64,000 nucleotides of DNA, from contig NZ_LMOB01000001.1 in the NCBI RefSeq assembly GCF_001423185.1, positions 1,082,875 to 1,146,874 on the forward strand. Direction: 5' to 3'. Below, piece after piece: positions 1-64,000 of the stretch. The translations under genes and the position numbers were made by a program. A model generated the notes under the pieces. That model saw only the letters and a list, made by a program, of their open reading frames with translations. It searched no databases and was not told where the DNA came from. The first letter of the stretch is position 1; every line of letters begins with the position of its first letter. The DNA is from Plantibacter sp. Leaf314. Its GTDB lineage: Bacteria; Actinomycetota; Actinomycetes; Actinomycetales; Microbacteriaceae.

Positions 1-315
1 CTCAAGGTCCAGGCGGTGTCGCAGGCGAGCCGGTGGGCGATCGAGCAGACGAGCGAGCAGAACCACCCGTGGGATGTGCGGCCGGCGGCCGCCTCCCTCC
101 GGAACCCGACCTTCGTGATCGCCTCCGACCCAGAGGTGTACAGCCTCGTCCGCGGCCCGCTGGCCGCACAGATCCTCGCCAATCGTCAGGTGAGTCTCAC
201 CGTCATCCAGGGCGCCGGGCACAACGTGCACCGGGACCGCCCCGCCGAGACCACGAAGGCGATCGGCGACTGGGCCGAGTTGCAGCTCGAGCAGCGATCT
301 CGTCACGAGGTCTGA
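1..315 (+). CDS. alpha/beta hydrolase, C-terminal fragment
   Basis: The reading frame is open from the first base, so the gene starts before the window; 104 codons are visible. The segment GAGHNVHRDRP has the look of the strand-turn carrying the catalytic histidine in alpha/beta hydrolases, and the earlier FVIASDPEV resembles the strand that usually carries the acidic residue. The nucleophile would lie upstream and is not visible. The acyl-CoA dehydrogenase-fold gene follows on the same strand after 59 bases with its own promoter. The family call rests on the tail only; substrate unknown. Confidence 0.65.
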   Translation, partial: LKVQAVSQASRWAIEQTSEQNHPWDVRPAAASLRNPTFVIASDPEVYSLVRGPLAAQILANRQVSLTVIQGAGHNVHRDRPAETTKAIGDWAELQLEQRSRHEV

Positions 316-362
316 TCGCCGCACCGCCCGCAGACACCCGTGTCATCGTCGGACCCCGGTGC

Positions 363-368
363 GACAAT
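363..368 (+). promoter_or_regulatory. -10 box (GACAAT), leaderless start
   Basis: GACAAT ends six bases before the GTG at 375, and no ribosome site lies between. Transcription would begin at or next to the start codon. Confidence 0.5.
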
Positions 369-374
369 GGTCCC

Positions 375-1565
375 GTGACCGTTCCCACGCAGTCAGACCC
401 CACCGCTCGCGCGTTCGATCCCAGCTCCGTGCTCGGCGACCAATTCATCGAGCGCATCCGTGAACGCGCGGCCGTGGCCGACCGCGAGAACGCCTTCTTC
501 GACGAGGACCTCGTCGAACTGCGGGCGTGCGGGTACCTGCGCGCGCTCGTCCCCGTGGATCTCGGTGGTCTGGGCCTCGGGCTGAGCGAGGTCACGCAGC
601 TGCAATCGCGGCTCGCCACCGCAGCCCCCGCGACCGCGCTCGCGGTCAACATGCACCTGGTGTGGACGGGTGTCGCGCGGCTGCTGCACGAACGGGGCGA
701 CGACTCGCTCCGGTTCGTCCTCGACGGCGCGGCGGGCGACGAACTCTACGCGTTCGGGGTGAGCGAGGCCGGGAACGACCTCGTGCTGTTCGGGTCCGAC
801 ACCGAGGCCCGGCCGGGTCCCGACGGTTCGTACCGATTCCACGGTCGCAAGATCTTCACCTCCCTGTCCCCGGCCTGGACCTGGCTCGGGACGACCGGCC
901 TCGACTCGACCTCGGCCGACGGCCCGAAGGTGGTCTACGGGTTCGTCGAGCGCTCTCGGGGCGGCTTCGAGATCCTCGACGACTGGGACACCGTCGGGAT
1001 GCGCGCCAGCCAGAGCCGGACGACCCTGCTCCAGGGCGCCGAGGCGAGCGCCGAACACGTCGTCCGCCGTCTCGACCCCGGGCCGAACCCGGATCCCATC
1101 GTGTTCGGCATCTTCGCCTGTTTCGAGACCCTGATCGCCGCGGTCTACACGGGTGTCGCGGAGCGTGCGCTCCGGCTCGCCGTCGAGACCGCGCACCGCA
1201 AGACCTCGAAGAAGGCCGGTGGCGCGAGCTACGCCTCGGACCCGGACATCCGTCGCCGGATCGCCGCTGCCGCCATCGCCTACGACGGCATGCTGCCGCA
1301 GCTGGCGAGCGTGGCTCGAGACCTCGACGACGGCGTCGACCACGGGTCCCTCTGGTTCCCGAAGCTCGTCGGGCTCAAGGTGCGCGCGACGGAGACCGCC
1401 CGCGAGGTCGTCGACCAGGCGATCAGGGTGGCCGGCGGCGGGAGCTACTTCGCTGCCAGCGAGCTCGGCCGTCTCTACCGCGATGTCCTCGCCGGGATGT
1501 TCCACCCCTCCGACGACGAGTCAGCGCACGCGACCGTCGCGAACGCCTGGCTCGGCCCCGCCTGA
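375..1565 (+). CDS. acyl-CoA dehydrogenase-fold flavoprotein
   Basis: A 396-residue protein with the acyl-CoA dehydrogenase layout: a helical N-terminal domain, a middle beta domain with FGVSEAGND and GRKIFTS, and a C-terminal helical domain. GTG 375 is chosen because GACAAT lies six bases upstream and homology begins just after it. The C-terminal stretch where true dehydrogenases carry the catalytic Glu reads YRDVLAGMFHPSDDES, with His-Pro instead. That layout is closer to the flavin-dependent monooxygenases of the same fold (DszC/HsaA type) than to a fatty-acid dehydrogenase. A role in oxidation of an acyl or aromatic compound is inferred; the substrate is unknown. The csoR gene converges from the other side. 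Confidence 0.8.
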   Translation: MTVPTQSDPTARAFDPSSVLGDQFIERIRERAAVADRENAFFDEDLVELRACGYLRALVPVDLGGLGLGLSEVTQLQSRLATAAPATALAVNMHLVWTGVARLLHERGDDSLRFVLDGAAGDELYAFGVSEAGNDLVLFGSDTEARPGPDGSYRFHGRKIFTSLSPAWTWLGTTGLDSTSADGPKVVYGFVERSRGGFEILDDWDTVGMRASQSRTTLLQGAEASAEHVVRRLDPGPNPDPIVFGIFACFETLIAAVYTGVAERALRLAVETAHRKTSKKAGGASYASDPDIRRRIAAAAIAYDGMLPQLASVARDLDDGVDHGSLWFPKLVGLKVRATETAREVVDQAIRVAGGGSYFAASELGRLYRDVLAGMFHPSDDESAHATVANAWLGPA

Positions 1566-1580
1566 CGTCCTGCGCCGGGG

Positions 1581-1859
1581 TCAGCCCCGGTTGTTGCTGA
1601 GCTCGAAGACACGCAGGAGCTCGGCGACCGCAGCGTCCTTGCTGTCGCCACCCTCCTCGAACATCTGCGTGACGTGCGTCAGCAGGTGGTTCTCGACGAG
1701 GAGCTTGTTGAGCGAGCCGAGCGACTTCTGGATGGCGAGCGACTGCGTGATGATGTCCATGCAGTAGTCCTCGTTCTCGATCATCTTCTCGAGCCCGCGC
1801 ATCTGTCCTTCGAGGATCTTCGTGCGGTGGAGGGCGCGCTTCTTGATGTCTTCGATCAC
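1581..1859 (-). CDS. CsoR/RcnR-family metal-sensing repressor
   Basis: A 92-residue all-helical DUF156 protein. The family binds DNA as a tetramer and lets go when metal binds. The predicted ligands are Cys33 (EDYCMD), His58 and His62 (ENHLLTH). This Cys-His-His set resembles RcnR-type Ni/Co sensors; copper CsoR has Cys-His-Cys. The GTG start at 1859 lies six bases after a TACCCT -10 box, so the mRNA looks leaderless. A palindrome at 1869-1885 overlaps that box and points to autoregulation. No metal exporter or chaperone gene is adjacent, so the effector is open. Confidence 0.88.
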   Translation of the reverse strand: MIEDIKKRALHRTKILEGQMRGLEKMIENEDYCMDIITQSLAIQKSLGSLNKLLVENHLLTHVTQMFEEGGDSKDAAVAELLRVFELSNNRG

Positions 1860-1865
1860 CGGCTC

Positions 1866-1871
1866 AGGGTA
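1866..1871 (-). promoter_or_regulatory. -10 box of the csoR-like gene (TACCCT)
   Basis: Read on the minus strand, TACCCT ends six bases before the GTG at 1859, giving a leaderless transcript. It overlaps the operator palindrome. Confidence 0.55.
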
Positions 1872-1885
1872 CCACCAGGGGGTAC
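1869..1885. promoter_or_regulatory. CsoR-type operator palindrome
   Basis: The 17-bp sequence GTACCACCAGGGGGTAC has GTACC/GGTAC arms around a C/G-rich centre, the form of operators bound by the CsoR/RcnR family. It overlaps the -10 box of the repressor gene. The divergent DUF445 gene starts 57 bases further on and could also be affected. Confidence 0.7.
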
Positions 1886-1929
1886 ATCAGCGGCCTCGCG
1901 AGGGGACGCTCTCCCACACCGCGCGAGCC

Positions 1930-1935
1930 TAGGAT
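1930..1935 (+). promoter_or_regulatory. -10 box (TAGGAT), leaderless start
   Basis: TAGGAT ends six bases before ATG 1942 with no ribosome site between. Confidence 0.55.
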
Positions 1936-1941
1936 GGGCGG

Positions 1942-3219
1942 ATGACGAGCTCCCCCGCCCTCGAACTCACCGCCGCCGACGCGGACCGCGCCAGAGCCCT
2001 GCGCTCGATGAAGCGCCTGGCCACCGGGCTGCTCCTCGTCATGGCGGTCATCTTCGCCGTCGCGTTCGCGCTCGAGGGTCGCTACCCGTGGCTGGCGTAC
2101 GTCCGGGCCGCTTCGGAGGGCGGCATGGTCGGCGCCCTCGCCGACTGGTTCGCGGTCACCGCCCTCTTCCGCCACCCCCTCGGCATCCCCATCCCGCACA
2201 CCGCGATCATCCCGAAGCGCAAGGACGAGATCGGGGTCAGCCTCGGTGAATTCGTCGAGGACAACTTCCTCTCCGAGGAGGTCGTGCGACAGAAGCTCGC
2301 CACCGTCAGCCTCTCGGAGAAGCTCGGTGGGTGGCTGTCCGAGCCGGCCAACGCCGAACGCGTCACCGCCGAGGCGTCGGTCGCGGTCCGTGGGCTCCTC
2401 GAGACCCTGTCCGACGACGACGTCCGCGAGGTCATCGAGGCGCTCGCATCGAAGCACCTCATCGACCCGCAGTGGGCGCCGAACATCGGCCGGTGGGTCG
2501 AACACATCGTCGGTGCCGGAGCGCACCACGACGCGGTCGACCTCCTGCTCGACCGGACGGGCGAGTGGTTGGGCAGCAACCCGAAGGCGTTCGAGCGCCT
2601 GGTGTCGAGCCGGCTGCCCACGTGGGTGCCGTCGTTCGTCGACCGGCTGGTCGACGACAAGCTCTACCGCGAGGCCGTGTCGTTCGTGCACGCGGTCCGG
2701 GCCGATCCCGACCACCAGCTCCGTCACGCGCTCGACGGCTACCTGGCCGAGCTCGCCGAGCAGCTGCAGACCGACGAATCGACGATCGCGCGCTTCGAGA
2801 ACGCGAAGCACGAGGTCATCGACAGTCCGCGGGTCCGCGAGGTCGCCGGGAAGACGTGGACCGCCGCGAAGACGGCCTTCCTCGAGGCGCTGGACGCCCC
2901 CGACAGCGAGCTGCGCAAGCGTGTCGCCGGCACCATCGCGGACGTCGGTCGACGACTCTCCACCGACGAGGCGTTCGCGACCCGGGTCGACACGCGCGTC
3001 GCCGACGCCCTGTCCTATGTGGTCACCCGGTACCGGCACGACATCGCCAGCATCATCACCGAGACGGTCGAACGCTGGGACGCCCGCGAGACGACGCAGA
3101 AGATCGAACTGCTCGTCGGACGCGACCTGCAGTTCATCCGCCTGAACGGGACGATCGTCGGCGCCCTGGCCGGCCTCGCCATCTTCACGATCGCGCAGGC
3201 CGTCCTCCGGGCGTTCTGA
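1942..3219 (+). CDS. DUF445 membrane protein
   Basis: A 425-residue protein with the DUF445 plan: an N-terminal membrane helix (about residues 26-44, LLLVMAVIFAVAFAL), the conserved EGGMVGALADWFAVTALFR motif, a long helical middle part, and a C-terminal membrane helix (about 405-422) after a RLNGTIVGALAGL segment. Members of this family sit in the membrane and their biochemical role is unsettled. The start is fixed by the TAGGAT box six bases upstream. The gene is monocistronic and converges with the Gln/Pro-rich membrane protein gene, leaving 12 bases between stops. Confidence 0.85.
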   Translation: MTSSPALELTAADADRARALRSMKRLATGLLLVMAVIFAVAFALEGRYPWLAYVRAASEGGMVGALADWFAVTALFRHPLGIPIPHTAIIPKRKDEIGVSLGEFVEDNFLSEEVVRQKLATVSLSEKLGGWLSEPANAERVTAEASVAVRGLLETLSDDDVREVIEALASKHLIDPQWAPNIGRWVEHIVGAGAHHDAVDLLLDRTGEWLGSNPKAFERLVSSRLPTWVPSFVDRLVDDKLYREAVSFVHAVRADPDHQLRHALDGYLAELAEQLQTDESTIARFENAKHEVIDSPRVREVAGKTWTAAKTAFLEALDAPDSELRKRVAGTIADVGRRLSTDEAFATRVDTRVADALSYVVTRYRHDIASIITETVERWDARETTQKIELLVGRDLQFIRLNGTIVGALAGLAIFTIAQAVLRAF

Positions 3220-3231
3220 CGGCCCGTCCCG

Positions 3232-4308
3232 TCAGCGCTTCGGGAGGAGCTCGACGGAGATGAGGTTGACGACGTCGCTCGCGAGCTGGTCGAGTGCGGC
3301 CTGATCACGGCAGGTGAAGGTGAAGACCACGAGCGTCCCCATCTTCGTGAGTGAACGGACACCCCAGTAGGTGCGCTCCCCCGACGCCTGCGTCCACGAC
3401 AGCACGCGGAACTCGATGAGCCCACCGCCGCTGTTGTAGTTGAGCTGTTCCGTCGTGCCGTCGGCCTTCACGTAGTCGGCGCCGACGTACTTCGCCAGGT
3501 AGGCGTCGCTCGAGCGCTCGTCGTCTCCGACGGCGATCTCGTCCTGCGTCAGCGCGATGTTGCCGAGCCGGACCTCGCACGAGGTCGAGGCGTTGGTGTA
3601 GATGTCGATGCCGTTCTTGTCCTTGCCACCGGCCGCCCACGACGAGTCGAAGTCGTTCGTCAGGTACGCCGTCCACTCGGTGGGGACCTCCTGTCCCGCA
3701 GCGAAGTCGAGATCCGGCGGGATGGAGACGTAGGTCTTCGACGGCTCGGGCGTGGCGTCGGTCTCCGACGGCGTCGGCGACGCGGTCTTCGTCGGCGTCG
3801 CCGAGCGGGTCGGGCTCGGGTCAGCCACCGGCGCGCCGCCCTGCGCGAGCACGAGGGAGACGACGGTGATGATGGCGGCGATCACCACGACGGGGACGCC
3901 GACGGCGAGCGCGATGATGAGGCCGGTGCGCTTGCGCTTCGGCGGTCCGTAGGGCGGCTGTTGCGGCGGCTGCTGGCCGTACGGGTTCTGCTGCTGCGGC
4001 TGCTGGCCATACGGGTTCTGCTGCTGCCAAGGCTGCTGCGGCTGCTGTTGGCCGGCCGGATTCTGCGGCTGCCAAGGCTGCTGCGGCTGCTGCTGCGGGG
4101 TCGGCTGCTGCTGCCAGGTGGGCTGCTGGCCGTTCGGCTGCTGCTGCCAGTTCTGCTGCGGGTTCGGGTTCGGCTGCTGCTGCCAGGTGGGCTGCTGGCC
4201 GTTCGGCTGCTGTCCCCAGTTCTGCTGCGGCGGCTGCCGGGGCGGGTTCGGCTGCTGCGGCGGCCGGCCGTCGGGGTACTGCGGGTCGGGCGGCGGGACA
4301 TCGGTCAC
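3232..4308 (-). CDS. Gln/Pro-rich single-pass membrane protein
   Basis: A 358-residue protein not recognised as a named family. Residues 1-125 are cytoplasmic low complexity, dominated by Gln, Pro and Asn, with repeats such as NGQQPTWQQQP (twice), QQPW and NPYGQQ. A KRKR stop-transfer cluster follows, then one membrane helix (about 128-152) and a Ser/Thr/Pro stretch. A folded external domain of about 180 residues contains two cysteines (TSCEVRL and FTCRDQ) that could form a disulphide. The layout suggests a surface or envelope protein with a disordered cytoplasmic tail. It starts at GTG 4308 behind an AAAGG ribosome site. Confidence 0.75.
   Translation of the reverse strand: MTDVPPPDPQYPDGRPPQQPNPPRQPPQQNWGQQPNGQQPTWQQQPNPNPQQNWQQQPNGQQPTWQQQPTPQQQPQQPWQPQNPAGQQQPQQPWQQQNPYGQQPQQQNPYGQQPPQQPPYGPPKRKRTGLIIALAVGVPVVVIAAIITVVSLVLAQGGAPVADPSPTRSATPTKTASPTPSETDATPEPSKTYVSIPPDLDFAAGQEVPTEWTAYLTNDFDSSWAAGGKDKNGIDIYTNASTSCEVRLGNIALTQDEIAVGDDERSSDAYLAKYVGADYVKADGTTEQLNYNSGGGLIEFRVLSWTQASGERTYWGVRSLTKMGTLVVFTFTCRDQAALDQLASDVVNLISVELLPKR
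3952..4290 (-). repeat. CAG/CTGC-rich coding repeats (Gln/Pro tail)
   Basis: The DNA for the N-terminal tail is made of near-repeats of CAG, CCG and TGG codons. The copy encoding NGQQPTWQQQP occurs twice, about 75 bases apart, with similar blocks around it. Such tracts can change length by slippage. Confidence 0.65.
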
Positions 4309-4426
4309 GGCAGTGGCCTTTCGACGGAACGGCGGGCGGAGCGGCTGAACTGCCCGGCCGCACGCCTGCAGTTCGTTGCCGTCAGCCTATCTGCGACAGA
4401 GCGGCCCCGGTGGGTGCATCCTGCAC

Positions 4427-4432
4427 CAGAAT
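4427..4432 (+). promoter_or_regulatory. -10 box (CAGAAT), leaderless start
   Basis: CAGAAT ends six bases before GTG 4439. This supports that start over an ATG further upstream in the same frame. Confidence 0.5.
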
Positions 4433-4438
4433 GGTGAC

Positions 4439-5785
4439 GTGTCCACCGCGCCCACCACCCCTCGCAGCCGCAGCGAGCGCCTCGATGCGCTCCCGTTCAC
4501 GAAGGCGCACGGACGACTCCTCGTCGGTTCCGGTGTCGGATGGGCGCTCGACGCCATGGACGTCGGACTCGTCTCCTTCGTCCTCGCCCAGCTCGCCGTC
4601 CAATGGCAGCTCGGGAAGACCGAGCTGTCCTGGATCGCCTCGGCCGGGTTCCTCGGGATGGCCATCGGAGCGACCCTCGGCGGGCTCCTCGCCGACCGCG
4701 TCGGCCGCCGCCACGTCTTCGCCATCACGCTGCTCGTCTTCGGCATCGCGACGGGCGCCTCGGCGCTGGCGTGGGGGCTCGGGGTCCTGATCGTGCTGCG
4801 CTTCGTCGTCGGCCTCGGGCTCGGCGCGGAACTCCCCGTCGCCTCGACCCTCATGAGCGAGTTCGCCCCGCCACGGATCCGCGGTCGGATCATCGTCTTC
4901 CTCGAGGCGTTCTGGGCCGTCGGGTGGATCGCCGCCGCGCTCATCGGCTACCTCGTCGTGCCGACGAGCGACGACGGCTGGCGGTGGGCGCTCGCCATCG
5001 GCGCGCTCCCCGCGGTCTACGCCGCCATCGTGAGGACGCGCCTGCCGGAGTCGGTGCGCTTCCTCGAATCGCGCGGCCGCCACCGCGAGGCGGAAGTCGT
5101 CGTCCGCGAGTTCGAGGCCTCCGCCGGTGTCGACCACGTCGAGGTTCCCGGCGGCACCGGGGGCGACACCGCCGCGAGCGCCGGCCTCTCCGCGGGGCAG
5201 CGGCTGCGCGGCCTCTGGGTGCGGGAGCACCGCCGAGACACCGCATCGCTCTGGATCGTGTGGTTCTGCGTGAACTTCTCCTACTACGGAGCGTTCATCT
5301 GGATCCCGACGATCCTCGTCGACTCGGGCTTCTCGCTCGTCCGATCCTTCGGCTTCACGCTCATCATCACGCTGGCCCAGCTCCCCGGTTACGCGGTGTC
5401 GGCCTGGCTCATCGAGGCATGGGGTCGGAAGCAGACCCTCGCCACCTTCCTCGCCGGTTCGGCCGTGTCCGCGGTCCTCTTCGGCACGGCGACGACCGAG
5501 CCGATGATCATCGCGTTCGGCATGTGTCTCTCCTTCTGCAACCTGGGTGCCTGGGGCGCGCTGTACGCGACGACGCCGGAACTGTATCCGACCCAGCTGC
5601 GCGCGACCGGCGCCGGGTGGGCGGCCGGGATCGGGCGCATCGCGTCGATCATCGCCCCGCTCTCGGTCCCCGTCCTGCTCGTGGCCGGCCACGCGCTGCT
5701 CTTCTCGGTGTTCGCGGCGTTCTTCGTCGTCGCCGCGGTGGCCGCGCTGTTCCTCTCCGACCGGCGCGGGCGCTCCCTCGACTGA
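4439..5785 (+). CDS. MFS transporter (metabolite:H+ symporter type)
   Basis: A 448-residue major facilitator protein with 12 predicted helices. Signatures are DAMD in helix 1 and LADRVGRRH after helix 2 (MFS motif A). RFVVGLGLGAELPVAS falls in helix 4, and LPESVRFLESRGR at the central loop is typical of metabolite and sugar porters. It resembles the NiaP/aromatic-acid carrier group, but the substrate cannot be read from sequence. The GTG start is placed by the CAGAAT box. The aldose 1-epimerase gene follows on the same strand after 49 bases with its own -10 box, so a link to sugar uptake is possible but weak. Confidence 0.85.
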   Translation: MSTAPTTPRSRSERLDALPFTKAHGRLLVGSGVGWALDAMDVGLVSFVLAQLAVQWQLGKTELSWIASAGFLGMAIGATLGGLLADRVGRRHVFAITLLVFGIATGASALAWGLGVLIVLRFVVGLGLGAELPVASTLMSEFAPPRIRGRIIVFLEAFWAVGWIAAALIGYLVVPTSDDGWRWALAIGALPAVYAAIVRTRLPESVRFLESRGRHREAEVVVREFEASAGVDHVEVPGGTGGDTAASAGLSAGQRLRGLWVREHRRDTASLWIVWFCVNFSYYGAFIWIPTILVDSGFSLVRSFGFTLIITLAQLPGYAVSAWLIEAWGRKQTLATFLAGSAVSAVLFGTATTEPMIIAFGMCLSFCNLGAWGALYATTPELYPTQLRATGAGWAAGIGRIASIIAPLSVPVLLVAGHALLFSVFAAFFVVAAVAALFLSDRRGRSLD

Positions 5786-5822
5786 GCCGCCGGACGACGC
5801 GCTCGGAGCGGCCGCCATACGA

Positions 5823-5828
5823 CAGAAT
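5823..5828 (+). promoter_or_regulatory. -10 box (CAGAAT), leaderless start
   Basis: CAGAAT ends six bases before GTG 5835. Confidence 0.5.
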
Positions 5829-5834
5829 GGGGCC

Positions 5835-6803
5835 GTGATCGAATCCACCCCCGCCGCGTCCCCCTCCGCCACCGTCGACCGCCGACCGATCTCGGGACGA
5901 CGTGTCGACCTCACCCATGGGGCGTACACCGCGTCGATCGCGTCGGTCGGCGCCTCCCTGCGGTTCCTGCGGCACGAGGGACGCGACCTGGTGGTCCCGT
6001 TCGACGCCGACGAGGTCCGTCCGGCCTTCCGGGGTGCGATGCTCGCCCCGTGGCCGAACCGTGTGGTCGACGGCCGGTACACCTTCGCGGGGGTCGAGTA
6101 CCAACTCGCCCTGACGGAGCCCTCGCGCGGGCACGCGCTCCACGGCCTCGCCGCCTGGTCCGATTGGGAGCTCGTGGCCTCGTCGACCGCGTCCGCGACG
6201 TTCCGCGTCGTCATCGAGGCGCAGGACGGCTACCCCTTCCGCGTGCAGGTGGCTGCGACGTACACGCTCGACGACGACGGGCTGCGCACCGAGGTCGAAG
6301 CGGTGAACCTGGGCGACACCGACGCCCCGTACGGCACGGGACCGCACCCCTATCTCGTCGCCGGCGAGGGCCGGGTCGACGACTGGACCCTGGAGCTCCC
6401 GGCATCGAAGGTGCTGACGGTCACCCCCGACCGCCTGAGCCCCGTCGCCGTGGAGGACGTGGACGGCGCCGACACCCGGCACTTCGACTTCCGGACGCCG
6501 CGCAGCATCGGCGACACCTTCATCGACCACGCGTTCACGGACCTCGCGACGGACGCCGACGCCGGTCAGGTCGTGGTCCGGGTGACCTCGCCTGCCGGCA
6601 CCGGCGTCACCATGCACTGGGGCGACGGGCTGCCGTGGGTGCAGGTCCACACGGCCGACCAGCCCGTCCCGGAGCTCGACCGGCTGGGCCTCGCCGTCGA
6701 GCCGATGACCTGCCCGCCCGACGCCTTCTCGACCGGCACGGACCTCGTCGTGCTGGCCCCCAATACACCACACCGGGTGTCCTGGACCATCGCAGCACTC
6801 TGA
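5835..6803 (+). CDS. aldose 1-epimerase family protein
   Basis: A 322-residue galactose mutarotase-like protein. The family interconverts alpha and beta anomers of aldoses in the cytoplasm. Visible signatures are LAPWPNRVVDGRY, the histidine motif RGHALHG, the second histidine in GPHPYL, and the acidic residue in AVEPMTCPPDAF near the C terminus. These match the GalM catalytic set of two His and a Glu. Start GTG 5835 is preferred because of the CAGAAT box. It lies downstream of an MFS carrier gene and upstream of a small acidic protein. Confidence 0.88.
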   Translation: MIESTPAASPSATVDRRPISGRRVDLTHGAYTASIASVGASLRFLRHEGRDLVVPFDADEVRPAFRGAMLAPWPNRVVDGRYTFAGVEYQLALTEPSRGHALHGLAAWSDWELVASSTASATFRVVIEAQDGYPFRVQVAATYTLDDDGLRTEVEAVNLGDTDAPYGTGPHPYLVAGEGRVDDWTLELPASKVLTVTPDRLSPVAVEDVDGADTRHFDFRTPRSIGDTFIDHAFTDLATDADAGQVVVRVTSPAGTGVTMHWGDGLPWVQVHTADQPVPELDRLGLAVEPMTCPPDAFSTGTDLVVLAPNTPHRVSWTIAAL

Positions 6804-6816
6804 CAGCGGTCGGCGT

Positions 6817-6822
6817 TAGGCT
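6817..6822 (+). promoter_or_regulatory. -10 box (TAGGCT), leaderless start
   Basis: TAGGCT ends six bases before ATG 6829. Confidence 0.5.
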
Positions 6823-6828
6823 GACGAC

Positions 6829-7080
6829 ATGTCACAGACGCTTGCGAAACTCATCGGTGGTCCGCTCGACAGCGAGATCATCCCGCTCGAAGACGGCCAG
6901 GACGGCGAACTCGTCCTCCCCTACGGCGAAGGCCAGCTCATCTACCGCCCCGCCGGCGAGGCGACGAACACCGGCGACCACGACGGCCCGACGACGACCG
7001 CCTACGAATACGTCGAGGCCACCGAGGAGATCTCTCCGACCAACCGCAACGGGAACGGCGACGACGACTCGATCGGCTGA
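6829..7080 (+). CDS. small acidic protein, unknown function
   Basis: An 83-residue acidic protein with an N-terminal KLIGGPLDSEIIPL segment, a YGEGQLIYRP strand, and an Asp/Asn/Thr-rich tail that looks disordered. I do not recognise a family; the GGPLD start resembles short proteins seen in many actinobacteria and phages. It is judged real because it has a TAGGCT box at leaderless spacing, actinobacterial codon use and a terminator-like hairpin just after its stop. Confidence 0.65.
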   Translation: MSQTLAKLIGGPLDSEIIPLEDGQDGELVLPYGEGQLIYRPAGEATNTGDHDGPTTTAYEYVEATEEISPTNRNGNGDDDSIG

Positions 7081-7097
7081 CCCGAACCGACCATCCG

Positions 7098-7130
7098 GAC
7101 GCCGGCGACTGATCCTCAGTCGTCGGCGTC
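7098..7130. terminator. hairpin between convergent genes
   Basis: A 15-bp stem (GACGCCGGCGACTGA and its partner, one mismatch) with a three-base loop. The right arm overlaps the last codons of the serine hydrolase gene. It can end transcription of the small acidic protein gene. Confidence 0.55.
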
Positions 7131-8612
7131 CGTCGTCTCCGGCGCCTCGTGATCGACCGTCACGGTGAAGGTCTGGACGCGCAGCGGCAGCACCGGGGTC
7201 ATGCGGACCTCGAGTCGGAGCCGGCCCCGCTCGCCCTCGACGAACCAGACGAGATGGTCCGGCGAGTCGCAGACGGGTGTGGCACGGCCGGACGCCACCT
7301 CGGCGATGCCGCCGACCGCCGCGACGGCAGCCTCGGCCGCGGTGCGTCGTTCGTCCAGCGGGACGTCAAGTGTGACGTTCTCGGCGAACAACGACGCGGC
7401 GACCCGGTCGTCCCAGTGCGACAGCAGCCCGGTCGCGGTCATCGACGCCACCAGGGTCTCCGGCCACGGACGGATCGCGGGTTCGGCGAGTTCGCCGGAT
7501 GTCTGCGCTTCGGCGATCGCCAACCGGAGCACCTGTTCGGCGGGCTTCGCCACGGCCGCGTATCCCGCGTTCTCGAACGCGACGACGCCGATGCCGGAAG
7601 CCGGGTGCCAGCGCATGTGCGCGCTGTAGCCCGGGTATCCACCGGAGTGCGACACGAGCGGCCCGAGCGTGGCGTCCTCCTCCACGAAGAGTCCGAAGCC
7701 GTAGCCGAGCGCGAGGCGCGGCGGGAGGCCGTCGAGCGAGGGGCGCGGCGGGGCGAGGCGGTGCAGCTGCTGCATCTCGCGGCGACTCGCGCTCGACAGC
7801 GGACCGCTCTCGTCACCCGTCCAGGCGGCGTCGAGCCAACGGACCCAGCCCATCAGCGTGGTCGCCGAAGCGAAGAGCCCGCCGATCGCGGAGAAGACCC
7901 CAGGCCCCGAGAACGGGACCTCGACGAACCGGTCGTCCGCGTCGACGGCTCGGTCCCGTCGGACGCGGTGACCGATCGCCGTGACCGCTCCGCCGTCCTC
8001 CGGGTGCTCGCGGTCGGGTCGCTCGAACACGGCACCGAGCCCGAGCGGCTCCAGCAGGAGTGACGTCACCGCGTCCACGAACCGCCCGCCCGTCACCCGC
8101 TCGACCACCTGACCGAGGAGCGCGTAGCCGAGGTTCGAGTAGGCGAACGCCGTCCCCGGCACGGTGACGCACCGCACGCCGCGCGCCAGCAGCCGACGGA
8201 ACTCCGCAGGGGTGATCGACTCCTGGCGGTCGGCCCACGGATCGTCCGTCCCGAGCCCACCCGACATCGTGAGCAGCATCCGGACCGTCGGCCGGACGGC
8301 CGTCCCACCGGGCGTGGCCGGGGCGAACTCCGGGACGAACGCGTCCACCGGGGTGTCGAGGTCGAGCCGACCGGTGTCGCGGAGGATGAGGAGGACGGCA
8401 GCGGTGAAACTCTTCGTGCAGGACGCGATGCGGAAGAGCGTGTCCTCGTCGGGCACGTCGCCACCTCGGGTGCTCTCGCCGAAGCCGTGCGAGAAGCGGA
8501 TCCGATCGCGATCGAACACCGCGACGTACGATCCGGGAGCGACGCCGCCGGCGATCCGGTCCTCGAACACGCGGGCGATACCCGTCTCCGTGCCGTCCTC
8601 CACCAGGTGCAT
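7116..8612 (-). CDS. serine hydrolase, beta-lactamase (class C/PBP) fold
   Basis: A 498-residue protein. The three motifs of the family are present: SCTK (Ser64, Lys67) in RIASCTKSF, the Tyr-x-Asn of FAYSNLGY, and HSGGYPG in place of the KTG box. About 120 C-terminal residues beyond the catalytic fold form an extra beta-rich domain. There is no clear signal peptide from the chosen start, so it may be cytoplasmic. ATG 8612 has a strong GGAGGAG ribosome site; a longer upstream frame lacks one. Esterase or D-aminopeptidase-type activity is inferred from the family. It diverges from an MFS gene across about 230 bases. Confidence 0.85.
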   Translation of the reverse strand: MHLVEDGTETGIARVFEDRIAGGVAPGSYVAVFDRDRIRFSHGFGESTRGGDVPDEDTLFRIASCTKSFTAAVLLILRDTGRLDLDTPVDAFVPEFAPATPGGTAVRPTVRMLLTMSGGLGTDDPWADRQESITPAEFRRLLARGVRCVTVPGTAFAYSNLGYALLGQVVERVTGGRFVDAVTSLLLEPLGLGAVFERPDREHPEDGGAVTAIGHRVRRDRAVDADDRFVEVPFSGPGVFSAIGGLFASATTLMGWVRWLDAAWTGDESGPLSSASRREMQQLHRLAPPRPSLDGLPPRLALGYGFGLFVEEDATLGPLVSHSGGYPGYSAHMRWHPASGIGVVAFENAGYAAVAKPAEQVLRLAIAEAQTSGELAEPAIRPWPETLVASMTATGLLSHWDDRVAASLFAENVTLDVPLDERRTAAEAAVAAVGGIAEVASGRATPVCDSPDHLVWFVEGERGRLRLEVRMTPVLPLRVQTFTVTVDHEAPETTDADD

Positions 8613-8841
8613 CTCGTCTCCTCCTCGGCGGCGGCGCACCGCCGTCCGCGGTCCACTCGCCGTTCGAGCGTACGACCATTCCGCGACGACGATCACCATC
8701 GGCCGGGGTGCCGGGCGTACTGTGCTCCTCCGTTCAGATGAAGTCAAGGGGGCGAGATCCGCTGCGTCGGATCCGCGCCTCGGGAGTAGCGTCATCTCCC
8801 GGATCGACCGTCGAGGGGACGGCCGTGGAAGGAGTCGTTCC

Positions 8842-10305
8842 ATGTCGAGCACGTCGACCTCCGGGCAGCCGGGTCCCGTCAAGAGTCTCGTCCCCGCCAG
8901 GATGGACCGATTGCCCTGGACCAGGTTCCATTGGATGATCGTCGTCGGTCTCGGGTTCTCCTGGGTGCTCGACGGACTCGAGATCCAGATCGTCGCCTCG
9001 GCCGGCTTCCAGAAGTCCCTGGGGCTCTCGGCTGCCGAGGTCGGGCTGCTCGGGACGATCTACCTGCTCGGCCAGGTCACCGGCGCCCTCGTCTTCGGGC
9101 GGATGGCGGACCGACTCGGGCGGAAGAAGCTCTTCATCCTCACGCTCGCGATCTACCTGGTCGCGAGCGGGATTGCCGGCCTGTCGCCGACGTTCTGGTT
9201 CCTCGCGATCTTCCGTTTCTTCGCCGGGATGGGCATCGGCGGTGAGTACGCCGCGATCAACTCGGCCATCGACGAACTCATCCCGTCGAAGTACCGAGGC
9301 CACGTCGACATCGCCATCAACGGCACGTACTGGGGCGGTGCCGCACTCGGATCGGCCGCGAACCTGTTCCTGTTGAACACCGACTACTTCGCCGAGGACG
9401 TCGGCTGGCGGATCGGCTTCTTCATCGGCCCGGTCCTCGGCCTCATGATCATCTTCCTCCGGCGGCACATCCCCGAGAGCCCGCGCTGGCTCATGACGCA
9501 TGGCCGGGAGCAGGAGGCGGAGGCCACGGTCGACGACATCGAGGACACGGTCCGCAAGCAGGGCGGCACGATCGACCCCGTCGACGACTCGAAGGCGCTC
9601 ACGGTGCAGGCACAGGGGCACATCCCGATCCGCACGATCTTCGGCGTGCTCTTCCGGACCTACCCCAAGCGCACCTTCGTCGGGCTCGCGATGATGATCA
9701 CGCAGTCGTTCCTGTACAACGCGATCTTCTTCACCTACGCGCTCGTCCTCCAGAACTTCTACGGCACGAGCCCGTCGTCGACCCAGTACTACTTCTTCCC
9801 GTTCGCCATCGGGAACCTGCTCGGACCGCTCCTCCTCGGACGACTCTTCGACACCTGGGGTCGTCGCCAGATGATCTTCCTGACGTACGGGGTCTCGGGC
9901 GTGGTGCTCGCCGTCTCGGCCGTCCTCTTCAACGCCGGCGTCCTCGATGCGACGACGCAGACGATCTTCTGGTGCGTGTCGTTCTTCTTCGCCTCGGCAG
10001 GAGCGTCCAGCGCCTACCTCACGGTGAGCGAGATCTTCCCGCTCGAACTCCGCAGCCAGGTCATCGGGTACTTCTTCGCGATCGGTCAGATCGCCGGCTC
10101 GGTCGCGCCACTGCTGTACGGGATCCTCATCGGCGACGGCACGGACCGGGGCCCGCTGACGGTCGGCTACTTCATCGGAGCCGGGGTGATGATCCTCGGC
10201 GGTCTCATCGCCCTCATCTTCGGCGTCGACGCGGCCCGGAAATCGCTCGAGGACATCACCGAACCGCTGTCGATCGTCCGGGACGGCAAGCGCCCCGGGA
10301 ACTGA
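8842..10305 (+). CDS. MFS transporter, sugar-porter-like
   Basis: A 487-residue major facilitator protein. Signatures are DGLEIQI in helix 1, RMADRLGRKK (motif A), RFFAGMGIGGEYAAINS in helix 4 and PESPRWL in the central loop, followed by a second six-helix bundle. The resemblance is to sugar and metabolite symporters; the substrate is unknown. ATG 8842 sits nine bases after a GAAGGAG ribosome site. The SIS-domain gene converges from the other side with 13 bases between stops. Confidence 0.87.
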   Translation: MSSTSTSGQPGPVKSLVPARMDRLPWTRFHWMIVVGLGFSWVLDGLEIQIVASAGFQKSLGLSAAEVGLLGTIYLLGQVTGALVFGRMADRLGRKKLFILTLAIYLVASGIAGLSPTFWFLAIFRFFAGMGIGGEYAAINSAIDELIPSKYRGHVDIAINGTYWGGAALGSAANLFLLNTDYFAEDVGWRIGFFIGPVLGLMIIFLRRHIPESPRWLMTHGREQEAEATVDDIEDTVRKQGGTIDPVDDSKALTVQAQGHIPIRTIFGVLFRTYPKRTFVGLAMMITQSFLYNAIFFTYALVLQNFYGTSPSSTQYYFFPFAIGNLLGPLLLGRLFDTWGRRQMIFLTYGVSGVVLAVSAVLFNAGVLDATTQTIFWCVSFFFASAGASSAYLTVSEIFPLELRSQVIGYFFAIGQIAGSVAPLLYGILIGDGTDRGPLTVGYFIGAGVMILGGLIALIFGVDAARKSLEDITEPLSIVRDGKRPGN

Positions 10306-10318
10306 CCGTGGCCGCGGT

Positions 10319-10981
10319 TCAGCCCTCCTCGTCCACGTAGACCCCGAGGGTCTCAGCCAACCGCTCCCGCTCCACCGCACGTCGGCCGGCGCCCTTGGCG
10401 CTGGCCGTCGTGAGCGTCGCGAGGAGATGCAGGGTGAGCGCGATCCCGATCGAGGAGCTCGGGTGACCGTCGTCGGCTCGCCCGACCACGATCGTCTCGT
10501 CCGCGTAGGGGGTCAGCGGGGAGTCCGGGGCGTCGGTGATGAGGACGAGGCTGCCGCCCGCCTGCGCGAAGGGGACGGCGGAGGCGATCGTGTACTTGCG
10601 GTACCGCCGCAACGACACGGCGATCATCACATCGCTCGATCGGACGTCGCTGAGGACGTCGAGGGGACGGACGATGGTGCCGTCGATGAGGGTGACGTTC
10701 GCCAGACCGTAACTCAGGTCGGCGGCGAGCAGGGACGCGTAGGTGAACGACTTCGACGCCCCGATGAGGAACCGTCGGCGGGCCGACACGATGAGTGCAG
10801 CCGCACGTTCGAGTGCGCCGTCCGTCTTCGCCCAGGCGAGCGAGTCCTCGAACTGCTTGCGCTCCTGGTCGAGCAGCCGGTGCTTCAGCACGGAGGCGGA
10901 CCGTCGTTCGAGTCGCTGCTCCGGCCGCTCACCCGGGACGGCCGTGTCCTCCTCGGTGAGGAAGCGGATGTCGTGGTTCAC
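10319..10981 (-). CDS. SIS-domain protein lacking the RpiR helix-turn-helix
   Basis: A 220-residue protein. Residues from about 60 to 190 form a sugar-isomerase (SIS) domain, with RRRFLIGASKSF binding the phosphosugar backbone and GGSLVLITDAPDSPL as a later strand. RpiR/MurR regulators join an N-terminal helix-turn-helix to this domain. Here the N-terminal 55 residues are charged helix with no recognisable HTH. It may therefore be a phosphosugar sensor or isomerase. The GTG start has a GAAGGAG ribosome site. Confidence 0.8.
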   Translation of the reverse strand: MNHDIRFLTEEDTAVPGERPEQRLERRSASVLKHRLLDQERKQFEDSLAWAKTDGALERAAALIVSARRRFLIGASKSFTYASLLAADLSYGLANVTLIDGTIVRPLDVLSDVRSSDVMIAVSLRRYRKYTIASAVPFAQAGGSLVLITDAPDSPLTPYADETIVVGRADDGHPSSSIGIALTLHLLATLTTASAKGAGRRAVERERLAETLGVYVDEEG

Positions 10982-11166
10982 GCGGGGTCTCCTTCGCCTG
11001 CAGACACCGTCGTGCGATCAGGCGTCGTCCGTCCAGGTCGGCAGGGGCACCGACGGCCCGCCGGCAGGTCGCCCGGCGAGGTTCCCTCGATGGTAGCGAG
11101 CGGAAGCGCATACAAGATCGCCGGAACGACAACGATTCGGTGCAGACCGACGCGGCCGGTCCGCGA

Positions 11167-12342
11167 TCAGCGTCCGCCCTGCTCGTCCGCCTCGGGCAGC
11201 GTGATCGAGGAGGTGAAGAGGCTCGCGCGCTGCTCGGCCTCCACGCTGCCGCTGAACAGCCCGACCGGTTCCGTCACCGGACCGCCGCGCTTCGGGACCG
11301 GGCGCGGTTCCTGCTCCACCATCTGCACGCGGTTGCGCGGGATCGCCGACGGGTTCTGCGCGAGGATCCACTCCACCATCTGCTCGCGCACGAGGCAGCG
11401 CAGGTCGAAGAGTGTCGGTGCGTCCACCGCCGTGACGAGGATGCGGATCCGCACGTACCCGCCGACGGCGTCGGTGACCTGCAGCACCTGGGCCCGGCCG
11501 TCCCAGAGGTCGGTGCGGTCGAGGATGCGCTCCAGCTCGGTGCGCATGACGGCGGGACTCACCCACCAGTCGAGGTCGAACTCCACCGAACCGAGCAGCT
11601 CGCTGGTGTTGCGGGTCCAGTTCTGGAACGGCGTCGACGTGAAGTAGGTGGAGGGCAGCACCATCCGCCGGTCGTCCCAGATGCCGACGACGACGTAGGT
11701 GAGCGTGATCTCCTCGATCCGCCCCCACTCCCCCTCGACGATCACGACGTCGTCGACGCGGATGGCGTCGCTGAAGGCGAGCTGGATCCCCGCGAAGACG
11801 TTGCCCAGGACGGACTGCGCGGCGAGGCCGGCGACGATGCTGACGACACCGGCCGAGGCGAGCACACTCGCTCCGACGCCCTGCACGCCGGGGAACGTCA
11901 GCAGGATCGAGGCGACGCCGACGATGACGACGACCGCGATCGCGAGCCGCCGGACGAGCGCGAGCTGCGTCTGCATGCGTCGGGCGACCTTGTTGTTCGG
12001 GACGTCGATGCGGTACCGCGCCTGTCCGAGCCCGATGACGAAGGCGAGGAGCGCGGCGACCAACCAGGTGGCAGCGGCGATCACGGCGATCCGGAAGCCC
12101 TGATCGATGAGCCCGCGGACGTTCTCGTCGGGCAGCGTCGCCGCCACCGCCAGCCACACCGCCACGAGGATCACGAGCGCGCGGAACGGGTGCCGTGCGC
12201 TCCCCGCGAGCGCGGCCGGCCAGTCGCGCCGTCTTGCCGCCAAGCGGAACGACACCGAGACGACGGCGAGCACGACGAGTGCTGCGACGGTGGCGATCCC
12301 CGCCGCTGCGGCGACACCCCACCAGCTCTCCCAAACGAACAT
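11167..12342 (-). CDS. small-conductance mechanosensitive channel (MscS family)
   Basis: A 391-residue membrane protein. Four membrane helices precede the pore helix, where GVQGVGASVLASAGVVSIVAGLA has the Gly/Ala packing typical of MscS TM3. AAQSVLGNVFAGIQLAFSD and DDVVIVEGEWGRIEEI belong to the MscS beta domain, with the alpha/beta vestibule after it. It should open under membrane tension to release solutes. ATG 12342 is preferred to an upstream ATG because of GAGGAGG five bases before it. About 40 C-terminal residues are Pro/Arg-rich and probably cytoplasmic. Confidence 0.92.
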   Translation of the reverse strand: MFVWESWWGVAAAAGIATVAALVVLAVVSVSFRLAARRRDWPAALAGSARHPFRALVILVAVWLAVAATLPDENVRGLIDQGFRIAVIAAATWLVAALLAFVIGLGQARYRIDVPNNKVARRMQTQLALVRRLAIAVVVIVGVASILLTFPGVQGVGASVLASAGVVSIVAGLAAQSVLGNVFAGIQLAFSDAIRVDDVVIVEGEWGRIEEITLTYVVVGIWDDRRMVLPSTYFTSTPFQNWTRNTSELLGSVEFDLDWWVSPAVMRTELERILDRTDLWDGRAQVLQVTDAVGGYVRIRILVTAVDAPTLFDLRCLVREQMVEWILAQNPSAIPRNRVQMVEQEPRPVPKRGGPVTEPVGLFSGSVEAEQRASLFTSSITLPEADEQGGR

Positions 12343-12465
12343 CCGTGCCTCCTCGAGCTGGTCCTGCAGTCCTTGGTCGCGCCCTGCTCCTGCAGCGCGC
12401 AAGCGTCAAGCGTAGGGGCGCTCGTCCGCCGGGATCGACCGCTTGTGCGGCCTGCCACGAACCTC

Positions 12466-13641
12466 TCAGGCCGAGATGATCGGGTGCGGGTACTCCATCG
12501 TCCGATGCTGGAACTCGGCGATGGCCTCGTTGCGGAGGACACCGTCCTGGATCTCGACGGCGCGGTCGACGGTCAGGTTGTCGGCCCACGCCGCCGGCCC
12601 GGCGAGCACGACGGGCAGGAACGGCAGGAGGGCTTCGCTGTTCTCCCAGCTGGACGAGTTCCAGAGAAGCGAGGGACTGTGGTCGACGGCGTAGTAGTTG
12701 ATCTCGCCCCGCCCGACGGTGAACATCGGGTCGTCGAAGCCGGTCGTCCGCGCCCACTCGAAGGCCATCCCCTCGTCGCAGGAGACGTCCACGATGAGGC
12801 TGCCGGGGCGGAAGGCACCCAGGTCGTCCTCTCGCAGGTACAGCAGCGGGGCGTTCGGGTCCTGCAGGGTGCAGTTCACGACGATGTCGCTCTCCGCGAG
12901 GAACGGAGCGAGCGGGACGCGCCCCTCGTCGGTGATCACCTCGCTGAGGTAGGGGCCGTCGTCGTGGTCGAACTGGATCATGCGGGCGGAGTGGATGGGT
13001 GACGCCACCGCCGCCACCCGACGGTTGGTGAGCACCCTCACATCGTGGATGCCGTGGGCGTTGAGCGCGGTCACCGCGCCTCGGGCGGTCGCGCCGAAGC
13101 CGATGACGACGGCAGTCAGGCGACGACCGTAGCTGCCGGTGGAGCCGCAGAGCTCCAGGGCGTGGATCACCGAGCTGTAGCCCGCGAGTTCGTTGTTCTT
13201 GTGGAAGACGTGCAGCCCGAAGCTGCCGTCGGCGGCCCAGTGGTTCATCGCCTCGAAGGCGATGAGGGTGAGCCGTTTGTCGATCGCGAGCTGGGTGAGC
13301 GGGGTGTCCTGGACGCAGTGCGGCCAGCCCCACAGCGTCTGCCCGTCGCGGAGTTGCTGGACGTCCTCGAGCTGCGGCTTCGGGAGGAGGACGACGTCGG
13401 CCTGCGCGATGACCTCGGCGCGCGTCGCGAACGAGCGGACGTACGGTGCGATCTCCTCGCCGGAGACGCCGAATCGGGTGCCATACCCATGCTCGACGAC
13501 GATGCGGGACCGGAACTCCTCCGGGATGCGTTCGAAGTGCGCCGGGTGGATCGGGACGCGCCGTTCGTCGGGTTTCAGCGAGGTGCCGACCACCCCGAGG
13601 ACGCTGTCGTGCTGCACGGTCGGTTCGGATCCTGCTGGCAT
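12466..13641 (-). CDS. AlaDH/PNT-fold dehydrogenase, N5-(carboxyethyl)ornithine synthase-like
   Basis: A 391-residue protein of the alanine dehydrogenase/transhydrogenase fold. N-terminal KPDERRVPIHPAHFERIP matches the family start, VVIGFGATARGA is the NAD(P)-binding glycine-rich turn, and DVSCDEGMAFEWARTT follows in the second Rossmann half. The closest named group is N5-(carboxyethyl)ornithine synthase, which reductively couples pyruvate and ornithine or lysine; saccharopine dehydrogenase-like enzymes are the alternative. No ornithine genes are nearby. It ends 123 bases before the MscS start. Confidence 0.75.
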   Translation of the reverse strand: MPAGSEPTVQHDSVLGVVGTSLKPDERRVPIHPAHFERIPEEFRSRIVVEHGYGTRFGVSGEEIAPYVRSFATRAEVIAQADVVLLPKPQLEDVQQLRDGQTLWGWPHCVQDTPLTQLAIDKRLTLIAFEAMNHWAADGSFGLHVFHKNNELAGYSSVIHALELCGSTGSYGRRLTAVVIGFGATARGAVTALNAHGIHDVRVLTNRRVAAVASPIHSARMIQFDHDDGPYLSEVITDEGRVPLAPFLAESDIVVNCTLQDPNAPLLYLREDDLGAFRPGSLIVDVSCDEGMAFEWARTTGFDDPMFTVGRGEINYYAVDHSPSLLWNSSSWENSEALLPFLPVVLAGPAAWADNLTVDRAVEIQDGVLRNEAIAEFQHRTMEYPHPIISA

Positions 13642-13762
13642 GACTGCTCGTCCCGTTCACGGGTGCCGAGGCGGCGCCGTGCCCCTGACCGTACAGGACG
13701 CGGCGCGGAGCCGACACGCGGGGGCACGCGCACGGCCCTGGGAACACGACAGCCCCTCCAAC

Positions 13763-13798
13763 ACGACAGCCCCACACCGTGAGGTGCGGGGCTGTCGT
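13763..13798 (-). terminator. terminator of the tRNA-Ala transcript
   Basis: A 16-bp stem (ACGACAGCCCCACACC with one mismatch) and four-base loop lie immediately 3' of tRNA-Ala. The left arm motif AACACGACAGCCCC is duplicated at 13743-13756, so an alternative left arm exists. Confidence 0.7.
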
Positions 13799-13806
13799 CG
13801 TGTTGG

Positions 13807-13880
13807 TGGACCCAAGGGGATTCGAACCCCTGACCCCCTCGATGCGAACGAGGTGCGCTACCGGACTGCGCCATGGGCCC
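13807..13880 (-). tRNA. tRNA-Ala (anticodon CGC)
   Basis: 74 bases forming a full cloverleaf. The seven-bp acceptor stem contains the G3-U70 pair that marks alanine tRNAs. The D arm has GCGC/GCGC, the anticodon stem CCTCG/CGAGG carries loop TTCGCAT, and the T arm has GGTTCGAATCC. The CCA end is not encoded. Confidence 0.97.
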
Positions 13881-13931
13881 AACTACTCGTCCAGGCTAGC
13901 AGACCGCGCGACCCGTTTCGAACCGGCGGAG

Positions 13932-14579
13932 CTAGTCCTCGTAGGGGTTCGGGCCGTCGTCGACCGGCATCCCGCCATCCTGTGGATTCGCCGCGATGAG
14001 CGCCGCGAGGTCCAGGTCGCGGAACCACCGGAGCCGCTGACTCCTGGCGCGCCGGTAGTGCTCGTCGACGACCGGTTCGTCGAGTACCCGGTCGAGTTTC
14101 GCCTGGATGGCGCGCTCCAGATCTCCCCAGGCGCGCTCGCGAGCGGACTCCGCGATCGCCGCGACGAAGGCCTCGTCCTGGCTCACGCGCCGCAGTTCAG
14201 CGGCGAGCCCCGAGTACACCTCGCGACGACGCGACAGCGCGCTGAGATCCCCTGCGCGGTAGTCGTGCTGGTGGCGAGCGCTCCCTCGCCGCTGGAACGC
14301 CGTCTGGCGGGCCTCCCGCGCCAGGTCGGCGTACTCCTCCTGTTCGTCCGCCATGCGCCCGAGCTCGCGGCGGACGGCGGCCTGCGTGGCCTCAGCGTCG
14401 TACGAGGCACCATCGCGGAGGGCTCGCTCGATGATCCAGTTCGTGACCTCGACCACCGTCCACGAGCGGGCGATCAGCAGGCCTTCCTCGACCGCGTGCT
14501 CGACCGGCGGCGGAGCGACCTCGGGAGGCGCGACGTAGGGCTTCATCGGCTTCCGCCGGCCTTTGCGCCACACGCCCAT
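13932..14579 (-). CDS. conserved hypothetical protein, helical and charged
   Basis: A 215-residue soluble, mostly helical protein of unknown function. The N terminus is basic (VWRKGRRKPMKPYV). The middle has Arg/Glu-rich amphipathic helices (EEYADLAREARQTAFQRR) and the end is acidic (DDGPNPYED). No membrane segment or catalytic motif is evident. ATG 14579 has an AAAGGTGA ribosome site. It lies between tRNA-Ala and the sepX-like gene on the same strand. Confidence 0.7.
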   Translation of the reverse strand: MGVWRKGRRKPMKPYVAPPEVAPPPVEHAVEEGLLIARSWTVVEVTNWIIERALRDGASYDAEATQAAVRRELGRMADEQEEYADLAREARQTAFQRRGSARHQHDYRAGDLSALSRRREVYSGLAAELRRVSQDEAFVAAIAESARERAWGDLERAIQAKLDRVLDEPVVDEHYRRARSQRLRWFRDLDLAALIAANPQDGGMPVDDGPNPYED

Positions 14580-14692
14580 CGGTCACCTTTCGCGTTCCAG
14601 GGCGCCGACGAGACTGGATCGACGAACCCCCTCCACGAGTCTATCCGGAGCGGGTGACCGCTTCATGAACGACCGGAGCGGAGGGCCGTCGG

Positions 14693-15718
14693 TCAGCCTG
14701 CGGCGCGGCGACGCTGCAGGAGCGTGGAGCCGCCGGCGGCGATCTCGCCCTCGTCGACGACGCCCATGGCGGCGAACCGGCTCGGAGCCGGCTGTGGTTC
14801 GACCCGCTCGGGCTGCGGAGCGGCGACCGGCTCCGGGCGACGGACGATCGTCGGCATGGCCGGAGCGAGTCGCTCGGCGCGCGAGGCGATGGCCTCCTGC
14901 ATGGCGGCCTGGCGGAGCCGGTCGTACGCGTCGGCCTTCGCCAGCTCGGCTGCGGCGGACGAGCCCTCTGAGAGGTGCAGCGGCTTGGGGATGGCCGTCG
15001 GGGTCCACGTCTGCGCCTGGGAGGCCGCCTTGACGGGCTCGTTGTACTCGAAGAGCGCCGACTCGACCCGCCTGGTCGTCACCGCGACCGCGGGCACCGG
15101 CGCGACGGCACGGTGGGCGATGCGCGACATGCGTGAGAGGGCGGACAGGGCGAGCAGCCCGACGACGGTGGACGTGACACCGAGGACGAGGCCGCCGCCG
15201 ACCAGGAAGGTGGTGACACCGGAGCAGAAGCCGATGATCGAGGCGACGAGCACCGTGGTGGCGAGCAGCCTCGAGCGTCGTCGGCTCCTCGCGAGTTTCG
15301 CGGCCCGAGCGTTGCGCTGGACGGCTCGGGCTGCGGCGGCGGCTGCACGACGAGCGTCCTCCGCGGCACGAGCGGCGGCCTCGGCCTGCACGGCCTTCGC
15401 CTCCTCCTCGCGCCGGATGCGGTCGGCTTCGGCGAGTTCGACGCGCGCTGCGGCTTCCGCCGTCGCCTTCGTCCTGGCTTCCAGCTGCTTCAGCAGCTTC
15501 CGCTGGGCTGCGACCTCGCGCGAGGTGGCCTCGAGGCGGACGGCCTCCGGCACCTCGGCGGTCTCCGCGAGCACGCGGAGCGTCTGCTGGAGTCGGATCG
15601 CGTTCCGCTCACTGGCGGAGAACTGACTGTCGCGCACCCATGAGGGCACCAGGTACACCAGCCACAGCATCGCCGCGACCAGAATGATCACCCCACCGCT
15701 CAGGAATCCGCCGTCCAT
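14693..15718 (-). CDS. sepX: SepX/GlpR-like divisome membrane protein
   Basis: A 341-residue protein. The N-terminal membrane helix (GGVIILVAAMLWLVYLVPSW) continues into a conserved WVRDSQFSASERNA motif. A long Ala/Glu/Arg-rich coiled coil follows (about residues 65-150), then two more membrane helices (about 155-200) and a Pro-rich cytoplasmic tail. Topology and position near rimJ and galU match SepX/GlpR, an actinobacterial division protein reported as the membrane receptor of the MoeA-like protein Glp. The glp gene itself is absent from its usual place. ATG 15718 is chosen because TACGGT lies seven bases upstream; ATG 15724 is the alternative. Confidence 0.72.
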   Translation of the reverse strand: MDGGFLSGGVIILVAAMLWLVYLVPSWVRDSQFSASERNAIRLQQTLRVLAETAEVPEAVRLEATSREVAAQRKLLKQLEARTKATAEAAARVELAEADRIRREEEAKAVQAEAAARAAEDARRAAAAAARAVQRNARAAKLARSRRRSRLLATTVLVASIIGFCSGVTTFLVGGGLVLGVTSTVVGLLALSALSRMSRIAHRAVAPVPAVAVTTRRVESALFEYNEPVKAASQAQTWTPTAIPKPLHLSEGSSAAAELAKADAYDRLRQAAMQEAIASRAERLAPAMPTIVRRPEPVAAPQPERVEPQPAPSRFAAMGVVDEGEIAAGGSTLLQRRRAAG

Positions 15719-15815
15719 GTTCATGACCGTAGCGGGTGGACGCCCGCGGACCGATCACCGGCGGGGTGTGTCCGCGGATGGATCTCCAAACCGACCACCG
15801 TGCCGGCCCGCGGGG

Positions 15816-16469
15816 TCAACGCCCGGGGAAGGGTGCCGAAGCGGCGATGCGGTCCGTCTCGGGGATCACGCAGGCGTCCTTCGGGACCTGGCCGTCCAAC
15901 CACCGGTTCAGGACCCCACCGGGGACCTCCTCGCGCACGAGCGCGAAGCAGAAGTGGTCGCGCCAGTCGCCGTCGATGTGGATGAACCGACGCCGGAGTC
16001 CCTCGTAGCGGAAGCCGAGCTTCTCGACCACGCGCAGGCTCGGTGCGTTCTCCGGGCGGATACAGATCTCCAGGCGGTGGAGCTGCAGAGCGGTGAAGCA
16101 GTGGTCCGTCGCCAGGGCCGTGGCGATCGGCGTGGCACCGAGGCCCGCGAAGCGCTGCGAGACCCAGTACCCGATCGACGCGGACGCCAGGGAGCCGTAG
16201 GTGATGCCGGAGACGTTGAGCTGGCCGGCGAACTCGCCGTCGACCTCGATGACGAACGGGAGACCGGCACCGGAACGGGCGTGGTTCTGCAGCGACCGGA
16301 TCGCCGCACGACTGTCGGCCGGAACGGGGCCGTAGGGGCTGGTGGCCTCCCACCGGCGCAGCCAGGCGCGGTTCTCCGCGAGCTCGCGCTCGAGGGGCCT
16401 CGCATCGCGGACCTTGATGGGCCGGATGCTGACTCGTCCGCTCCTCAGAACGGGTACGACCTGCACCAC
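15816..16469 (-). CDS. rimJ: GNAT N-acetyltransferase, RimJ/RimL type
   Basis: A 217-residue GNAT acetyltransferase with the RimJ plan: SVRPI-like first strand (RVSIRPIKVRDA), a central FVIEVDGEFAGQLNVSGI beta pair, and QRFAGLGATPIATAL as the acetyl-CoA loop. A C-terminal RPENAPSLRVVEKLGFRYEG motif follows. The family acetylates N termini of ribosomal or other proteins. It sits between galU and sepX, as rimJ does in other actinobacteria. GTG 16469 has a GAGAGGGG ribosome site at seven bases, and a TAGGCT -10 box lies at 16498-16503. Confidence 0.85.
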   Translation of the reverse strand: MVQVVPVLRSGRVSIRPIKVRDARPLERELAENRAWLRRWEATSPYGPVPADSRAAIRSLQNHARSGAGLPFVIEVDGEFAGQLNVSGITYGSLASASIGYWVSQRFAGLGATPIATALATDHCFTALQLHRLEICIRPENAPSLRVVEKLGFRYEGLRRRFIHIDGDWRDHFCFALVREEVPGGVLNRWLDGQVPKDACVIPETDRIAASAPFPGR

Positions 16470-16497
16470 CTTGCCACCCCTCTCGCGTCCTGTGGCG

Positions 16498-16503
16498 AGC
16501 CTA
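16498..16503 (-). promoter_or_regulatory. -10 box (TAGGCT) of the rimJ gene
   Basis: TAGGCT on the minus strand lies 28 bases upstream of GTG 16469, leaving a short leader that contains the ribosome site. Confidence 0.4.
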
Positions 16504-16533
16504 GCGGAGCACTCCCCGGGTCACCGACGCAGC

Positions 16534-16570
16534 CGCGCCCCGACGCCCGCTTTCGCGGGCCCGGGGCGCG
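16534..16570 (-). terminator. terminator after galU
   Basis: A GC-rich hairpin (CGCGCCCCGACGCCCGC paired with GCGGGCCCGGGGCGCG, small bulge) lies 20 bases after the galU stop. Confidence 0.65.
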
Positions 16571-16590
16571 TCGTGCGTCGTCGGCCGTCC

Positions 16591-17484
16591 TCAGTCGAGG
16601 TCTCCGGCGAAGTCCTTGAGCCACGGCCGCAGCTCGGGACCGAGGTCTTCGCGGTCGACCGCGAGCTGCACGATCGCCTTGATGTAGTCGAGGCGGTCAC
16701 CCGTGTCGTAGCGACGGCCTCGGAAGATGACCCCGTAGACACCGCCGGTGCCCTCGACGTCGGCGGCCATCTCCTGCAGCGCGTCGGTCAGCTGGATCTC
16801 GCCACCCTTGCCCGGCTCGGTGCGCTCGAGGATCTCGAACACCTCGGGCTTCAGCACGTAGCGGCCAATGATCGCGAGGTTGGACGGGGCGTCCTCCTTC
16901 GCGGGCTTCTCGACGAGGCCCGTGACCCGCACGACGTCGGCGTCGTCGGTCGCCTCGACGGCTGCCGCACCGTAGAGGTGGATGGAGTCGGGGTCGACCT
17001 CCATGAGGGCGATGATCGTCGCGTTCCGCTTGTCCTGCTCGTCGAGCATGCGCTCCAGCAGGACGTCGCGGGCGTCGATCAGGTCGTCACCCAGGAGCAC
17101 GGCGAAGGGCTCGTTGCCGACGTGGCGCTTGGCGCGGAGGACGGCGTGGCCGAGGCCCTTCGGGTCGCCCTGGCGCAGGAAGTGGATGTCGGCGAGCTCG
17201 TTCGACTCGTTGACCTTCTCGAGGCGCTGGGTGTCGCCCTTCTTCGCGAGGTTGAGCTCGAGCTCCGTCACACGGTCGAAGTGGTTGGCGAGCGCGTTCT
17301 TGTTCCGGCCGATGATCATGAGGACGTCGGCCAGGCCGGCACTGACAGCCTCCTCGACGACGTACTGGATGGCCGGCTTGTCGACGACGGGGAGCATCTC
17401 CTTGGGCAGCGCCTTCGTGGCCGGGAGGAACCGGGTGCCGAGACCTGCTGCGGGGATGACTGCTTTGGTAACTCGAGTGGTCAT
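16591..17484 (-). CDS. galU: UTP-glucose-1-phosphate uridylyltransferase
   Basis: A 297-residue GalU that makes UDP-glucose from UTP and glucose 1-phosphate for envelope glycans. Diagnostic stretches are AVIPAAGLGTRFLPATKALPK (nucleotide binding), EMLPVVDKPAIQYVVEEA, GDPKGLGHAVLRA, FAVLLGDDLI and FRGRRYDTGDRLDYIKA. ATG 17484 is set by the family start and by TAGGTT ending seven bases upstream, so the mRNA is probably leaderless. It diverges from fthC across 153 bases. Confidence 0.97.
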   Translation of the reverse strand: MTTRVTKAVIPAAGLGTRFLPATKALPKEMLPVVDKPAIQYVVEEAVSAGLADVLMIIGRNKNALANHFDRVTELELNLAKKGDTQRLEKVNESNELADIHFLRQGDPKGLGHAVLRAKRHVGNEPFAVLLGDDLIDARDVLLERMLDEQDKRNATIIALMEVDPDSIHLYGAAAVEATDDADVVRVTGLVEKPAKEDAPSNLAIIGRYVLKPEVFEILERTEPGKGGEIQLTDALQEMAADVEGTGGVYGVIFRGRRYDTGDRLDYIKAIVQLAVDREDLGPELRPWLKDFAGDLD

Positions 17485-17491
17485 AGGGGAA

Positions 17492-17497
17492 AACCTA
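17492..17497 (-). promoter_or_regulatory. -10 box of galU (TAGGTT)
   Basis: TAGGTT on the minus strand ends seven bases before ATG 17484. Confidence 0.55.
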
Positions 17498-17624
17498 TCG
17501 TGTGGAGCCGGTGAAGTCGCCGAAGAGGGCCTCGAACGGGGGTGAAATCCCCTCAACCCCTGGACGAGGCGGCAGTTGTCGGGTAGGTCGCCGCGCAACG
17601 AGCCGACGCCGACGCCGAGCCGTT

Positions 17625-17630
17625 TAGAAT
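17625..17630 (+). promoter_or_regulatory. -10 box of fthC (TAGAAT)
   Basis: TAGAAT ends seven bases before ATG 17638. An ATG at 17629 overlaps the box and is therefore unlikely to be used. Confidence 0.65.
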
Positions 17631-17637
17631 GGGACCC

Positions 17638-18237
17638 ATGACGAGCCCCGCAGAGCACGAGAAACGAGCGCTCCGCGCCGAGCTCCGCGAGCGGCGTGAG
17701 CTGCTCACCTCGCTCGAGAAGGAGCGGTCGACGACCGGGCTGACCGACAACCTCAGAGCCCTCGTCTCCCGACTCGGAGCGACCTCCCTGGCCTGCTACC
17801 TCGCCTCACCGAGCGAACCGGACACGCGTCCGTTCCTCCAGTGGGCCCAGGAGGCCGGCATCCGCATCCTCTTCCCCGTCACCCGCACCGACGGACTCCT
17901 CGACTGGACGATCGGCGAGGACGGCATCGAGACGGTCGGCTTCGCCGGCACGCCTGAGGTCGTCGGCACCACGCTCGGTCCCATCGCCATCAACAACGTC
18001 GATCTGATCCTCGTGCCGGCGGCGGCCGTCGACGGCAGTGGCATGCGGATGGGCTGGGGTCGCGGCTACTTCGACAAGACGCTCGGTTCGATGGAGCGCT
18101 GCCCACCCGTCTACGCGGTCCTCTACGACACCGAGATCCTCGACGAGGTCCCGAGCGAGATCCACGACGAGCCCGTCGGCGGCGCGGTCACCCCGAGCCG
18201 CATCATCGACTTCGACCAGGTCCGACCGCGCCGCTGA
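17638..18237 (+). CDS. fthC: 5-formyltetrahydrofolate cyclo-ligase
   Basis: A 199-residue enzyme that converts 5-formyl-THF to 5,10-methenyl-THF using ATP, returning folate to one-carbon metabolism. Signatures are the N-terminal KRALRAELRERR helix and, near the C terminus, LILVPAAAVDGSGMRMGWGRGYFDK, the conserved substrate/ATP loop. ATG 17638 is chosen over 17629 because of the TAGAAT box. The fmdB-type gene follows 32 bases later and mscL after that, an order also found in other actinobacteria. Confidence 0.95.
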   Translation: MTSPAEHEKRALRAELRERRELLTSLEKERSTTGLTDNLRALVSRLGATSLACYLASPSEPDTRPFLQWAQEAGIRILFPVTRTDGLLDWTIGEDGIETVGFAGTPEVVGTTLGPIAINNVDLILVPAAAVDGSGMRMGWGRGYFDKTLGSMERCPPVYAVLYDTEILDEVPSEIHDEPVGGAVTPSRIIDFDQVRPRR

Positions 18238-18269
18238 GCGCGCCGACCCGCCACATCCCAGGAGACCCC

Positions 18270-18596
18270 GTGCCCACCTACGCGTACCGCTGCACCGAGT
18301 GCGGCAATGCCTTCGACATCCAGCAGGCGTTCACCGACGACTCGCTCACCGAGTGCCCGGCCTGCTCCGGCAAGCTGCGGAAGCTCTTCAGCGCGGTCGG
18401 CGTGACCTTCAACGGGTCCGGCTTCTACCGCACGGACTCCCGCGCCGGTGCCGGCAAGGGGTCGAGTTCCATCCCCGCGTCCTCGGGCAGCTCGGAGAGC
18501 TCGTCGAAGTCCTCCTCGTCCGACGCCAAGGGCTCCTCCGGTGCGTCCTCGTCGTCGAGCCCGGCTCCCGCGTCGACTGGGAGCAGCTCGTCCTGA
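18270..18596 (+). CDS. FmdB-family zinc-ribbon protein with Ser-rich tail
   Basis: A 108-residue protein. Residues 1-42 are the FmdB regulatory domain: PTYAYRCTECGNAFD and TECPACSG supply two CxxC knuckles for zinc. Residues 50-108 are almost all Ser, Gly, Ala, Lys and Pro and look disordered. The function of these small proteins is not settled. The GTG start has an AGGAGACC ribosome site. It lies in the fthC-fmdB-mscL row. Confidence 0.9.
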   Translation: MPTYAYRCTECGNAFDIQQAFTDDSLTECPACSGKLRKLFSAVGVTFNGSGFYRTDSRAGAGKGSSSIPASSGSSESSSKSSSSDAKGSSGASSSSSPAPASTGSSSS

Positions 18597-18647
18597 GCCG
18601 GTAGCGTAGCGAGGGTCCGTTCCATCCCCGATCATCAGGGAGACCCC

Positions 18648-19094
18648 ATGCTCAAAGGTTTCAAGGAGTTCATCCTCCGAGGCAACGTGATCGACCTGGC
18701 CGTGGCCGTCGTGATCGGGGCTGCGTTCACCGCGATCGTCAACTCGCTCGTCGAGAACATCTTCAACCCGCTGCTCGGCGCGCTCTTCAAGGCGGAGAGC
18801 CTGAAGGACGCCTTCATCGTCAAGATCCCGACGCTCGACGGGCAGACGGCCGACTTGCAGTTCGGCGCCTTCCTCGGTGCCGCGATCCAGTTCGTGCTCA
18901 TCGCAGCCGTCGTCTACTTCGTCATCGTGCTGCCGATGAACCACTTCAAGCGCGTCACGACCAAGCCGACGATCGCGGACGAAGCGGCGGCTCCGAGCGA
19001 GTTGTCCCTGCTCACCGAGATCCGCGACGTCCTGAAGACCGGCACGAGCGCACCCCTGCCGCCCGCACGCGACGACACGACCGACGGCCGCTAG
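18648..19094 (+). CDS. mscL: large-conductance mechanosensitive channel
   Basis: A 148-residue MscL, the pressure valve that opens near membrane-lytic tension. N-terminal MLKGFKEFILRGNVIDLAVA and VVIGAAFTAIVNSLVENI match the S1 helix and TM1 pore helix. TM2 is FVLIAAVVYFVIVLPMN, followed by a charged C-terminal helix. A GGGAG ribosome site precedes ATG 18648. It follows fmdB after 51 bases and probably shares its transcript. Confidence 0.97.
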   Translation: MLKGFKEFILRGNVIDLAVAVVIGAAFTAIVNSLVENIFNPLLGALFKAESLKDAFIVKIPTLDGQTADLQFGAFLGAAIQFVLIAAVVYFVIVLPMNHFKRVTTKPTIADEAAAPSELSLLTEIRDVLKTGTSAPLPPARDDTTDGR

Positions 19095-19131
19095 CCTGCA
19101 GCCTGGCAGTCCTGTCGACGTCCCGTCCCAC

Positions 19132-19347
19132 TCACCAGTGGGGCGGGACGTTGCGTTGCAGCTCGGCGTCGTTGCCACCGCCGCCGGCGGGTTTCGCCGG
19201 ACCGCCCCAGGCCTCGTCGGTGTCCTCGGTGGCCTTCACCGGGCCGGCCGGGAGCTGCGGCGCCGGATCCGTCCCGGGAGCGCCGGGACGGATCGCCCGC
19301 CTCGACCCTCGCGGGCGGACGATTCGCGGCTCCTGATCGTCCTGCAT
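19132..19347 (-). CDS. small conserved protein ending in PPHW
   Basis: A 71-residue basic/Pro-rich protein of unknown function that starts MQDDQEPRIVRPRG and ends NDAELQRNVPPHW. Similar tails ending in PPHW occur in short actinobacterial proteins. Its ATG lies 16 bases after the stop of the helicase-nuclease gene on the same strand, so the two are likely co-transcribed and perhaps co-translated. No domain is recognised. Confidence 0.65.
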   Translation of the reverse strand: MQDDQEPRIVRPRGSRRAIRPGAPGTDPAPQLPAGPVKATEDTDEAWGGPAKPAGGGGNDAELQRNVPPHW

Positions 19348-19363
19348 GATCAGCGTCCGATCA

Positions 19364-22300
19364 TCAGTGGCGTGGGACCTGCACGGCGATCGGCGCGGTG
19401 TCGAGGTGTTCGGTCGTCGTGAGCCCGAGCACGCCGGCGACGCGCTGGGCGACCGCCTCCGCGTCGGCGAACAGGTCGAAACTGTGCACGCGGACGTAGT
19501 GCCAACCGAGACGGCGGAGGACGTCGGGGCGGAGCCGCAACGACTCACGAAGGCTCGCGTCACCGAGTTCCTCGTCGCACTCGACGACGACGGCCCGGCC
19601 ACCCCATGAGGCGACGAGGGCGAGCTTGCCGCGGTAACCCATGTCGACCCGCATCCCGAGCGTCTCCAGACGCGTGGCGAGGTCGACGAGCATCGGCTCG
19701 GCCTCGTGCGTCGCCTGGTCCTCGGAGGCACGGCGGGACGTGTCCGTGAGGATGCGGGCGAGCGCGAGGATGCCGTGCTGGATCCGGTTCTGATCGAGGT
19801 CCTCAGGACGCACGCAGGAGACGATCACCATGGACCGTCGGGCGCGCGTCATCCCGACCGCGAGCAACCGGTCGCCACCGGGCTGGCCCAGCGCACCGAA
19901 GTCCGACAGGACGCGACCGTGCGGCGTCAGTCCGTATCCGATCGAGAAGATGACCCGATCGCGGCTCTCGGCCACGGACTGCTCGAGCGTCAGGACGGTG
20001 AACGGTTCCGCGCGCTCGCGGAGGAGGAAGTCGGAGAGGTCGGCACGACGCGCGAAGGCGGCGAGGACGGCCTGCTGGACGCGCACCGCGTGCTTGTCGC
20101 TCGCCGTGACCACCATGAGCGACTCGCGCGGACGGTTCGACGCGTGCTCGAGGACGAGTTCGACGACCCGTTCGACCTCGACGTCGACGCTCTCGACGGC
20201 GCCGGTGACGGGGTCGGGCATGCCGAGTCCACCGGGCACGTAGTCGAGGCTCAGGCTGCCGTGCCCCAGGAACGAGCCCGCCCACGGGAGGGAGTCGATC
20301 TGGCCGCCGTAGAAGCGCTCGTTGACGAGCTCGGCGAGGTCCTCGCCGCCGGCGCGGTAGGACCGCGTCAGCATGAGGGTCGGGAGGACGGAGCTCAGCT
20401 GCTCCAGCGCGGATTCGCGGTGCAACTCGGCGAGGTCGGCGTGCGGCTCCGACGTCGCCTCCTGATCCGTCAGGCGGATCTCGAACGGGGACGGGCTCTG
20501 CGTGACCGGGTCGCCGAACGCGACGACCTGACGAGCGCGGCGGATGGCGTCCACGTTCTCGGCGAGCAGGGTGGCCCCGGCGTCGACGAGGAAGACGGCG
20601 TCGAAGGACGCGCTCTCGGGGATCCGCGGCACCTCGTACGGCGACACGAGCCAGACCGGCGCGAGGACGCGTGAGAGCGTGGGAGCCGCCTGCTCGAGCT
20701 CGGCGGCTCGGAGCGGTCGGTCGCGCTTCAGGAGCGACCGGAGGGCCATGCCCTCGGTCGCGTGGTCGACGAGGCCGATCTTCCAGGTGTCGGCGAGCAG
20801 CGAGGCGAGCAGCTGACCGGAGGCGGAGGCGTGCGCTTCGTCCACGAGTCGGAAGTCGGACTCGAGGCGCTCGACGACACTCGTGTTCGCACCGAGCAGA
20901 CCGCGGTCCTCCGTGAGGACGAGTTCGAGCAAGGACTGCCACCAGGCGAGTTCGAGCTCGTCGGCCAGGCGCGTCCGCGGCACGTGCCGCTGGGACAGGT
21001 CGATGATGAGTTCGCCGAGCCCCTGCTCACGCAGACCCGCGAGGATCGCGGTGCGCTCCTGGAGGTTGTGCAGCACCTCGGATTCGGCGGCGAGCTCGGA
21101 GATCGTCCGGACGAGGCTCGGGATGGCGAGGCGTCCGAGGCGGTCCGGGGTGTCGGCGATGCCGAGCGGCTGGTCGACGAGCTCGAGCTTCCCCGCGACC
21201 ATGGTGTACGTCTGCTCGACGTCCGCGATGCCGAGCGGCACCTCCGGGGGCGCGCCGGTCGTCACGTAGCGCTGCCAGAGGGTGCGCTGCTGCTGGATCC
21301 TGCGGAGCGCGGCGTTCATGTCCGGCACGTGCGCGCCGGGTCGCAGGTACTCCTTGGCGAGCGCCTTGAGACGACGACGGCTGGCCGAGGACATGGCCGT
21401 CGAGTCCTTCCGTGGGCTCGTCGCGACGATGAGGTCGGCGAGCGAACGGTCGAAGACGTCGGGCTGGAAGCGGTCGAGCGTCTCGCGGATGTCGGCGAGG
21501 AGTCGGAGGTAGATGCCGAGTTCGTCGATCGACTCGAAGGGACGCATCTGCGTCTGGCCGATGAGTCCGTAGGCGCGCTCGAGCAGCTGCGGCAGATCCT
21601 TGCGGTGCAGACGCTTGGCGAGCTCGTGGGTCTCCTGCGCCTCGGCGGTCGTGTCGAACGAGGCGCCGTACCACGGCGAGTCGCCAGGACCGTATCGGAA
21701 CTCACCGAGGGCGGCTGCGCCTTCGAGCGCCTCGGCCGCGCGAGAACGACCGGCGGCGAGCCCCACGAGCGTCTGGCGGTCGAGGCGGACGAGGGTTCCG
21801 GGCGGGTTCGGCAGCTTGGAGAGCTTGGAGAGCGCCTCGAGGGCGTCGATGACGGAGACCCGGAGGTCCGGGTCCTTCGCCTGCAGCGAGGTGCGGTAGT
21901 CGATGAGGACCCGACGCAACCGCACGAGGGCGTCGTCGACCTCCCCCACCTGCGGCGGGATCGCGCGCTCGTTCCGCGTGATCGCCTGGATCAGGTCGCG
22001 GCGGAGGGTCGACGGCGACGCGCACAGGCCGGGAAGTCCGACCTTCGTCAGCCGGTGGCGGATGCCCTCGAGGGTGGAGCGGCGAGGGCTCACCACGAGG
22101 ACGCGCTTGTGCTGGGACGCGAGCACGCCGATGGCGTTCACGATCGTCTGGGTGCCGCCGGTGCCCGGGAGCGTGGTGACGACGAGCGAGTTGCCGGCGC
22201 CGATCTGCGCGATGACGTTCTCCTGCTCCACGTCCGCGTCGAGCAGCAGGGTGTCGGTCGACGGCGGGCGGTCGTCCTGTCCGGGCGCGTCCACCGGGGT

Positions 22301-23101
22301 GAAGCTGCTGCGAACGAGACCGACGGCGCCCTCGTCGCCGGCGACGGCGTCGAGGATCGGGTGGTCGAGCTTGGCGGCGTCGTCCAGCAGCGAGTGCCCG
22401 ACCGCGGCGAAGGACGAGACGAGCAACCGGGGCTGGACCGTGAACCATTCGAGCCCTGCGGCGAGCGAGCGGAGGCGGTCGATCACGGGCTGCGGCTTGA
22501 AGACGCCGCCGGACTCGCTCAGGGCGACGAACTCGTCCGGGTCGAGGACGATGCCGAACTGCTCACGGAGCGCACGGACGAGCTCAGGGTTCGCCGTCGT
22601 GGTGCCGCGGAGTTTGACCTCGAAGTCGCGGCCGTATCGACGGATGGCGAGCGGCCGCAGGAGGACCGGGGCGCTGAAGTCCTCACCCTGGTGCGTCCAC
22701 TGGGCCAGCCCGACGGCGAGGTGCACGGCGTCGATGCCGCGGACGGTCGCAAGCTCGATGCCCTTGGTGGTGATGCGGTCGGCGGCACGCTTCGCTCCGC
22801 GGAGGGCGATCTCGTCGCGGATGAGGTTCGACAACAGCGTCGACTTCCCCGAGATGAACTGCGGCAGGCCGCCGGGGTGGGTGGAACTCAGTTCGACCCG
22901 GGTCGTCGGAGCATCGACGAAGTGCAGCAGGGGCGAGGGTCCGCCGACCGTGCTGAGCTGCTGACGCCACGCGTTCAGCGCCGTGTCGACCACGCCCGCC
23001 GATGCCGCGACGGGACCCTCGCGGAGTTGCGACTCCGCTGCTTCCCGTTCGACTCCGGACGTCACGTCGCCGTCATCCCGTCTCTTCTCTAGCCGCCACA
23101 C
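19364..23101 (-). CDS. SF1 helicase-like protein with degenerate ATPase motifs and C-terminal nuclease-like domain
   Basis: A 1245-residue protein with a DUF4011-like N-terminal part (about 35-180), two RecA-like halves (about 280-390 and 805-1105) around a helical insertion, and a C-terminal domain (about 1135-1225) of the MTES_1575/Vsr-like nuclease type. The P-loop reads PGTGGTQT (312-319), with Gly316 where Lys is required. Walker B reads VFLVDAGA, with Ala841 in place of Glu. Motif III (AFGDPVTQ) and the arginine-rich motif VI (VGMTRARRS) are kept. The nuclease-like core shows VVVECDEE. The frame is intact. GTG 23101 is chosen from TATGGT ending six bases upstream; GTG 23065 is possible. 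Function unknown. Confidence 0.85.
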   Translation of the reverse strand: MWRLEKRRDDGDVTSGVEREAAESQLREGPVAASAGVVDTALNAWRQQLSTVGGPSPLLHFVDAPTTRVELSSTHPGGLPQFISGKSTLLSNLIRDEIALRGAKRAADRITTKGIELATVRGIDAVHLAVGLAQWTHQGEDFSAPVLLRPLAIRRYGRDFEVKLRGTTTANPELVRALREQFGIVLDPDEFVALSESGGVFKPQPVIDRLRSLAAGLEWFTVQPRLLVSSFAAVGHSLLDDAAKLDHPILDAVAGDEGAVGLVRSSFTPVDAPGQDDRPPSTDTLLLDADVEQENVIAQIGAGNSLVVTTLPGTGGTQTIVNAIGVLASQHKRVLVVSPRRSTLEGIRHRLTKVGLPGLCASPSTLRRDLIQAITRNERAIPPQVGEVDDALVRLRRVLIDYRTSLQAKDPDLRVSVIDALEALSKLSKLPNPPGTLVRLDRQTLVGLAAGRSRAAEALEGAAALGEFRYGPGDSPWYGASFDTTAEAQETHELAKRLHRKDLPQLLERAYGLIGQTQMRPFESIDELGIYLRLLADIRETLDRFQPDVFDRSLADLIVATSPRKDSTAMSSASRRRLKALAKEYLRPGAHVPDMNAALRRIQQQRTLWQRYVTTGAPPEVPLGIADVEQTYTMVAGKLELVDQPLGIADTPDRLGRLAIPSLVRTISELAAESEVLHNLQERTAILAGLREQGLGELIIDLSQRHVPRTRLADELELAWWQSLLELVLTEDRGLLGANTSVVERLESDFRLVDEAHASASGQLLASLLADTWKIGLVDHATEGMALRSLLKRDRPLRAAELEQAAPTLSRVLAPVWLVSPYEVPRIPESASFDAVFLVDAGATLLAENVDAIRRARQVVAFGDPVTQSPSPFEIRLTDQEATSEPHADLAELHRESALEQLSSVLPTLMLTRSYRAGGEDLAELVNERFYGGQIDSLPWAGSFLGHGSLSLDYVPGGLGMPDPVTGAVESVDVEVERVVELVLEHASNRPRESLMVVTASDKHAVRVQQAVLAAFARRADLSDFLLRERAEPFTVLTLEQSVAESRDRVIFSIGYGLTPHGRVLSDFGALGQPGGDRLLAVGMTRARRSMVIVSCVRPEDLDQNRIQHGILALARILTDTSRRASEDQATHEAEPMLVDLATRLETLGMRVDMGYRGKLALVASWGGRAVVVECDEELGDASLRESLRLRPDVLRRLGWHYVRVHSFDLFADAEAVAQRVAGVLGLTTTEHLDTAPIAVQVPRH

Positions 23102-23107
23102 CCTTGC

Positions 23108-23113
23108 ACCATA
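23108..23113 (-). promoter_or_regulatory. -10 box (TATGGT) of the helicase-like gene
   Basis: TATGGT on the minus strand ends six bases before GTG 23101, matching the leaderless spacing seen elsewhere here. Confidence 0.45.
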
Positions 23114-23200
23114 CGTGCCAGGTAGGCGAAACGCCGGGAAGCAGTACGGTTTTTCGTCGAGTCGGTCCAGGAATTGTGCGACGCGCGCGGCCGGCGTCCG

Positions 23201-24415
23201 TCAGGAGACGCCGAGGAGGCCGGAGAGCACCATCACCGCGGTCCCGCGCAGGACGATGTCCGAGCCCTGCTCGCTCATCCGGATGCGGACACCGCTGTGG
23301 AACTCGGTCATGGTCCGCGCCCGGACGGTCTCGATCGCCGCGTCCAACAGCACGCCGCCGAGCAGCTCCTCCGGACCGCTCACGACGATCTCCGAGAGGT
23401 TCAGGGCACCGACGATGGCGGCGAGCGAGATGCCGAGGCGTTCCCCGGCCGCCCGGAGGATCTCGTCGCGGCGACGTTCGACCTCGGTGATCGGCAGGCC
23501 ACTCCCGTCGACCTCGTCGAGCAGTTGCCGGAGGTGCGGGACGGCCAGCCAGGCCTCGAGGCACCCGCGCTTTCCGCAGGCGCAGAGGGGGCCACCATCG
23601 GTACCGACGACCACGTGGCCGATCTCGCCGGCCGCGAACCGACTGCCGAACAGCGGGTGGCCGCCGACGAGCAACCCGGCGCCGACGCCGTTGCCGACGC
23701 TCACGAGCATGAGGTCGCCGTCCGCCCCACCGAAGCTGTACTCCGCGAGCACCGCCGCGTTGGCGTCGTTCGCGACGAGCACCGGGACCTGGGCGACCTG
23801 TTCGATCGCGCCCTGGAGGTCGACGTCCGTCCAACCGAGGTTCGGGGCGCTGCGCACCGTGCCGGTCATGTCCACGACGCCCGGCGAACCGACGCCGAGG
23901 CCGAGCACCTCCACCGTCGCCTCGTCGACGAGGTCGGCGGCGAGCGCCACCGCCTTCGCGATCGCGGCCTCCCCCGTCGCCCCGTCGAGCGGCACCTGGA
24001 GCATCGTCACGATGTCGCCGTCGAGCGTGAGGACGGCACCGCGGAACAGCTCGGTGTCGGAGAGGTCGAGGCCGACGATCTGGAACTCGGCGCGGTTGAT
24101 GTCGATGAGGGTGGCGGGTTTGCCCGGGCGCGCGGTCTCCCGCAAGCCGACCTCGACGATGAGGTTGTCGGCGATGAGCGAGGCGACCAGATCGGAGATG
24201 CTCACCCGGGTGAGCCCGGTGGCACGCGCGATGTCGGCACGGCTCATGGCGCCGCTCGCGAAGAGCGTCTGCAGGACGAGCGCTCGGTTGTGGCCGCGGG
24301 CGTGCTCCGGCAGGACCTTGGCGTTCGGCCGCAGCCGCCGGGCCGGGGTGTACGGGAAGGACTCGATGCGCTCCGACGCGATCCCGCCGCCGTGTCCGAA
24401 TCCGCCTGCAGTCAT
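23201..24415 (-). CDS. ROK-family transcriptional regulator
   Basis: A 404-residue protein. Residues 40-95 hold a winged helix (GAMSRADIARATGLTRVSISD). Residues 105-400 hold the ROK sugar-kinase-like domain with VGVGSPGVVD, AGEIGHVVVG and the zinc-binding CACGKRGCLEAW. The phosphate-binding DLSDTELFRG start departs from the DxGGTK of active kinases, so it is a regulator and probably not a kinase. It likely senses a sugar. A divergent glycosyltransferase gene starts 116 bases away. Confidence 0.9.
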   Translation of the reverse strand: MTAGGFGHGGGIASERIESFPYTPARRLRPNAKVLPEHARGHNRALVLQTLFASGAMSRADIARATGLTRVSISDLVASLIADNLIVEVGLRETARPGKPATLIDINRAEFQIVGLDLSDTELFRGAVLTLDGDIVTMLQVPLDGATGEAAIAKAVALAADLVDEATVEVLGLGVGSPGVVDMTGTVRSAPNLGWTDVDLQGAIEQVAQVPVLVANDANAAVLAEYSFGGADGDLMLVSVGNGVGAGLLVGGHPLFGSRFAAGEIGHVVVGTDGGPLCACGKRGCLEAWLAVPHLRQLLDEVDGSGLPITEVERRRDEILRAAGERLGISLAAIVGALNLSEIVVSGPEELLGGVLLDAAIETVRARTMTEFHSGVRIRMSEQGSDIVLRGTAVMVLSGLLGVS

Positions 24416-24531
24416 GCGATAAGTAAAGCAGGCTGCGCTTCATCGTGCGGCACCGCGATGTCACCCGATGGTCACCGTCGCGTCTCCTCTCGGGCACCTC
24501 CGGGACCCGTCCGGAGCGGAGCATCGTGGGT

Positions 24532-25734
24532 GTGAGGATCGCAATCGTGACCGAGTCGTTCCTGCCGCAGATGAACGGCGTCACCCACTCCCTGCTCCGC
24601 ATCATGGAGCATTTCGCGGACCGCGGTGACGAGGTGCTCGTCATCGCCCCGGGTGCCGGCGCCTCGACGCCGAGCCACCACGAGGGGTTCCGGGTCGACG
24701 GCGTGCCGTCGATCCCGCTCCCCCGGTACCGCAACGTGCGGGTGGCCGCGGGTGGTGTCGGCCGTATCACCGAGCTGCTGCGCGGCTTCCGGCCGGACGT
24801 CGTCCACCTGGCCTCCCCGTTCGTGCTGGGGTGGCGCGGGGTGCAGGCGGCCGAGCGACTCGGCGTCCCGACCGTCGCGGTCTACCAGACCGACATCCCC
24901 GCGTACGCCGGACGCTACGGGTTCCCGGTGGCGGAGTCACTGCTCTGGCAGCACGTCGAACGCCTCCACGGCAAGGCGACGATCACCCTCGCACCCTCGC
25001 GACAGTCGATCGCGCAGCTGGAGGCGCACGCGATCCCCCGCGTCCGCCTCTGGGTCCGCGGTGTCGACGCGGCCCGGTTCTCACCGGAGCGGCGCAGCGA
25101 GGCCTGGCGTCGGTCCATCGCGCCGAACGGTGAGCGGATCGTCGGATACGTCGGGCGTCTCGCCGCGGAGAAGCAGGTCGCCGATCTGGCGGTCCTCGGC
25201 GGCCTCCCTGGCGTGAAACTCGTCGTCGTCGGCGAGGGACCGCTCCGCGCCGCACTCGAACAGCGGCTCCCCGACGCGGTCTTCACCGGGTTCCTCGGCG
25301 GCGAGGAGCTCGCGGTCGCGATGGCGGGACTCGACGTCTTCGTCCACCCCGGGGAGTCGGAGACGTTCTGCCAGACGATCCAGGAGGCGATGGCGTCAGG
25401 CGTGCCCGTGGTCGCGACCGGGCGCGGTGGTCCCGTAGACCTCGTCGACTCCAGCCGGACCGGGTGGCTGTACGAGCCCGGCAGGCTCGAACAGCTGCGC
25501 GGCTTCGTCCAGGACCTCGTCGGCGACGAGGTGAAGCGTGCGGCGTTCGGAGCTGCGGCCCGAGCCGGCGTCCTCCCGCGCAGTTGGAAGAGCGTCAGCA
25601 GCGCGCTCATCGGCCACTACAGCGATGCCATCGAACTCCACCAGGGAGCGCGGGCACAGCGCGGTGGACTCGACCCTCGGTCGCCGGTCCCCCGCGTCAT
25701 TCGTCCGGGTAGCGGACGCCGATCTGACGCCTGA
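24532..25734 (+). CDS. GT4-family glycosyltransferase (mannosyltransferase-like)
   Basis: A GT-B enzyme of about 400 residues. The start RIAIVTESFLPQMNGVTHSL and the C-terminal EX7E motif (GESETFCQTIQEAMASG) are typical of GT4 retaining transferases. VGYVGRLAAEKQV and VVVGEGPLR bind the nucleotide sugar. It resembles PimB/MgtA-type mannosyltransferases acting on lipid acceptors; donor and acceptor are inferred. GTG 24532 fits family alignments, while GTG 24526 has a better placed GGAG. The last 38 bases overlap the end of the convergent oxidoreductase gene. Confidence 0.87.
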   Translation: MRIAIVTESFLPQMNGVTHSLLRIMEHFADRGDEVLVIAPGAGASTPSHHEGFRVDGVPSIPLPRYRNVRVAAGGVGRITELLRGFRPDVVHLASPFVLGWRGVQAAERLGVPTVAVYQTDIPAYAGRYGFPVAESLLWQHVERLHGKATITLAPSRQSIAQLEAHAIPRVRLWVRGVDAARFSPERRSEAWRRSIAPNGERIVGYVGRLAAEKQVADLAVLGGLPGVKLVVVGEGPLRAALEQRLPDAVFTGFLGGEELAVAMAGLDVFVHPGESETFCQTIQEAMASGVPVVATGRGGPVDLVDSSRTGWLYEPGRLEQLRGFVQDLVGDEVKRAAFGAAARAGVLPRSWKSVSSALIGHYSDAIELHQGARAQRGGLDPRSPVPRVIRPGSGRRSDA

Positions 25735-26731
25735 CCTCGTCGAGCGTCTCCATGATCGCGACCGTCTCGGCCAGCGGCATGATCTCACCGGAGAGACGAC
25801 CCTCGGAGACGAGCCGTTCGAGCTCCCAGGCCTGGAAATGCATGCCGCGACCCTCGACCTCGGAGCGGTAGGTCTCGACGACCTCCCCGCTCGTGTCGAA
25901 CACCCGGAACGTGGTCGCCGTGTACCAGACCCGATCGAACTCGATCCATCCCTCGGTGCCGACGATGGCGGCGCGGTTCGGCCCGACGGTGTTGCTCGCG
26001 GAGAGGGTGTTCGCCACTTGACCGTCCGCGTAGCCGAAGAGCGTCGCGACCTGCATGTCGGCGCCCGTGTCGCGCAAGGCGGCGGTCGCCTGGATCGACG
26101 TCGGGGTGCCGAAGACCGCCGAGGCGAAGGAGACGGGGTACACGCCGAGGTCGAGCAGGGCACCGCCGCCCAGTTCGAGGTTGTTCATCCGGTGCTGCGG
26201 GTCGTCGGAGAGCAGCTGTGTGTGATCGGCGACGAGGCTGCGCGGCTGACCGATCACACCGTCCGCGAGCAACTCGCGGAGACGGACCATGTGCGGGAGG
26301 AACCGGGTCCACATCGCCTCGAGGACGACGAGGCCGCGCTCTGCGGCGAGCGCGACGACCGCCTGCGCCTCGGCGGCGTTGAGGGTGAAGGGCTTCTCGA
26401 TGAGGACGTGCTTCCCGGCGTCGAGGGCGAGGACCGCCTGCTCGGCGTGGAACGGGTGCGGGGTCGCGATGTAGACGACGTCCACCTCGGGATCGGCGAC
26501 GAGGGCCTCGTACCCGACGTGGACGTTCGGGATGTCGAACTCGGCGGCGAACGCGGCCGCGGTCTCGGCGGACCGCGAGGCGACGGCCCTGACGTCGAAT
26601 CCGTGTCGGCGGAGGTCGGCGGTGAAGCTCTTCGCGACGCCCGCGGGGCCGAGGATGCCCCATCGCAGGCCGGCTGAGGAACCCGCGGCTGCACTCCCCG
26701 GGGATGGCTGGTCGGTGTGCTGATCCGTCAT
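25697..26731 (-). CDS. Gfo/Idh/MocA-family oxidoreductase
   Basis: A 344-residue NAD(P)-dependent enzyme. The Rossmann turn is RWGILGPAGVAKSF. The catalytic segment has HVLIEKPFTLNAAEA with the Lys of EKP, and VLEAMWTRFLPH and LGVYPVSFASAVFG follow in the C-terminal beta domain. Members oxidise or reduce sugars and related polyols or dihydrodiols. ATG 26731 has an AAGGAG ribosome site at seven bases. It converges with the GT4 gene. Confidence 0.9.
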   Translation of the reverse strand: MTDQHTDQPSPGSAAAGSSAGLRWGILGPAGVAKSFTADLRRHGFDVRAVASRSAETAAAFAAEFDIPNVHVGYEALVADPEVDVVYIATPHPFHAEQAVLALDAGKHVLIEKPFTLNAAEAQAVVALAAERGLVVLEAMWTRFLPHMVRLRELLADGVIGQPRSLVADHTQLLSDDPQHRMNNLELGGGALLDLGVYPVSFASAVFGTPTSIQATAALRDTGADMQVATLFGYADGQVANTLSASNTVGPNRAAIVGTEGWIEFDRVWYTATTFRVFDTSGEVVETYRSEVEGRGMHFQAWELERLVSEGRLSGEIMPLAETVAIMETLDEVRRQIGVRYPDE

Positions 26732-26896
26732 GGCTCTCCTTCGATGCGCGTTCCAGCAGCCTACTGGAGGGCGTCGATCAGGCCTCCGGGTTCGGGGATA
26801 GCCCTGCTCGCTCCAGCCGTGCTGCGCCGTAGGCTGAAGACTCGACCACGTCCGCCATCCCGCCGCGGACCAGGTCCGGCTGTTGGGGGAAGCACT

Positions 26897-27394
26897 GTGG
26901 GGGCAATCGAATCGAGCGGACGCCGACGCGCCGTCCGCAGCGCCCGGGCCGTCTCGCTCGGTGTCGCCGGGCTCCTCGCGCTGAGCGCCTGCGTCGCAGC
27001 GCCTGCAGCACCGCCGGTCACCGTCGTCGTCACCGAGCGGCCCGACCCGTCGCCGTCCGTCGCTCCCGTGCCGACCCAGACGGCACGCGACGCCCTGCCG
27101 CCCGAGCCGGCACCCATCGTCCCGAACGCCCCCGCGGAACCGGCGGAACCGATCCCGGAGGGTCCGGCGTACGACCTCGGACCGCGCGACGGGGCGCTCG
27201 GTCCGGTCGTCTCGGACGCCGACGGCAATCCCGTCAGCTACACCGTGGTCGCGGGTGACGTGTTCTTCGACATCGCCCAGCGCTTCGACCTGCCGCAGCA
27301 GCAGTTGCTCCGGATGAACCCGTCGATCCCGGGGTTCGGTCTCGACATCTACATCGGCGACATCGTCAACCTCGATTGGACGACCACGCGCTGA
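26897..27394 (+). CDS. LysM-domain lipoprotein
   Basis: A 165-residue exported lipoprotein. A basic N terminus (SSGRRRAVRSAR) and hydrophobic stretch lead to lipobox LSAC, where Cys would be lipidated. A Pro/Ala-rich linker follows. The C-terminal 50 residues form a LysM domain (YTVVAGDVFFDIAQRFDLP and later INP-like RMNPSIPG), which binds peptidoglycan. GTG 26897 has a GGGGGAAG ribosome site. The gene stands alone and converges with the citrate transporter gene. Confidence 0.85.
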   Translation: MGAIESSGRRRAVRSARAVSLGVAGLLALSACVAAPAAPPVTVVVTERPDPSPSVAPVPTQTARDALPPEPAPIVPNAPAEPAEPIPEGPAYDLGPRDGALGPVVSDADGNPVSYTVVAGDVFFDIAQRFDLPQQQLLRMNPSIPGFGLDIYIGDIVNLDWTTTR

Positions 27395-27430
27395 GTGCCC
27401 GGCCGGCCACCGCCCGTCAGCCCCTGCCGC

Positions 27431-28855
27431 TCAGCCGAACGGGATCGTGCCGACGAGCACGCCCACCACGAGCATCACGAGGGACACGATCGCCGCCCGC
27501 CAGAGGACCTTCTTGTGGTGGTCGCCCAGGTTCACACTCGCGAGCGAGACGAGCAGGAGGATCGCCGGGACGAGGGGGCTCTGCAGGTGGACCGGCTGCC
27601 CGGTGATCGACGCCCGCGCCATCTCGACCGGTTCGATGCCGAACGTCGACGCGCTCTCCGCGAGGACCGGCAGGATGCCGAAGTAGAACGCGTCGTTGCT
27701 CATGAAGAAGGTCATCGGGATGCTGAGCACGCCGGTGATGACGGCGAGGAACGGCCCGAGCTCGTTCGGGATGATGTCGACGATCCAGTCGGCCATCGCC
27801 GTGACCATGCCCGTCCCGTTGAGCACGCCGATGAGCACGCCGGCCGCGAGCACCATGGAGACGACGCCGACGATGCTCGGCGCGTGGGCGACGATCTCCT
27901 TCGACTGCTGGGCCAGCCGCGGGAAGTTCACCAGCAGTGCCACCGCGGTGCCCACCATGAACACGTAGGGCAGCGGCATCAGGTCGACGACCAGCAGGGT
28001 CATGACGGCGATGGTCAGGACGAGGTTCACCCAGATGAGCCGCGGTCGGAGCGTGTCGCGATCGGGGTCGAGCATGGTGTCGGCCATCGCGGTGTCGTCG
28101 GGCCGCACCAGGGTGGCGAGGCGCCCGCGGGCACTGGTCGAGAAGGTGGTCGCCATCCCACCGGTGAGCGGGTGGTCGGCGGGTCCCGAGCCGGAGCCCG
28201 GTGCTGCGACGCCCCTCGGGTCCGCTCCGAGGAGGTCGACGCCGGCGAGTCGTTTCCGCTCGCCGAGCCCGAGGAACCAGGCGAAGACGAAGACGAGGAC
28301 CAGACCTGCGGCCAGGGACGGCAGCATCGGCACGAAGATCTCCGTCGGCGAGACGCCCAGTGCGGAGGCGGCACGGACGGTCGGCCCGCCCCACGGGACG
28401 ATGTTGAGGGTGCCGTTCGCGAGCCCGGCGACACAGGTGAGCACGACGGGGTTCATCCCGAGGCGCAGGTAGATCGGCAGCATCGCCGCCGTGGTCACGA
28501 TGAAGGTCGTGGATCCGTCGCCGTCGAGGGAGACCGCGCCGGCCAGGAGTGCCGTGCCGACGACGATCTTGGCCGGGTCGTTGCCGAGGGCGCGGACGAT
28601 GAACCGGACGAGCGGGTCGAAGAGACCGACGTCGATCATGATCCCGAAGTACATGATCGCGAACATGAGCAGGGCGGCGGTGGGCGCGAGGCTCCCGATG
28701 GCCTCGATGACCATGTCGCCGAGACCGAGGCCGGCACCCGCGAAGAGTCCGAAGACCGTGGGGACGATGATGAGCGCCACCATCGGGGTGAGGCGCTTCG
28801 TCATGATCAGCACCATGAAGGTGAGGATCATCGCGAATCCGAGAATGACCAGCAT
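27431..28855 (-). CDS. citrate-metal symporter, CitMHS family
   Basis: A 474-residue membrane carrier with about 12 helices. Family features are the start MLVILGFAMI, SLDGDGSTTFIVT in the first half and NIVPWGGPTVRAAS. SMVLAAGVLIGVLNGTG and FYFGILPVLAE occur in the second half. CitMHS proteins import citrate complexed with Mg or other divalent metals together with protons. ATG 28855 has an AAGGAG site, and the in-frame extension upstream is not supported. The two-component genes on the opposite strand begin 228 bases away and probably control it. Confidence 0.92.
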   Translation of the reverse strand: MLVILGFAMILTFMVLIMTKRLTPMVALIIVPTVFGLFAGAGLGLGDMVIEAIGSLAPTAALLMFAIMYFGIMIDVGLFDPLVRFIVRALGNDPAKIVVGTALLAGAVSLDGDGSTTFIVTTAAMLPIYLRLGMNPVVLTCVAGLANGTLNIVPWGGPTVRAASALGVSPTEIFVPMLPSLAAGLVLVFVFAWFLGLGERKRLAGVDLLGADPRGVAAPGSGSGPADHPLTGGMATTFSTSARGRLATLVRPDDTAMADTMLDPDRDTLRPRLIWVNLVLTIAVMTLLVVDLMPLPYVFMVGTAVALLVNFPRLAQQSKEIVAHAPSIVGVVSMVLAAGVLIGVLNGTGMVTAMADWIVDIIPNELGPFLAVITGVLSIPMTFFMSNDAFYFGILPVLAESASTFGIEPVEMARASITGQPVHLQSPLVPAILLLVSLASVNLGDHHKKVLWRAAIVSLVMLVVGVLVGTIPFG

Positions 28856-29070
28856 GTCGACTCCTTCGTCTGCGTGCACCGCGGTGTGCACGACGTGACC
28901 CGTCGCGGTGGCGCGCACGAGGCGCCGGCTGCTGCGGGTGTTCACGGAACCGTACGGGAGCGGCGCCGAGCTGTCTCGCTTGTGGGCGTTCGGCGCGGAT
29001 CTGCCAGTTCCGTCGACTTCTGCGCGTTCTGCTCATCCGGTCGCCTTCGGCACCGTCACCGCGAGCGCCG

Positions 29071-29076
29071 TACCAT
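29071..29076 (+). promoter_or_regulatory. -10 box (TACCAT) of the CitA-like kinase gene
   Basis: TACCAT ends seven bases before ATG 29084. Confidence 0.5.
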
Positions 29077-29083
29077 CGGAGCC

Positions 29084-30823
29084 ATGATCGGCGATGGAGC
29101 GGCGAGGCCGGAACGGCGGCGTGCCCGACGCTCGAGCTTCGCGGCGCAGGTCCTCGTCCTCCAACTCATCGTGGTCACGGCCGTCGTCGTGGTGTGCACC
29201 GGGGTCTACGCCTGGATGAGCAGCGAACGCCTCGTGCAGGAGGCCCAGTCGACGGCCTTGGCGATCGCCCAGAGCGTCGCGAGCGACCCGGACGTCCGAT
29301 CGGCCGTGACCCTCGAGGCGCGCACCCCCGGGACGCCCGAGACCGCCGAGCTGCGGACCTCCACCCTGCAGGCGCTCGCTGCCGAGGTCCGTGCACGGAC
29401 CGGCGCGCTCTTCGTGGTCGTCACCGACGAACGCGGGATCCGTCTGGCGCATCCCGATCCCGACGAACTCGGACGCCAGGTGAGCACGAGCGCCGAAGCG
29501 GCGCTGTCCGGCCGGGAGTCCGTGTCGTGGGAGACCGGGACCCTCGGTCCTTCCGCGCGGGCCAAGGTGCCCGTGTTCGCGGCCGAGTCGACGGACACCG
29601 CGGGTGCCGTCGTCGGCGCAGGCGCCGGGGAGGTCGTCGGAGAGGTCAGCGTGGGGTTCGCCCCGCAGCGGGTCTTCGCCGACGTCGCGCGGGAGACGAC
29701 GCTGGTCGCGGGGGCAGCCCTCCTGGCGTTGACCATCGGCCTGGTCGCGTCCATGCTCATCCGGCGCCGACTGCGGCGATTGACCCTCGGCCTCGGCCCG
29801 GAGGAGCTCGCCGCCCTGGTGCAGAACCAGGCCGCTGTGCTCGGCGGCGTCGGCGAGGGGGTCGTCGGGGTCTCCCCGCGCGGGATCGTGACGGTGTGCA
29901 CCGATCAGGCGGCCCGCCTGCTCGGCGTCGACGCGACCGTCGGACGCCCCTTCGCCGAGCTCGATCTGCCCGAGCGACTCATCGCCCTCGTGGCGGACGA
30001 CGCACCCGCTCAGGTCCCGACCCAACTCGTCGTCGGCTCCCGGGTCCTCTTCATCGACGTCCGGACGGTGTCGCAGGACGGCGTGGACCTCGGCCGGGTC
30101 GTCGTCGTGCGCGACCGCACCGACGTCGAGGCGCTGACCCGCCGACTCGACGCCGTCGCGACGATGACCACCGCCCTCCGCGCGCAGCGGCACGAGTTCG
30201 CGAACCGTCTGCACGCGATCTCCGGCCTGCTCGAGACCGGTCAGGACGACGAGGCCCGTGGGTACCTCGCGAACGTGCTCGACCACGGCCCACTGCGATA
30301 CCCCGTCCAGCACGCCGATCGACTCACGGAACCGTACCTGCAGGCGTTCCTCGGCGCGAAGGGGGTCGAGGCCGCGGAACGCGGGGTGCTCCTGACCATC
30401 GGATCGGAGACCCTCGTCACCGGATCGCTGTGCGATCCTGAGGACGTGACCACCGTGCTCGGGAACCTGCTCGACAACGCCGTCCGGGCCGCCGTCGCCG
30501 GTTCGGCACGACCGGCCTGGGTCGAAGTCGAGGTCCTCGACCACGGCTCCGAGCTCCACTGCTCCGTCATGGACTCGGGCGACGGCATCGTCCCGACCCT
30601 CGAGATCGGCGAGCGACGCCCACCCGAGGAACCCACCGTCGAGGATCCGGACGCGATCCACGGACAGGGGTTCGGTCTCCCCCTCTCCCGGGACATCGCG
30701 CGCCGACGCGGCGGCGAGGTGTGGCTCGCATCGCCTGGCGCCCCAGGCAGCCACGGCGCGGTGTTCTGCGCGCGCCTGCCGGGGACCGTGGATCCGATCT
30801 CGCCCGAGAAGAACGACGACTGA
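29084..30823 (+). CDS. CitA/DcuS-type sensor histidine kinase
   Basis: A 579-residue membrane kinase. TM1 is at about 22-42, an external Cache-type sensor at 43-200, and TM2 at about 205-228. A cytoplasmic PAS domain spans about 245-340 (GVGEGVVGVSPRG). The phospho-acceptor helix reads LRAQRHEFANRLHAISG, the H-box form of the CitA/DcuS family. The ATPase has NLLDNAVRAA, MDSGDGI and GQGFGLPLSRDIARRRGG. It likely detects citrate or another di/tricarboxylate outside the cell and controls the divergent CitMHS gene. Its TGA overlaps the ATG of the regulator gene. Confidence 0.92.
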   Translation: MIGDGAARPERRRARRSSFAAQVLVLQLIVVTAVVVVCTGVYAWMSSERLVQEAQSTALAIAQSVASDPDVRSAVTLEARTPGTPETAELRTSTLQALAAEVRARTGALFVVVTDERGIRLAHPDPDELGRQVSTSAEAALSGRESVSWETGTLGPSARAKVPVFAAESTDTAGAVVGAGAGEVVGEVSVGFAPQRVFADVARETTLVAGAALLALTIGLVASMLIRRRLRRLTLGLGPEELAALVQNQAAVLGGVGEGVVGVSPRGIVTVCTDQAARLLGVDATVGRPFAELDLPERLIALVADDAPAQVPTQLVVGSRVLFIDVRTVSQDGVDLGRVVVVRDRTDVEALTRRLDAVATMTTALRAQRHEFANRLHAISGLLETGQDDEARGYLANVLDHGPLRYPVQHADRLTEPYLQAFLGAKGVEAAERGVLLTIGSETLVTGSLCDPEDVTTVLGNLLDNAVRAAVAGSARPAWVEVEVLDHGSELHCSVMDSGDGIVPTLEIGERRPPEEPTVEDPDAIHGQGFGLPLSRDIARRRGGEVWLASPGAPGSHGAVFCARLPGTVDPISPEKNDD

Positions 30824-31494
30824 TGCCCACCGAACTCACCGTCCTCGTCGTCGACGACGACTTCCACGTCGCCCGTCTGCACTGCCGGATCGTCGACGAA
30901 CTGGACGGGTTCCGTGCCCTCCCGCCCGTGGGGTCCGCCGCGGAGGCCGCGCGGACCGTCGCGACGGAGCGTCCGGACCTCGTCCTGCTCGACGGGTACC
31001 TGCCCGACCGGAACGGCCTCGACCTCCTCGTCGACCTCCCGGTCGACACCATCGTCGTCTCGGCCGCATCGGACGGCGCATCGATCCGGAGGGCATTGCG
31101 ATCCGGAGCGCTGGGATACCTCGTGAAGCCGTTCGCCCCGCAACTGTTGCAGGACCGACTCGCGGCGTACGCCCGCTTCCGGAACGTCCTCGGCGAGGCC
31201 GTCAACGCCGACCAGGAGACCATCGAACGGGCTCTGAGGATCCTCCACTCCGGGGACACCGCAGCACCGACGCGGTCGCGGTCCGCGACGGAGACGGCCG
31301 TCCTCGAGGCGGTGTCGGCCGTGGACGGCGAGCGCTCGGCAGCCGAGGTCGCGGAACTGGTGGGCGTCTCCCGCGCGACCGCCCAGCGGTACCTGTCGGC
31401 CCTGGCGGGCCGGGGCCTGCTCACGACGCAGCTGCGGTACGGAACGACCGGTCGGCCGGAACACCGCTACGCCCTCACCGACCGTTCGCGCTGA
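30823..31494 (+). CDS. CitB/DcuR-type response regulator
   Basis: A 223-residue regulator. The receiver has VLVVDDDFHVA, LVLLDGYLPDRNG with the phosphorylatable Asp, and YLVKPFAP. A linker leads to a C-terminal winged helix (AAEVAELVGVSRATAQRYLSALAGRGLL). It is translationally coupled to the kinase gene (TGATG overlap). Its target is inferred to be the CitMHS promoter region at 28856-29083. Confidence 0.92.
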   Translation: MPTELTVLVVDDDFHVARLHCRIVDELDGFRALPPVGSAAEAARTVATERPDLVLLDGYLPDRNGLDLLVDLPVDTIVVSAASDGASIRRALRSGALGYLVKPFAPQLLQDRLAAYARFRNVLGEAVNADQETIERALRILHSGDTAAPTRSRSATETAVLEAVSAVDGERSAAEVAELVGVSRATAQRYLSALAGRGLLTTQLRYGTTGRPEHRYALTDRSR

Positions 31495-31510
31495 CGCGGA
31501 TCATGCCGGC

Positions 31511-31543
31511 GGCTGGGCGATCCCCCCACGACATCGCCCAGCC
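31511..31543 (+). terminator. terminator of the citrate two-component operon
   Basis: An 11-bp stem, GGCTGGGCGAT paired with ATCGCCCAGCC, with an 11-base loop lies 17 bases after the regulator stop. No long T-run follows. Confidence 0.55.
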
Positions 31544-31702
31544 CGGCACGTGAACCAACTCTCCGCCGATGGATGACGACATGCCCCCGCACGTCCGTGA
31601 TCCATCCGTCGTCACACGACGATCAGCAAAGTGAGTTAATCACCCTACTGATTCTAGAGTCGCGCTCCGACGAGGGCGTCAGGGCTATCCCCTAACGTGC
31701 GT
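31544..31702. other. AT-richer gap between convergent genes
   Basis: No gene is seen. The stretch 31620-31662 is AT-rich for this genome and includes GTGAGTTAATCAC, an inverted repeat with GTGA/TCAC arms. It lies downstream of both flanking genes, so it is not an obvious promoter for either. Confidence 0.4.
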
Positions 31703-32362
31703 TCAGGCTTCGGTGGCCTGCGGGTCGAAGGCCGCATCCAGGACGGCGAGCACCTCCGGCTGTCGGTCCACGACGATGACCGCCGTGATGAGCAGGCGCC
31801 ACATGGCGTCGACGGCGTTCAGCAGATCGCTCCGACCCGTCAGCATGCTCGAGATCAACTGGGTTCCCGTGAAGAACGCCACGAACGACCGGGCGAGATC
31901 CGAGGGGTCCAGCGAGGAGCGCAGCTCTCCCAGCTCGATCGACGCCTGCACCTGCTGCTCGACGTTCGCGATCCACCGCTCGTGGAAGTCGGAGGTGGGA
32001 GCCTGAATCACGCCCTGCTCCAGCGACAGGCGGAGCCCCGCCCGTGCGATGGGGTCGGTGAGCAACAGTTCGGTGATCATCCGCGAGGCCTGCACGAGCG
32101 CACCGAACGGCGACGACGCCGTGGTCGGGGCGGTCAGGGCAGCGATGGAGCGCTGGCTCTGCTCGTTGATGACGGCGAGCGCCAACTCCTCCTTCGAGGG
32201 GAAGTAGAAGTAGAGCGAGCCCTGCGTCGTCCCCGCTTCGCGGGCGATGTCCGACAGGCTCGCCTGTCCATAGCCGACCCGGTCGAACATGCGCGCGGCA
32301 CCTTCGACGACGGTCTGGCGTCGTTCATGACCTCGCTGCTGCTGTGGTCGTCGTTCGGGCAT
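31703..32362 (-). CDS. TetR-family regulator, ArpA/ScbR-like
   Basis: A 219-residue regulator. The N-terminal helix-turn-helix reads YGQASLSDIAREAGTTQGSLYFYFPSKEELALAV, close to the gamma-butyrolactone receptor group (ScbR/ArpA). The C-terminal ligand domain has FVAFFTGTQLISSMLTGR. Ligand unknown. A perfect palindrome lies 93 bases upstream of ATG 32362 and may be its operator. A CAGGAT hexamer six bases before the ATG could serve as a leaderless -10 box. Confidence 0.88.
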   Translation of the reverse strand: MPERRPQQQRGHERRQTVVEGAARMFDRVGYGQASLSDIAREAGTTQGSLYFYFPSKEELALAVINEQSQRSIAALTAPTTASSPFGALVQASRMITELLLTDPIARAGLRLSLEQGVIQAPTSDFHERWIANVEQQVQASIELGELRSSLDPSDLARSFVAFFTGTQLISSMLTGRSDLLNAVDAMWRLLITAVIVVDRQPEVLAVLDAAFDPQATEA

Positions 32363-32454
32363 GTGCGTATCCTGCTTCTGTCATCCCCCGATTCAGACAC
32401 CAGCGTAGCGACTCCGAGCTGGGAAGTCGGTGACGAATGCGCCGGAACGCAGGA

Positions 32455-32472
32455 ACAAGTCGACCGACTTGT
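32455..32472. promoter_or_regulatory. perfect palindrome, candidate TetR operator
   Basis: ACAAGTCG and CGACTTGT form 8-bp arms around an AC centre. A related half-site AAGTCGGT occurs at 32424-32431. It lies between the LysR and TetR genes, upstream of the TetR gene. Confidence 0.6.
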
Positions 32473-32581
32473 GTCCAGAGAACGCCCGGTCCCAGAGGGA
32501 AAGGACGCGCCAGGATGCCGACCGGGCCCGGCGGGCGCCACCGTCGCACCGACGCCCGACCCGCTCGTCAGCCCGTCGGGA

Positions 32582-33424
32582 TCACTCGCGGCGGGTGACG
32601 AGTGCGAACCGCTCCCGAAGCTCGGGGGCGTCGGCGAACGGGCGCCAACAGAGGCCGTCGCCCTCGCGCATGGCCGCGACCGGCCGGAGTGCGACGAGTC
32701 GCTCGCCGAAGCGGAGCGCGTCGAGGAACAGGGTGTCGTTGCCGGCGTCGATGGTCAACGAGCGCGGGTACCAGCCGCGGGCGGCGAGTGCTCCGGCCAG
32801 CCACGCCGAGTACTCGGGGTCCTTGCCGGGCTCCGGGCGCAGTAGCTCCTGATCGGCGAGGTCGGACCAGTCGATGGCGTCCTTCTTGGACAGCGGGTGC
32901 GCGGCACGCATGACGACCCCGAGCGGCAGCGCCGCGATCTCCTCGGCAGCGAGCGCCTCGGGCAGATCGATGGGCAGGCGCACGATGGTGGCGTCGAGGC
33001 GCCCCGTGGTGACGAGGTGGAGCTGTTCGACCGGCTCGATCGCCACGGCGACGGCCGGCACGTCGATACGACGTCCGGCCTCGGACACGACGGCGTCCCA
33101 GGTCGTGGGTGGACGACCGACCCGGATGTGTCGCGCGGGGGACGCCGGGTCCATGTCGGCGACCACGTCGATGAAGGTGCGGGCCTTCAACAGGAAGCGC
33201 TGCCCCTCGCGGGTCGGACGGTACTCCTCGCCGAGCACACTGAAGAGCTCGACGCCGAGCGCGGCCTCGAGCCGCCGCAACTGCTGGGCGAGACTCGGTT
33301 GTGCGACGCCGAGCAAGTTGGCCGCCGCCCCCAGGGTCCGCGTGTCCGCGACGACGACCGCTGACCGCAGCTGGCGGAGCGTGATGGCGTCGCGTTCGAG
33401 TTGGCGGTTGAGGTCGTGCGTCAT
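32582..33424 (-). CDS. LysR-family transcriptional regulator
   Basis: A 280-residue regulator. The winged helix is at about 15-75 (LRQLRSAVVVADTRTLGAAANLLGVAQPSLAQQLRRLEA). A linker helix and two-lobe co-inducer domain follow, shorter than the usual 300 residues. Effector and target unknown; no typical divergent target gene is adjacent, since tRNA-Arg lies behind it. The start follows a TAGGCT box by six bases. Confidence 0.88.
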   Translation of the reverse strand: MTHDLNRQLERDAITLRQLRSAVVVADTRTLGAAANLLGVAQPSLAQQLRRLEAALGVELFSVLGEEYRPTREGQRFLLKARTFIDVVADMDPASPARHIRVGRPPTTWDAVVSEAGRRIDVPAVAVAIEPVEQLHLVTTGRLDATIVRLPIDLPEALAAEEIAALPLGVVMRAAHPLSKKDAIDWSDLADQELLRPEPGKDPEYSAWLAGALAARGWYPRSLTIDAGNDTLFLDALRFGERLVALRPVAAMREGDGLCWRPFADAPELRERFALVTRRE

Positions 33425-33430
33425 GCTTCG

Positions 33431-33436
33431 AGCCTA
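33431..33436 (-). promoter_or_regulatory. -10 box (TAGGCT) of the LysR gene
   Basis: TAGGCT on the minus strand ends six bases before ATG 33424. Confidence 0.55.
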
Positions 33437-33542
33437 CGGCGTGCTCGACGCCCTATCCGACAGCCGCCCCCCGACGTGAGACCGCCTGAGTGACCCCAGC
33501 GCTCCGGGAGGGTGTCGCCGTTCGCGGGCCGTGCCCTGATGG

Positions 33543-33614
33543 TGCCCCTGGAGGGACTCGAACCCCCAACCCTTTCCTTAGGACGGAACTGCTCTTCCAT
33601 TGAGCTACAGAGGC
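33543..33614 (-). tRNA. tRNA-Arg (anticodon CCT)
   Basis: 72 bases with acceptor GCCTCTG paired to CAGGGGC, D arm GCTC/GAGC, anticodon loop GTCCTAA on stem GTTCC/GGAAA (outer pair mismatched), and T arm with GGTTCGAGTCC. It reads the AGG codon. CCA is not encoded. Confidence 0.95.
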
Positions 33615-33640
33615 TGACCCCGTCGAGTGTAGCCGGTCGC

Positions 33641-34138
33641 TCAAGCAGCCGGCGCCAGGTACTGCTCCCAGTCGGGCTCCGAACGCTCGACACCGCGCAC
33701 CATCCACTGGGACCCGTGCGGCGTCCCGGGCGACACACCCAGGCTCCAGTTCATCTCCGCCAGGGTGCGGTCACCCTTCACGTTGTTGCACCGCAGACAG
33801 CAGGCGACGAGGTTCTCCCAGCTGTCGACGCCTCCGCGCGACCGCGGCTGCACGTGGTCGATCGTGGTCGCCGCCTTCCCGCAGTACGCACAGCGATGAC
33901 CGTCGCGCCGCAGCACGCCCCGTCGGGTGACCGGCACACGACGGGCGTGCGGGATCCGGACGTATCTGGTGAGGAGGATGACCGACGGCCGATCGTACGA
34001 GCCGCTCGCCGCCACGACGGGGTGCGAGGAGTCGATCTCGACGACGCTCGCCTTGTGGCTCATGACGAGCACGAGCGCCCGCTTGAACGAGACGATCGCG
34101 AGCGGCTCGTAGCCCGCGTTCAACACCAGTGTGCGCAT
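33641..34138 (-). CDS. HNH endonuclease-family protein
   Basis: A 165-residue protein. The N-terminal half (MRTLVLNAGYEPLAIVSFKRALVLV...) is a strongly conserved actinobacterial domain. The C-terminal half is an HNH nuclease fold with zinc cysteines in CAYCGK and CLRCN, and the catalytic set in TIDHVQPRSRGG plus ENLVACC. The target and biological role of this group are not established. ATG 34138 has an AAGGGA ribosome site that lies inside a small hairpin; the leader upstream also holds an intrinsic terminator. Confidence 0.88.
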   Translation of the reverse strand: MRTLVLNAGYEPLAIVSFKRALVLVMSHKASVVEIDSSHPVVAASGSYDRPSVILLTRYVRIPHARRVPVTRRGVLRRDGHRCAYCGKAATTIDHVQPRSRGGVDSWENLVACCLRCNNVKGDRTLAEMNWSLGVSPGTPHGSQWMVRGVERSEPDWEQYLAPAA

Positions 34139-34145
34139 ACACGTT

Positions 34146-34158
34146 CCCTTCCGAAGGG
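34146..34158 (-). promoter_or_regulatory. hairpin covering the HNH ribosome site
   Basis: On the minus strand CCCTTCGGAAGGG folds into a 5-bp stem whose right arm AAGGG is the Shine-Dalgarno sequence, seven bases before ATG 34138. Confidence 0.5.
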
Positions 34159-34238
34159 CCGCGACGGCTGCCGCGACCGGTCGACGATCAAGACCTGCAG
34201 AACCACTGCGACATCGGATCGGGTCGTTTCCGGGCGAC

Positions 34239-34269
34239 AAAAAAGGGCACCGTCGTCATGACGGCACCC
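34239..34269 (-). terminator. strand-specific intrinsic terminator in the HNH leader
   Basis: Minus-strand RNA forms GGGUGCCGUC/GACGGUGCCC, ten bp with two G-U pairs, followed by six U. On the plus strand the two wobbles become C-A mismatches, so the signal belongs to the minus strand. It lies 100 bases upstream of the HNH start. Confidence 0.8.
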
Positions 34270-34407
34270 TCTTGACCCACGGCGGAGCCGCGGCACGCTT
34301 GGCTGGAATGACGCAGCACGTAGAGGTCGCGACCGTTCGCGACCACCTGGCGGCATCTAGCGTGCATCAGCTCCTGAACCTCTCCGAGTTGCAGAGCACC
34401 AGATTAA
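34270..34407 (-). ncRNA. candidate structured leader RNA or small RNA
   Basis: A non-coding stretch between the CHAP-gene terminator and the HNH terminator. It contains a 7-bp hairpin GTCGCGA-ACGG-TCGCGAC, flanked by AGAGGTT and GACCTCT that can pair around it. A weak TTAATC -10-like hexamer lies at 34402-34407. The 5' end is uncertain. It is either an attenuator or riboswitch of the HNH gene, or a free RNA of roughly 150 bases. I could not match it to SRP RNA, tmRNA, 6S or a known riboswitch. Confidence 0.4.
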
Positions 34408-34519
34408 CCCACGAGGCCGGGATTTCCGCGGGTTCGGAGAGATTTCCTCTGCGCGCCATGTCGCCGTCGCCTTCGGGCGGTGTCCGCCATCCGTCGACGG
34501 TCGGTCCGTGGACGACGAA
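34408..34519. other. non-coding spacer
   Basis: No gene or clear signal is seen between the candidate RNA and the CHAP-gene terminator. Confidence 0.4.
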
Positions 34520-34550
34520 GGACCGCACCCTCCGATGGAGGATGCGGTCC
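34520..34550 (-). terminator. terminator of the CHAP hydrolase gene
   Basis: A 14-bp stem GGACCGCACCCTCC paired with GGAGGATGCGGTCC (one mismatch) and three-base loop, 17 bases after the stop. Confidence 0.65.
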
Positions 34551-34567
34551 AGGTCGAGCGCTCAGGA

Positions 34568-35731
34568 TCAGCCGACACCCGGTGGGTAGAGGTAGAGCGC
34601 CACGGCGCTCGCGGCGATGGTCCGCGTGTTGTAGCTGTGGCGGGCCGAACCCCAGTTGTACTCCTCCAGGGTGACCGTTCCGTCGGCATTGACCGACTGG
34701 ACGTACGCGACGTGGTTGTAGTTGAACCAGGCGACGGAACCGGCGATGGCGTTCGTCCCCTTGTTGTACTGCCAGGAGTCCGCCCAGCCGTACGCGCTGC
34801 TCGGGGGCAGGCCGTTCCCCCAGGTGAAGGCCCAGTTGCCGCTCGGCGTGCCCGCGTCGCGGTTCAGGCGCCAGGCGACGAAGTCCACGCACTCGCGGTA
34901 GTAGTACCGCAGGGGCGACAGTCCGCCGCCCTCGTCGTCGGTCGCCTGGTCGAACCAGGGGTAGTCGTCGCCGGACTGGCGCGCGCCGACCGTGATCGAA
35001 TAGGTGGCGTCGCTGGCGGCGGCTGCGGCGTCGAGCTTCCGCTGACGCTCGGCCAGTTCGTCCGGGGTGGTCGCGGTGTACAGGTCGCGGGAGATCGGTG
35101 CGTCGGCGACCTTGTCGGAGGCGACGACACTCTGGGCACCGGAGGTCTTGAGCTGCTCCGACGCGGATGTGCCGTACTCCGTCTGGGCGCTGCTGCTCGC
35201 CGCGTACGCGGGCAGCGCGACCGTTGCGAGCAACGCGGGCACCAGGAACGCCATCGTGGCGACTCCTCGGACCGAGCCGGGGCGGGCTCCGGTCGGCTTG
35301 GGCTTGCGGACGGCGATCGCCGGGGACACTGCCGTGTTCGGCTTCGGCTTGCGCGCGACGCGCTCGGCGCCGGTGCGCAGCGGTGCGACGGTCGCGAGCG
35401 GGGAGCCAGACGTGGTGGAGACGGTGAACGACTGCTGGGCCGTCACCGCTGGAGCTGACGGCTTCGTCAGCGGTCGGTCGTCGAGGACGATCTCTCCGGT
35501 CGCCGCCGCGTCGTCGGTCTCCTCGACGAGTGCGTCGTCCAGGACGATCTCCGGGTGCTCTTCGACCACTGCCTGCTCGGCATCGACGGGAGTGGTGGCG
35601 GGCTCGGACGAGGCGGGGGACGCCTCCGCCTGCTGCGCGGCCTGCTCCTGGAGTCGGAGTTGCTTCCGGGTGAGGGGGACGTCCGGGGTCGTCTCGGCCT
35701 GTTCGGGGCCGCTCGCACCAGCTGCTGTCAC
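34568..35731 (-). CDS. CHAP-domain peptidoglycan hydrolase
   Basis: A 387-residue protein. The N-terminal 130 residues are cytoplasmic and disordered (LTRKQLRLQEQAAQQAE, then Glu/Ala/Asp-rich). A membrane or signal helix lies at about 180-203 (VATMAFLVPALLATVALPAYA). The C-terminal 130 residues form a CHAP domain with catalytic Cys in YRECVDFVAWRL, His in NHVAYVQ and the polar partner in EEYNW. It should cleave cell-wall peptides outside the cell. GTG 35731 has GGAGGAA at five bases. Its promoter lies about 170 bases upstream, leaving a long leader. Confidence 0.87.
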   Translation of the reverse strand: MTAAGASGPEQAETTPDVPLTRKQLRLQEQAAQQAEASPASSEPATTPVDAEQAVVEEHPEIVLDDALVEETDDAAATGEIVLDDRPLTKPSAPAVTAQQSFTVSTTSGSPLATVAPLRTGAERVARKPKPNTAVSPAIAVRKPKPTGARPGSVRGVATMAFLVPALLATVALPAYAASSSAQTEYGTSASEQLKTSGAQSVVASDKVADAPISRDLYTATTPDELAERQRKLDAAAAASDATYSITVGARQSGDDYPWFDQATDDEGGGLSPLRYYYRECVDFVAWRLNRDAGTPSGNWAFTWGNGLPPSSAYGWADSWQYNKGTNAIAGSVAWFNYNHVAYVQSVNADGTVTLEEYNWGSARHSYNTRTIAASAVALYLYPPGVG

Positions 35732-35897
35732 GTGGATTCCTCCGGCACCCCGCATGAGCGACACTGACCACCGCAAGGCGATCGGCATGGCGCAGCCCCA
35801 TCCGACGATTGATGTCGGTTCGTGTGGCCGAGGGACGGGCTAGGGGGTGCCTCGGTCGTCTTCCTCCGGCCAGATCATGGCCTGCAGGACGAGTGAC

Positions 35898-35926
35898 AGC
35901 CTACGGGTTACCCCTCGGAAAGTCAC
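35898..35926 (-). promoter_or_regulatory. promoter of the CHAP hydrolase gene
   Basis: GTGACT (35921-35926) and TAGGCT (35898-35903) on the minus strand are 17 bases apart, as for the main sigma factor. The transcript would carry a leader of about 160 bases before GTG 35731. Confidence 0.5.
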
Positions 35927-35981
35927 GTTTCCATCACGGGAAACACGGCACATGAAGGGAATCCTCATGCACGTCTCATGC

Positions 35982-36683
35982 TCACGCCGCGGGGGTCTCC
36001 ACGAAGATGTGGGTGGCGAGTTCGTTCGGCAGTTCGAGGCCGCCGTCGACACCGTCGATGGTGACGAGCACGTAGCCCCCGGCAGCGGCGAAGGTGCCGG
36101 TGCGCCCCGGCATGACGCCGGCCTGCTTCAGCTGGAGCAGGAGTTCGGGGTCCACCTGCGCGGGTTCGCCCAATCGGCGCACGGTCGCCGTGACCGGCTC
36201 CGAGCGTCCGTCGACGAGACCGACGATGTTGATGACACCCTGCGAGAACGCGACCGCAGGGCTGTCACCGAACTCGTCCAGGCCGGGGATCGGCGTGCCG
36301 TACGGGGACTCCGTCGGGTGGTTCAGCATGTCGAGGAGCTTGCGCTCGACCTGCTCGCTCATGACGTGCTCCCAGCGGCAGGCCTCTTCGTGGACGAACT
36401 CCCACTCGAGGCCGATGACGTCGCTCAACAGTCGCTCCGCCAGGCGGTGCTTGCGCATCACGTGCACGGCCTTGCGCCGCCCGGGCTCGGTGAGCTCGAG
36501 ATGGCGATCGCCTGAGACGACGACGAGTCCGTCGCGCTCCATCCGACCGACCGTCTGGGACACCGTCGGCCCGGAATGCCCGAGGCGCTCGGAGATCCGC
36601 GCACGAAGCGGGATGATGTTCTCCTCCTCGAGCTCCAGGATGGTGCGGAGATACATCTCTGTGGTGTCAATCAAATCGGTCAT
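35982..36683 (-). CDS. DtxR/IdeR-family iron-dependent repressor
   Basis: A 233-residue repressor. Its numbering matches IdeR/DtxR residue for residue: Met10, Cys102, Glu105 and His106 form the primary metal site, and His79, Glu83 and His98 the ancillary site. The winged helix is at 20-60 (ARISERLGHSGPTVSQTVGR) and the C terminus has the SH3-like domain. With Fe(II) or Mn(II) bound it should repress uptake genes. ATG 36683 has a GGGAGGG ribosome site. It diverges from serC. Confidence 0.95.
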   Translation of the reverse strand: MTDLIDTTEMYLRTILELEEENIIPLRARISERLGHSGPTVSQTVGRMERDGLVVVSGDRHLELTEPGRRKAVHVMRKHRLAERLLSDVIGLEWEFVHEEACRWEHVMSEQVERKLLDMLNHPTESPYGTPIPGLDEFGDSPAVAFSQGVINIVGLVDGRSEPVTATVRRLGEPAQVDPELLLQLKQAGVMPGRTGTFAAAGGYVLVTIDGVDGGLELPNELATHIFVETPAA

Positions 36684-36815
36684 CGACGCCCTCCCTGCCC
36701 GATTGCACGTTCCCGGTAAGCCTAGTGCGCGGTGACGCCGTTCCAGCGCCAAGCCACTCCGCCCCGTGTGGACGTCTCCGCGCGGGGTCGCACGACGCCG
36801 CACGGCCTCCGCCTC

Positions 36816-37940
<1,125 letters not shown>

Positions 37941-37958
37941 GCCGTCCAGCCTGAACGC

Positions 37959-37999
37959 CGAACGGGCGGTCGCCCCCACTGGGGTCGACCGCCCGTTCG
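37959..37999. terminator. bidirectional terminator between serC and the DUF3027 gene
   Basis: A perfect 14-bp outer stem (CGAACGGGCGGTCG/CGACCGCCCGTTCG) topped by CCCC/GGGG and a three-base loop. Confidence 0.75.
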
Positions 38000-38021
38000 T
38001 CTGTCGGGATGTGGGTGTGGA

Positions 38022-38765
38022 CTACTCGTCCTCGAAGCGATCGTCGTCGTCGTCGTCGGACTCGTCGTCGTCGTCGGAATCGTCGTCGTCGTCGGAATCG
38101 TCGTCGTCGTCATCATCGTCGGAGTCGTCGTCCGACTCGTCCTCGTCGGAATCGTCGTCCTCGTCCGTGTCGTCCGACTCGTCGTCGTACTCGAGTTCGA
38201 TGCCGTCACGATCCCGATCGCGCGGATCTCCGGACAGGGCGACGTCGTCCTCGTCGTCGAACTCGTCCGCCTCATCGCCGTCGTCGAGCGCCTCATCGGC
38301 AGCCGCCGCGGCCGCCGCCTCCTGAGCCGCCCGGTAGTCCGCGAGTCGCTCCGACCACGGGACCCACTGCGGCGCGAGCAACGCGCCGTCGCCAGGCATG
38401 AGCTCCGTCTCGAGGACGTTCGGCTCGGCGTCGTCGGACGTCCGCGACAGGGTGACCGTCCAGAACCAACCGGGGTACCCGGGCATCGTGTTCGCGAACA
38501 GCAGCGAGACCACGTGGTCGTCGACCACGACATGGCCGGCGGGTTCGCCGACCGTGCTCGCCGGCGTGATCGACTGCAGCGCCTCGCGAGCCAACGCGAC
38601 GGCCGCGATCAGCGTCTCGTCGGGCACCGGCGGCGGCGCCGTTCCGTCGTCCTCGGACGCCGTCGGCCCATCCTCCACGGATGCCACGGTGCGCTCGGAC
38701 TCCCCGATCGTCTCGTCGGAGACCGTCACCTCGTCGCCTGAGACCTGGTCCTCCGCGTCACGCAT
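38022..38765 (-). CDS. DUF3027 protein with long Asp/Ser tail
   Basis: A 247-residue protein. Residues 45-150 carry the DUF3027 core (ETLIAAVALAREALQ, MPGYPGWFWTVTLSR, LLAPQWVPWSERLADYR). An Ala-rich linker and about 70 residues of almost pure Asp, Ser and Glu follow, giving a very acidic tail. The function is unknown; the family is usually found beside a cold-shock protein gene, as here. Its ATG lies inside the end of the cold-shock gene (ATGCGTGA, eight-base overlap). Confidence 0.87.
   Translation of the reverse strand: MRDAEDQVSGDEVTVSDETIGESERTVASVEDGPTASEDDGTAPPPVPDETLIAAVALAREALQSITPASTVGEPAGHVVVDDHVVSLLFANTMPGYPGWFWTVTLSRTSDDAEPNVLETELMPGDGALLAPQWVPWSERLADYRAAQEAAAAAAADEALDDGDEADEFDDEDDVALSGDPRDRDRDGIELEYDDESDDTDEDDDSDEDESDDDSDDDDDDDDSDDDDDSDDDDESDDDDDDRFEDE
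38031..38212 (-). repeat. GAC/TCG-type trinucleotide tract (Asp/Ser codons)
   Basis: About 180 bases made almost only of GAC, TCC/TCC-like serine and GAG codons, read on the minus strand as Asp/Ser/Glu runs. It is a coding microsatellite prone to change in length. Confidence 0.8.
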
Positions 38766-39141
38766 CCAGTTCGTCCGCGACCTTGCGCAGGACGGCAGCG
38801 ATCTTCTTGCTGTGTCCGCTGTTCGGGTACTTGCCGCGTCGCAGGTCGCCGCCGATGCCGTCGAGGAGCTTCACGAGGTCCTCGACGATGATCGCCATGT
38901 CGTCGGCCGGCTTGCGCTTCAGCTTGACGAGGCTGGGCGGTGCCTCGAGGACGCGGACGGAGAGCGCCTGGGCGCCACGCTTCCCGTCGGCGATGCCGAA
39001 CTCGAGCCGCGTCCCCGGCTTCACGCCGGCCGTGCCCGCGGGCAGTGCGGAAGCGTGCAGGAAGACCTCCTGGCCGTCATCGGAGCTGATGAAGCCGAAG
39101 CCCTTCTCCTCGTCGTAGAACTTGACCTTGCCGGTGGGCAT
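38758..39141 (-). CDS. cold-shock domain protein with C-terminal extension
   Basis: A 127-residue protein. Residues 1-67 are a cold-shock domain with the RNP motifs KGFGFISS and VFLHASAL. Residues 68-127 form a conserved basic helical extension (KLKRKPADDMAIIVEDLVKLL ... GHSKKIAAVLRKVADELD) found in actinobacterial members. It should bind single-stranded RNA or DNA. ATG 39141 has a GAGG ribosome site. It is co-transcribed with the overlapping DUF3027 gene. Confidence 0.92.
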   Translation of the reverse strand: MPTGKVKFYDEEKGFGFISSDDGQEVFLHASALPAGTAGVKPGTRLEFGIADGKRGAQALSVRVLEAPPSLVKLKRKPADDMAIIVEDLVKLLDGIGGDLRRGKYPNSGHSKKIAAVLRKVADELDA

Positions 39142-39264
39142 GGGAACCTCGCTGTGTGTCGTGCGCAGAAATGCAGCGCCGTGCGGTGATCGCGCAGGAA
39201 GCACGATCGAGAGGACCATCGGTCCTCGGTCCCCAGCCTATTCGGTGCAGCAGCCGCGTGCCTC

Positions 39265-39270
39265 TATCCT
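39265..39270 (+). promoter_or_regulatory. -10 box (TATCCT), leaderless start
   Basis: TATCCT ends six bases before GTG 39277. Confidence 0.55.
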
Positions 39271-39276
39271 GGGATC

Positions 39277-39552
39277 GTGACTGATGAGCAGACGCCGAGC
39301 ATCTCGCGTCCCGAACGGATCCTGGCCTTCATGGTCGTGACGATCGTCGCCGTCTCGATCGCCGCCTTCGTCGCGGTCATGATCGGTACCGCCACCGGAC
39401 TCGAGCAGGGCGATTTCGCCGTCGGTGCGTGGCCGGTCGTCACGATCCTGCCGCTCGTCGGGCTCCCGATCGCGTTCCTCATGCTGATCACGCTCATCAT
39501 CGTGGGAGCCGTGCGCCGGTCCCGCGAGTCGCGCGGACCGTCGACGCGCTGA
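39277..39552 (+). CDS. small two-helix membrane protein
   Basis: A 91-residue protein with two membrane helices (about 17-40 and 52-78) and short charged ends (MTDEQTPSISRPER, RRSRESRGPSTR). Family not recognised; function unknown. GTG 39277 is supported by TATCCT. It lies five bases before the helicase-associated gene, so it is probably the first gene of the XPB operon. Confidence 0.78.
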   Translation: MTDEQTPSISRPERILAFMVVTIVAVSIAAFVAVMIGTATGLEQGDFAVGAWPVVTILPLVGLPIAFLMLITLIIVGAVRRSRESRGPSTR

Positions 39553-39557
39553 CCACC

Positions 39558-41393
39558 ATGGGCGAGGCCTTCGCGATCGCGCGCCGCCTCCGGGACCTCC
39601 CGGACGACGCGTTGCGCGGTCTGCTGGCCGACCGCAAGACCTCCACGGCACGCATCGGCGATTTCTTCGACCTCGCCGAAGCCTTGCTGGACGATGCGAG
39701 CGTCGCGCGACGGATGGCCCTCCTCGATCGCGACACCCTCGCGGTCCTCGCCGCGGCATCGGACGGATCGGATCGCCGGTCGCTCGCAGCACGGCTCGAC
39801 CGCTCCGCACCGGAGGTGGAGGCCGCCGTCGCGCGACTGGAGGACGCCGTCCTGGTCGTGATCGACGAAGACGACTCGGTCCGACCCGTCCGCGCCGTCG
39901 AGCCGGTGTTCGAGGGATGGGCGGCGGAGGGCCGGCCGTCCCGAGCCCAGCTGCAGCAGGTGTCCGCCCCACCCCCACCGGCACGGACTCCGACGTCGAC
40001 CGACACCGATGCCTTGGCGAGCGAACGGGCGGCCGGGACCGTCGGCATCATCGGCGAGAGCCTCCACGAACTCGACCGGGAACCTGCGCGCCTGCTCGGC
40101 CGAGGTGCACCGTCCATGCCCGACCTCAAGCGACTCGCCGCCGCTGCGGTGAGCACCCCGGAACAGATCGAACTCGCCCTGTCCGTGGCATCGGAGGCCG
40201 GGCTGACCGTCGCCGCAGGCGCCGCGATCCGATTGAGTCAGGGGGGCGAGGACTGGCTCGCGTCGACGACGTCGGCGCGGTGGTCGCGACTCGCCACGGC
40301 CTGGCTGGAGGCGATCCCGGCCGCCCTCCGCGAGCGCATCCTCGCAGCCTACGGACGCGACGCCACCGACCTCGTCGAGGAGCTCAGCTGGTGGTATCCC
40401 CTGGCCGGAGAGGCCGTCACCACCCCGACCCGCGCGGTCGAGGCGGCGGCCGACCTCCTCGGTATCACCGCCGGGGGCGCGACCAGCGGGTTCGGTCGAC
40501 TCCTCATCGCGGGCGACCCGGACGGCGCTGCGGCACTGCTCGCGTCGACGCTGCCGGCCGAGGTGTCGCAAGTCGTGCTCCAGGACGACCTCACCGTCAT
40601 CGCGCTCGGCCCCCCGATCGCCGAACTCGACGTGCGCCTCAGGGCGCTCGCCGAGCCCGAAGGCCGAGCCCAGGCGTCGAGATACCGCATCACCCCCGAG
40701 AGCGTCTCCCGTGCCCTCGCCGACGGCGACACGGCTGCCGGCCTCCTCGAGTACCTCGAGTCCATCTCGCTGACTGGCGTCCCGCAACCGTTGCGCTACC
40801 TCGTCTCCGAGGCCGAATCACGGTTCGGCCTCGTCCGGGTCGGCACGATCCGAGCGTCCGCGGACGCCTCGGCCGATCCCGGGCGCAGCAGCTATGTCCG
40901 CTCCGACGACACCGGACTGATCGCGGCGGTGTCCGTCGACCAGAGCCTCGTCGCCCTCGGACTCCGTCCGAGCGACGCCAACCGACTCACCAGCCGGAGC
41001 GACGCCGCCACCGTCTACTGGGCGCTCCACGACGCCCGCTATCCGGTCGTGGCCGAGGACGACCACGGCGCTCCGCTCCGCATCCGTCGACAGCCACTCA
41101 TCCGGACAGCCTCGACCAGCGCCAGCCCGGAACCGGGGCCGGATCTCGTGTCCCGGCTGCGAGCCGACGACCTCGGCGACACGAGCACCGCGTGGCTGGC
41201 GAAGCAACTGGAGGTCGCCGTCCGCGACCACACCCCGGTGACCGTCCAGCTCCAGCACGGCGAGCGCCGGTCGACCTTCACGATCGAGCCGGTGAGTCTC
41301 GCCGGAGGCCGCCTCCGAGGGCTCGACCGGGCTGCGGACGTCGAGCGGACCCTGCCGTTGGCCATGATCACGGAGGTCCGGGTCGCCGGTTGA
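39558..41393 (+). CDS. helicase-associated protein (XPB/Ssl2-like N-terminal region)
   Basis: A 611-residue protein without ATPase motifs. N-terminal LARRLRDLPDDALRGLLADR-type repeats and winged-helix-like segments (LAARLDRSAPEVEAAVARLEDAVLV) lead to a C-terminal region (about 340-600) resembling the XPB/Ssl2 N-terminal domain. That region includes RYRITPESVSRALADGD and LEYLESIS. It lies upstream of the XPB helicase gene, as in mycobacteria, and is inferred to act with it. ATG 39558 has no clear ribosome site and is probably coupled to the preceding stop. Confidence 0.82.
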   Translation: MGEAFAIARRLRDLPDDALRGLLADRKTSTARIGDFFDLAEALLDDASVARRMALLDRDTLAVLAAASDGSDRRSLAARLDRSAPEVEAAVARLEDAVLVVIDEDDSVRPVRAVEPVFEGWAAEGRPSRAQLQQVSAPPPPARTPTSTDTDALASERAAGTVGIIGESLHELDREPARLLGRGAPSMPDLKRLAAAAVSTPEQIELALSVASEAGLTVAAGAAIRLSQGGEDWLASTTSARWSRLATAWLEAIPAALRERILAAYGRDATDLVEELSWWYPLAGEAVTTPTRAVEAAADLLGITAGGATSGFGRLLIAGDPDGAAALLASTLPAEVSQVVLQDDLTVIALGPPIAELDVRLRALAEPEGRAQASRYRITPESVSRALADGDTAAGLLEYLESISLTGVPQPLRYLVSEAESRFGLVRVGTIRASADASADPGRSSYVRSDDTGLIAAVSVDQSLVALGLRPSDANRLTSRSDAATVYWALHDARYPVVAEDDHGAPLRIRRQPLIRTASTSASPEPGPDLVSRLRADDLGDTSTAWLAKQLEVAVRDHTPVTVQLQHGERRSTFTIEPVSLAGGRLRGLDRAADVERTLPLAMITEVRVAG

Positions 41394-41429
41394 CGCGCGG
41401 TCACGGGGGTTCCACGCCGAATCCGCCGG

Positions 41430-41435
41430 TAGACT
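41430..41435 (+). promoter_or_regulatory. possible -10 box (TAGACT) before the XPB gene
   Basis: TAGACT ends eight bases before ATG 41444, slightly longer than the usual leaderless gap here. Confidence 0.4.
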
Positions 41436-41443
41436 CGACCGTT

Positions 41444-43087
41444 ATGTCTGATGGACCACTGATCGTCCAAAGCGACCGCACCGTCCTGCTGGAGGTCGCC
41501 CACCCGCTCGCCGAGGACGCCCGCCACGATCTCTCCGTGTTCGCGGAGCTCGAGCGCGCGCCCGAGCACATCCACACCTACCGGATCACGCGCCTCGGTC
41601 TGTGGAACGCGAGGGCGGCCGGGCACGACGCGGATCAGATGATCGAGACGCTGGAGCGCTACTCGAAGTTCTCCATCCCGGCCTCCGTGACCATCGACAT
41701 GCGGGAGACGGTCAACCGGTACGGCCGCCTCGTGATCGAACGCTCCGAGGACGGCGAACTCGTCCTCCGCTCGACCGACCTCCCGATCCTGACGGAGGTG
41801 GCGGGCGCCAAACGCATCGCCCCGCTGCTCATCGGGCACCCGAGCCCCGACACCTTCCTCGTGGAGCCCTGGGCCCGTGGCGCGCTCAAGCAGGAGCTGG
41901 TGAAACTCGGGTGGCCTGCCGAGGACCTCGCGGGGTACACCGCCGGGACCCCCCACCAGATCGACCTCGTCGAGGACGGTTGGCACCTGCGCGACTATCA
42001 GCAGCAGGCGGTGGACAACTTCTTCTCCGGCGGCTCCGGTGTCGTGGTGCTCCCCTGTGGCGCGGGGAAGACCCTCGTGGGTGCCGGAGCGATGGCGACA
42101 GCCTCCACCAACACGCTCATCCTCGTGACGAACACGGTGTCCGCCCGGCAGTGGCGGGACGAGCTGTTGAAGCGCACCTCCCTCACCGCCGAGGAGATCG
42201 GCGAGTACTCCGGGCAGGTGAAGGAGGTCAAGCCGGTCACGATCGCGACGTACCAGATCCTCACGGCGAAGCGGAAGGGCGAGTACGCGCACCTCGCGCT
42301 GCTCGACGCCATGGACTGGGGGCTCGTGGTCTACGACGAGGTCCATCTGCTGCCGGCTCCGGTCTTCAAACTCACCGCCGAGCTACAGGCCCGACGCCGG
42401 CTCGGTCTCACGGCGACCCTCATCCGCGAGGACGGCCGCGAGGGCGACGTGTTCTCCCTCATCGGGCCCAAGCGGTTCGACGCCCCGTGGAAGGAGATCG
42501 AGGCACAGGGCTTCATCTCCCCCGCCGCCTGCTTCGAGGTCCGCGTCGACCTCCCGCAGGCCGACCGACTCACCTATGCCGCGTCGGCCGACGACGAGCG
42601 GTACCGCCTCGCGGCGACCGCGCCGGCGAAGCTCGACGTCGTCCGGCAATTGGTCGAGCGGCATCGCGGCGAGCAGATCCTGGTCATCGGTCAGTACCTC
42701 GACCAGATCGAGGAACTCGCCGAGACCCTCGGAGCACCGAAGCTGACGGGCGCCACCCCGGTCGACGAACGCGAACGGCTCTACCAGGCGTTCCGCGACG
42801 GCACCGAGCAGGTCCTCGTGGTGTCGAAGGTCGCGAACTTCTCGGTGGACCTCCCTGAAGCCACGGTCGCCATCCAGGTCTCCGGCTCGTTCGGCTCCCG
42901 CCAGGAGGAGGCGCAGCGACTCGGACGCCTGCTCCGCCCGAAGTCCTCCGGACTCACGGCGAGTTTCTACACCCTCGTGTCCCGCGACACGGTCGATCAG
43001 GAGTTCGCCCAGAACCGGCAGCGTTTCCTCGCTGAGCAGGGCTACAGCTACACGATCCTCGACGCACACGCCCTGCAGACGGCCTGA
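41444..43087 (+). CDS. DNA repair helicase, XPB family
   Basis: A 547-residue SF2 helicase. A damage-recognition-like N-terminal region (about 1-160) precedes the motor. Motifs are VVLPCGAGKTLVG (I), VVYDEVHLLPAP (II, DEVH), LTATLIREDGRE (III and the RED loop), and QEEAQRLGRLLRP (VI). Bacterial XPB unwinds DNA 3' to 5', and a repair role is likely. It lies 50 bases after its helicase-associated partner gene and may also have its own promoter. Confidence 0.96.
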   Translation: MSDGPLIVQSDRTVLLEVAHPLAEDARHDLSVFAELERAPEHIHTYRITRLGLWNARAAGHDADQMIETLERYSKFSIPASVTIDMRETVNRYGRLVIERSEDGELVLRSTDLPILTEVAGAKRIAPLLIGHPSPDTFLVEPWARGALKQELVKLGWPAEDLAGYTAGTPHQIDLVEDGWHLRDYQQQAVDNFFSGGSGVVVLPCGAGKTLVGAGAMATASTNTLILVTNTVSARQWRDELLKRTSLTAEEIGEYSGQVKEVKPVTIATYQILTAKRKGEYAHLALLDAMDWGLVVYDEVHLLPAPVFKLTAELQARRRLGLTATLIREDGREGDVFSLIGPKRFDAPWKEIEAQGFISPAACFEVRVDLPQADRLTYAASADDERYRLAATAPAKLDVVRQLVERHRGEQILVIGQYLDQIEELAETLGAPKLTGATPVDERERLYQAFRDGTEQVLVVSKVANFSVDLPEATVAIQVSGSFGSRQEEAQRLGRLLRPKSSGLTASFYTLVSRDTVDQEFAQNRQRFLAEQGYSYTILDAHALQTA

Positions 43088-43121
43088 TCCTCGCTCTCAG
43101 AAAAGTCTCAAGAAACGTGCA

Positions 43122-43127
43122 GATAAT
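43122..43127 (+). promoter_or_regulatory. -10 box (GATAAT), leaderless start
   Basis: GATAAT ends six bases before ATG 43134. Confidence 0.6.
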
Positions 43128-43133
43128 GGAGTC

Positions 43134-43823
43134 ATGACCGGACCCCGCATCCTCATCGTCGACGACGAACCGAACATCCGCGACCTCCTCACCACCAGCT
43201 TGCGTTTCGCCGGATTCGCCGTGCGAGCCGTGGGCAACGGTGCAGCCGCCATCTCCGCGGTGCTCGAGGAGGAACCCGACCTCATCATCCTGGACGTCAT
43301 GCTCCCGGACATGAACGGCTTCGGCGTGACCAAGCGTCTCCGCAGCGCGGGCTACACAGCTCCGATCCTGTTCCTCACCGCGAAGGACGACACCGAGGAC
43401 AAGATCACCGGGCTCACCGTCGGCGGCGACGACTACGTCACCAAGCCGTTCAGCCTCGACGAGATCGTCGCGCGCATCAAGGCCATCCTGCGCCGCACCA
43501 TGCAGGCCGACGAGGATGCGGTCATCCGCACCGGCGAGCTGACGATGGACCAGGACACCCACGAGGTCCTCGTCGGCGACACCCCGATCGACCTCAGCCC
43601 GACGGAGTTCAAGCTCCTCCGGTACCTCATGCTGAACCCCAACCGGGTCCTGTCGAAGGCGCAGATCCTCGACCACGTCTGGGAGTACGACTTCAACGGC
43701 GACGCCGGCATCGTCGAGAGCTACATCTCCTACCTGCGGCGCAAGCTCGACCAGTTCTCGAGCGAGCCGCTCATCCAGACGAAGCGCGGATTCGGCTACA
43801 TGCTCAAGGCCGGGAAGGCGTAG
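43134..43823 (+). CDS. OmpR-family response regulator, TcrA/TrcR-like
   Basis: A 229-residue regulator. The receiver has ILIVDDEPNIRDLL, IILDVMLPDMNGFG with the phospho-Asp, LFLTAKD and VTKPFSLDE. The C-terminal winged helix has LSPTEFKLLRYLMLN and VESYISYLRRKLD. It is closest to the mycobacterial TcrA/TrcR group; its regulon is unknown. The kinase gene follows after 10 bases. Confidence 0.92.
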   Translation: MTGPRILIVDDEPNIRDLLTTSLRFAGFAVRAVGNGAAAISAVLEEEPDLIILDVMLPDMNGFGVTKRLRSAGYTAPILFLTAKDDTEDKITGLTVGGDDYVTKPFSLDEIVARIKAILRRTMQADEDAVIRTGELTMDQDTHEVLVGDTPIDLSPTEFKLLRYLMLNPNRVLSKAQILDHVWEYDFNGDAGIVESYISYLRRKLDQFSSEPLIQTKRGFGYMLKAGKA

Positions 43824-43833
43824 CCCCCACCCG

Positions 43834-45495
43834 ATGGCCGATTCCCTGTCCACCTGGTGGAGCAGCGTCTCCCTCCGGACGAAGATCACCGGGGTGACGG
43901 TGCTCGTGCTCGCGTTCGGTCTGCTCGTCGCCGGGATGGGCACCACGCCCCTCCTCAAGGAGGTCCTGACCCAACAGGCGAACGACAGTCTGTTGACGGC
44001 GGCCAAGGGCAAGATCGTCGGCGAGATCTCCGAGGACGGTCAGCTCCAGCTGGACGCACCCTCGACGCTCTTCGTCGCGGTCTACGACACGAACGGTGAA
44101 CTCCGGGCCTCCTCCGGCTGGGACGACAGCATCGCGCCGGAGCACCCGGCGCACCTCAGCGCGAACGATGTCGCGGCGAGCGGCAACCAGGTCTACACGA
44201 CCACGAACTCGAGTGGCACGATCGTCTACCACGCGGTGTCCGTCCCGGTCACGCTCGACGGGTTCCGGACGGGAGCGGCGTGGGTCGCGATCTCCATGCA
44301 GGGCACCGACAACACGATCGCCACCTACCTCACCATCTTCTTCGTGCTCGGCGTCCTCATCATCGTGGTGGGCGCCCTGCTGACGCGGTGGTTGGTCACC
44401 GGTACCTTCGAACCGCTCCGGCAGGTGGAACGCACCGCTGCGGCCTTCGCGGACGGCGACTTCAGTCAGCGTCTGGCCGGGTCGACGCCCAACACCGAGG
44501 TCGGGCGTCTCAGCCGCTCCCTCAACACCATGCTCGCCCGGATCGACCGCGCCTACTCCGACCGCGGGAAGACCATCGAGCAGATGCGCAACTTCGTCGG
44601 CGACGCCAGCCACGAACTCCGCACTCCCCTCGTCTCGGTCCGCGGCTATGCCGAGCTCTACCGGATGGGTGCCCTGCAGACCCCGCAGGACGTCGCCCAG
44701 GCGATGGAGCGCATCGAGAAGGAAGCCATCCGGATGGGTGCGCTCGTCGAGGACCTCCTCCAGCTCGCCCGTCTCGACGAGACGCGTCCGCTGAACGTCG
44801 CTCCGGTCGACCTCCTGCCGGTCGCCCGCGACGCAGCCCTCGACACCACCGCACAGGCGCCGGGGCGCACGGTCCGGGTCGTCCGCGACGAGCGGATGAT
44901 GTCCCTCGACCAGTTGACCGTCGAGCAGGGCGGCGAGGCGTCCGCTGCCGCCGAGACCCCTCCTCCGGCCGGTGCGACGGGCCCGATCTTCGGTGCGACC
45001 TTCAACCGTTTCCGTCGCCGGCCGAAGCCCTCAGGCGAGGCCGTCGCCCCCGATGCGAAGCCGGCCGTGGAACCCCTCACGTTGGCCGTCCCGCCGATCG
45101 TCCTCGGCGAGGAGAACAAGATCCGCCAGGTCGTCACGAACCTGATCGGCAACGCGCTGCGCTTCACGCCCGACGACAGCCCCATCGAGCTCGCCGTCGG
45201 CACCGACGCGCGCGCCGGCACGGCCAGCATCGCCATCGTCGATCACGGCGAGGGCATCCCTCCGCAGATCCGCGAGAAGATCTTCCAGCGCTTCTGGCGT
45301 GCGGACAGCTCCCGCACGCGGGAGACCGGCGGCAGTGGGCTCGGCCTGGCGATTGTGGCCTCGATCGTCGCCGCGCACGGCGGCACGGTCGACGTGACGG
45401 AGACACCGGGAGGTGGGGCGACGTTCCGCGTCATCCTGCCGCTGGCCCCGACCGCCGCGACGGCTCCGGTCGTCATCGCCGGCCCGCCGGCCTGA
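43834..45495 (+). CDS. sensor histidine kinase, TcrY/TrcS-like
   Basis: A 553-residue kinase. TM1 is at about 16-38 and the external domain at 40-165. TM2 (about 168-190) is followed by HAMP. The H-box is FVGDASHELRTPLVSVRGY. The ATPase has NLIGNALRF, DHGEGIPP and GGSGLGLAIVASI. About 70 residues rich in Pro, Ala, Gly and Arg (around 365-425) are inserted between the early ATPase strand (TVRVVRDER) and the N-box helix, which is not typical. It works with the regulator encoded just upstream. Confidence 0.92.
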   Translation: MADSLSTWWSSVSLRTKITGVTVLVLAFGLLVAGMGTTPLLKEVLTQQANDSLLTAAKGKIVGEISEDGQLQLDAPSTLFVAVYDTNGELRASSGWDDSIAPEHPAHLSANDVAASGNQVYTTTNSSGTIVYHAVSVPVTLDGFRTGAAWVAISMQGTDNTIATYLTIFFVLGVLIIVVGALLTRWLVTGTFEPLRQVERTAAAFADGDFSQRLAGSTPNTEVGRLSRSLNTMLARIDRAYSDRGKTIEQMRNFVGDASHELRTPLVSVRGYAELYRMGALQTPQDVAQAMERIEKEAIRMGALVEDLLQLARLDETRPLNVAPVDLLPVARDAALDTTAQAPGRTVRVVRDERMMSLDQLTVEQGGEASAAAETPPPAGATGPIFGATFNRFRRRPKPSGEAVAPDAKPAVEPLTLAVPPIVLGEENKIRQVVTNLIGNALRFTPDDSPIELAVGTDARAGTASIAIVDHGEGIPPQIREKIFQRFWRADSSRTRETGGSGLGLAIVASIVAAHGGTVDVTETPGGGATFRVILPLAPTAATAPVVIAGPPA

Positions 45496-45645
45496 TCCGC
45501 CCCACCGCTGCCGACACCGCTCCACAGGGCCAGGCTCAGGGTGCCTGAGCGTCGGAACCGCGGTCGTCGACCCGGTGGCGTGAGCTGAACTCCTAGCGTC
45601 TCGGTAACGGCGGTGACCGGCACCGCCCGGACGAACGGAGTTCCC

Positions 45646-45936
45646 ATGGCCACCTTCCAGGTCGACAGCGACGCGGTCGAGCACGCCTCCAACGCGGTCA
45701 GAGTGACGATCGAGCAGATCCAGAGCGAGGTCGCCCGCCTCCACGCCCAGCTCGCCGCTCTCGACGGTCAGTGGACCGGTGCCGCAGCGGCGGCCTTCCA
45801 CGGCGTCGTGGAACGCTGGCGTGGCACGCAGCGGCAGGTCGAGGAGAACCTCGGCGAGATCAGCAGGGCGCTGTCCGTGGCGAGCACGCAGTACGCCGAG
45901 ATCGAGCGGGCGAACGCGAGCATGTTCAGCGGTTGA
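45646..45936 (+). CDS. WXG100-family protein (ESAT-6-like)
   Basis: A 96-residue helix-turn-helix hairpin with the WTG turn in DGQWTGAAAAAFHGV and long flanking amphipathic helices. WXG100 proteins are small substrates or chaperone-like partners of type VII secretion and act as dimers. No EccC or other secretion gene is in the window, so this is an orphan copy. ATG 45646 has a CGGAG ribosome site. It converges with groEL. Confidence 0.88.
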   Translation: MATFQVDSDAVEHASNAVRVTIEQIQSEVARLHAQLAALDGQWTGAAAAAFHGVVERWRGTQRQVEENLGEISRALSVASTQYAEIERANASMFSG

Positions 45937-45952
45937 CCACCGCACGGGTCGT

Positions 45953-45980
45953 CCGGCCCGGGACTCCGCTCCCGGGCCGG
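45953..45980 (+). terminator. terminator of the WXG100 gene
   Basis: A perfect 11-bp stem CCGGCCCGGGA/TCCCGGGCCGG with a six-base loop, 17 bases after the stop. Confidence 0.65.
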
Positions 45981-45998
45981 GCCCCGCGGGAACAACGA

Positions 45999-46030
45999 CG
46001 CAGGGCGCCTCCCGAAGGAGACGCCCTGCG
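45999..46030 (-). terminator. terminator of groEL
   Basis: A 14-bp stem (CGCAGGGCGCCTCC paired with GGAGACGCCCTGCG, one C-A mismatch that is G-U on the minus strand) with loop CGAA. Confidence 0.65.
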
Positions 46031-46048
46031 CGTGTGCTGCTGTCGGAC

Positions 46049-47732
<1,684 letters not shown>

Positions 47733-47736
47733 GTCG

Positions 47737-47765
47737 ATTCTGGCACTCAGGGGGTGGGAGTGCAA
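47737..47765 (-). promoter_or_regulatory. groEL promoter
   Basis: On the minus strand TTGCAC (47760-47765), a 17-base spacer, and CAGAAT (47737-47742). Confidence 0.75.
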
Positions 47766-47766
47766 G
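47740..47766. promoter_or_regulatory. second, partial CIRCE-type repeat
   Basis: CTGGCACTC, nine bases, GAGTGCAAG. The six inner bases of each arm and the nine-base spacer match CIRCE; the outer three of each arm do not all pair. It overlaps both the -35 and -10 boxes. Confidence 0.65.
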
Positions 47767-47818
47767 TGAGCGTCAGCGCCCTGAGCGAACTCCCGGGAAC
47801 GGCCCGGAGACGACGAAC

Positions 47819-47846
47819 GACGCCGCCCACCGGAGTGGGCGGCGTC
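47819..47846 (-). terminator. terminator of the cold-shock gene
   Basis: A perfect 12-bp stem GACGCCGCCCAC/GTGGGCGGCGTC with loop CGGA, 26 bases after the stop. Confidence 0.65.
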
Positions 47847-47872
47847 GCAGGAATCCCGTGTCCGATGGGCGC

Positions 47873-48076
47873 TTACGCCAATCGGACGGCCTCGGCCTGG
47901 GGCCCCTTCGCTCCGGTGCCGACCTCGAAGACGACCGCCTGGCCCTCTTCCAAGGACTTGTAGCCGCTCATGTCGATCGCCGAGTAGTGGACGAAGACGT
48001 CCTGTCCACCCTCGTCGACCGTGATGAAGCCGAAGCCCTTCTCAGCGTTGAACCACTTGACGGTTCCGTTCGCCAT
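47873..48076 (-). CDS. cspA: cold-shock protein CspA family
   Basis: A 67-residue single cold-shock domain: [19 protein letters not shown] contains RNP1, and DVFVHYSAI is RNP2. It should act as an RNA chaperone. ATG 48076 has a GGGAGT ribosome site. The upstream non-coding stretch (48077-48363, 287 bases) holds its leader and probably its promoter; several -10-like hexamers occur there and I cannot choose between them. Confidence 0.95.
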
Positions 48077-48363
48077 TTCATACTCCCATTGCTGCGTGCT
48101 CACAGGCGTCGGCTGCTGCCGAACCCGGACCTGCCGTCCGGAGTCGGGACCCCGGCGGCCACCCTGCGCCAAAACGGACTCAGGGGCGAGTCGAGACGGG
48201 ACGGGATGAGCGGCCAATTCCAGATCCTAATCCGGGGCGTTGTCCCGGATCACCCCGAAATCGACAATCGTCGCGGAGTATTACGACAACTCAACATGGA
48301 GGAAACACCCCGGAAACACTGGCCGGTCGGACGAGCCGACGAGCTCCGGCGGGGACGCTGCGC

Positions 48364-48936
48364 TCAGGCGGCCGGCTGGTAGTCGGCGCCGACCACGACG
48401 ACGATGCGGAGGACGGGAGCCTCGCCCTCCTCGACGGGGATCGCGTACTGGTCCGTGATCTGGATCGGGACGCCTCCGAGCGCGTTCGCGATGGCGCGTG
48501 CCACGCCCTCCTGCGAGGGGTCCTGATAGTAGACGCCACTCGCCGTGACGTCCTCCGTGCTCGCGTCGCTCGTCGGGATCTGCTGGGTGAACCCGGCGGC
48601 AGCGATCGCGGCCGCCGCCGATGCCGCCAGACCCTCGGTCGGCGTCCCGTTCAAGACGAGGATGCTCGCCGCGGGATCGACCACGGGCGCCACCTCCGTG
48701 GGCGTCGGCGTGGGCGTCGGCGTCGCGCTCGGGCTGGTGGCACCGCCGAAGAAGTCGATGCGGTCGTTCAGCCCGAACAGGGCGAAGGTGCCGATCCCGA
48801 CGAGGACCAACGTCGCCACGACGGCGACCAGGAAAGCGATCCAGCCACGCCCCTTCGGCGCCGGGGCACGGTGCGCGCCGACGCGCTTGAGGTCCGGGAC
48901 CTCGTCGAAACGGTCGGGCGGGAAGGATTCAGCCAT
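48364..48936 (-). CDS. LytR_C-domain single-pass membrane protein
   Basis: A 190-residue protein. The cytoplasmic N terminus has KRVGAHRAPAPKGRG. The membrane helix is at about 32-55, followed by a Thr/Pro linker (TPTPTPTPTE). The external LytR C-terminal domain spans about 90-188 (SILVLNGTPTEGLAA ... IVVVVGADYQPA). The family sits outside the membrane and may bind cell-wall material. ATG 48936 has a GGAGAA ribosome site. It follows the DUF3263 gene on the same strand, a pair also seen in mycobacteria. Confidence 0.87.
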   Translation of the reverse strand: MAESFPPDRFDEVPDLKRVGAHRAPAPKGRGWIAFLVAVVATLVLVGIGTFALFGLNDRIDFFGGATSPSATPTPTPTPTEVAPVVDPAASILVLNGTPTEGLAASAAAAIAAAGFTQQIPTSDASTEDVTASGVYYQDPSQEGVARAIANALGGVPIQITDQYAIPVEEGEAPVLRIVVVVGADYQPAA

Positions 48937-48957
48937 GGTGTGTTCTCCGTGAGCTGC

Positions 48958-49260
48958 TCAGCCGTCGGTACGTGGAGCTGAAGCTCCTCGCGCCGAGAGT
49001 CGGGCGTCGCGGGTGCGCTGCAGCCGCTTGATCAGCATGGGGTCGTGGGCGAGAGCGGACGGCGAGTCGATGAGCGCGCCGAGCAGTTGATAATAGCGGG
49101 TCGGCGAGAGTGCGAAGCGGTCGCGGATGGCGGCCTCCTTCGCCCCGACGTGGCGCATCCAGTGGGACTCGAACTCGAGGATCTCGCGTTCGCGTTCGCT
49201 GAGGCCCGGGGCGGGGACCGACGCGTCGCCGCCGTCGGGCGTGTGCGATGCAGGCTGCAT
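48958..49260 (-). CDS. DUF3263 protein
   Basis: A 100-residue helical protein with the DUF3263 core LSEREREILEFESHWMRHVGAKEAAIRDRF and LSPTRYYQLLGALIDSPSAL, which looks like a helix-turn-helix. A DNA-binding role is inferred. ATG 49260 has a GGAGGGGG ribosome site. It lies 21 bases upstream of the LytR_C gene and is likely co-transcribed. It diverges from msrB across 222 bases. Confidence 0.9.
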   Translation of the reverse strand: MQPASHTPDGGDASVPAPGLSEREREILEFESHWMRHVGAKEAAIRDRFALSPTRYYQLLGALIDSPSALAHDPMLIKRLQRTRDARLSARGASAPRTDG

Positions 49261-49454
49261 GCTCGACCCCCTCCTGATCGGTACCGTGCCGCGAGCCCGG
49301 GAGGACTCCGCCCGGACGATTCCTCAGTCTATTCAGCGGAGCGTCACCGAGTCGCATCCGGTCCGGCGCGGAGGCACGTTCACCGGGAAGGATCAGCGAC
49401 TCCCCAGTGTTGAACTGGAAGTCGGAGGCCGCAGGTACGACGCGGCCCCGCGCG

Positions 49455-49460
49455 TAGGAT
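49455..49460 (+). promoter_or_regulatory. -10 box (TAGGAT) of msrB
   Basis: TAGGAT lies 22 bases before ATG 49483 and leaves a short leader with GGAG. An ATG at 49459 overlaps the box and is unlikely. Confidence 0.5.
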
Positions 49461-49482
49461 GACCGAGAACGAATGGAGCAGC

Positions 49483-49902
49483 ATGACGTACGACGTGTCG
49501 AAGACCGACGAGCAGTGGCGCGAGGAACTCACGCCCGAGCAGTACCAGGTCCTCCGCGGAGCGGCGACCGAGCGGGCCTGGACGGGTGAACTCCTCGACG
49601 AGTCGCGCGCCGGCCTGTACACCTGTGCCGCCTGCAACGCCGAACTCTTCAAGAGCGGGACGAAGTTCGACTCCGGCTGCGGCTGGCCGAGCTTCTACGA
49701 GTCCGTGAACCCCGACGCGGTGCAGTTGATCGAAGACCGCACGCTCGGCATGGTCCGGACCGAGGTGCGCTGCGCCTCGTGCGGATCCCACCTGGGGCAC
49801 GTCTTCGACGACGGCTTCGGTACGCCGACCGGGGATCGCTACTGCATGAACTCCATCGCGCTCAACTTCGCAGCAGCCGACACCGCTGAGCCGAAGGAGT
49901 GA
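49483..49902 (+). CDS. msrB: peptide-methionine (R)-S-oxide reductase
   Basis: A 139-residue MsrB that reduces methionine-R-sulfoxide in proteins. Zinc is held by two CxxC pairs (CAACNA and CASCGS). The catalytic Cys is in GDRYCMNSIALNF, and GCGWPSF is conserved. ATG 49483 has GGAGCAGC upstream. The nitroreductase-like gene begins inside its last codons (GTGA overlap), so the two are coupled. Confidence 0.96.
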   Translation: MTYDVSKTDEQWREELTPEQYQVLRGAATERAWTGELLDESRAGLYTCAACNAELFKSGTKFDSGCGWPSFYESVNPDAVQLIEDRTLGMVRTEVRCASCGSHLGHVFDDGFGTPTGDRYCMNSIALNFAAADTAEPKE

Positions 49903-50447
49903 CGGAGCCCGCCGAGAGCCCCGTCCTGGCCGCCGTCGCCGGGCGGCGTTCGTGGTCGAAGGTCACCGACGTCGCTCCGAGCGACGAGGAGCTGCTGGAG
50001 ATCATCGGCGCCGCCGGCCGCGTGGCCGATCATGGAGCCCTGCGCCCGTGGCGGGTCATCGCCCTCAGGGGTGACGACCGGGTGAAGCTGGGCCGGGCGC
50101 TCGCGAAGGCGGACGGCGATTCCAAGCCGTCGACGAAGCCCCTTCGTGCTCCCCTGCTGCTCGCGGTCGTCGTGAGCGTGAAGAAGTCGAAGGTCGCCTC
50201 CTGGGAGCAGGAGGCCGTGGCCTCCGGCGTCGCCCACATGATCAGCCTGCTGCTCGACGACGCCGGATGGGGTGTGTTCTGGCGGACCGGCGGCGCAACC
50301 CGCGCGAAGGCCGTCAGGAAGGCGCACGGCCTCCAGAAGGGCGAAGACCTCCTCGGGTGGCTCTACGTCGGCGGCAAGCCGGGGAACGGCCGGACCGGGC
50401 GTCGGAAGACGATCAACGCGAAGGCGCATTTCAGCCGGATGCCGTGA
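49899..50447 (+). CDS. nitroreductase-family protein
   Basis: A 182-residue FMN-binding-fold protein: RRSWSKVTDVAPSDEEL at the N terminus, ADHGALRPWRVIAL, then GVAHMISLLLDDAGWGVFWRTG in the middle and LLGWLYVGGKP near the end. Substrate unknown. GTG 49899 overlaps the msrB stop. Both encode redox enzymes, which suggests an oxidative-stress unit. Confidence 0.87.
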   Translation: MTEPAESPVLAAVAGRRSWSKVTDVAPSDEELLEIIGAAGRVADHGALRPWRVIALRGDDRVKLGRALAKADGDSKPSTKPLRAPLLLAVVVSVKKSKVASWEQEAVASGVAHMISLLLDDAGWGVFWRTGGATRAKAVRKAHGLQKGEDLLGWLYVGGKPGNGRTGRRKTINAKAHFSRMP

Positions 50448-50457
50448 TCCGCTCCGT

Positions 50458-51411
50458 TCAGGAGCCGGCCGGCGCTGCGGGTCGACGGCGGAACCGAGCC
50501 GATGCGATCGCCACCGCCGCGAACGCGAGCAGCGTGCCGACGACGGTGGACACGTGGACACCGCTGTCGTCGGTCGGCAGGAAGACGTCGAGGGCGAGCG
50601 CGCTCAACGTCTGACCGGCGACCGTCCCGAGCCCGAGGATGAGCACCCCGGTGTGCTGGACGAGGAACGCCGCCACGGCGATGAAGACGCAGCCGATCGG
50701 TCCACCGAGGTAGAGCCACCACTCCCCCGGTAGCGCTCCGGGCGGTGTGACGAACAGCGCGTGCAGCACCGCGGCCACCACGAGCACGACGGTTCCGACG
50801 ATGAAGTTGATGAAGGTCGCCGCGAGCGTGCTCTGCGCACGCATCTTCACCCGCCCGTTGACCGCCTGCTGCCAGCCGATCCCGATCCCCGCGAGCAGCG
50901 GCAGGACGAGCAGACCGAGCGGGATGCTCCCGCCGAGCTCTCCCGAGACCGCGACGCCGACGGCGACGAGGGCGACGACCGCCCCGAGGACGCGCTGCAC
51001 GGTGAACCCGACGACGCCTCCCGGGCCGAAGCCGATGCGGTCGAGCACGAGGCCGCTCGCGGTCTGGCCGGCGACGACCGCCACGGTGAACAGGGCCACC
51101 CCGAGCGCTGCCGCGGTGAGCCCCTGCGACAGCACGAGGAAGGCGCCTGCGCACCCGCCGAGGACCGTCCACCACGGCATCTCGCGACGACGCACCGCCG
51201 TCGCGACCGTCGCCAGGCCCCGCCTCCCGGTTCGGGAGACGGCCAGCCCGATGCTCAGAATGATCAGCCCGCCGCCGAAGGAGATCGCGGCGGCGGTGAA
51301 GCCGTCGCCGAGCCGCGCGCCGAGCTCGCCGTTCAAGCGGGCCTGGACGGCGATGAACGCCCCACTGACCACGGCGATCAGGAGTGCGAGCGACGCTGGG
51401 ATGCGGTTCAC
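50458..51411 (-). CDS. YdcZ/DUF606-type DMT transporter, two-domain
   Basis: A 317-residue membrane protein of about ten helices made of two similar halves (AVVSGAFIAVQARLNGELG in the first, GIGIGWQQAVNGRVKMRAQ in the second). DUF606 proteins often occur as single 140-residue units, so this is a fused form. It belongs to the drug/metabolite transporter superfamily; substrate unknown. GTG 51411 has GGAAGGAA at seven bases; an ATG six codons upstream does not. Confidence 0.85.
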   Translation of the reverse strand: MNRIPASLALLIAVVSGAFIAVQARLNGELGARLGDGFTAAAISFGGGLIILSIGLAVSRTGRRGLATVATAVRRREMPWWTVLGGCAGAFLVLSQGLTAAALGVALFTVAVVAGQTASGLVLDRIGFGPGGVVGFTVQRVLGAVVALVAVGVAVSGELGGSIPLGLLVLPLLAGIGIGWQQAVNGRVKMRAQSTLAATFINFIVGTVVLVVAAVLHALFVTPPGALPGEWWLYLGGPIGCVFIAVAAFLVQHTGVLILGLGTVAGQTLSALALDVFLPTDDSGVHVSTVVGTLLAFAAVAIASARFRRRPAAPAGS

Positions 51412-51430
51412 GAACGGTTCCTTCCACACG

Positions 51431-51463
51431 GAACCGCCCGCCAGCAGCGCTGACGGGCGGTTC
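51431..51463 (-). terminator. terminator of tRNA-Thr
   Basis: A 10-bp stem GAACCGCCCG/CGGGCGGTTC lies between tRNA-Thr and the downstream transporter gene. Confidence 0.6.
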
Positions 51464-51471
51464 TGGGTTGG

Positions 51472-51544
51472 AGCCGACGACGGGACTTGAACCCGTAACC
51501 TACGCTTTACAAGAGCGTTGCGCTACCAATTGCGCCACGTCGGC
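51472..51544 (-). tRNA. tRNA-Thr (anticodon TGT)
   Basis: 73 bases with acceptor GCCGACG/CGTCGGC, D arm GCGC/GCGC, anticodon stem ACGCT/AGCGT with loop CTTGTAA, and T arm with GGTTCAAGTCC. It reads ACA. CCA is not encoded. Confidence 0.96.
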
Positions 51545-51590
51545 CGACAGGGGCGAACCCCGGTCTGGACCATCCTACGATGGCGGCGGA

Positions 51591-52550
51591 TCAGCCGTTG
51601 GTCGCGGGCGACTCGCTCGGGCTCGGCGACGGGGTGTCGGTCGAGTAGCTCTCGCTGGACACGGCGAGCACGAACGCGGCGAACTGCTCCGCGTCGGTCA
51701 GCGAGCCGGTGTACTGCTTGCCGTTCACCAGGATGGTGGGCGTCCCCTCGACCTTGGCGACGTCGGTGCCGGGCAGCGGGCCACTCCGGGCGCGGTCGGT
51801 CGAGTCCTTCACCCAGGACTTGTAGGTGCCGTCGTCGATGCAGGCGTTGATCTTCTTCTCGCCGCCGGAGATGACGCCCTTCGCGATGGACTTCAGCTCC
51901 TTGTCGGTCAGGCCCTCGGTGTTCTCCTTGGGCTGGTTCTCGAACAGCGCGGTGTTGAAGGAGAAGAAGTCGTTCGGCGAGTACTGCGCGACGCAGGCCG
52001 CGGCGTTCGAGGCACGCAGTGAGTACTGCGTTCCGAGCGACAGGTTGCTCAGCGTGGCGAGGGGGTGCACCGTGTACGTCGCCGCTCCGGCCTCGAGCCA
52101 TCCCTTGACCTGCTCGGCGTTCGTGGTCTCGAACTGGCCGCAGTAGGGGCACAGGAAGTCCTGGTAGACGGAGATCTCGACGCCCTCGGCCGTCGGGGTC
52201 TCCGTTGCGGCGGGCGTCTCGGCCGGTGCCGGCTCGGCCGCGTCGGTGGCGGTCGACGTGGGCGTCGGCGCGTCGGCGGGCGCGCCGACGAGTTGCAGAC
52301 CCGCACCGACGGTGAACCCGTCGTTCTGCGCAGCCGTCGGGACGGGGCCGGCGGGCTTGATCGACGTCACGATGATGATCGCCACGGCGGCGACGATCGC
52401 GAGCGCGCCGAGCACGATGCCACCCTGCAGCAGCACGCGGTTGCGGCGGTCGCGGCGCTTCTGCTGCTCGCGCAGCACGCGTGCCTTCTCGCGGGCCGCG
52501 TCGCGGCGTTCGTTCTTCGTCGGTCGGTTCTGCGATCCAGCGCCAGACAT
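51591..52550 (-). CDS. membrane-anchored DsbA-like thioredoxin-fold protein
   Basis: A 319-residue protein. A basic cytoplasmic helix (RRDAAREKARVLREQQKRRDRR) precedes one membrane helix (about 42-64). A Thr/Ala/Pro linker follows, then an external thioredoxin fold of the DsbA_4 type. The active site is CPYC in YQDFLCPYCGQF, and the cis-Pro loop is in VEGTPTILVNGKQY. Two extra Cys (NAAACVAQ, INACIDD) may form a second disulphide. It should catalyse thiol oxidation outside the membrane. ATG 52550 has GAGG upstream. Confidence 0.9.
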   Translation of the reverse strand: MSGAGSQNRPTKNERRDAAREKARVLREQQKRRDRRNRVLLQGGIVLGALAIVAAVAIIIVTSIKPAGPVPTAAQNDGFTVGAGLQLVGAPADAPTPTSTATDAAEPAPAETPAATETPTAEGVEISVYQDFLCPYCGQFETTNAEQVKGWLEAGAATYTVHPLATLSNLSLGTQYSLRASNAAACVAQYSPNDFFSFNTALFENQPKENTEGLTDKELKSIAKGVISGGEKKINACIDDGTYKSWVKDSTDRARSGPLPGTDVAKVEGTPTILVNGKQYTGSLTDAEQFAAFVLAVSSESYSTDTPSPSPSESPATNG

Positions 52551-52806
52551 TGATCCTCGTTTCGGGGGGATTGCGCTACGTAGACCCAGCAGCGCCAAAC
52601 AGAGCAATCGTAGACCTGCCGCCTGGGAGAGGCCCAAACCAGGCAGGGAGGACGCTGTGCGTCCACCGAGAGACCGATCCACCCGGCACCCTTCCATTCC
52701 CAGGGGCCCGTGGCATACTGGAACGGCGAGTCGGCCATCGTCGGCGGGCTCGCGTCCATTCACAACGGATCGTCCGGCACGTACCTGCCGGTGAAGGAGA
52801 ACAACC

Positions 52807-53916
<1,110 letters not shown>

Positions 53917-53926
53917 TAGTTCCGCC

Positions 53927-53974
53927 GACGATGGTCGAGCGGTCGGTCTCCGATCGCTCGACCATCGTCGTTTT
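53927..53974 (+). terminator. intrinsic terminator of the ABC ATPase gene
   Basis: A perfect 15-bp stem GACGATGGTCGAGCG/CGCTCGACCATCGTC followed by GTTTT. Confidence 0.9.
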
Positions 53975-54021
53975 CGTCTGTCCCACGTCAGCTCGATCCC
54001 TCCCGAGGAGCGCATCGCACC

Positions 54022-55302
54022 ATGTCCGGCGCATTGAACATCACCGCAGCCACCGTCGACCCGGCGCTGCTCGACCTGCCCTGGGAGCTTCCGCTCGAGA
54101 ACTGGCCGAACGAGGCCATCGCGTCGCTGCCGAAGGGCATCTCCCGCCACCTGGTGCGGTTCGCGAACCTCTCGGGGTACGTGATCGCCGTCAAGGAGAC
54201 CACCGCCGAGATGGCGAAGGGTGAGTACGACATGCTGCGCACCCTGCAGCGCCTCGACATCCCCTGCGTCGACCCGCTGGCGGTCATCACCAACCGCTCC
54301 GACCGGAAGGGCCGGGAACTCCCGAGCGTGCTCGTCACCCGGCACCTGAAGTTCTCCCTCCCCTACCGCGCGCTCTTCCAGGGGACGCTGCGTCCGGACA
54401 CCGCGACCCGCCTGGTCGACGCCCTCGCCGTCCTGCTCGTCCGCCTGCACATCGTCGGGTTCTTCTGGGGCGACGTCTCGCTGTCGAACACGCTCTTCCG
54501 ACGCGATGCGGGAGCCTTCGCCGCCTACCTCGTCGACGCCGAGACCGGCAAGCTCTACGAGGGAGGCCTGTCGAACGGACAACGTGAGAACGACCTCGAG
54601 ATCGCGCGGGTGAACATCGCCGGCGAACTGCTCGACCTCGAGGCCGGCGGGCGGGCCGACGTCGAGCTCGACCCCGTGACCGTGAGCAACGGCATCGTCG
54701 CGGCCTACCGTTCGCTCTGGAAGGAGCTCACGGGGTCCGAGTCCTTCGACGCCTCCGAGCGTTGGCGCATCACGGAACGCGTGCACCGCCTGAACGAGCT
54801 GGGCTTCGACATCGAGGAACTCGCGATCAAGACGACCGACGAGGGCTCCACCGTCCGCATCCAGCCGAAGGTCGTCGACGCCGGACACCACCAGCGTCGG
54901 CTCCTGCGACTCACGGGCCTCGACGCCGGGGAGAACCAGGCCAGGCGTCTGCTCAACGATCTCGACGCGTACTCGGCGTCGTTCGGGAAGGACGGCTTCG
55001 ACGAGGAGATGGCCGCACACGAGTGGTTGATCCGCGTGTTCGAGCCCGTCGTGAAGGCGATCCCCCGCGAGCTCCGCGGCAAGCTCGAGCCGGCGGAGAT
55101 CTTCCACCAGCTCCTCGAGCACCGGTGGTTCCTCGCGCAGAACGAAGGCCGCGACATCCCGCTGGCCGAGGCGGTCGGATCCTACGTGAACACCGTCCTG
55201 CGACACCGTCGCGACGAGGCGACGATGATCGTGCCGCCCACCGAGGCGATCAGCATCCCCGCCGCCATGACCGGCCCGGTCGACTGGCGCGACCTCGTCT
55301 GA
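54022..55302 (+). CDS. DUF4032 protein with kinase-like lobe
   Basis: A 426-residue soluble protein. The N-terminal 190 residues look like a WaaP/Kdo-kinase-like fold: GYVIAVKETTAEMAKGEY has a Lys in the position of the ATP lysine, and HIVGFFWGDVSLSNTLFR with YLVDAETGKLYEG resembles the catalytic and metal loops. The C-terminal half is the DUF4032 domain (GFDIEELAIKTTDEGSTVRIQPKVVD). A small-molecule or protein kinase role is inferred. ATG 54022 has GAGGAG upstream. It is often found next to the MsiK-type ATPase gene. Confidence 0.82.
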   Translation: MSGALNITAATVDPALLDLPWELPLENWPNEAIASLPKGISRHLVRFANLSGYVIAVKETTAEMAKGEYDMLRTLQRLDIPCVDPLAVITNRSDRKGRELPSVLVTRHLKFSLPYRALFQGTLRPDTATRLVDALAVLLVRLHIVGFFWGDVSLSNTLFRRDAGAFAAYLVDAETGKLYEGGLSNGQRENDLEIARVNIAGELLDLEAGGRADVELDPVTVSNGIVAAYRSLWKELTGSESFDASERWRITERVHRLNELGFDIEELAIKTTDEGSTVRIQPKVVDAGHHQRRLLRLTGLDAGENQARRLLNDLDAYSASFGKDGFDEEMAAHEWLIRVFEPVVKAIPRELRGKLEPAEIFHQLLEHRWFLAQNEGRDIPLAEAVGSYVNTVLRHRRDEATMIVPPTEAISIPAAMTGPVDWRDLV

Positions 55303-55325
55303 CCGACGCCGCTGGCCCCGACGAT

Positions 55326-55364
55326 CGAAGGCCCTGGGACGGTGATCCGTTCCCAGGGCCTTCG
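55326..55364. terminator. bidirectional terminator
   Basis: A perfect 14-bp stem CGAAGGCCCTGGGA/TCCCAGGGCCTTCG between the DUF4032 gene and the convergent rlmB. Confidence 0.75.
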
Positions 55365-55393
55365 GTCGACGCGTTGCAGCGTCGAGGTACTGC

Positions 55394-56404
55394 CTACTCG
55401 GCGCTCCGTCGACGCGCGATCTCGTAGAGCGTCACGCTCGCCGCGATGCCCGCGTTCAGCGACTCCGTCGCAGCGGAGATCGGAATCGAGACCACCGCGT
55501 CGCACGTCTCGGTGACGAGGCGAGAGAGCCCCTTGCCCTCGCTGCCGACGACCACCAGGATCGGCTGGTCGGCGAGTTCCAGGCCGGGGAGCGACACGTC
55601 GCCGTCGCCGTCGAGGCCGATCACGAAGACGCCGCGCTCCTTGAACGCCTTGAGCGTCTGCGTGAGGTTGGCTGCCATCGCGACGGGCGTGCGTGCTGCC
55701 GCACCCGCCGAGGTCTTCCACGCCGAAGCAGTGAGCCCGACGCTCCGACGCTGCGGGAGGATGACGCCGTGCCCGCCGAACGCAGCCGTCGAGCGGATGA
55801 TCGCACCCAGGTTACGCGGGTCGGTGATGCCGTCGAGGGCGATGAACAGCGGGTTCTCGCCCCGCGCGATGACCTGGTCGAGCAGCTCCATGGGGTGCGC
55901 GTACTCGTACGGTGGCACCTTGATCGCGAGCCCCTGGTGGACGCCGTCGAACCCGGCCATGCGGTCGAGTTCCGGCCGCATCACCTCGAGGACGGGGATG
56001 CCGCGGCGGGTGGCGAGACTGAGCGCCTCCTTCACGCGGTCGTCCATCTCGATGCGCGTCGCGACGTACAGCGTGGTGGCCGGGATCTTCGCGCGCAGCG
56101 CTTCGAGCACGGAGTTGCGGCCCGTCACGACCTCGGACTCGTCGCTCGACTTCTGCTTGGTGCGGCCGTTCGTCGACGGTCGTCCGTTCTGGCCGGCCGG
56201 CTGCTTGGGCTTGCCGGTGCCGCCGGAGGCCGCGTAGCGCTCCTGCGCGGCCTTCCGCTTGCCGGCGGGGTGCCAGGCGCGGTCCTCGGCCTTGGGGGTC
56301 GGCCCACGACCTTCGAGCGCCTTGCGGCCGAGGCCACCAGTGCCCTTGGTGGGACCCTTCTTCGCTTTCTTCGGCCCGGTCGGGCGGGAAGGCTTACTTG
56401 CCAC
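55394..56404 (-). CDS. rlmB: 23S rRNA (guanosine-2'-O-)-methyltransferase
   Basis: A 336-residue SpoU methyltransferase. Residues 1-90 are a basic disordered tail ([15 protein letters not shown] and similar). The substrate-binding domain starts at [12 protein letters not shown]. The knotted SAM domain has [16 protein letters not shown] (motif 1), [12 protein letters not shown] (motif 2) and [18 protein letters not shown] (motif 3). It methylates G2251 of 23S rRNA. Its start overlaps the end of cysS by 11 bases. Confidence 0.94.
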
Positions 56405-57848
56405 TGATACTCCAATGTGCTCCGGACGGGGTGTCTTCGATGGTGATCCCGGCCGCGGTGAGTTCGTCGCGGATCCGGTCGGCCGCTGCGAAGTCCTTGG
56501 CGACCCTGGCGTCAGCGCGATCGACGAGCAGGCGCTCGACGAGTGCGGACAGGGATCGGTGAGTGATGGGGTCGGTGCCCGACGACCACGACGGGTCGGT
56601 CGGGTCGATACCGAGGACGCGGGTCATGTCGAGCACCGCGACACTGCTCTCCCGGGCGACGTCGTGATCGTCGCCGCGGTCGAGGGCGGCGTTGCCCACG
56701 CGGACGGCTTCGTGCAGTGCCGCCAGGGCACGAGGGATGTTGAGGTCGTCGTCCATCGCCTCGACGAACGCGGCCGGGAGCGTCGCGCGATCGGGTGCGC
56801 GGTCCGCCTCGTCGAGGAGGCCTGCGCGACGAGACCGGTCCAGGAAGCCCTCGATACGACCGAGCGCCGCCTCCGCTTCGGCGAGTGCGCCGTCGTGGAA
56901 TTCGAGGGTGGAGCGGTACTGCGCAGCACCCAGGTAGTACCGCACGACCAGAGGCCTCGCCTCGGCGAGGAGGTCGGCCGCGTAGACGGAGTTACCGAGC
57001 GACTTGGACATCTTCTGTCCGCCGGACACCGCGACCAGGCCGTTGTGCAACCAGTACCGCGCGAACGGGTCGCCGGCCGCACTCGACTGGGCGAGCTCGT
57101 TCTCGTGATGGGGGAAGCGCAGGTCGAGTCCGCCGCCGTGGATGTCGAACTCCTCGCCGAGGTACTTCGTCGACATCGCCGAGCACTCGATGTGCCAGCC
57201 GGGTCGGCCTTCACCCCAGGGCGACATCCAGCTCGCCGAGCGTGGCTCGCCGGGCTTTGTGCCCTTCCACAGCGCGAAGTCGCGCGGATCGCGCTTCCCG
57301 CGGGGATCCGCGTCGGTCGCGGCCTCCATGTGCTCGGCGCTCTGACGCGTCAGCTCGCCGTACCGGCTCCATGATGCGGTGTCGAAGTAGACGTCTCCGG
57401 ACTCGTCCGGTGCGGGGTACGCGTGCCCGGCGTCGACGAGTCGCTCGATGAGCTCCTGCATCTCCGGGATGCTCGCGGTGGCGCGCGGCTCGTAGCTCGG
57501 CGGCAGGATGCCGAGCGCGCGGTAGGCCGCGGTGAACTCCAGTTCGTACCGGTAGGCGAGCGCCCACCATTCCTCCCCGGGCAGGGCGAAGCCGCCCTCG
57601 GAACCCGCGGCGGCGTTCGCCAGGATCTTGTCGTCGATGTCGGTGACGTTGCGGACGAGCGTGACGCGCAGCCCTGAGGCGGTCAGCCAGCGTCGGAGTT
57701 GGTCGTAGACGAGCGCGCTGCGCAGGTGGCCGATGTGCGGCGAGGACTGCACCGTGGGTCCGCAGACGTACAGCCCCGCCTCGGCTTCGCGGAGCGGCAC
57801 GAAGTCCCGGAGGGACTGCGTTTTCGAATCGTAGAGTCGGAGGGCCAC
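56394..57848 (-). CDS. cysS: cysteinyl-tRNA synthetase
   Basis: A 484-residue class I synthetase that charges tRNA-Cys. [19 protein letters not shown] holds the HIGH box and a zinc Cys, [14 protein letters not shown] another zinc ligand, and [10 protein letters not shown] the KMSKS loop. The C-terminal helical tail ends [11 protein letters not shown] 57848 is chosen from TAGTCT six bases upstream, so the mRNA looks leaderless. It forms an operon with rlmB. Confidence 0.97.
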
Positions 57849-57888
57849 GAGACCAGACTAGCCGCCGCCGTCGCGGCATGATGGTCGC
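57849..57888. promoter_or_regulatory. 40-bp face-to-face promoter of cysS and the AlkZ-like gene
   Basis: The minus-strand box TAGTCT (57855-57860) serves cysS, and the plus-strand box CATGAT (57877-57882) serves the glycosylase gene; each ends six bases before its start. The -35 region of each would lie inside or beyond the other start, so the two polymerases would compete. Confidence 0.6.
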
Positions 57889-59001
57889 ATGACGACTGGG
57901 CCGAACGAGCCGCGCGTTCTCGAGGCGCGCCTCGGCGCGCAGCTCCTCCAGGGAGGGCCGCGGCGGTCTCCGGCCGCGGTCGTGTCCCGACTGCTCGCCG
58001 TCCAGGCGCAGGACCTGGCCTCCGGACTGTGGGCGATCGGCGTCCGCTCGCCCGGTTCGACCCTCGCCGAGGTGCTGACCGCCCTCGAGGACGGGTCGGT
58101 GGTCCGGTCCTGGCCCATGCGGGGCACGCTCCACCTCGTCGCCGCCGAAGACCTCGGCTGGATCCTCGGCCTGGGCGTCCCCCGGGTCCGTTCGACGATC
58201 GCCGCGCGCCACCGCCAACTGGAACTCGACGCCGAGACGTTCTCGCGATCCCGCGACCTCACCGAGGCGATGCTCGGCGGTGGGCGCCGAGCCGGTCGAG
58301 ACGAGCTGCTGGCCGCCCACACGGCCGCGGGCATCCCGGTCACGGGGCAGCGCGGCTCCCACCTGCTCATGGAGCTCGCCATGCGTGGCGTCGTCTGTTG
58401 GGGACCGCCGGCGGGCAAGCAGCAGTCACTCGTCCTCTCCGAGGAGTGGATCCGCTCACCGCGGGTACTCGAACCCGACGAGGCCCTCGGCGAGTTCGTC
58501 GTCCGGTACCTCGCTGGCCATGGACCGGCGACCGTCGCCGACCTCACCTGGTGGTCGAAGCTCACGGTCGCCCAGGTCAACCGCGGGCTGAAGATCGCGG
58601 GCGACCGGGTCGAGGAGCGCGAGCAGGAGGGTGTGCTGCGTTGGTCGGCCGTCGAGACCGCGTCGGCCCCGCACCCCACCGGGGCGCCGTCGGTCCTGGC
58701 CCTGCCCGGATTCGACGAGCTGCTCCTCGGCTACCGGGATCGTGGACTGTCGCTCCCCGCCGAGCACGCGGAGCGCGTCGTCCCAGGGGCGAACGGGATC
58801 TTCCTCCCGATGATCACCGTCGACGGTCGGATCGTCGGCACGTGGCGACGACGGATCGGGCCGAAGACCGTGACGATCACGCCGGAGCCGTTCACCCCGC
58901 TCGGCCGACGCGTCGAAGCCGGCTTCCGCCGCGCGGTGACCGCCTACGGACGGTTCCTCGGGCTGCCCGTCGAACTCGTCGGCCAGACGACCTCCGATTG
59001 A
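57889..59001 (+). CDS. AlkZ-like (HTH_42) DNA glycosylase-family protein
   Basis: A 370-residue protein of the winged-helix HTH_42 family. VVSRLLAVQAQDLASGLWAIGVR contains Gln39-Ala-Gln41, the QxQ catalytic motif of AlkZ; the YcaQ/AlkX branch has QxD. SWPMRGTLHLVAAEDL is the second family hallmark, and the C terminus has LPGFDELLLGYRDR. AlkZ-type enzymes excise bulky N7-alkylated bases or unhook interstrand crosslinks. The gene lies alone on the plus strand between the minus-strand genes ispDF and cysS. Confidence 0.85.
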   Translation: MTTGPNEPRVLEARLGAQLLQGGPRRSPAAVVSRLLAVQAQDLASGLWAIGVRSPGSTLAEVLTALEDGSVVRSWPMRGTLHLVAAEDLGWILGLGVPRVRSTIAARHRQLELDAETFSRSRDLTEAMLGGGRRAGRDELLAAHTAAGIPVTGQRGSHLLMELAMRGVVCWGPPAGKQQSLVLSEEWIRSPRVLEPDEALGEFVVRYLAGHGPATVADLTWWSKLTVAQVNRGLKIAGDRVEEREQEGVLRWSAVETASAPHPTGAPSVLALPGFDELLLGYRDRGLSLPAEHAERVVPGANGIFLPMITVDGRIVGTWRRRIGPKTVTITPEPFTPLGRRVEAGFRRAVTAYGRFLGLPVELVGQTTSD

Positions 59002-59029
59002 CGCGGTGGCCGCGATCGGTCACCGGTGG

Positions 59030-60322
59030 TCAGCGGCGCTCGATCAACGCCGTCGCCACGGCGGTGACACCCTCGCCACGACCCGTGAAGCCGAGCGAGT
59101 CCGTCGTCGTCGCCGCGATGCTGACGGGTCCGCCGACGAGCGCACCCAGCACCGACTCCGCCTCGAGGCGACGGGGCGCGAAGCGAGGGCGGTTCCCGAC
59201 GAGCTGCACCGCGACGTTCACGACCTCGTACCCGGCGGCGCGCAGTCGCTCGACCGCCGCCTCCAGGAAGACCGAGCCTCGAGCTCCGGCGAAGCGCGGA
59301 TCGTCGGTGCCGAACATCGAACCGATGTCGCCGAGCCCCGCCGCGGACAGGAGCGCGTCGACGATCGCGTGGGCGACCGCGTCACCGTCGCTGTGACCGG
59401 CGAGCGCCCGCTCCCCCGGCCAGGAGAGGCCTGCGAGGTGCAGCTCGCCCGCCTCAGCGAAGGCGTGGACGTCGATACCGATGCCGGTCCGGATCCGGCC
59501 GGGCTGCGGCGTCGGTGACGACGACGGTGACGACGACGGCAAACCGGTGTCGGCGCGGTCGGCGAGGGCATCGGCCGCAGCCGGTTCGGTCAGGAGCCGT
59601 TCCGCGCGCTGAGCGTCCCACGGCGTCGTGATCTTGAACGCGGCCTCCGAGCCCTCCACCGTCACGACCGGATGGCCGGCGTCAGCGTAGAGGGCCGCGT
59701 CGTCGGTCGCGGCGGCGAGCCGTTCCGCGGCGACGCGGAACGCCGCCACCAGGGCGTCCCTCGGGAACGCCTGCGGCGTCTGGACGGCCCGCAGCTCGGC
59801 ACGGTCGATCGTCCGCTCGACGACGGCGCTCGCGTCCACCTGTTTGATCGTGTCGGTCACCGGGAGCGCGGGCACGACACCCCAGCCGGTGCGCGCCGCG
59901 GCCTCGATCACCCGCTCGAACTGTGCCGTCGGCGTGAGCGCACGGGCCGCGTCGTGGACGAGCACGGTGCGGACCCCGGGCCACAGCGCGGCGAGCCCGT
60001 TGAGCACCGACTCCTGTCGCGTGCCACCGCCGACGACCACCCTGAGGTGGTCGGAGGCACGCCCGGCCGCCCTCCGCCCGATCGTCTCGGCCTCGCCCAC
60101 GCGGTCGGCCGGCACGACGAGGACGAGCTGCACCGGCTCGCGGAGCCGGAAGACCGGTGCGAGCGCGTGCTCGAGCACGGTGCTGCCGGCGAGGGACACG
60201 AACGCCTTGGGGATCCCGGCACCGAGACGCGTCCCGCTCCCGGCGGCGACGACGATCACCCCGACGGCGGGACCGTCCAGAGAGGTCTCCGCAGCGGCAC
60301 TCGGTTCGTAGATCGCAGCCAT
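59030..60322 (-). CDS. ispDF: bifunctional IspD-IspF
   Basis: A 430-residue fusion of two non-consecutive steps of the MEP isoprenoid pathway. IspD (about 1-240) has VGVIVVAAGSGTRLGAGIPKAF and VLVHDAARALT and makes CDP-ME. A Ser/Pro linker (about 255-270, SSSPSSSPTPQ) joins it to IspF (about 275-430), which cyclises CDP-ME phosphate. IspF has GIDVHAF, the metal-binding GHSDGDAVAHAI and GDIGSMFGTDDP. TAGGCT ends six bases before ATG 60322. It lies 46 bases downstream of carD. Confidence 0.95.
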   Translation of the reverse strand: MAAIYEPSAAAETSLDGPAVGVIVVAAGSGTRLGAGIPKAFVSLAGSTVLEHALAPVFRLREPVQLVLVVPADRVGEAETIGRRAAGRASDHLRVVVGGGTRQESVLNGLAALWPGVRTVLVHDAARALTPTAQFERVIEAAARTGWGVVPALPVTDTIKQVDASAVVERTIDRAELRAVQTPQAFPRDALVAAFRVAAERLAAATDDAALYADAGHPVVTVEGSEAAFKITTPWDAQRAERLLTEPAAADALADRADTGLPSSSPSSSPTPQPGRIRTGIGIDVHAFAEAGELHLAGLSWPGERALAGHSDGDAVAHAIVDALLSAAGLGDIGSMFGTDDPRFAGARGSVFLEAAVERLRAAGYEVVNVAVQLVGNRPRFAPRRLEAESVLGALVGGPVSIAATTTDSLGFTGRGEGVTAVATALIERR

Positions 60323-60328
60323 GTGCCG

Positions 60329-60334
60329 AGCCTA
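60329..60334 (-). promoter_or_regulatory. -10 box (TAGGCT) of ispDF
   Basis: TAGGCT on the minus strand ends six bases before ATG 60322, between carD and ispDF. It would give ispDF its own leaderless transcript. Confidence 0.55.
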
Positions 60335-60368
60335 CTTCTCCCGTGCGATCCGCGAGCAGCGGGCCGGC

Positions 60369-60851
60369 TCAGGACGCGAGGACCTCGTCGAGGACGGAGG
60401 ACGCCTGTTCCTCGTCCGTCTGCTCCGCGAGCGCCAGCTCGGAGACGAGGATCTGCCGCGCCTTCGCGAGCATGCGCTTCTCGCCCGCGGAGAGACCGCG
60501 GTCCTGGTCGCGACGCCAGAGGTCGCGGACGACCTCGGACACCTTGATGACGTCTCCCGACGCGAGCTTCTCGAGGTTCGCCTTGTATCGACGGGACCAG
60601 TTCGTCGGCTCCTCGGTGAACGGCGCGCGGAGCACGTCGAACACGCGGTCCACACCCTCCTGGCCGATGACGTCGCGTACCCCGACCAGGTCGACGTTCT
60701 CGGCCGGGACCTCGATGACGAGGTCTCCCTGGGTGACACGGAGCTTCAGGTAGAGCTTCTCCTCGCCCTTGACGACGCGGGTCTTCACCTCGGTGATGGT
60801 CGCGGCACCGTGGTGCGGGTAGACGACGGTCTCGCCAACTTCGAAGATCAT
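60369..60851 (-). CDS. carD: CarD-family RNA polymerase-binding regulator
   Basis: A 160-residue CarD. The N-terminal Tudor-like domain ([19 protein letters not shown] ... EKLYLKLRV) binds the polymerase beta subunit. The C-terminal helical domain ([29 protein letters not shown]) holds the Trp used to stabilise open promoter complexes. It controls rRNA and many housekeeping promoters. ATG 60851 has a GAAGGGA ribosome site. A TATTCT box lies on the minus strand about 25 bases upstream of that site. Confidence 0.96.
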
Positions 60852-61060
60852 GGGTGTCGGTCCCTTCGGCGTCTCCCAGAATACCATAGGACCCCTGGTC
60901 AGAGCCGGGTACGGTGCCCGCGGCAGCACCGACAGACAGCGCCTAGATCGGTACTCCGCACCGACCGCGTCCCTGTGCGGGGGTGGGCTAGACTCGAATC
61001 CGGATCCCGGGACACCTGTCACTCGTCTGCGCCCGGGGCCACCACATCTTGGAGGGTTCT

Positions 61061-61606
61061 GTGAAGGCGCGTCTCATCGCTTCCATCGTCGTCGCCGGTG
61101 CTGTCGCACTCGGCATGAGCGGGTGCAACCTGATCGCCCCGCAGGCGACCCTGAAGCAGTACGACGCCTCGGACGGCGTCGGTGTCACCGTCGGCTCGGT
61201 CGCGGTCCGCAACGCGATCGTCATCTCCGACGACGGCGAGACCGGCAACCTGGTGTTCAGCGTCGCGAACCGCGACGACCGCGCACACACCGTGCTCGTC
61301 GAGGTCGAGGGCATCGACGAGCAGTTCCAGGTCCTCGCCGAACCCGGTCTCACGAGCTTCGACGGCACCGGGGCGAACGACCCCCTGCGCATCGAGTCGC
61401 TCGGTGTGCAGCCGGGCGCGATCCTCGACGTCTTCTTCCAGTACGGCGAGGAGACCGGCGCCACTGCGAGCGTCCCGGTCCTCACCGGCGAGCTGCTCGA
61501 GTATTCGACGCTCGTCCCCACGCCGCAGCCGACCGAGGAGCCGACGGTGGAGCCGACCGACATCCCGACCCCGCTCGCGACGCCCACGACGGAGCCGACC
61601 GAATAG
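61061..61606 (+). CDS. small lipoprotein, unknown function
   Basis: A 181-residue exported lipoprotein. The signal peptide [18 protein letters not shown] leads to lipobox MSGC. A single beta-rich domain of about 110 residues follows ([39 protein letters not shown]-like [16 protein letters not shown]). The tail is Pro/Thr/Glu-rich ([14 protein letters not shown]). The fold looks like a copper-chaperone or immunoglobulin-like beta sandwich, but no metal ligands are evident. GTG 61061 has GGAGGG upstream, and a TAGACT box lies near 60988. Confidence 0.83.
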
Positions 61607-61633
61607 TCGAGCGACGATCACCGCTGGCACGAC

Positions 61634-61669
61634 CGAACGCCCCGCCTCTCCTGAGAGGCGGGGCGTTCG
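61634..61669. terminator. bidirectional terminator
   Basis: A perfect 17-bp stem CGAACGCCCCGCCTCTC with a two-base loop, between the lipoprotein gene and regX3. Confidence 0.75.
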
Positions 61670-61691
61670 TCGGTGTTGCCGGACGACGCGG

Positions 61692-62375
61692 TCAGGCCTC
61701 GAACCGGTAGCCGAGTCCGCGGACGGTGACGAGCATCACCGGCTCCGACGGGTTCGCCTCGATGCGCGAACGGATGCGCTTGATGTGGACGTCGAGCGTC
61801 TTGGTGTCGCCGTAGTAGTCACTCCCCCACACGCGGTCGATCAGCTGTCCGCGGGTGAGCACGCGCCCGGCGTTCCGCAGCAGCAGCTCGAGCAGCTCGT
61901 ACTCCTTGAGCGGCATGGGGATCGGTGCACCGTTGACCTCGACGACATGGCGCTCGGTGTCCATCCGGACCGTGCCGGCCTCGAGCAGCACCTCCTCCTG
62001 GGCCTGGTCCGCATCGACACGGCGGCGCAGGACCGCACGGATCCGTGCGAGCAGCTCGCGGGTGGAGTACGGCTTCGTGACGTAGTCGTCGGCTCCCAGT
62101 TCGAGACCCACGACGATGTCGACCTCGGAGTCCTTCGCGGTCAGCATGATGATCGGCGTGCTCGACACCGCGCGGATCTGCCGGCAGACCTCCGTGCCCG
62201 GAATGCCGGGCAGCATGAGGTCGAGCAGTACGAGATCGGCGCCGCGAGCGGTGAACGACTGGACCGCCGACGGACCGTCCTCGGCCACCTCGACCTCGTA
62301 GCCCTCCCGCTCGAGCAGATAGCTCAACGGTTCACTCAACGATGCTTCGTCTTCGACGAGCAGGATGCGGGTCAC
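61692..62375 (-). CDS. regX3: response regulator RegX3
   Basis: A 227-residue OmpR-type regulator. The receiver has ILLVEDEASLSEPL, LVLLDLMLPGIPGTE with the phospho-Asp, and VTKPYSTREL. The DNA-binding wing has MPLKEYELLELLLRN and LDVHIKRIRSRIE. With SenX3 it controls the phosphate-starvation response, including phosphate uptake. Its ATG overlaps the senX3 stop (ATGA). Confidence 0.93.
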   Translation of the reverse strand: MTRILLVEDEASLSEPLSYLLEREGYEVEVAEDGPSAVQSFTARGADLVLLDLMLPGIPGTEVCRQIRAVSSTPIIMLTAKDSEVDIVVGLELGADDYVTKPYSTRELLARIRAVLRRRVDADQAQEEVLLEAGTVRMDTERHVVEVNGAPIPMPLKEYELLELLLRNAGRVLTRGQLIDRVWGSDYYGDTKTLDVHIKRIRSRIEANPSEPVMLVTVRGLGYRFEA

Positions 62376-63538
62376 AGGGTACTCCTTGCCGTGCCGGTGG
62401 AGAGATCCTCCGGCGGGGTCGTTGCTCTGGGCAGGCGGATGGTGAAAGTCGAACCGCGGCCGAGTTGCGACCAGACCTTGACCTCCCCGCCATGGTTGTG
62501 GACGGTGTGCTTGACGATACTCAGCCCGAGGCCGGTGCCGCCGGTGTGCCGGGACCGAGCCTGGTCGACGCGGAAGAACCGTTCGAACACGCGGTCGCGG
62601 TCCTCCTCGGCGATCCCGACCCCCTGATCGGTGACGGCGATCTCGACGACGTCGTCGACCGCGCGGACCCCGACCCCCACCTGGGCGCCGGTCGGCGAGT
62701 AGTGGATCGCGTTCGAGATGAGGTTGTGCACGGCGACGACGAGCATCGCCTCGTCGCCGTAGACCTCGAGGTTCTTGCCCCCGCGGACCGACAGGCCGAC
62801 GCCAGTGGCGTCCGCCGGGACGCGGTTCTGGTCGACCGCGGCGGCGATCACGCGGTCGAGCCGCACGAGCTCCGGCTGATGGAGCGCGTCGGCCGCCTGC
62901 AGCCGGGACAGGTCGATGATCTCCGCCGTCATCCGCGTGAGTCGATGGGACTCGGTCGCGAGTCGGCTGGCGAACCGCTTGACCCGTTCCGGGTCGTCGG
63001 CCGCGGTGTCGAGCGCCTCGGAGAGGAGGCCGATGGCACCGATCGGCGTCTTCAGCTCGTGGCTGATGTTCGCGATGAAGTCCCGACGGACCTCGTCCAG
63101 GCGGCGCGCCTCGGTGTGGTCTTCGGCGAGCAACAGGATGAAGCGGGAGCCGAGCGGCGCAGCGCGCACCCGGAGGTGTCTCGTCGCCTCACCGAACCGG
63201 CCGAGGGCCAGTTCCAGGTCGCTCGTCACGGCGTCTCCGGTGCGGCGGACCTCGAGCGCGAGGTCGATGAGTTCCTGATTGTCAAGCACGCGGTCGCGGA
63301 CCAGGCCGAGCGCGAAGGCTCCAGGCGACGCCTTGAGCACGTTGTTCGACGGGTCGACGACGATACCGGCGCTGTCGAGGGCCTCGAGCACCTGGTCGAC
63401 CCCATCCGGCACGACCGGGTTCACGACCGTCGCAGCGCGCTCGCCACGGCGGAGGGCGAGGGTGATGAGGGCGACGAAACCGCCCCCGACGATGAGGCCG
63501 AGTGCCAACGCGATCAGCACCAACCACATGGTGTCCAT
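62372..63538 (-). CDS. senX3: sensor histidine kinase SenX3
   Basis: A 388-residue kinase. One membrane hairpin lies at about 5-28. A PAS-like domain spans about 50-155 (LDSAGIVVDPSNNVLKASPGA). The H-box is FIANISHELKTPIGAIGLL, and the ATPase has NLISNAIHYS, DQGVGIAEED and GGTGLGLSIVKHTV. Its partner is RegX3. ATG 63538 follows a TAACGT box by seven bases. It diverges from phoU, the usual neighbour. Confidence 0.94.
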   Translation of the reverse strand: MDTMWLVLIALALGLIVGGGFVALITLALRRGERAATVVNPVVPDGVDQVLEALDSAGIVVDPSNNVLKASPGAFALGLVRDRVLDNQELIDLALEVRRTGDAVTSDLELALGRFGEATRHLRVRAAPLGSRFILLLAEDHTEARRLDEVRRDFIANISHELKTPIGAIGLLSEALDTAADDPERVKRFASRLATESHRLTRMTAEIIDLSRLQAADALHQPELVRLDRVIAAAVDQNRVPADATGVGLSVRGGKNLEVYGDEAMLVVAVHNLISNAIHYSPTGAQVGVGVRAVDDVVEIAVTDQGVGIAEEDRDRVFERFFRVDQARSRHTGGTGLGLSIVKHTVHNHGGEVKVWSQLGRGSTFTIRLPRATTPPEDLSTGTARSTL

Positions 63539-63545
63539 GGGTACT

Positions 63546-63551
63546 ACGTTA
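63546..63551 (-). promoter_or_regulatory. -10 box (TAACGT) of senX3
   Basis: TAACGT on the minus strand ends seven bases before ATG 63538. Confidence 0.5.
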
Positions 63552-63601
63552 CTCAGTCCGCTGGAGGCCGAACTCGCGAATACCCCGCCACTTCGACGAC
63601 T

Positions 63602-63630
63602 GTTCACGCGCGGGGCCCCAACTGTTAACC
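63602..63630 (+). promoter_or_regulatory. candidate Pho/RegX3 repeat
   Basis: GTTCACG at 63602 and GTTAACC at 63624 are 22 bases apart, twice the 11-base period of actinobacterial PHO boxes. The middle unit is not recognisable. It lies between senX3 and phoU. Confidence 0.4.
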
Positions 63631-63704
63631 TTGGTTCGGCATCATCGGCGGAGCGGGCATCTGCCTGCCCACCGCCAGGTCACGGAAGGACGGCACCCAG
63701 AGCC

Positions 63705-64000
63705 ATGCGCGAGGTATTCCAGCAGTCACTGCGAGAGGTCCAGGATCGCCTGGTCGAGATCGCCGAGCTCGTCACGATCTCCATCGAGAAGGCGACGCAG
63801 TCCTTCGGCAACTCGGACGTCGCCGTGGCCGAAGAGGTCATCGCCAACGACAACCGCATCGACCAGCTCGCCATCGAACTCGACGAACTCGCGATCGACA
63901 TCCTCGCCCGCCAGCAGCCGGTGGCCCGCGACCTGCGCATCGTCGTCAGTGCCCTGCGGATCAGCGCCTCGCTCGAGCGGATGGGCGACATGGCCGAGCA
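63705..64000 (+). CDS. phoU: phosphate transport regulator PhoU, N-terminal part
   Basis: The first 98 codons of a gene that runs out of the window. The protein starts MREVFQQSLREVQDRL and continues with helical PhoU repeats, including the EVIANDNRIDQLAIELDE segment and RQQPVARDLRIVVSALRI, which carries the conserved metal-binding family motif. PhoU damps phosphate uptake and SenX3/RegX3-type signalling. Opposite-strand neighbours senX3-regX3 support the call. Confidence 0.92.
   Translation, partial: MREVFQQSLREVQDRLVEIAELVTISIEKATQSFGNSDVAVAEEVIANDNRIDQLAIELDELAIDILARQQPVARDLRIVVSALRISASLERMGDMAE

Follow-up and report, generated by a model that had tools for sequence, protein, structure and literature searches.

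A conserved pseudo-helicase-nuclease beside mscL in Microbacteriaceae and its probable role as a scaffold or sensor

Closest described systems

According to PMC4824097, RecC and AddB are SF1-fold proteins which have lost their helicase motifs and read DNA, and PMC1185551 describes for RecC that a lost nuclease domain is reused as a DNA hoop. The protein described here shows the same combination of an SF1-type fold, as predicted, with lost ATPase motifs and a lost nuclease site. It differs from AddB, which is UvrD-like (PMC4824097), in being SF1B/Upf1-like and carrying a Vsr-like domain, with no known active partner. A further likeness exists to the eukaryotic pseudohelicase Utp25, for which the abstract and a figure legend of PMC9539457 describe a conserved helicase fold with dispensable motifs in a large assembly; Utp25, however, is of the DEAD-box type and acts in eukaryotic ribosome biogenesis, and neither a nuclease domain nor a partner peptide is named for it there.

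The window, i.e. the whole analysed stretch of 64,000 nucleotides from Plantibacter sp. Leaf314, contains the gene at 19364..23101 on the minus strand, with a GTG start and a conserved [V/M]WR start region. The single uninterrupted frame of 1245 aa proposed in the first-pass annotation was recovered at exactly 19364-23101; the minus strand is the coding strand (23101..19364), and the plus strand in frame is interrupted by stops. Existing annotations read 'AAA family ATPase' or similar, or 'hypothetical', and our literature searches returned no description of this pseudo-helicase family.

The SF1B helicases Ighmbp2, Dna2, Upf1, Sen1 and Aquarius are active ATPases. The predicted fold of the Plantibacter protein comprises the tandem RecA-like domains of this group (Ighmbp2/Dna2/Upf1-like), and the top structural matches were structures of Dna2 and Ighmbp2 in complex with nucleic acid. 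The identity to the five helicases amounts to 13-17%, and a large insertion and the N-terminal region differ; in a sequence-based search no solved structure was matched. Homology over both the helicase and the MTES_1575 domains was found to the DUF4011-type SF1 helicase-nucleases PDC-S37, ProA and Hhe. In contrast to these, the pseudo-helicase lacks the catalytic residues, belongs to the core genes and sits at a fixed locus, is paired with a peptide module named PPHW and lies far under the curated cut-offs, with 289.3 against 1500 for NCBIfam ProA and 137.5 against 2000 for Hhe. For PADLOC PDC-S37, for which PADLOC states no cut-off, 307 bits were obtained.

Helicase motifs and nuclease-like domain

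The P-loop (P312-T319, PGTGGTQT; 22145..22168, minus strand) carries Gly at the Lys position (G316 in LPGTGGTQT), as noted in the first-pass annotation, so that Walker A GK[S/T] is missing; DUF4011-type relatives show Lys there. The altered motif occurred in 121/121 aligned sequences (the query and the best 120 of 1978 matches). Not one of 105 Microbacteriaceae sequences read, namely 103 aligned sequences and two which were read separately and both carry PGTGGTQT (L243, whose pick for the alignment was too short, and L242, for which a wrong-strand ORF had been picked), showed the Lys. A local mutation, the earlier condition for discarding the idea, is thus not indicated. PGTGKSQT, formerly stated as the normal reading in relatives, applies to off-locus homologues and to the orthologues from two families, but to none of these 105 orthologues. 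Residues 311-319 were the least variable nine-residue window among 102 Microbacteriaceae sequences (the truncated L069 and L242 left out), while with 11-residue windows the motif V stretch RDRVIFSIGYG (0.36) was level with the P-loop (0.37).

For Walker B (V839-A843, VDAGA aligned to DEASQ; 20573..20587, minus strand), the distance to the 'GD' of motif III was 26 residues without gaps in all 12 sequences checked, dead and intact. Based on this spacing, V839 takes the position of the Walker B Asp and D840 that of the Glu, and A841 is the ordinary Ala of DEAS. The motif is therefore altered as proposed, but by Asp to Val and Glu to Asp instead of Glu to Ala, the earlier register having been off by one. 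Likewise, motif III (G863-Q868, GDPVTQ; 20498..20515, minus strand), which had been listed as kept, retains Gly-Asp but has lost the Gln present in 14/14 intact sequences (T867). The motif V region (T1038-D1048; 19958..19990, minus strand) lost the QGDERD of intact relatives, with V in column 1043 where 14/14 intact sequences showed Q.

Motif VI (T1085-R1089, TRARR; 19835..19849, minus strand) is kept, in agreement with the arginine-rich motif reported before, and 94 of 104 aligned rows, among them one wrong-strand row in the 104, showed Arg at R1086 as well as at R1088. The Q-motif glutamine Q293 (22223..22225, minus strand) was found in 56 of 68 decayed-locus sequences, including 21/21 from Microbacteriaceae, and motifs IV and VI remain conserved. 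Since Q293, D864 and TRARR are kept, the Plantibacter protein may show a weak nucleotide turnover. In other decayed families the P-loop glycines are lost altogether, which argues against the nucleotide pocket as the common function. One crown sequence (L113) contains a chance Lys in the P-loop Lys column without a P-loop.

The C-terminal nuclease-like domain (residues 1143-1222; 19436..19675, minus strand) matched PF18741 (REase_MTES_1575) with 29.8 bits, under the gathering cut-off of 38.2 bits (E 6e-7), and is a recognisable but divergent relative of this Vsr-like family. Compared to intact relatives, from which the catalytic residues were inferred (IDLAV Asp and E-x-D-G), the Asp is replaced by A1161 (19619-19621, minus strand) and the Gly is lost, with E1174 and D1176 being kept. 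While the module proposed earlier is thus present as a domain, a working nuclease is not supported, since the catalytic Asp was missing in 103/103 aligned Microbacteriaceae sequences; on this basis an active nuclease in this family is regarded as ruled out. Both the D and the E were kept in 9 of the 68 decayed-locus sequences (families f6, f7 and f16), which indicates that the losses of nuclease and ATPase were separate events. Altogether, the aligned positions document the loss of the P-loop Lys, the Walker B Asp, the motif III Gln and the nuclease Asp.

Locus, peptide module and history of loss

The gene is convergent to mscL (18648..19094, plus strand), which marks the conserved locus; genes for an FmdB-type zinc ribbon (18270..18596) and 5-formyltetrahydrofolate cyclo-ligase (17629..18237), both on the plus strand, also belong to it. 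These three genes adjoined the helicase gene in 37/40 flanks across the order, also in Jiangellaceae; the 40 flanks and 36 genera were hand-chosen to span families and genera and are not random. Overall, the downstream-side genes comprised mscL, FmdB, SAF-like, folate, GalU and GNAT genes. On the upstream side, a conserved operon partner was sought at 41 loci and not retained, no neighbour there being common to more than 14 of them.

A small gene of 71 aa, ending in NDAELQRNVPPHW, starts 16 nt past the helicase stop (19132..19347, minus strand), which supports the linked short gene of the first-pass annotation. Its residues T40-W71 (19135..19230, minus strand) form the PPHW module, which in relatives occurs either on its own or as a fusion at the C-terminus of the helicase. 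The module was fused at 24 loci and lay within 1.5 kb at 88, was absent at 10 locus homologues within the 0.7-1.5 kb scored and occurred at 0/8 off-locus homologues; 11 locus homologues with less than 600 nt of flank were left out. Three Jiangellaceae among the 10 negative loci carry it about 4 kb away, and at one negative (L037) and one unscored locus (L127) it is located on the other strand. It was also found in many genomes without the helicase, spread across the class, and none of 31 members scanned gave a Pfam match. In a structure model, a fused PPHW tail was undocked, with one short helix and a pLDDT of 51-59. Due to this low confidence and the absence of docking, the model lends no support to a direct contact of the tail with the helicase body, and docking was not kept as an assumption.

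The pseudo-helicase gene was present in 247/249 Microbacteriaceae genomes and 85/85 genera, some matches being contig-end fragments (G124, G169, G061), and genomes of 0.9-1.5 Mb retain it. An accessory or defence gene is therefore unsupported, since this is a core gene at a single locus. The dN/dS was 0.01-0.07 in most pairs and 0.010-0.024 within Plantibacter, for which a single-protein contig scan returned 4 loci. Two Microbacteriaceae pairs were higher (0.23 and 0.25), and values reached 0.36 (f7) and 0.49 (f3) in other families and 0.13-0.26 in intact f18 pairs. Judged by these ratios, selection is mostly strongly purifying. Together with the absence of the Lys from all 105 sequences read, this supports the earlier proposal that the protein is retained without ordinary ATP hydrolysis.

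At the same locus, the intact enzyme is kept in part of Intrasporangiaceae/Dermatophilaceae and in one other family. On contig C3, the genome of the window also encodes an intact relative in a 2234-aa frame. The remaining lineages appear to have decayed independently about five times on the best tree, three times at least. FastTree (82 sequences) showed five separate clades without GK[S/T], with a support of only 0.43 for the node joining f38 to the rest. In IQ-TREE (40 taxa), f38 joined with 97, f5/f18 and the crown with 75 and f5 with f18 with 60, and L108 was placed inside intact f18 sequences (95/97). Based on these supports, at least three losses are considered safe.

Possible function and rival explanations

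The sequence comparisons document fixation in Microbacteriaceae, purifying selection, a conserved locus and repeated peptide fusion. Since the ATP- and DNA-cutting chemistry is seemingly lost and the protein is nevertheless near-unchanged in Microbacteriaceae, it is probably a scaffold or sensor and not an enzyme. Our main reading, to which we assign a probability of roughly 0.6, is a domesticated pseudo-helicase-nuclease which would serve, without hydrolysis, as a nucleic-acid-binding scaffold or sensor together with the PPHW peptide. An ancestor of Micrococcales, and probably of Jiangellales too, would have fixed beside mscL, adjoining a small gene for the PPHW peptide, an SF1B helicase of the DUF4011 type that carried a Vsr-like nuclease at its C-terminus. 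Catalysis would then have been lost several times, with fold, locus and peptide being kept. Binding of nucleic acid or of a partner may fall to both RecA-like domains and to the inactive nuclease domain, and recruitment of another factor to the flexible PPHW tail. The P-loop of Microbacteriaceae, reshaped and highly constrained, may still hold a ligand with a phosphate or else a fixed conformation.

It is conceivable, though rather unlikely, that the protein, like RecC or AddB, scans DNA as an arm of a larger complex which processes DNA ends or is linked to replication, PPHW being the link to an active helicase or nuclease whose gene lies elsewhere. The precedents (PMC4824097 and PMC1185551), the nucleic-acid-bound Dna2 and Ighmbp2 as top structural matches and the conserved motifs IV and VI would fit. 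Neither the retention in 0.9-1.5 Mb genomes nor the locus does, since a conserved active helicase-nuclease partner was sought there and no candidate was obtained, upstream neighbours being common to at most 14/41 loci. Clearly less probable is an anti-phage role as a decoy or sensor which would stem from helicases of the PDC-S37/ProA/Hhe type, detecting phage nucleic acid or an inhibitor without acting itself. The nearest named profiles are anti-phage ones (ProA and PDC-S37), to which two intact syntenic f18 orthologues score 807-816 and 830-835 bits. Defence genes are, however, usually patchy in distribution. This one belongs to the core, occupies a fixed locus, is strongly constrained by purifying selection and persists in genomes as small as 0.9 Mb, and its ProA and Hhe scores stay far under the family cut-offs.

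We give still slightly less weight to an unconventional ATPase in which a Lys from elsewhere, e.g. K309 in 'VKTLPGTGG', substitutes for that of the P-loop. K309 was present in 99/121 aligned sequences (again the query and the best 120 of 1978 matches), and the highly conserved P-loop and the kept Q293, D864 and TRARR could be explained in this way. The Plantibacter protein itself shows T309, though, and Walker B Asp, motif III Gln and motif V were lost together. The oddity of the motif alone would suggest a local mutation, a pseudogene or a sequencing error in one strain; its recurrence in every aligned sequence, the open frame and the low dN/dS within Plantibacter make this explanation practically negligible, and it was ruled out.

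Extending the scaffold or sensor reading, we tentatively consider an undescribed Micrococcales core complex, which we regard as possible but doubtful. In it, a dead SF1B helicase-nuclease whose inactivation took place independently in several lineages would read a nucleic-acid structure and via the PPHW peptide control a conserved actinobacterial process, with the PGTGGTQT loop of Microbacteriaceae as a non-hydrolytic nucleotide or phosphate sensor.

The PPHW peptide stands without a Pfam family despite its class-wide occurrence. In most of a bacterial order, one locus retains a protein of enzyme size whose ATPase and, mostly, nuclease have been lost, and the gene is conserved in the manner of an essential one. 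From inactive helicase subunits such as RecC and AddB it was learned how DNA ends are read; in the present case, the intact orthologues in sister lineages provide a natural experiment of an enzyme turning into a scaffold.

Altered motifs and their conservation in Microbacteriaceae

The pseudo-helicase is encoded by an open frame on the minus strand (19364-23101, GTG start), which has the 1245 residues given in the first-pass annotation, and stops are present in the same register of the plus strand. The genome holding the window comprises 3.96 Mb on 3 contigs, and the best protein match is from a named Plantibacter flavus (98%). The altered P-loop PGTGGTQT was confirmed, reading LPGTGGTQT; the Walker B register proposed before has to be corrected. 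Since the Walker B motif is separated from motif III by 26 ungapped residues in 12/12 sequences checked, V839 falls in the Asp column and D840 in the Glu column. Motif III, which had been described as kept, has T867 at the position of its Gln. Furthermore, motif V is rebuilt, and A1161 of the nuclease-like domain stands where 'IDLAV' has Asp.

A normal Lys in close relatives, named in the first-pass annotation as the sign of a local mutation, was found in none of 105 genome-derived Microbacteriaceae sequences (103 aligned, 2 read separately; four of the 105 from named Plantibacter strains), a set covering part of the 247 Microbacteriaceae genes. PGTGGTQT was present in 85 of the 105, while the other residues at the Lys position were Ala (6), Tyr (7), Ser (3) and Arg, Leu, Val and Thr (1 each). 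The query and the best 120 of 1978 homologues all comprise PGTGGTQT (121/121). Neither the Walker B Asp nor the nuclease Asp was found in any of the 103 aligned Microbacteriaceae sequences. The motif change is family-wide, not local.

Across 102 of the aligned sequences, the P-loop varied less than any other 9-residue window of the protein; motif IV ranked at percentile 0.8, and variability was ordinary at the Walker B remnant (percentile 24) and at the nuclease site (percentiles 39 and 62). With 11-residue windows, a motif V stretch equals the P-loop (0.36 vs 0.37). The P-loop ranks at percentile 3 in family f6 (14 sequences).

The gene was matched in 247 of 249 Microbacteriaceae genomes and in 85/85 genera (E <= 1e-30), a few matches being contig-end fragments, with one match per genome in 237 of the 247. 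The two genomes without a match showed a completeness of 82% and 94%, and the gene is kept in genomes of 0.9-1.5 Mb. dN/dS values, calculated with our own Nei-Gojobori script on stop-to-stop frames including some upstream sequence, were 0.019-0.074 in 15 of 17 Microbacteriaceae pairs and 0.23 and 0.25 in the remaining two; 11 pairs of other families showed 0.045-0.49, among them the intact enzymes of family f18 with 0.13-0.26. Two Plantibacter comparisons in the annotated frame resulted in 0.010 and 0.024, the lowest values among nine genes compared, including MscL, 5-FTHF ligase and GalU. Altogether, this is a core gene under strong selection.

A shared locus with intact and decayed versions

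Forty flank stretches were selected across 15 families, and in 37 of them the gene adjoins MscL, FmdB and/or 5-FTHF ligase, in convergent orientation throughout except for MscL in locus L173. The other three stretches are those of f12 (L159-L161), where the decayed gene has moved away from mscL; at L161 the PPHW module, a small protein or fused tail ending in PPHW, is still near the helicase. Among 19 further stretches, 11 lie at the locus, including 5/5 of the Jiangellaceae (f38), and 8 contain off-locus homologues, which the tree places outside the clade of the locus sequences. Searches at E <= 1e-20 matched 248/297 genomes of the order and 75/394 of the class.

The intact enzyme motifs GPPGTGKSQT, FDEASQ, GDxxQLPP, QGDERD and RRLNVAxTR, together with D and E-x-D-G of the nuclease, are still present at this locus in part of f18 and in the one f5 genome checked. 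Family f18 includes Phycicoccus (genome G404), assigned to Intrasporangiaceae in the NCBI taxonomy and to Dermatophilaceae in some record names. The P-loop of the decayed families reads PGTGGTQT, PGTGQTQT (f6), PGTGATQ (f7) or PGTGRTQT (f38), and is absent altogether in f3, f4, f9 and f14. GK[S/T], Asp-Glu and the nuclease D/E are all missing in 58 of 68 decayed-locus sequences, and 9 are without the ATPase residues only. The last one, L123 of f18, keeps GKT and DE but is without the nuclease pair; it has lost the Gln of motif III and a residue of the nuclease.

Related f18 genomes (L108/L165, L123/L166, L124/L167, L190) carry this syntenic gene in either intact or decayed form, which represents a natural series of inactivation steps. 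A FastTree phylogeny of 82 sequences places GK[S/T] loss in five separate clades, three of them inside f18, and an IQ-TREE phylogeny of 40 taxa has the same outline. As the number of independent losses hinges on deep nodes of moderate support in the latter, at least three losses can safely be assumed from these sequences.

The PPHW peptide

The short gene noted after the helicase is indeed present, encoding 71 aa and starting sixteen bases past the helicase stop. Its last ~40 residues, approximately E-D-x-D-x-x-W-G ... N-D-x-R-L-x-x-x-x-P-P-H-W, are found again next to other helicases of the locus. Among the 122 locus homologues that remained after removal of duplicates and offered sufficient sequence, the module was fused to the helicase C-terminus in 24, lay within 1.5 kb in 88 and was not found in 10; it was found at 0/8 off-locus homologues. 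At the Jiangellaceae loci L182, L183 and L186 the two genes are ~4 kb apart, and at L037 and L127 the module is nearby on the opposite strand. Fusions were seen in f1 (Microbacteriaceae), f6, f10, f14, f19 and two intact f18 orthologues, so that in f18 the tie precedes decay. A flexible tail (pLDDT 51-59) is predicted by the model built for one of the fused proteins.

The PPHW profile matches 264/394 class genomes (E <= 0.01), mostly once, compared to the 75 for the helicase. The small protein also occurs class-wide in genomes without the helicase (e.g. loci L203-L231), and in five genomes without a helicase match (L203, L209, L210, L212, L222) it adjoins MscL or FmdB. Due to this wider distribution and placement, the peptide probably predates its association with the helicase. 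Pfam has no family for this peptide, which is widespread among actinobacteria; the module gave no match there.

Possible role of the inactive helicase

The same genome also contains a larger intact DUF4011 helicase (L194, contig C3, 52000-70500; a 2234-aa frame around C3:58569-61895) with the motifs PGTGKSQT, FDEASQ, GDSKQMP, QGDERD and NVAVTRAR. It is perhaps of the HEPN/MTES_1575 type; a passage in PMC3710099 describes MTES_1575 as a larger fusion of HEPN, helicase and Vsr-nuclease. The anti-phage proteins ProA, Hhe and PDC-S37 are relatives of the DUF4011-type helicase-nuclease. In P. aeruginosa, a DUF4011 gene is reported in a passage of PMC10250203 as a core, conserved flank of the defence hotspot cDHS1, a possible parallel.

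The strongest specific rival explanation, drawn by analogy, is that the protein may act as a DNA-reading subunit, for which RecC/AddB offer a precedent (PMC1185551, PMC4824097). A structural pseudohelicase likewise has a precedent in Utp25 (PMC9539457). Judged from sequence, we infer that a scaffold or sensor would be the simplest mechanism for the dead helicase. The RecA-like domains of such a scaffold or sensor would bind nucleic acid or a partner, and the PPHW tail could serve as a docking motif. On this reading, a DUF4011-type helicase-nuclease became a core gene, with catalysis lost repeatedly and fold, place and peptide preserved.
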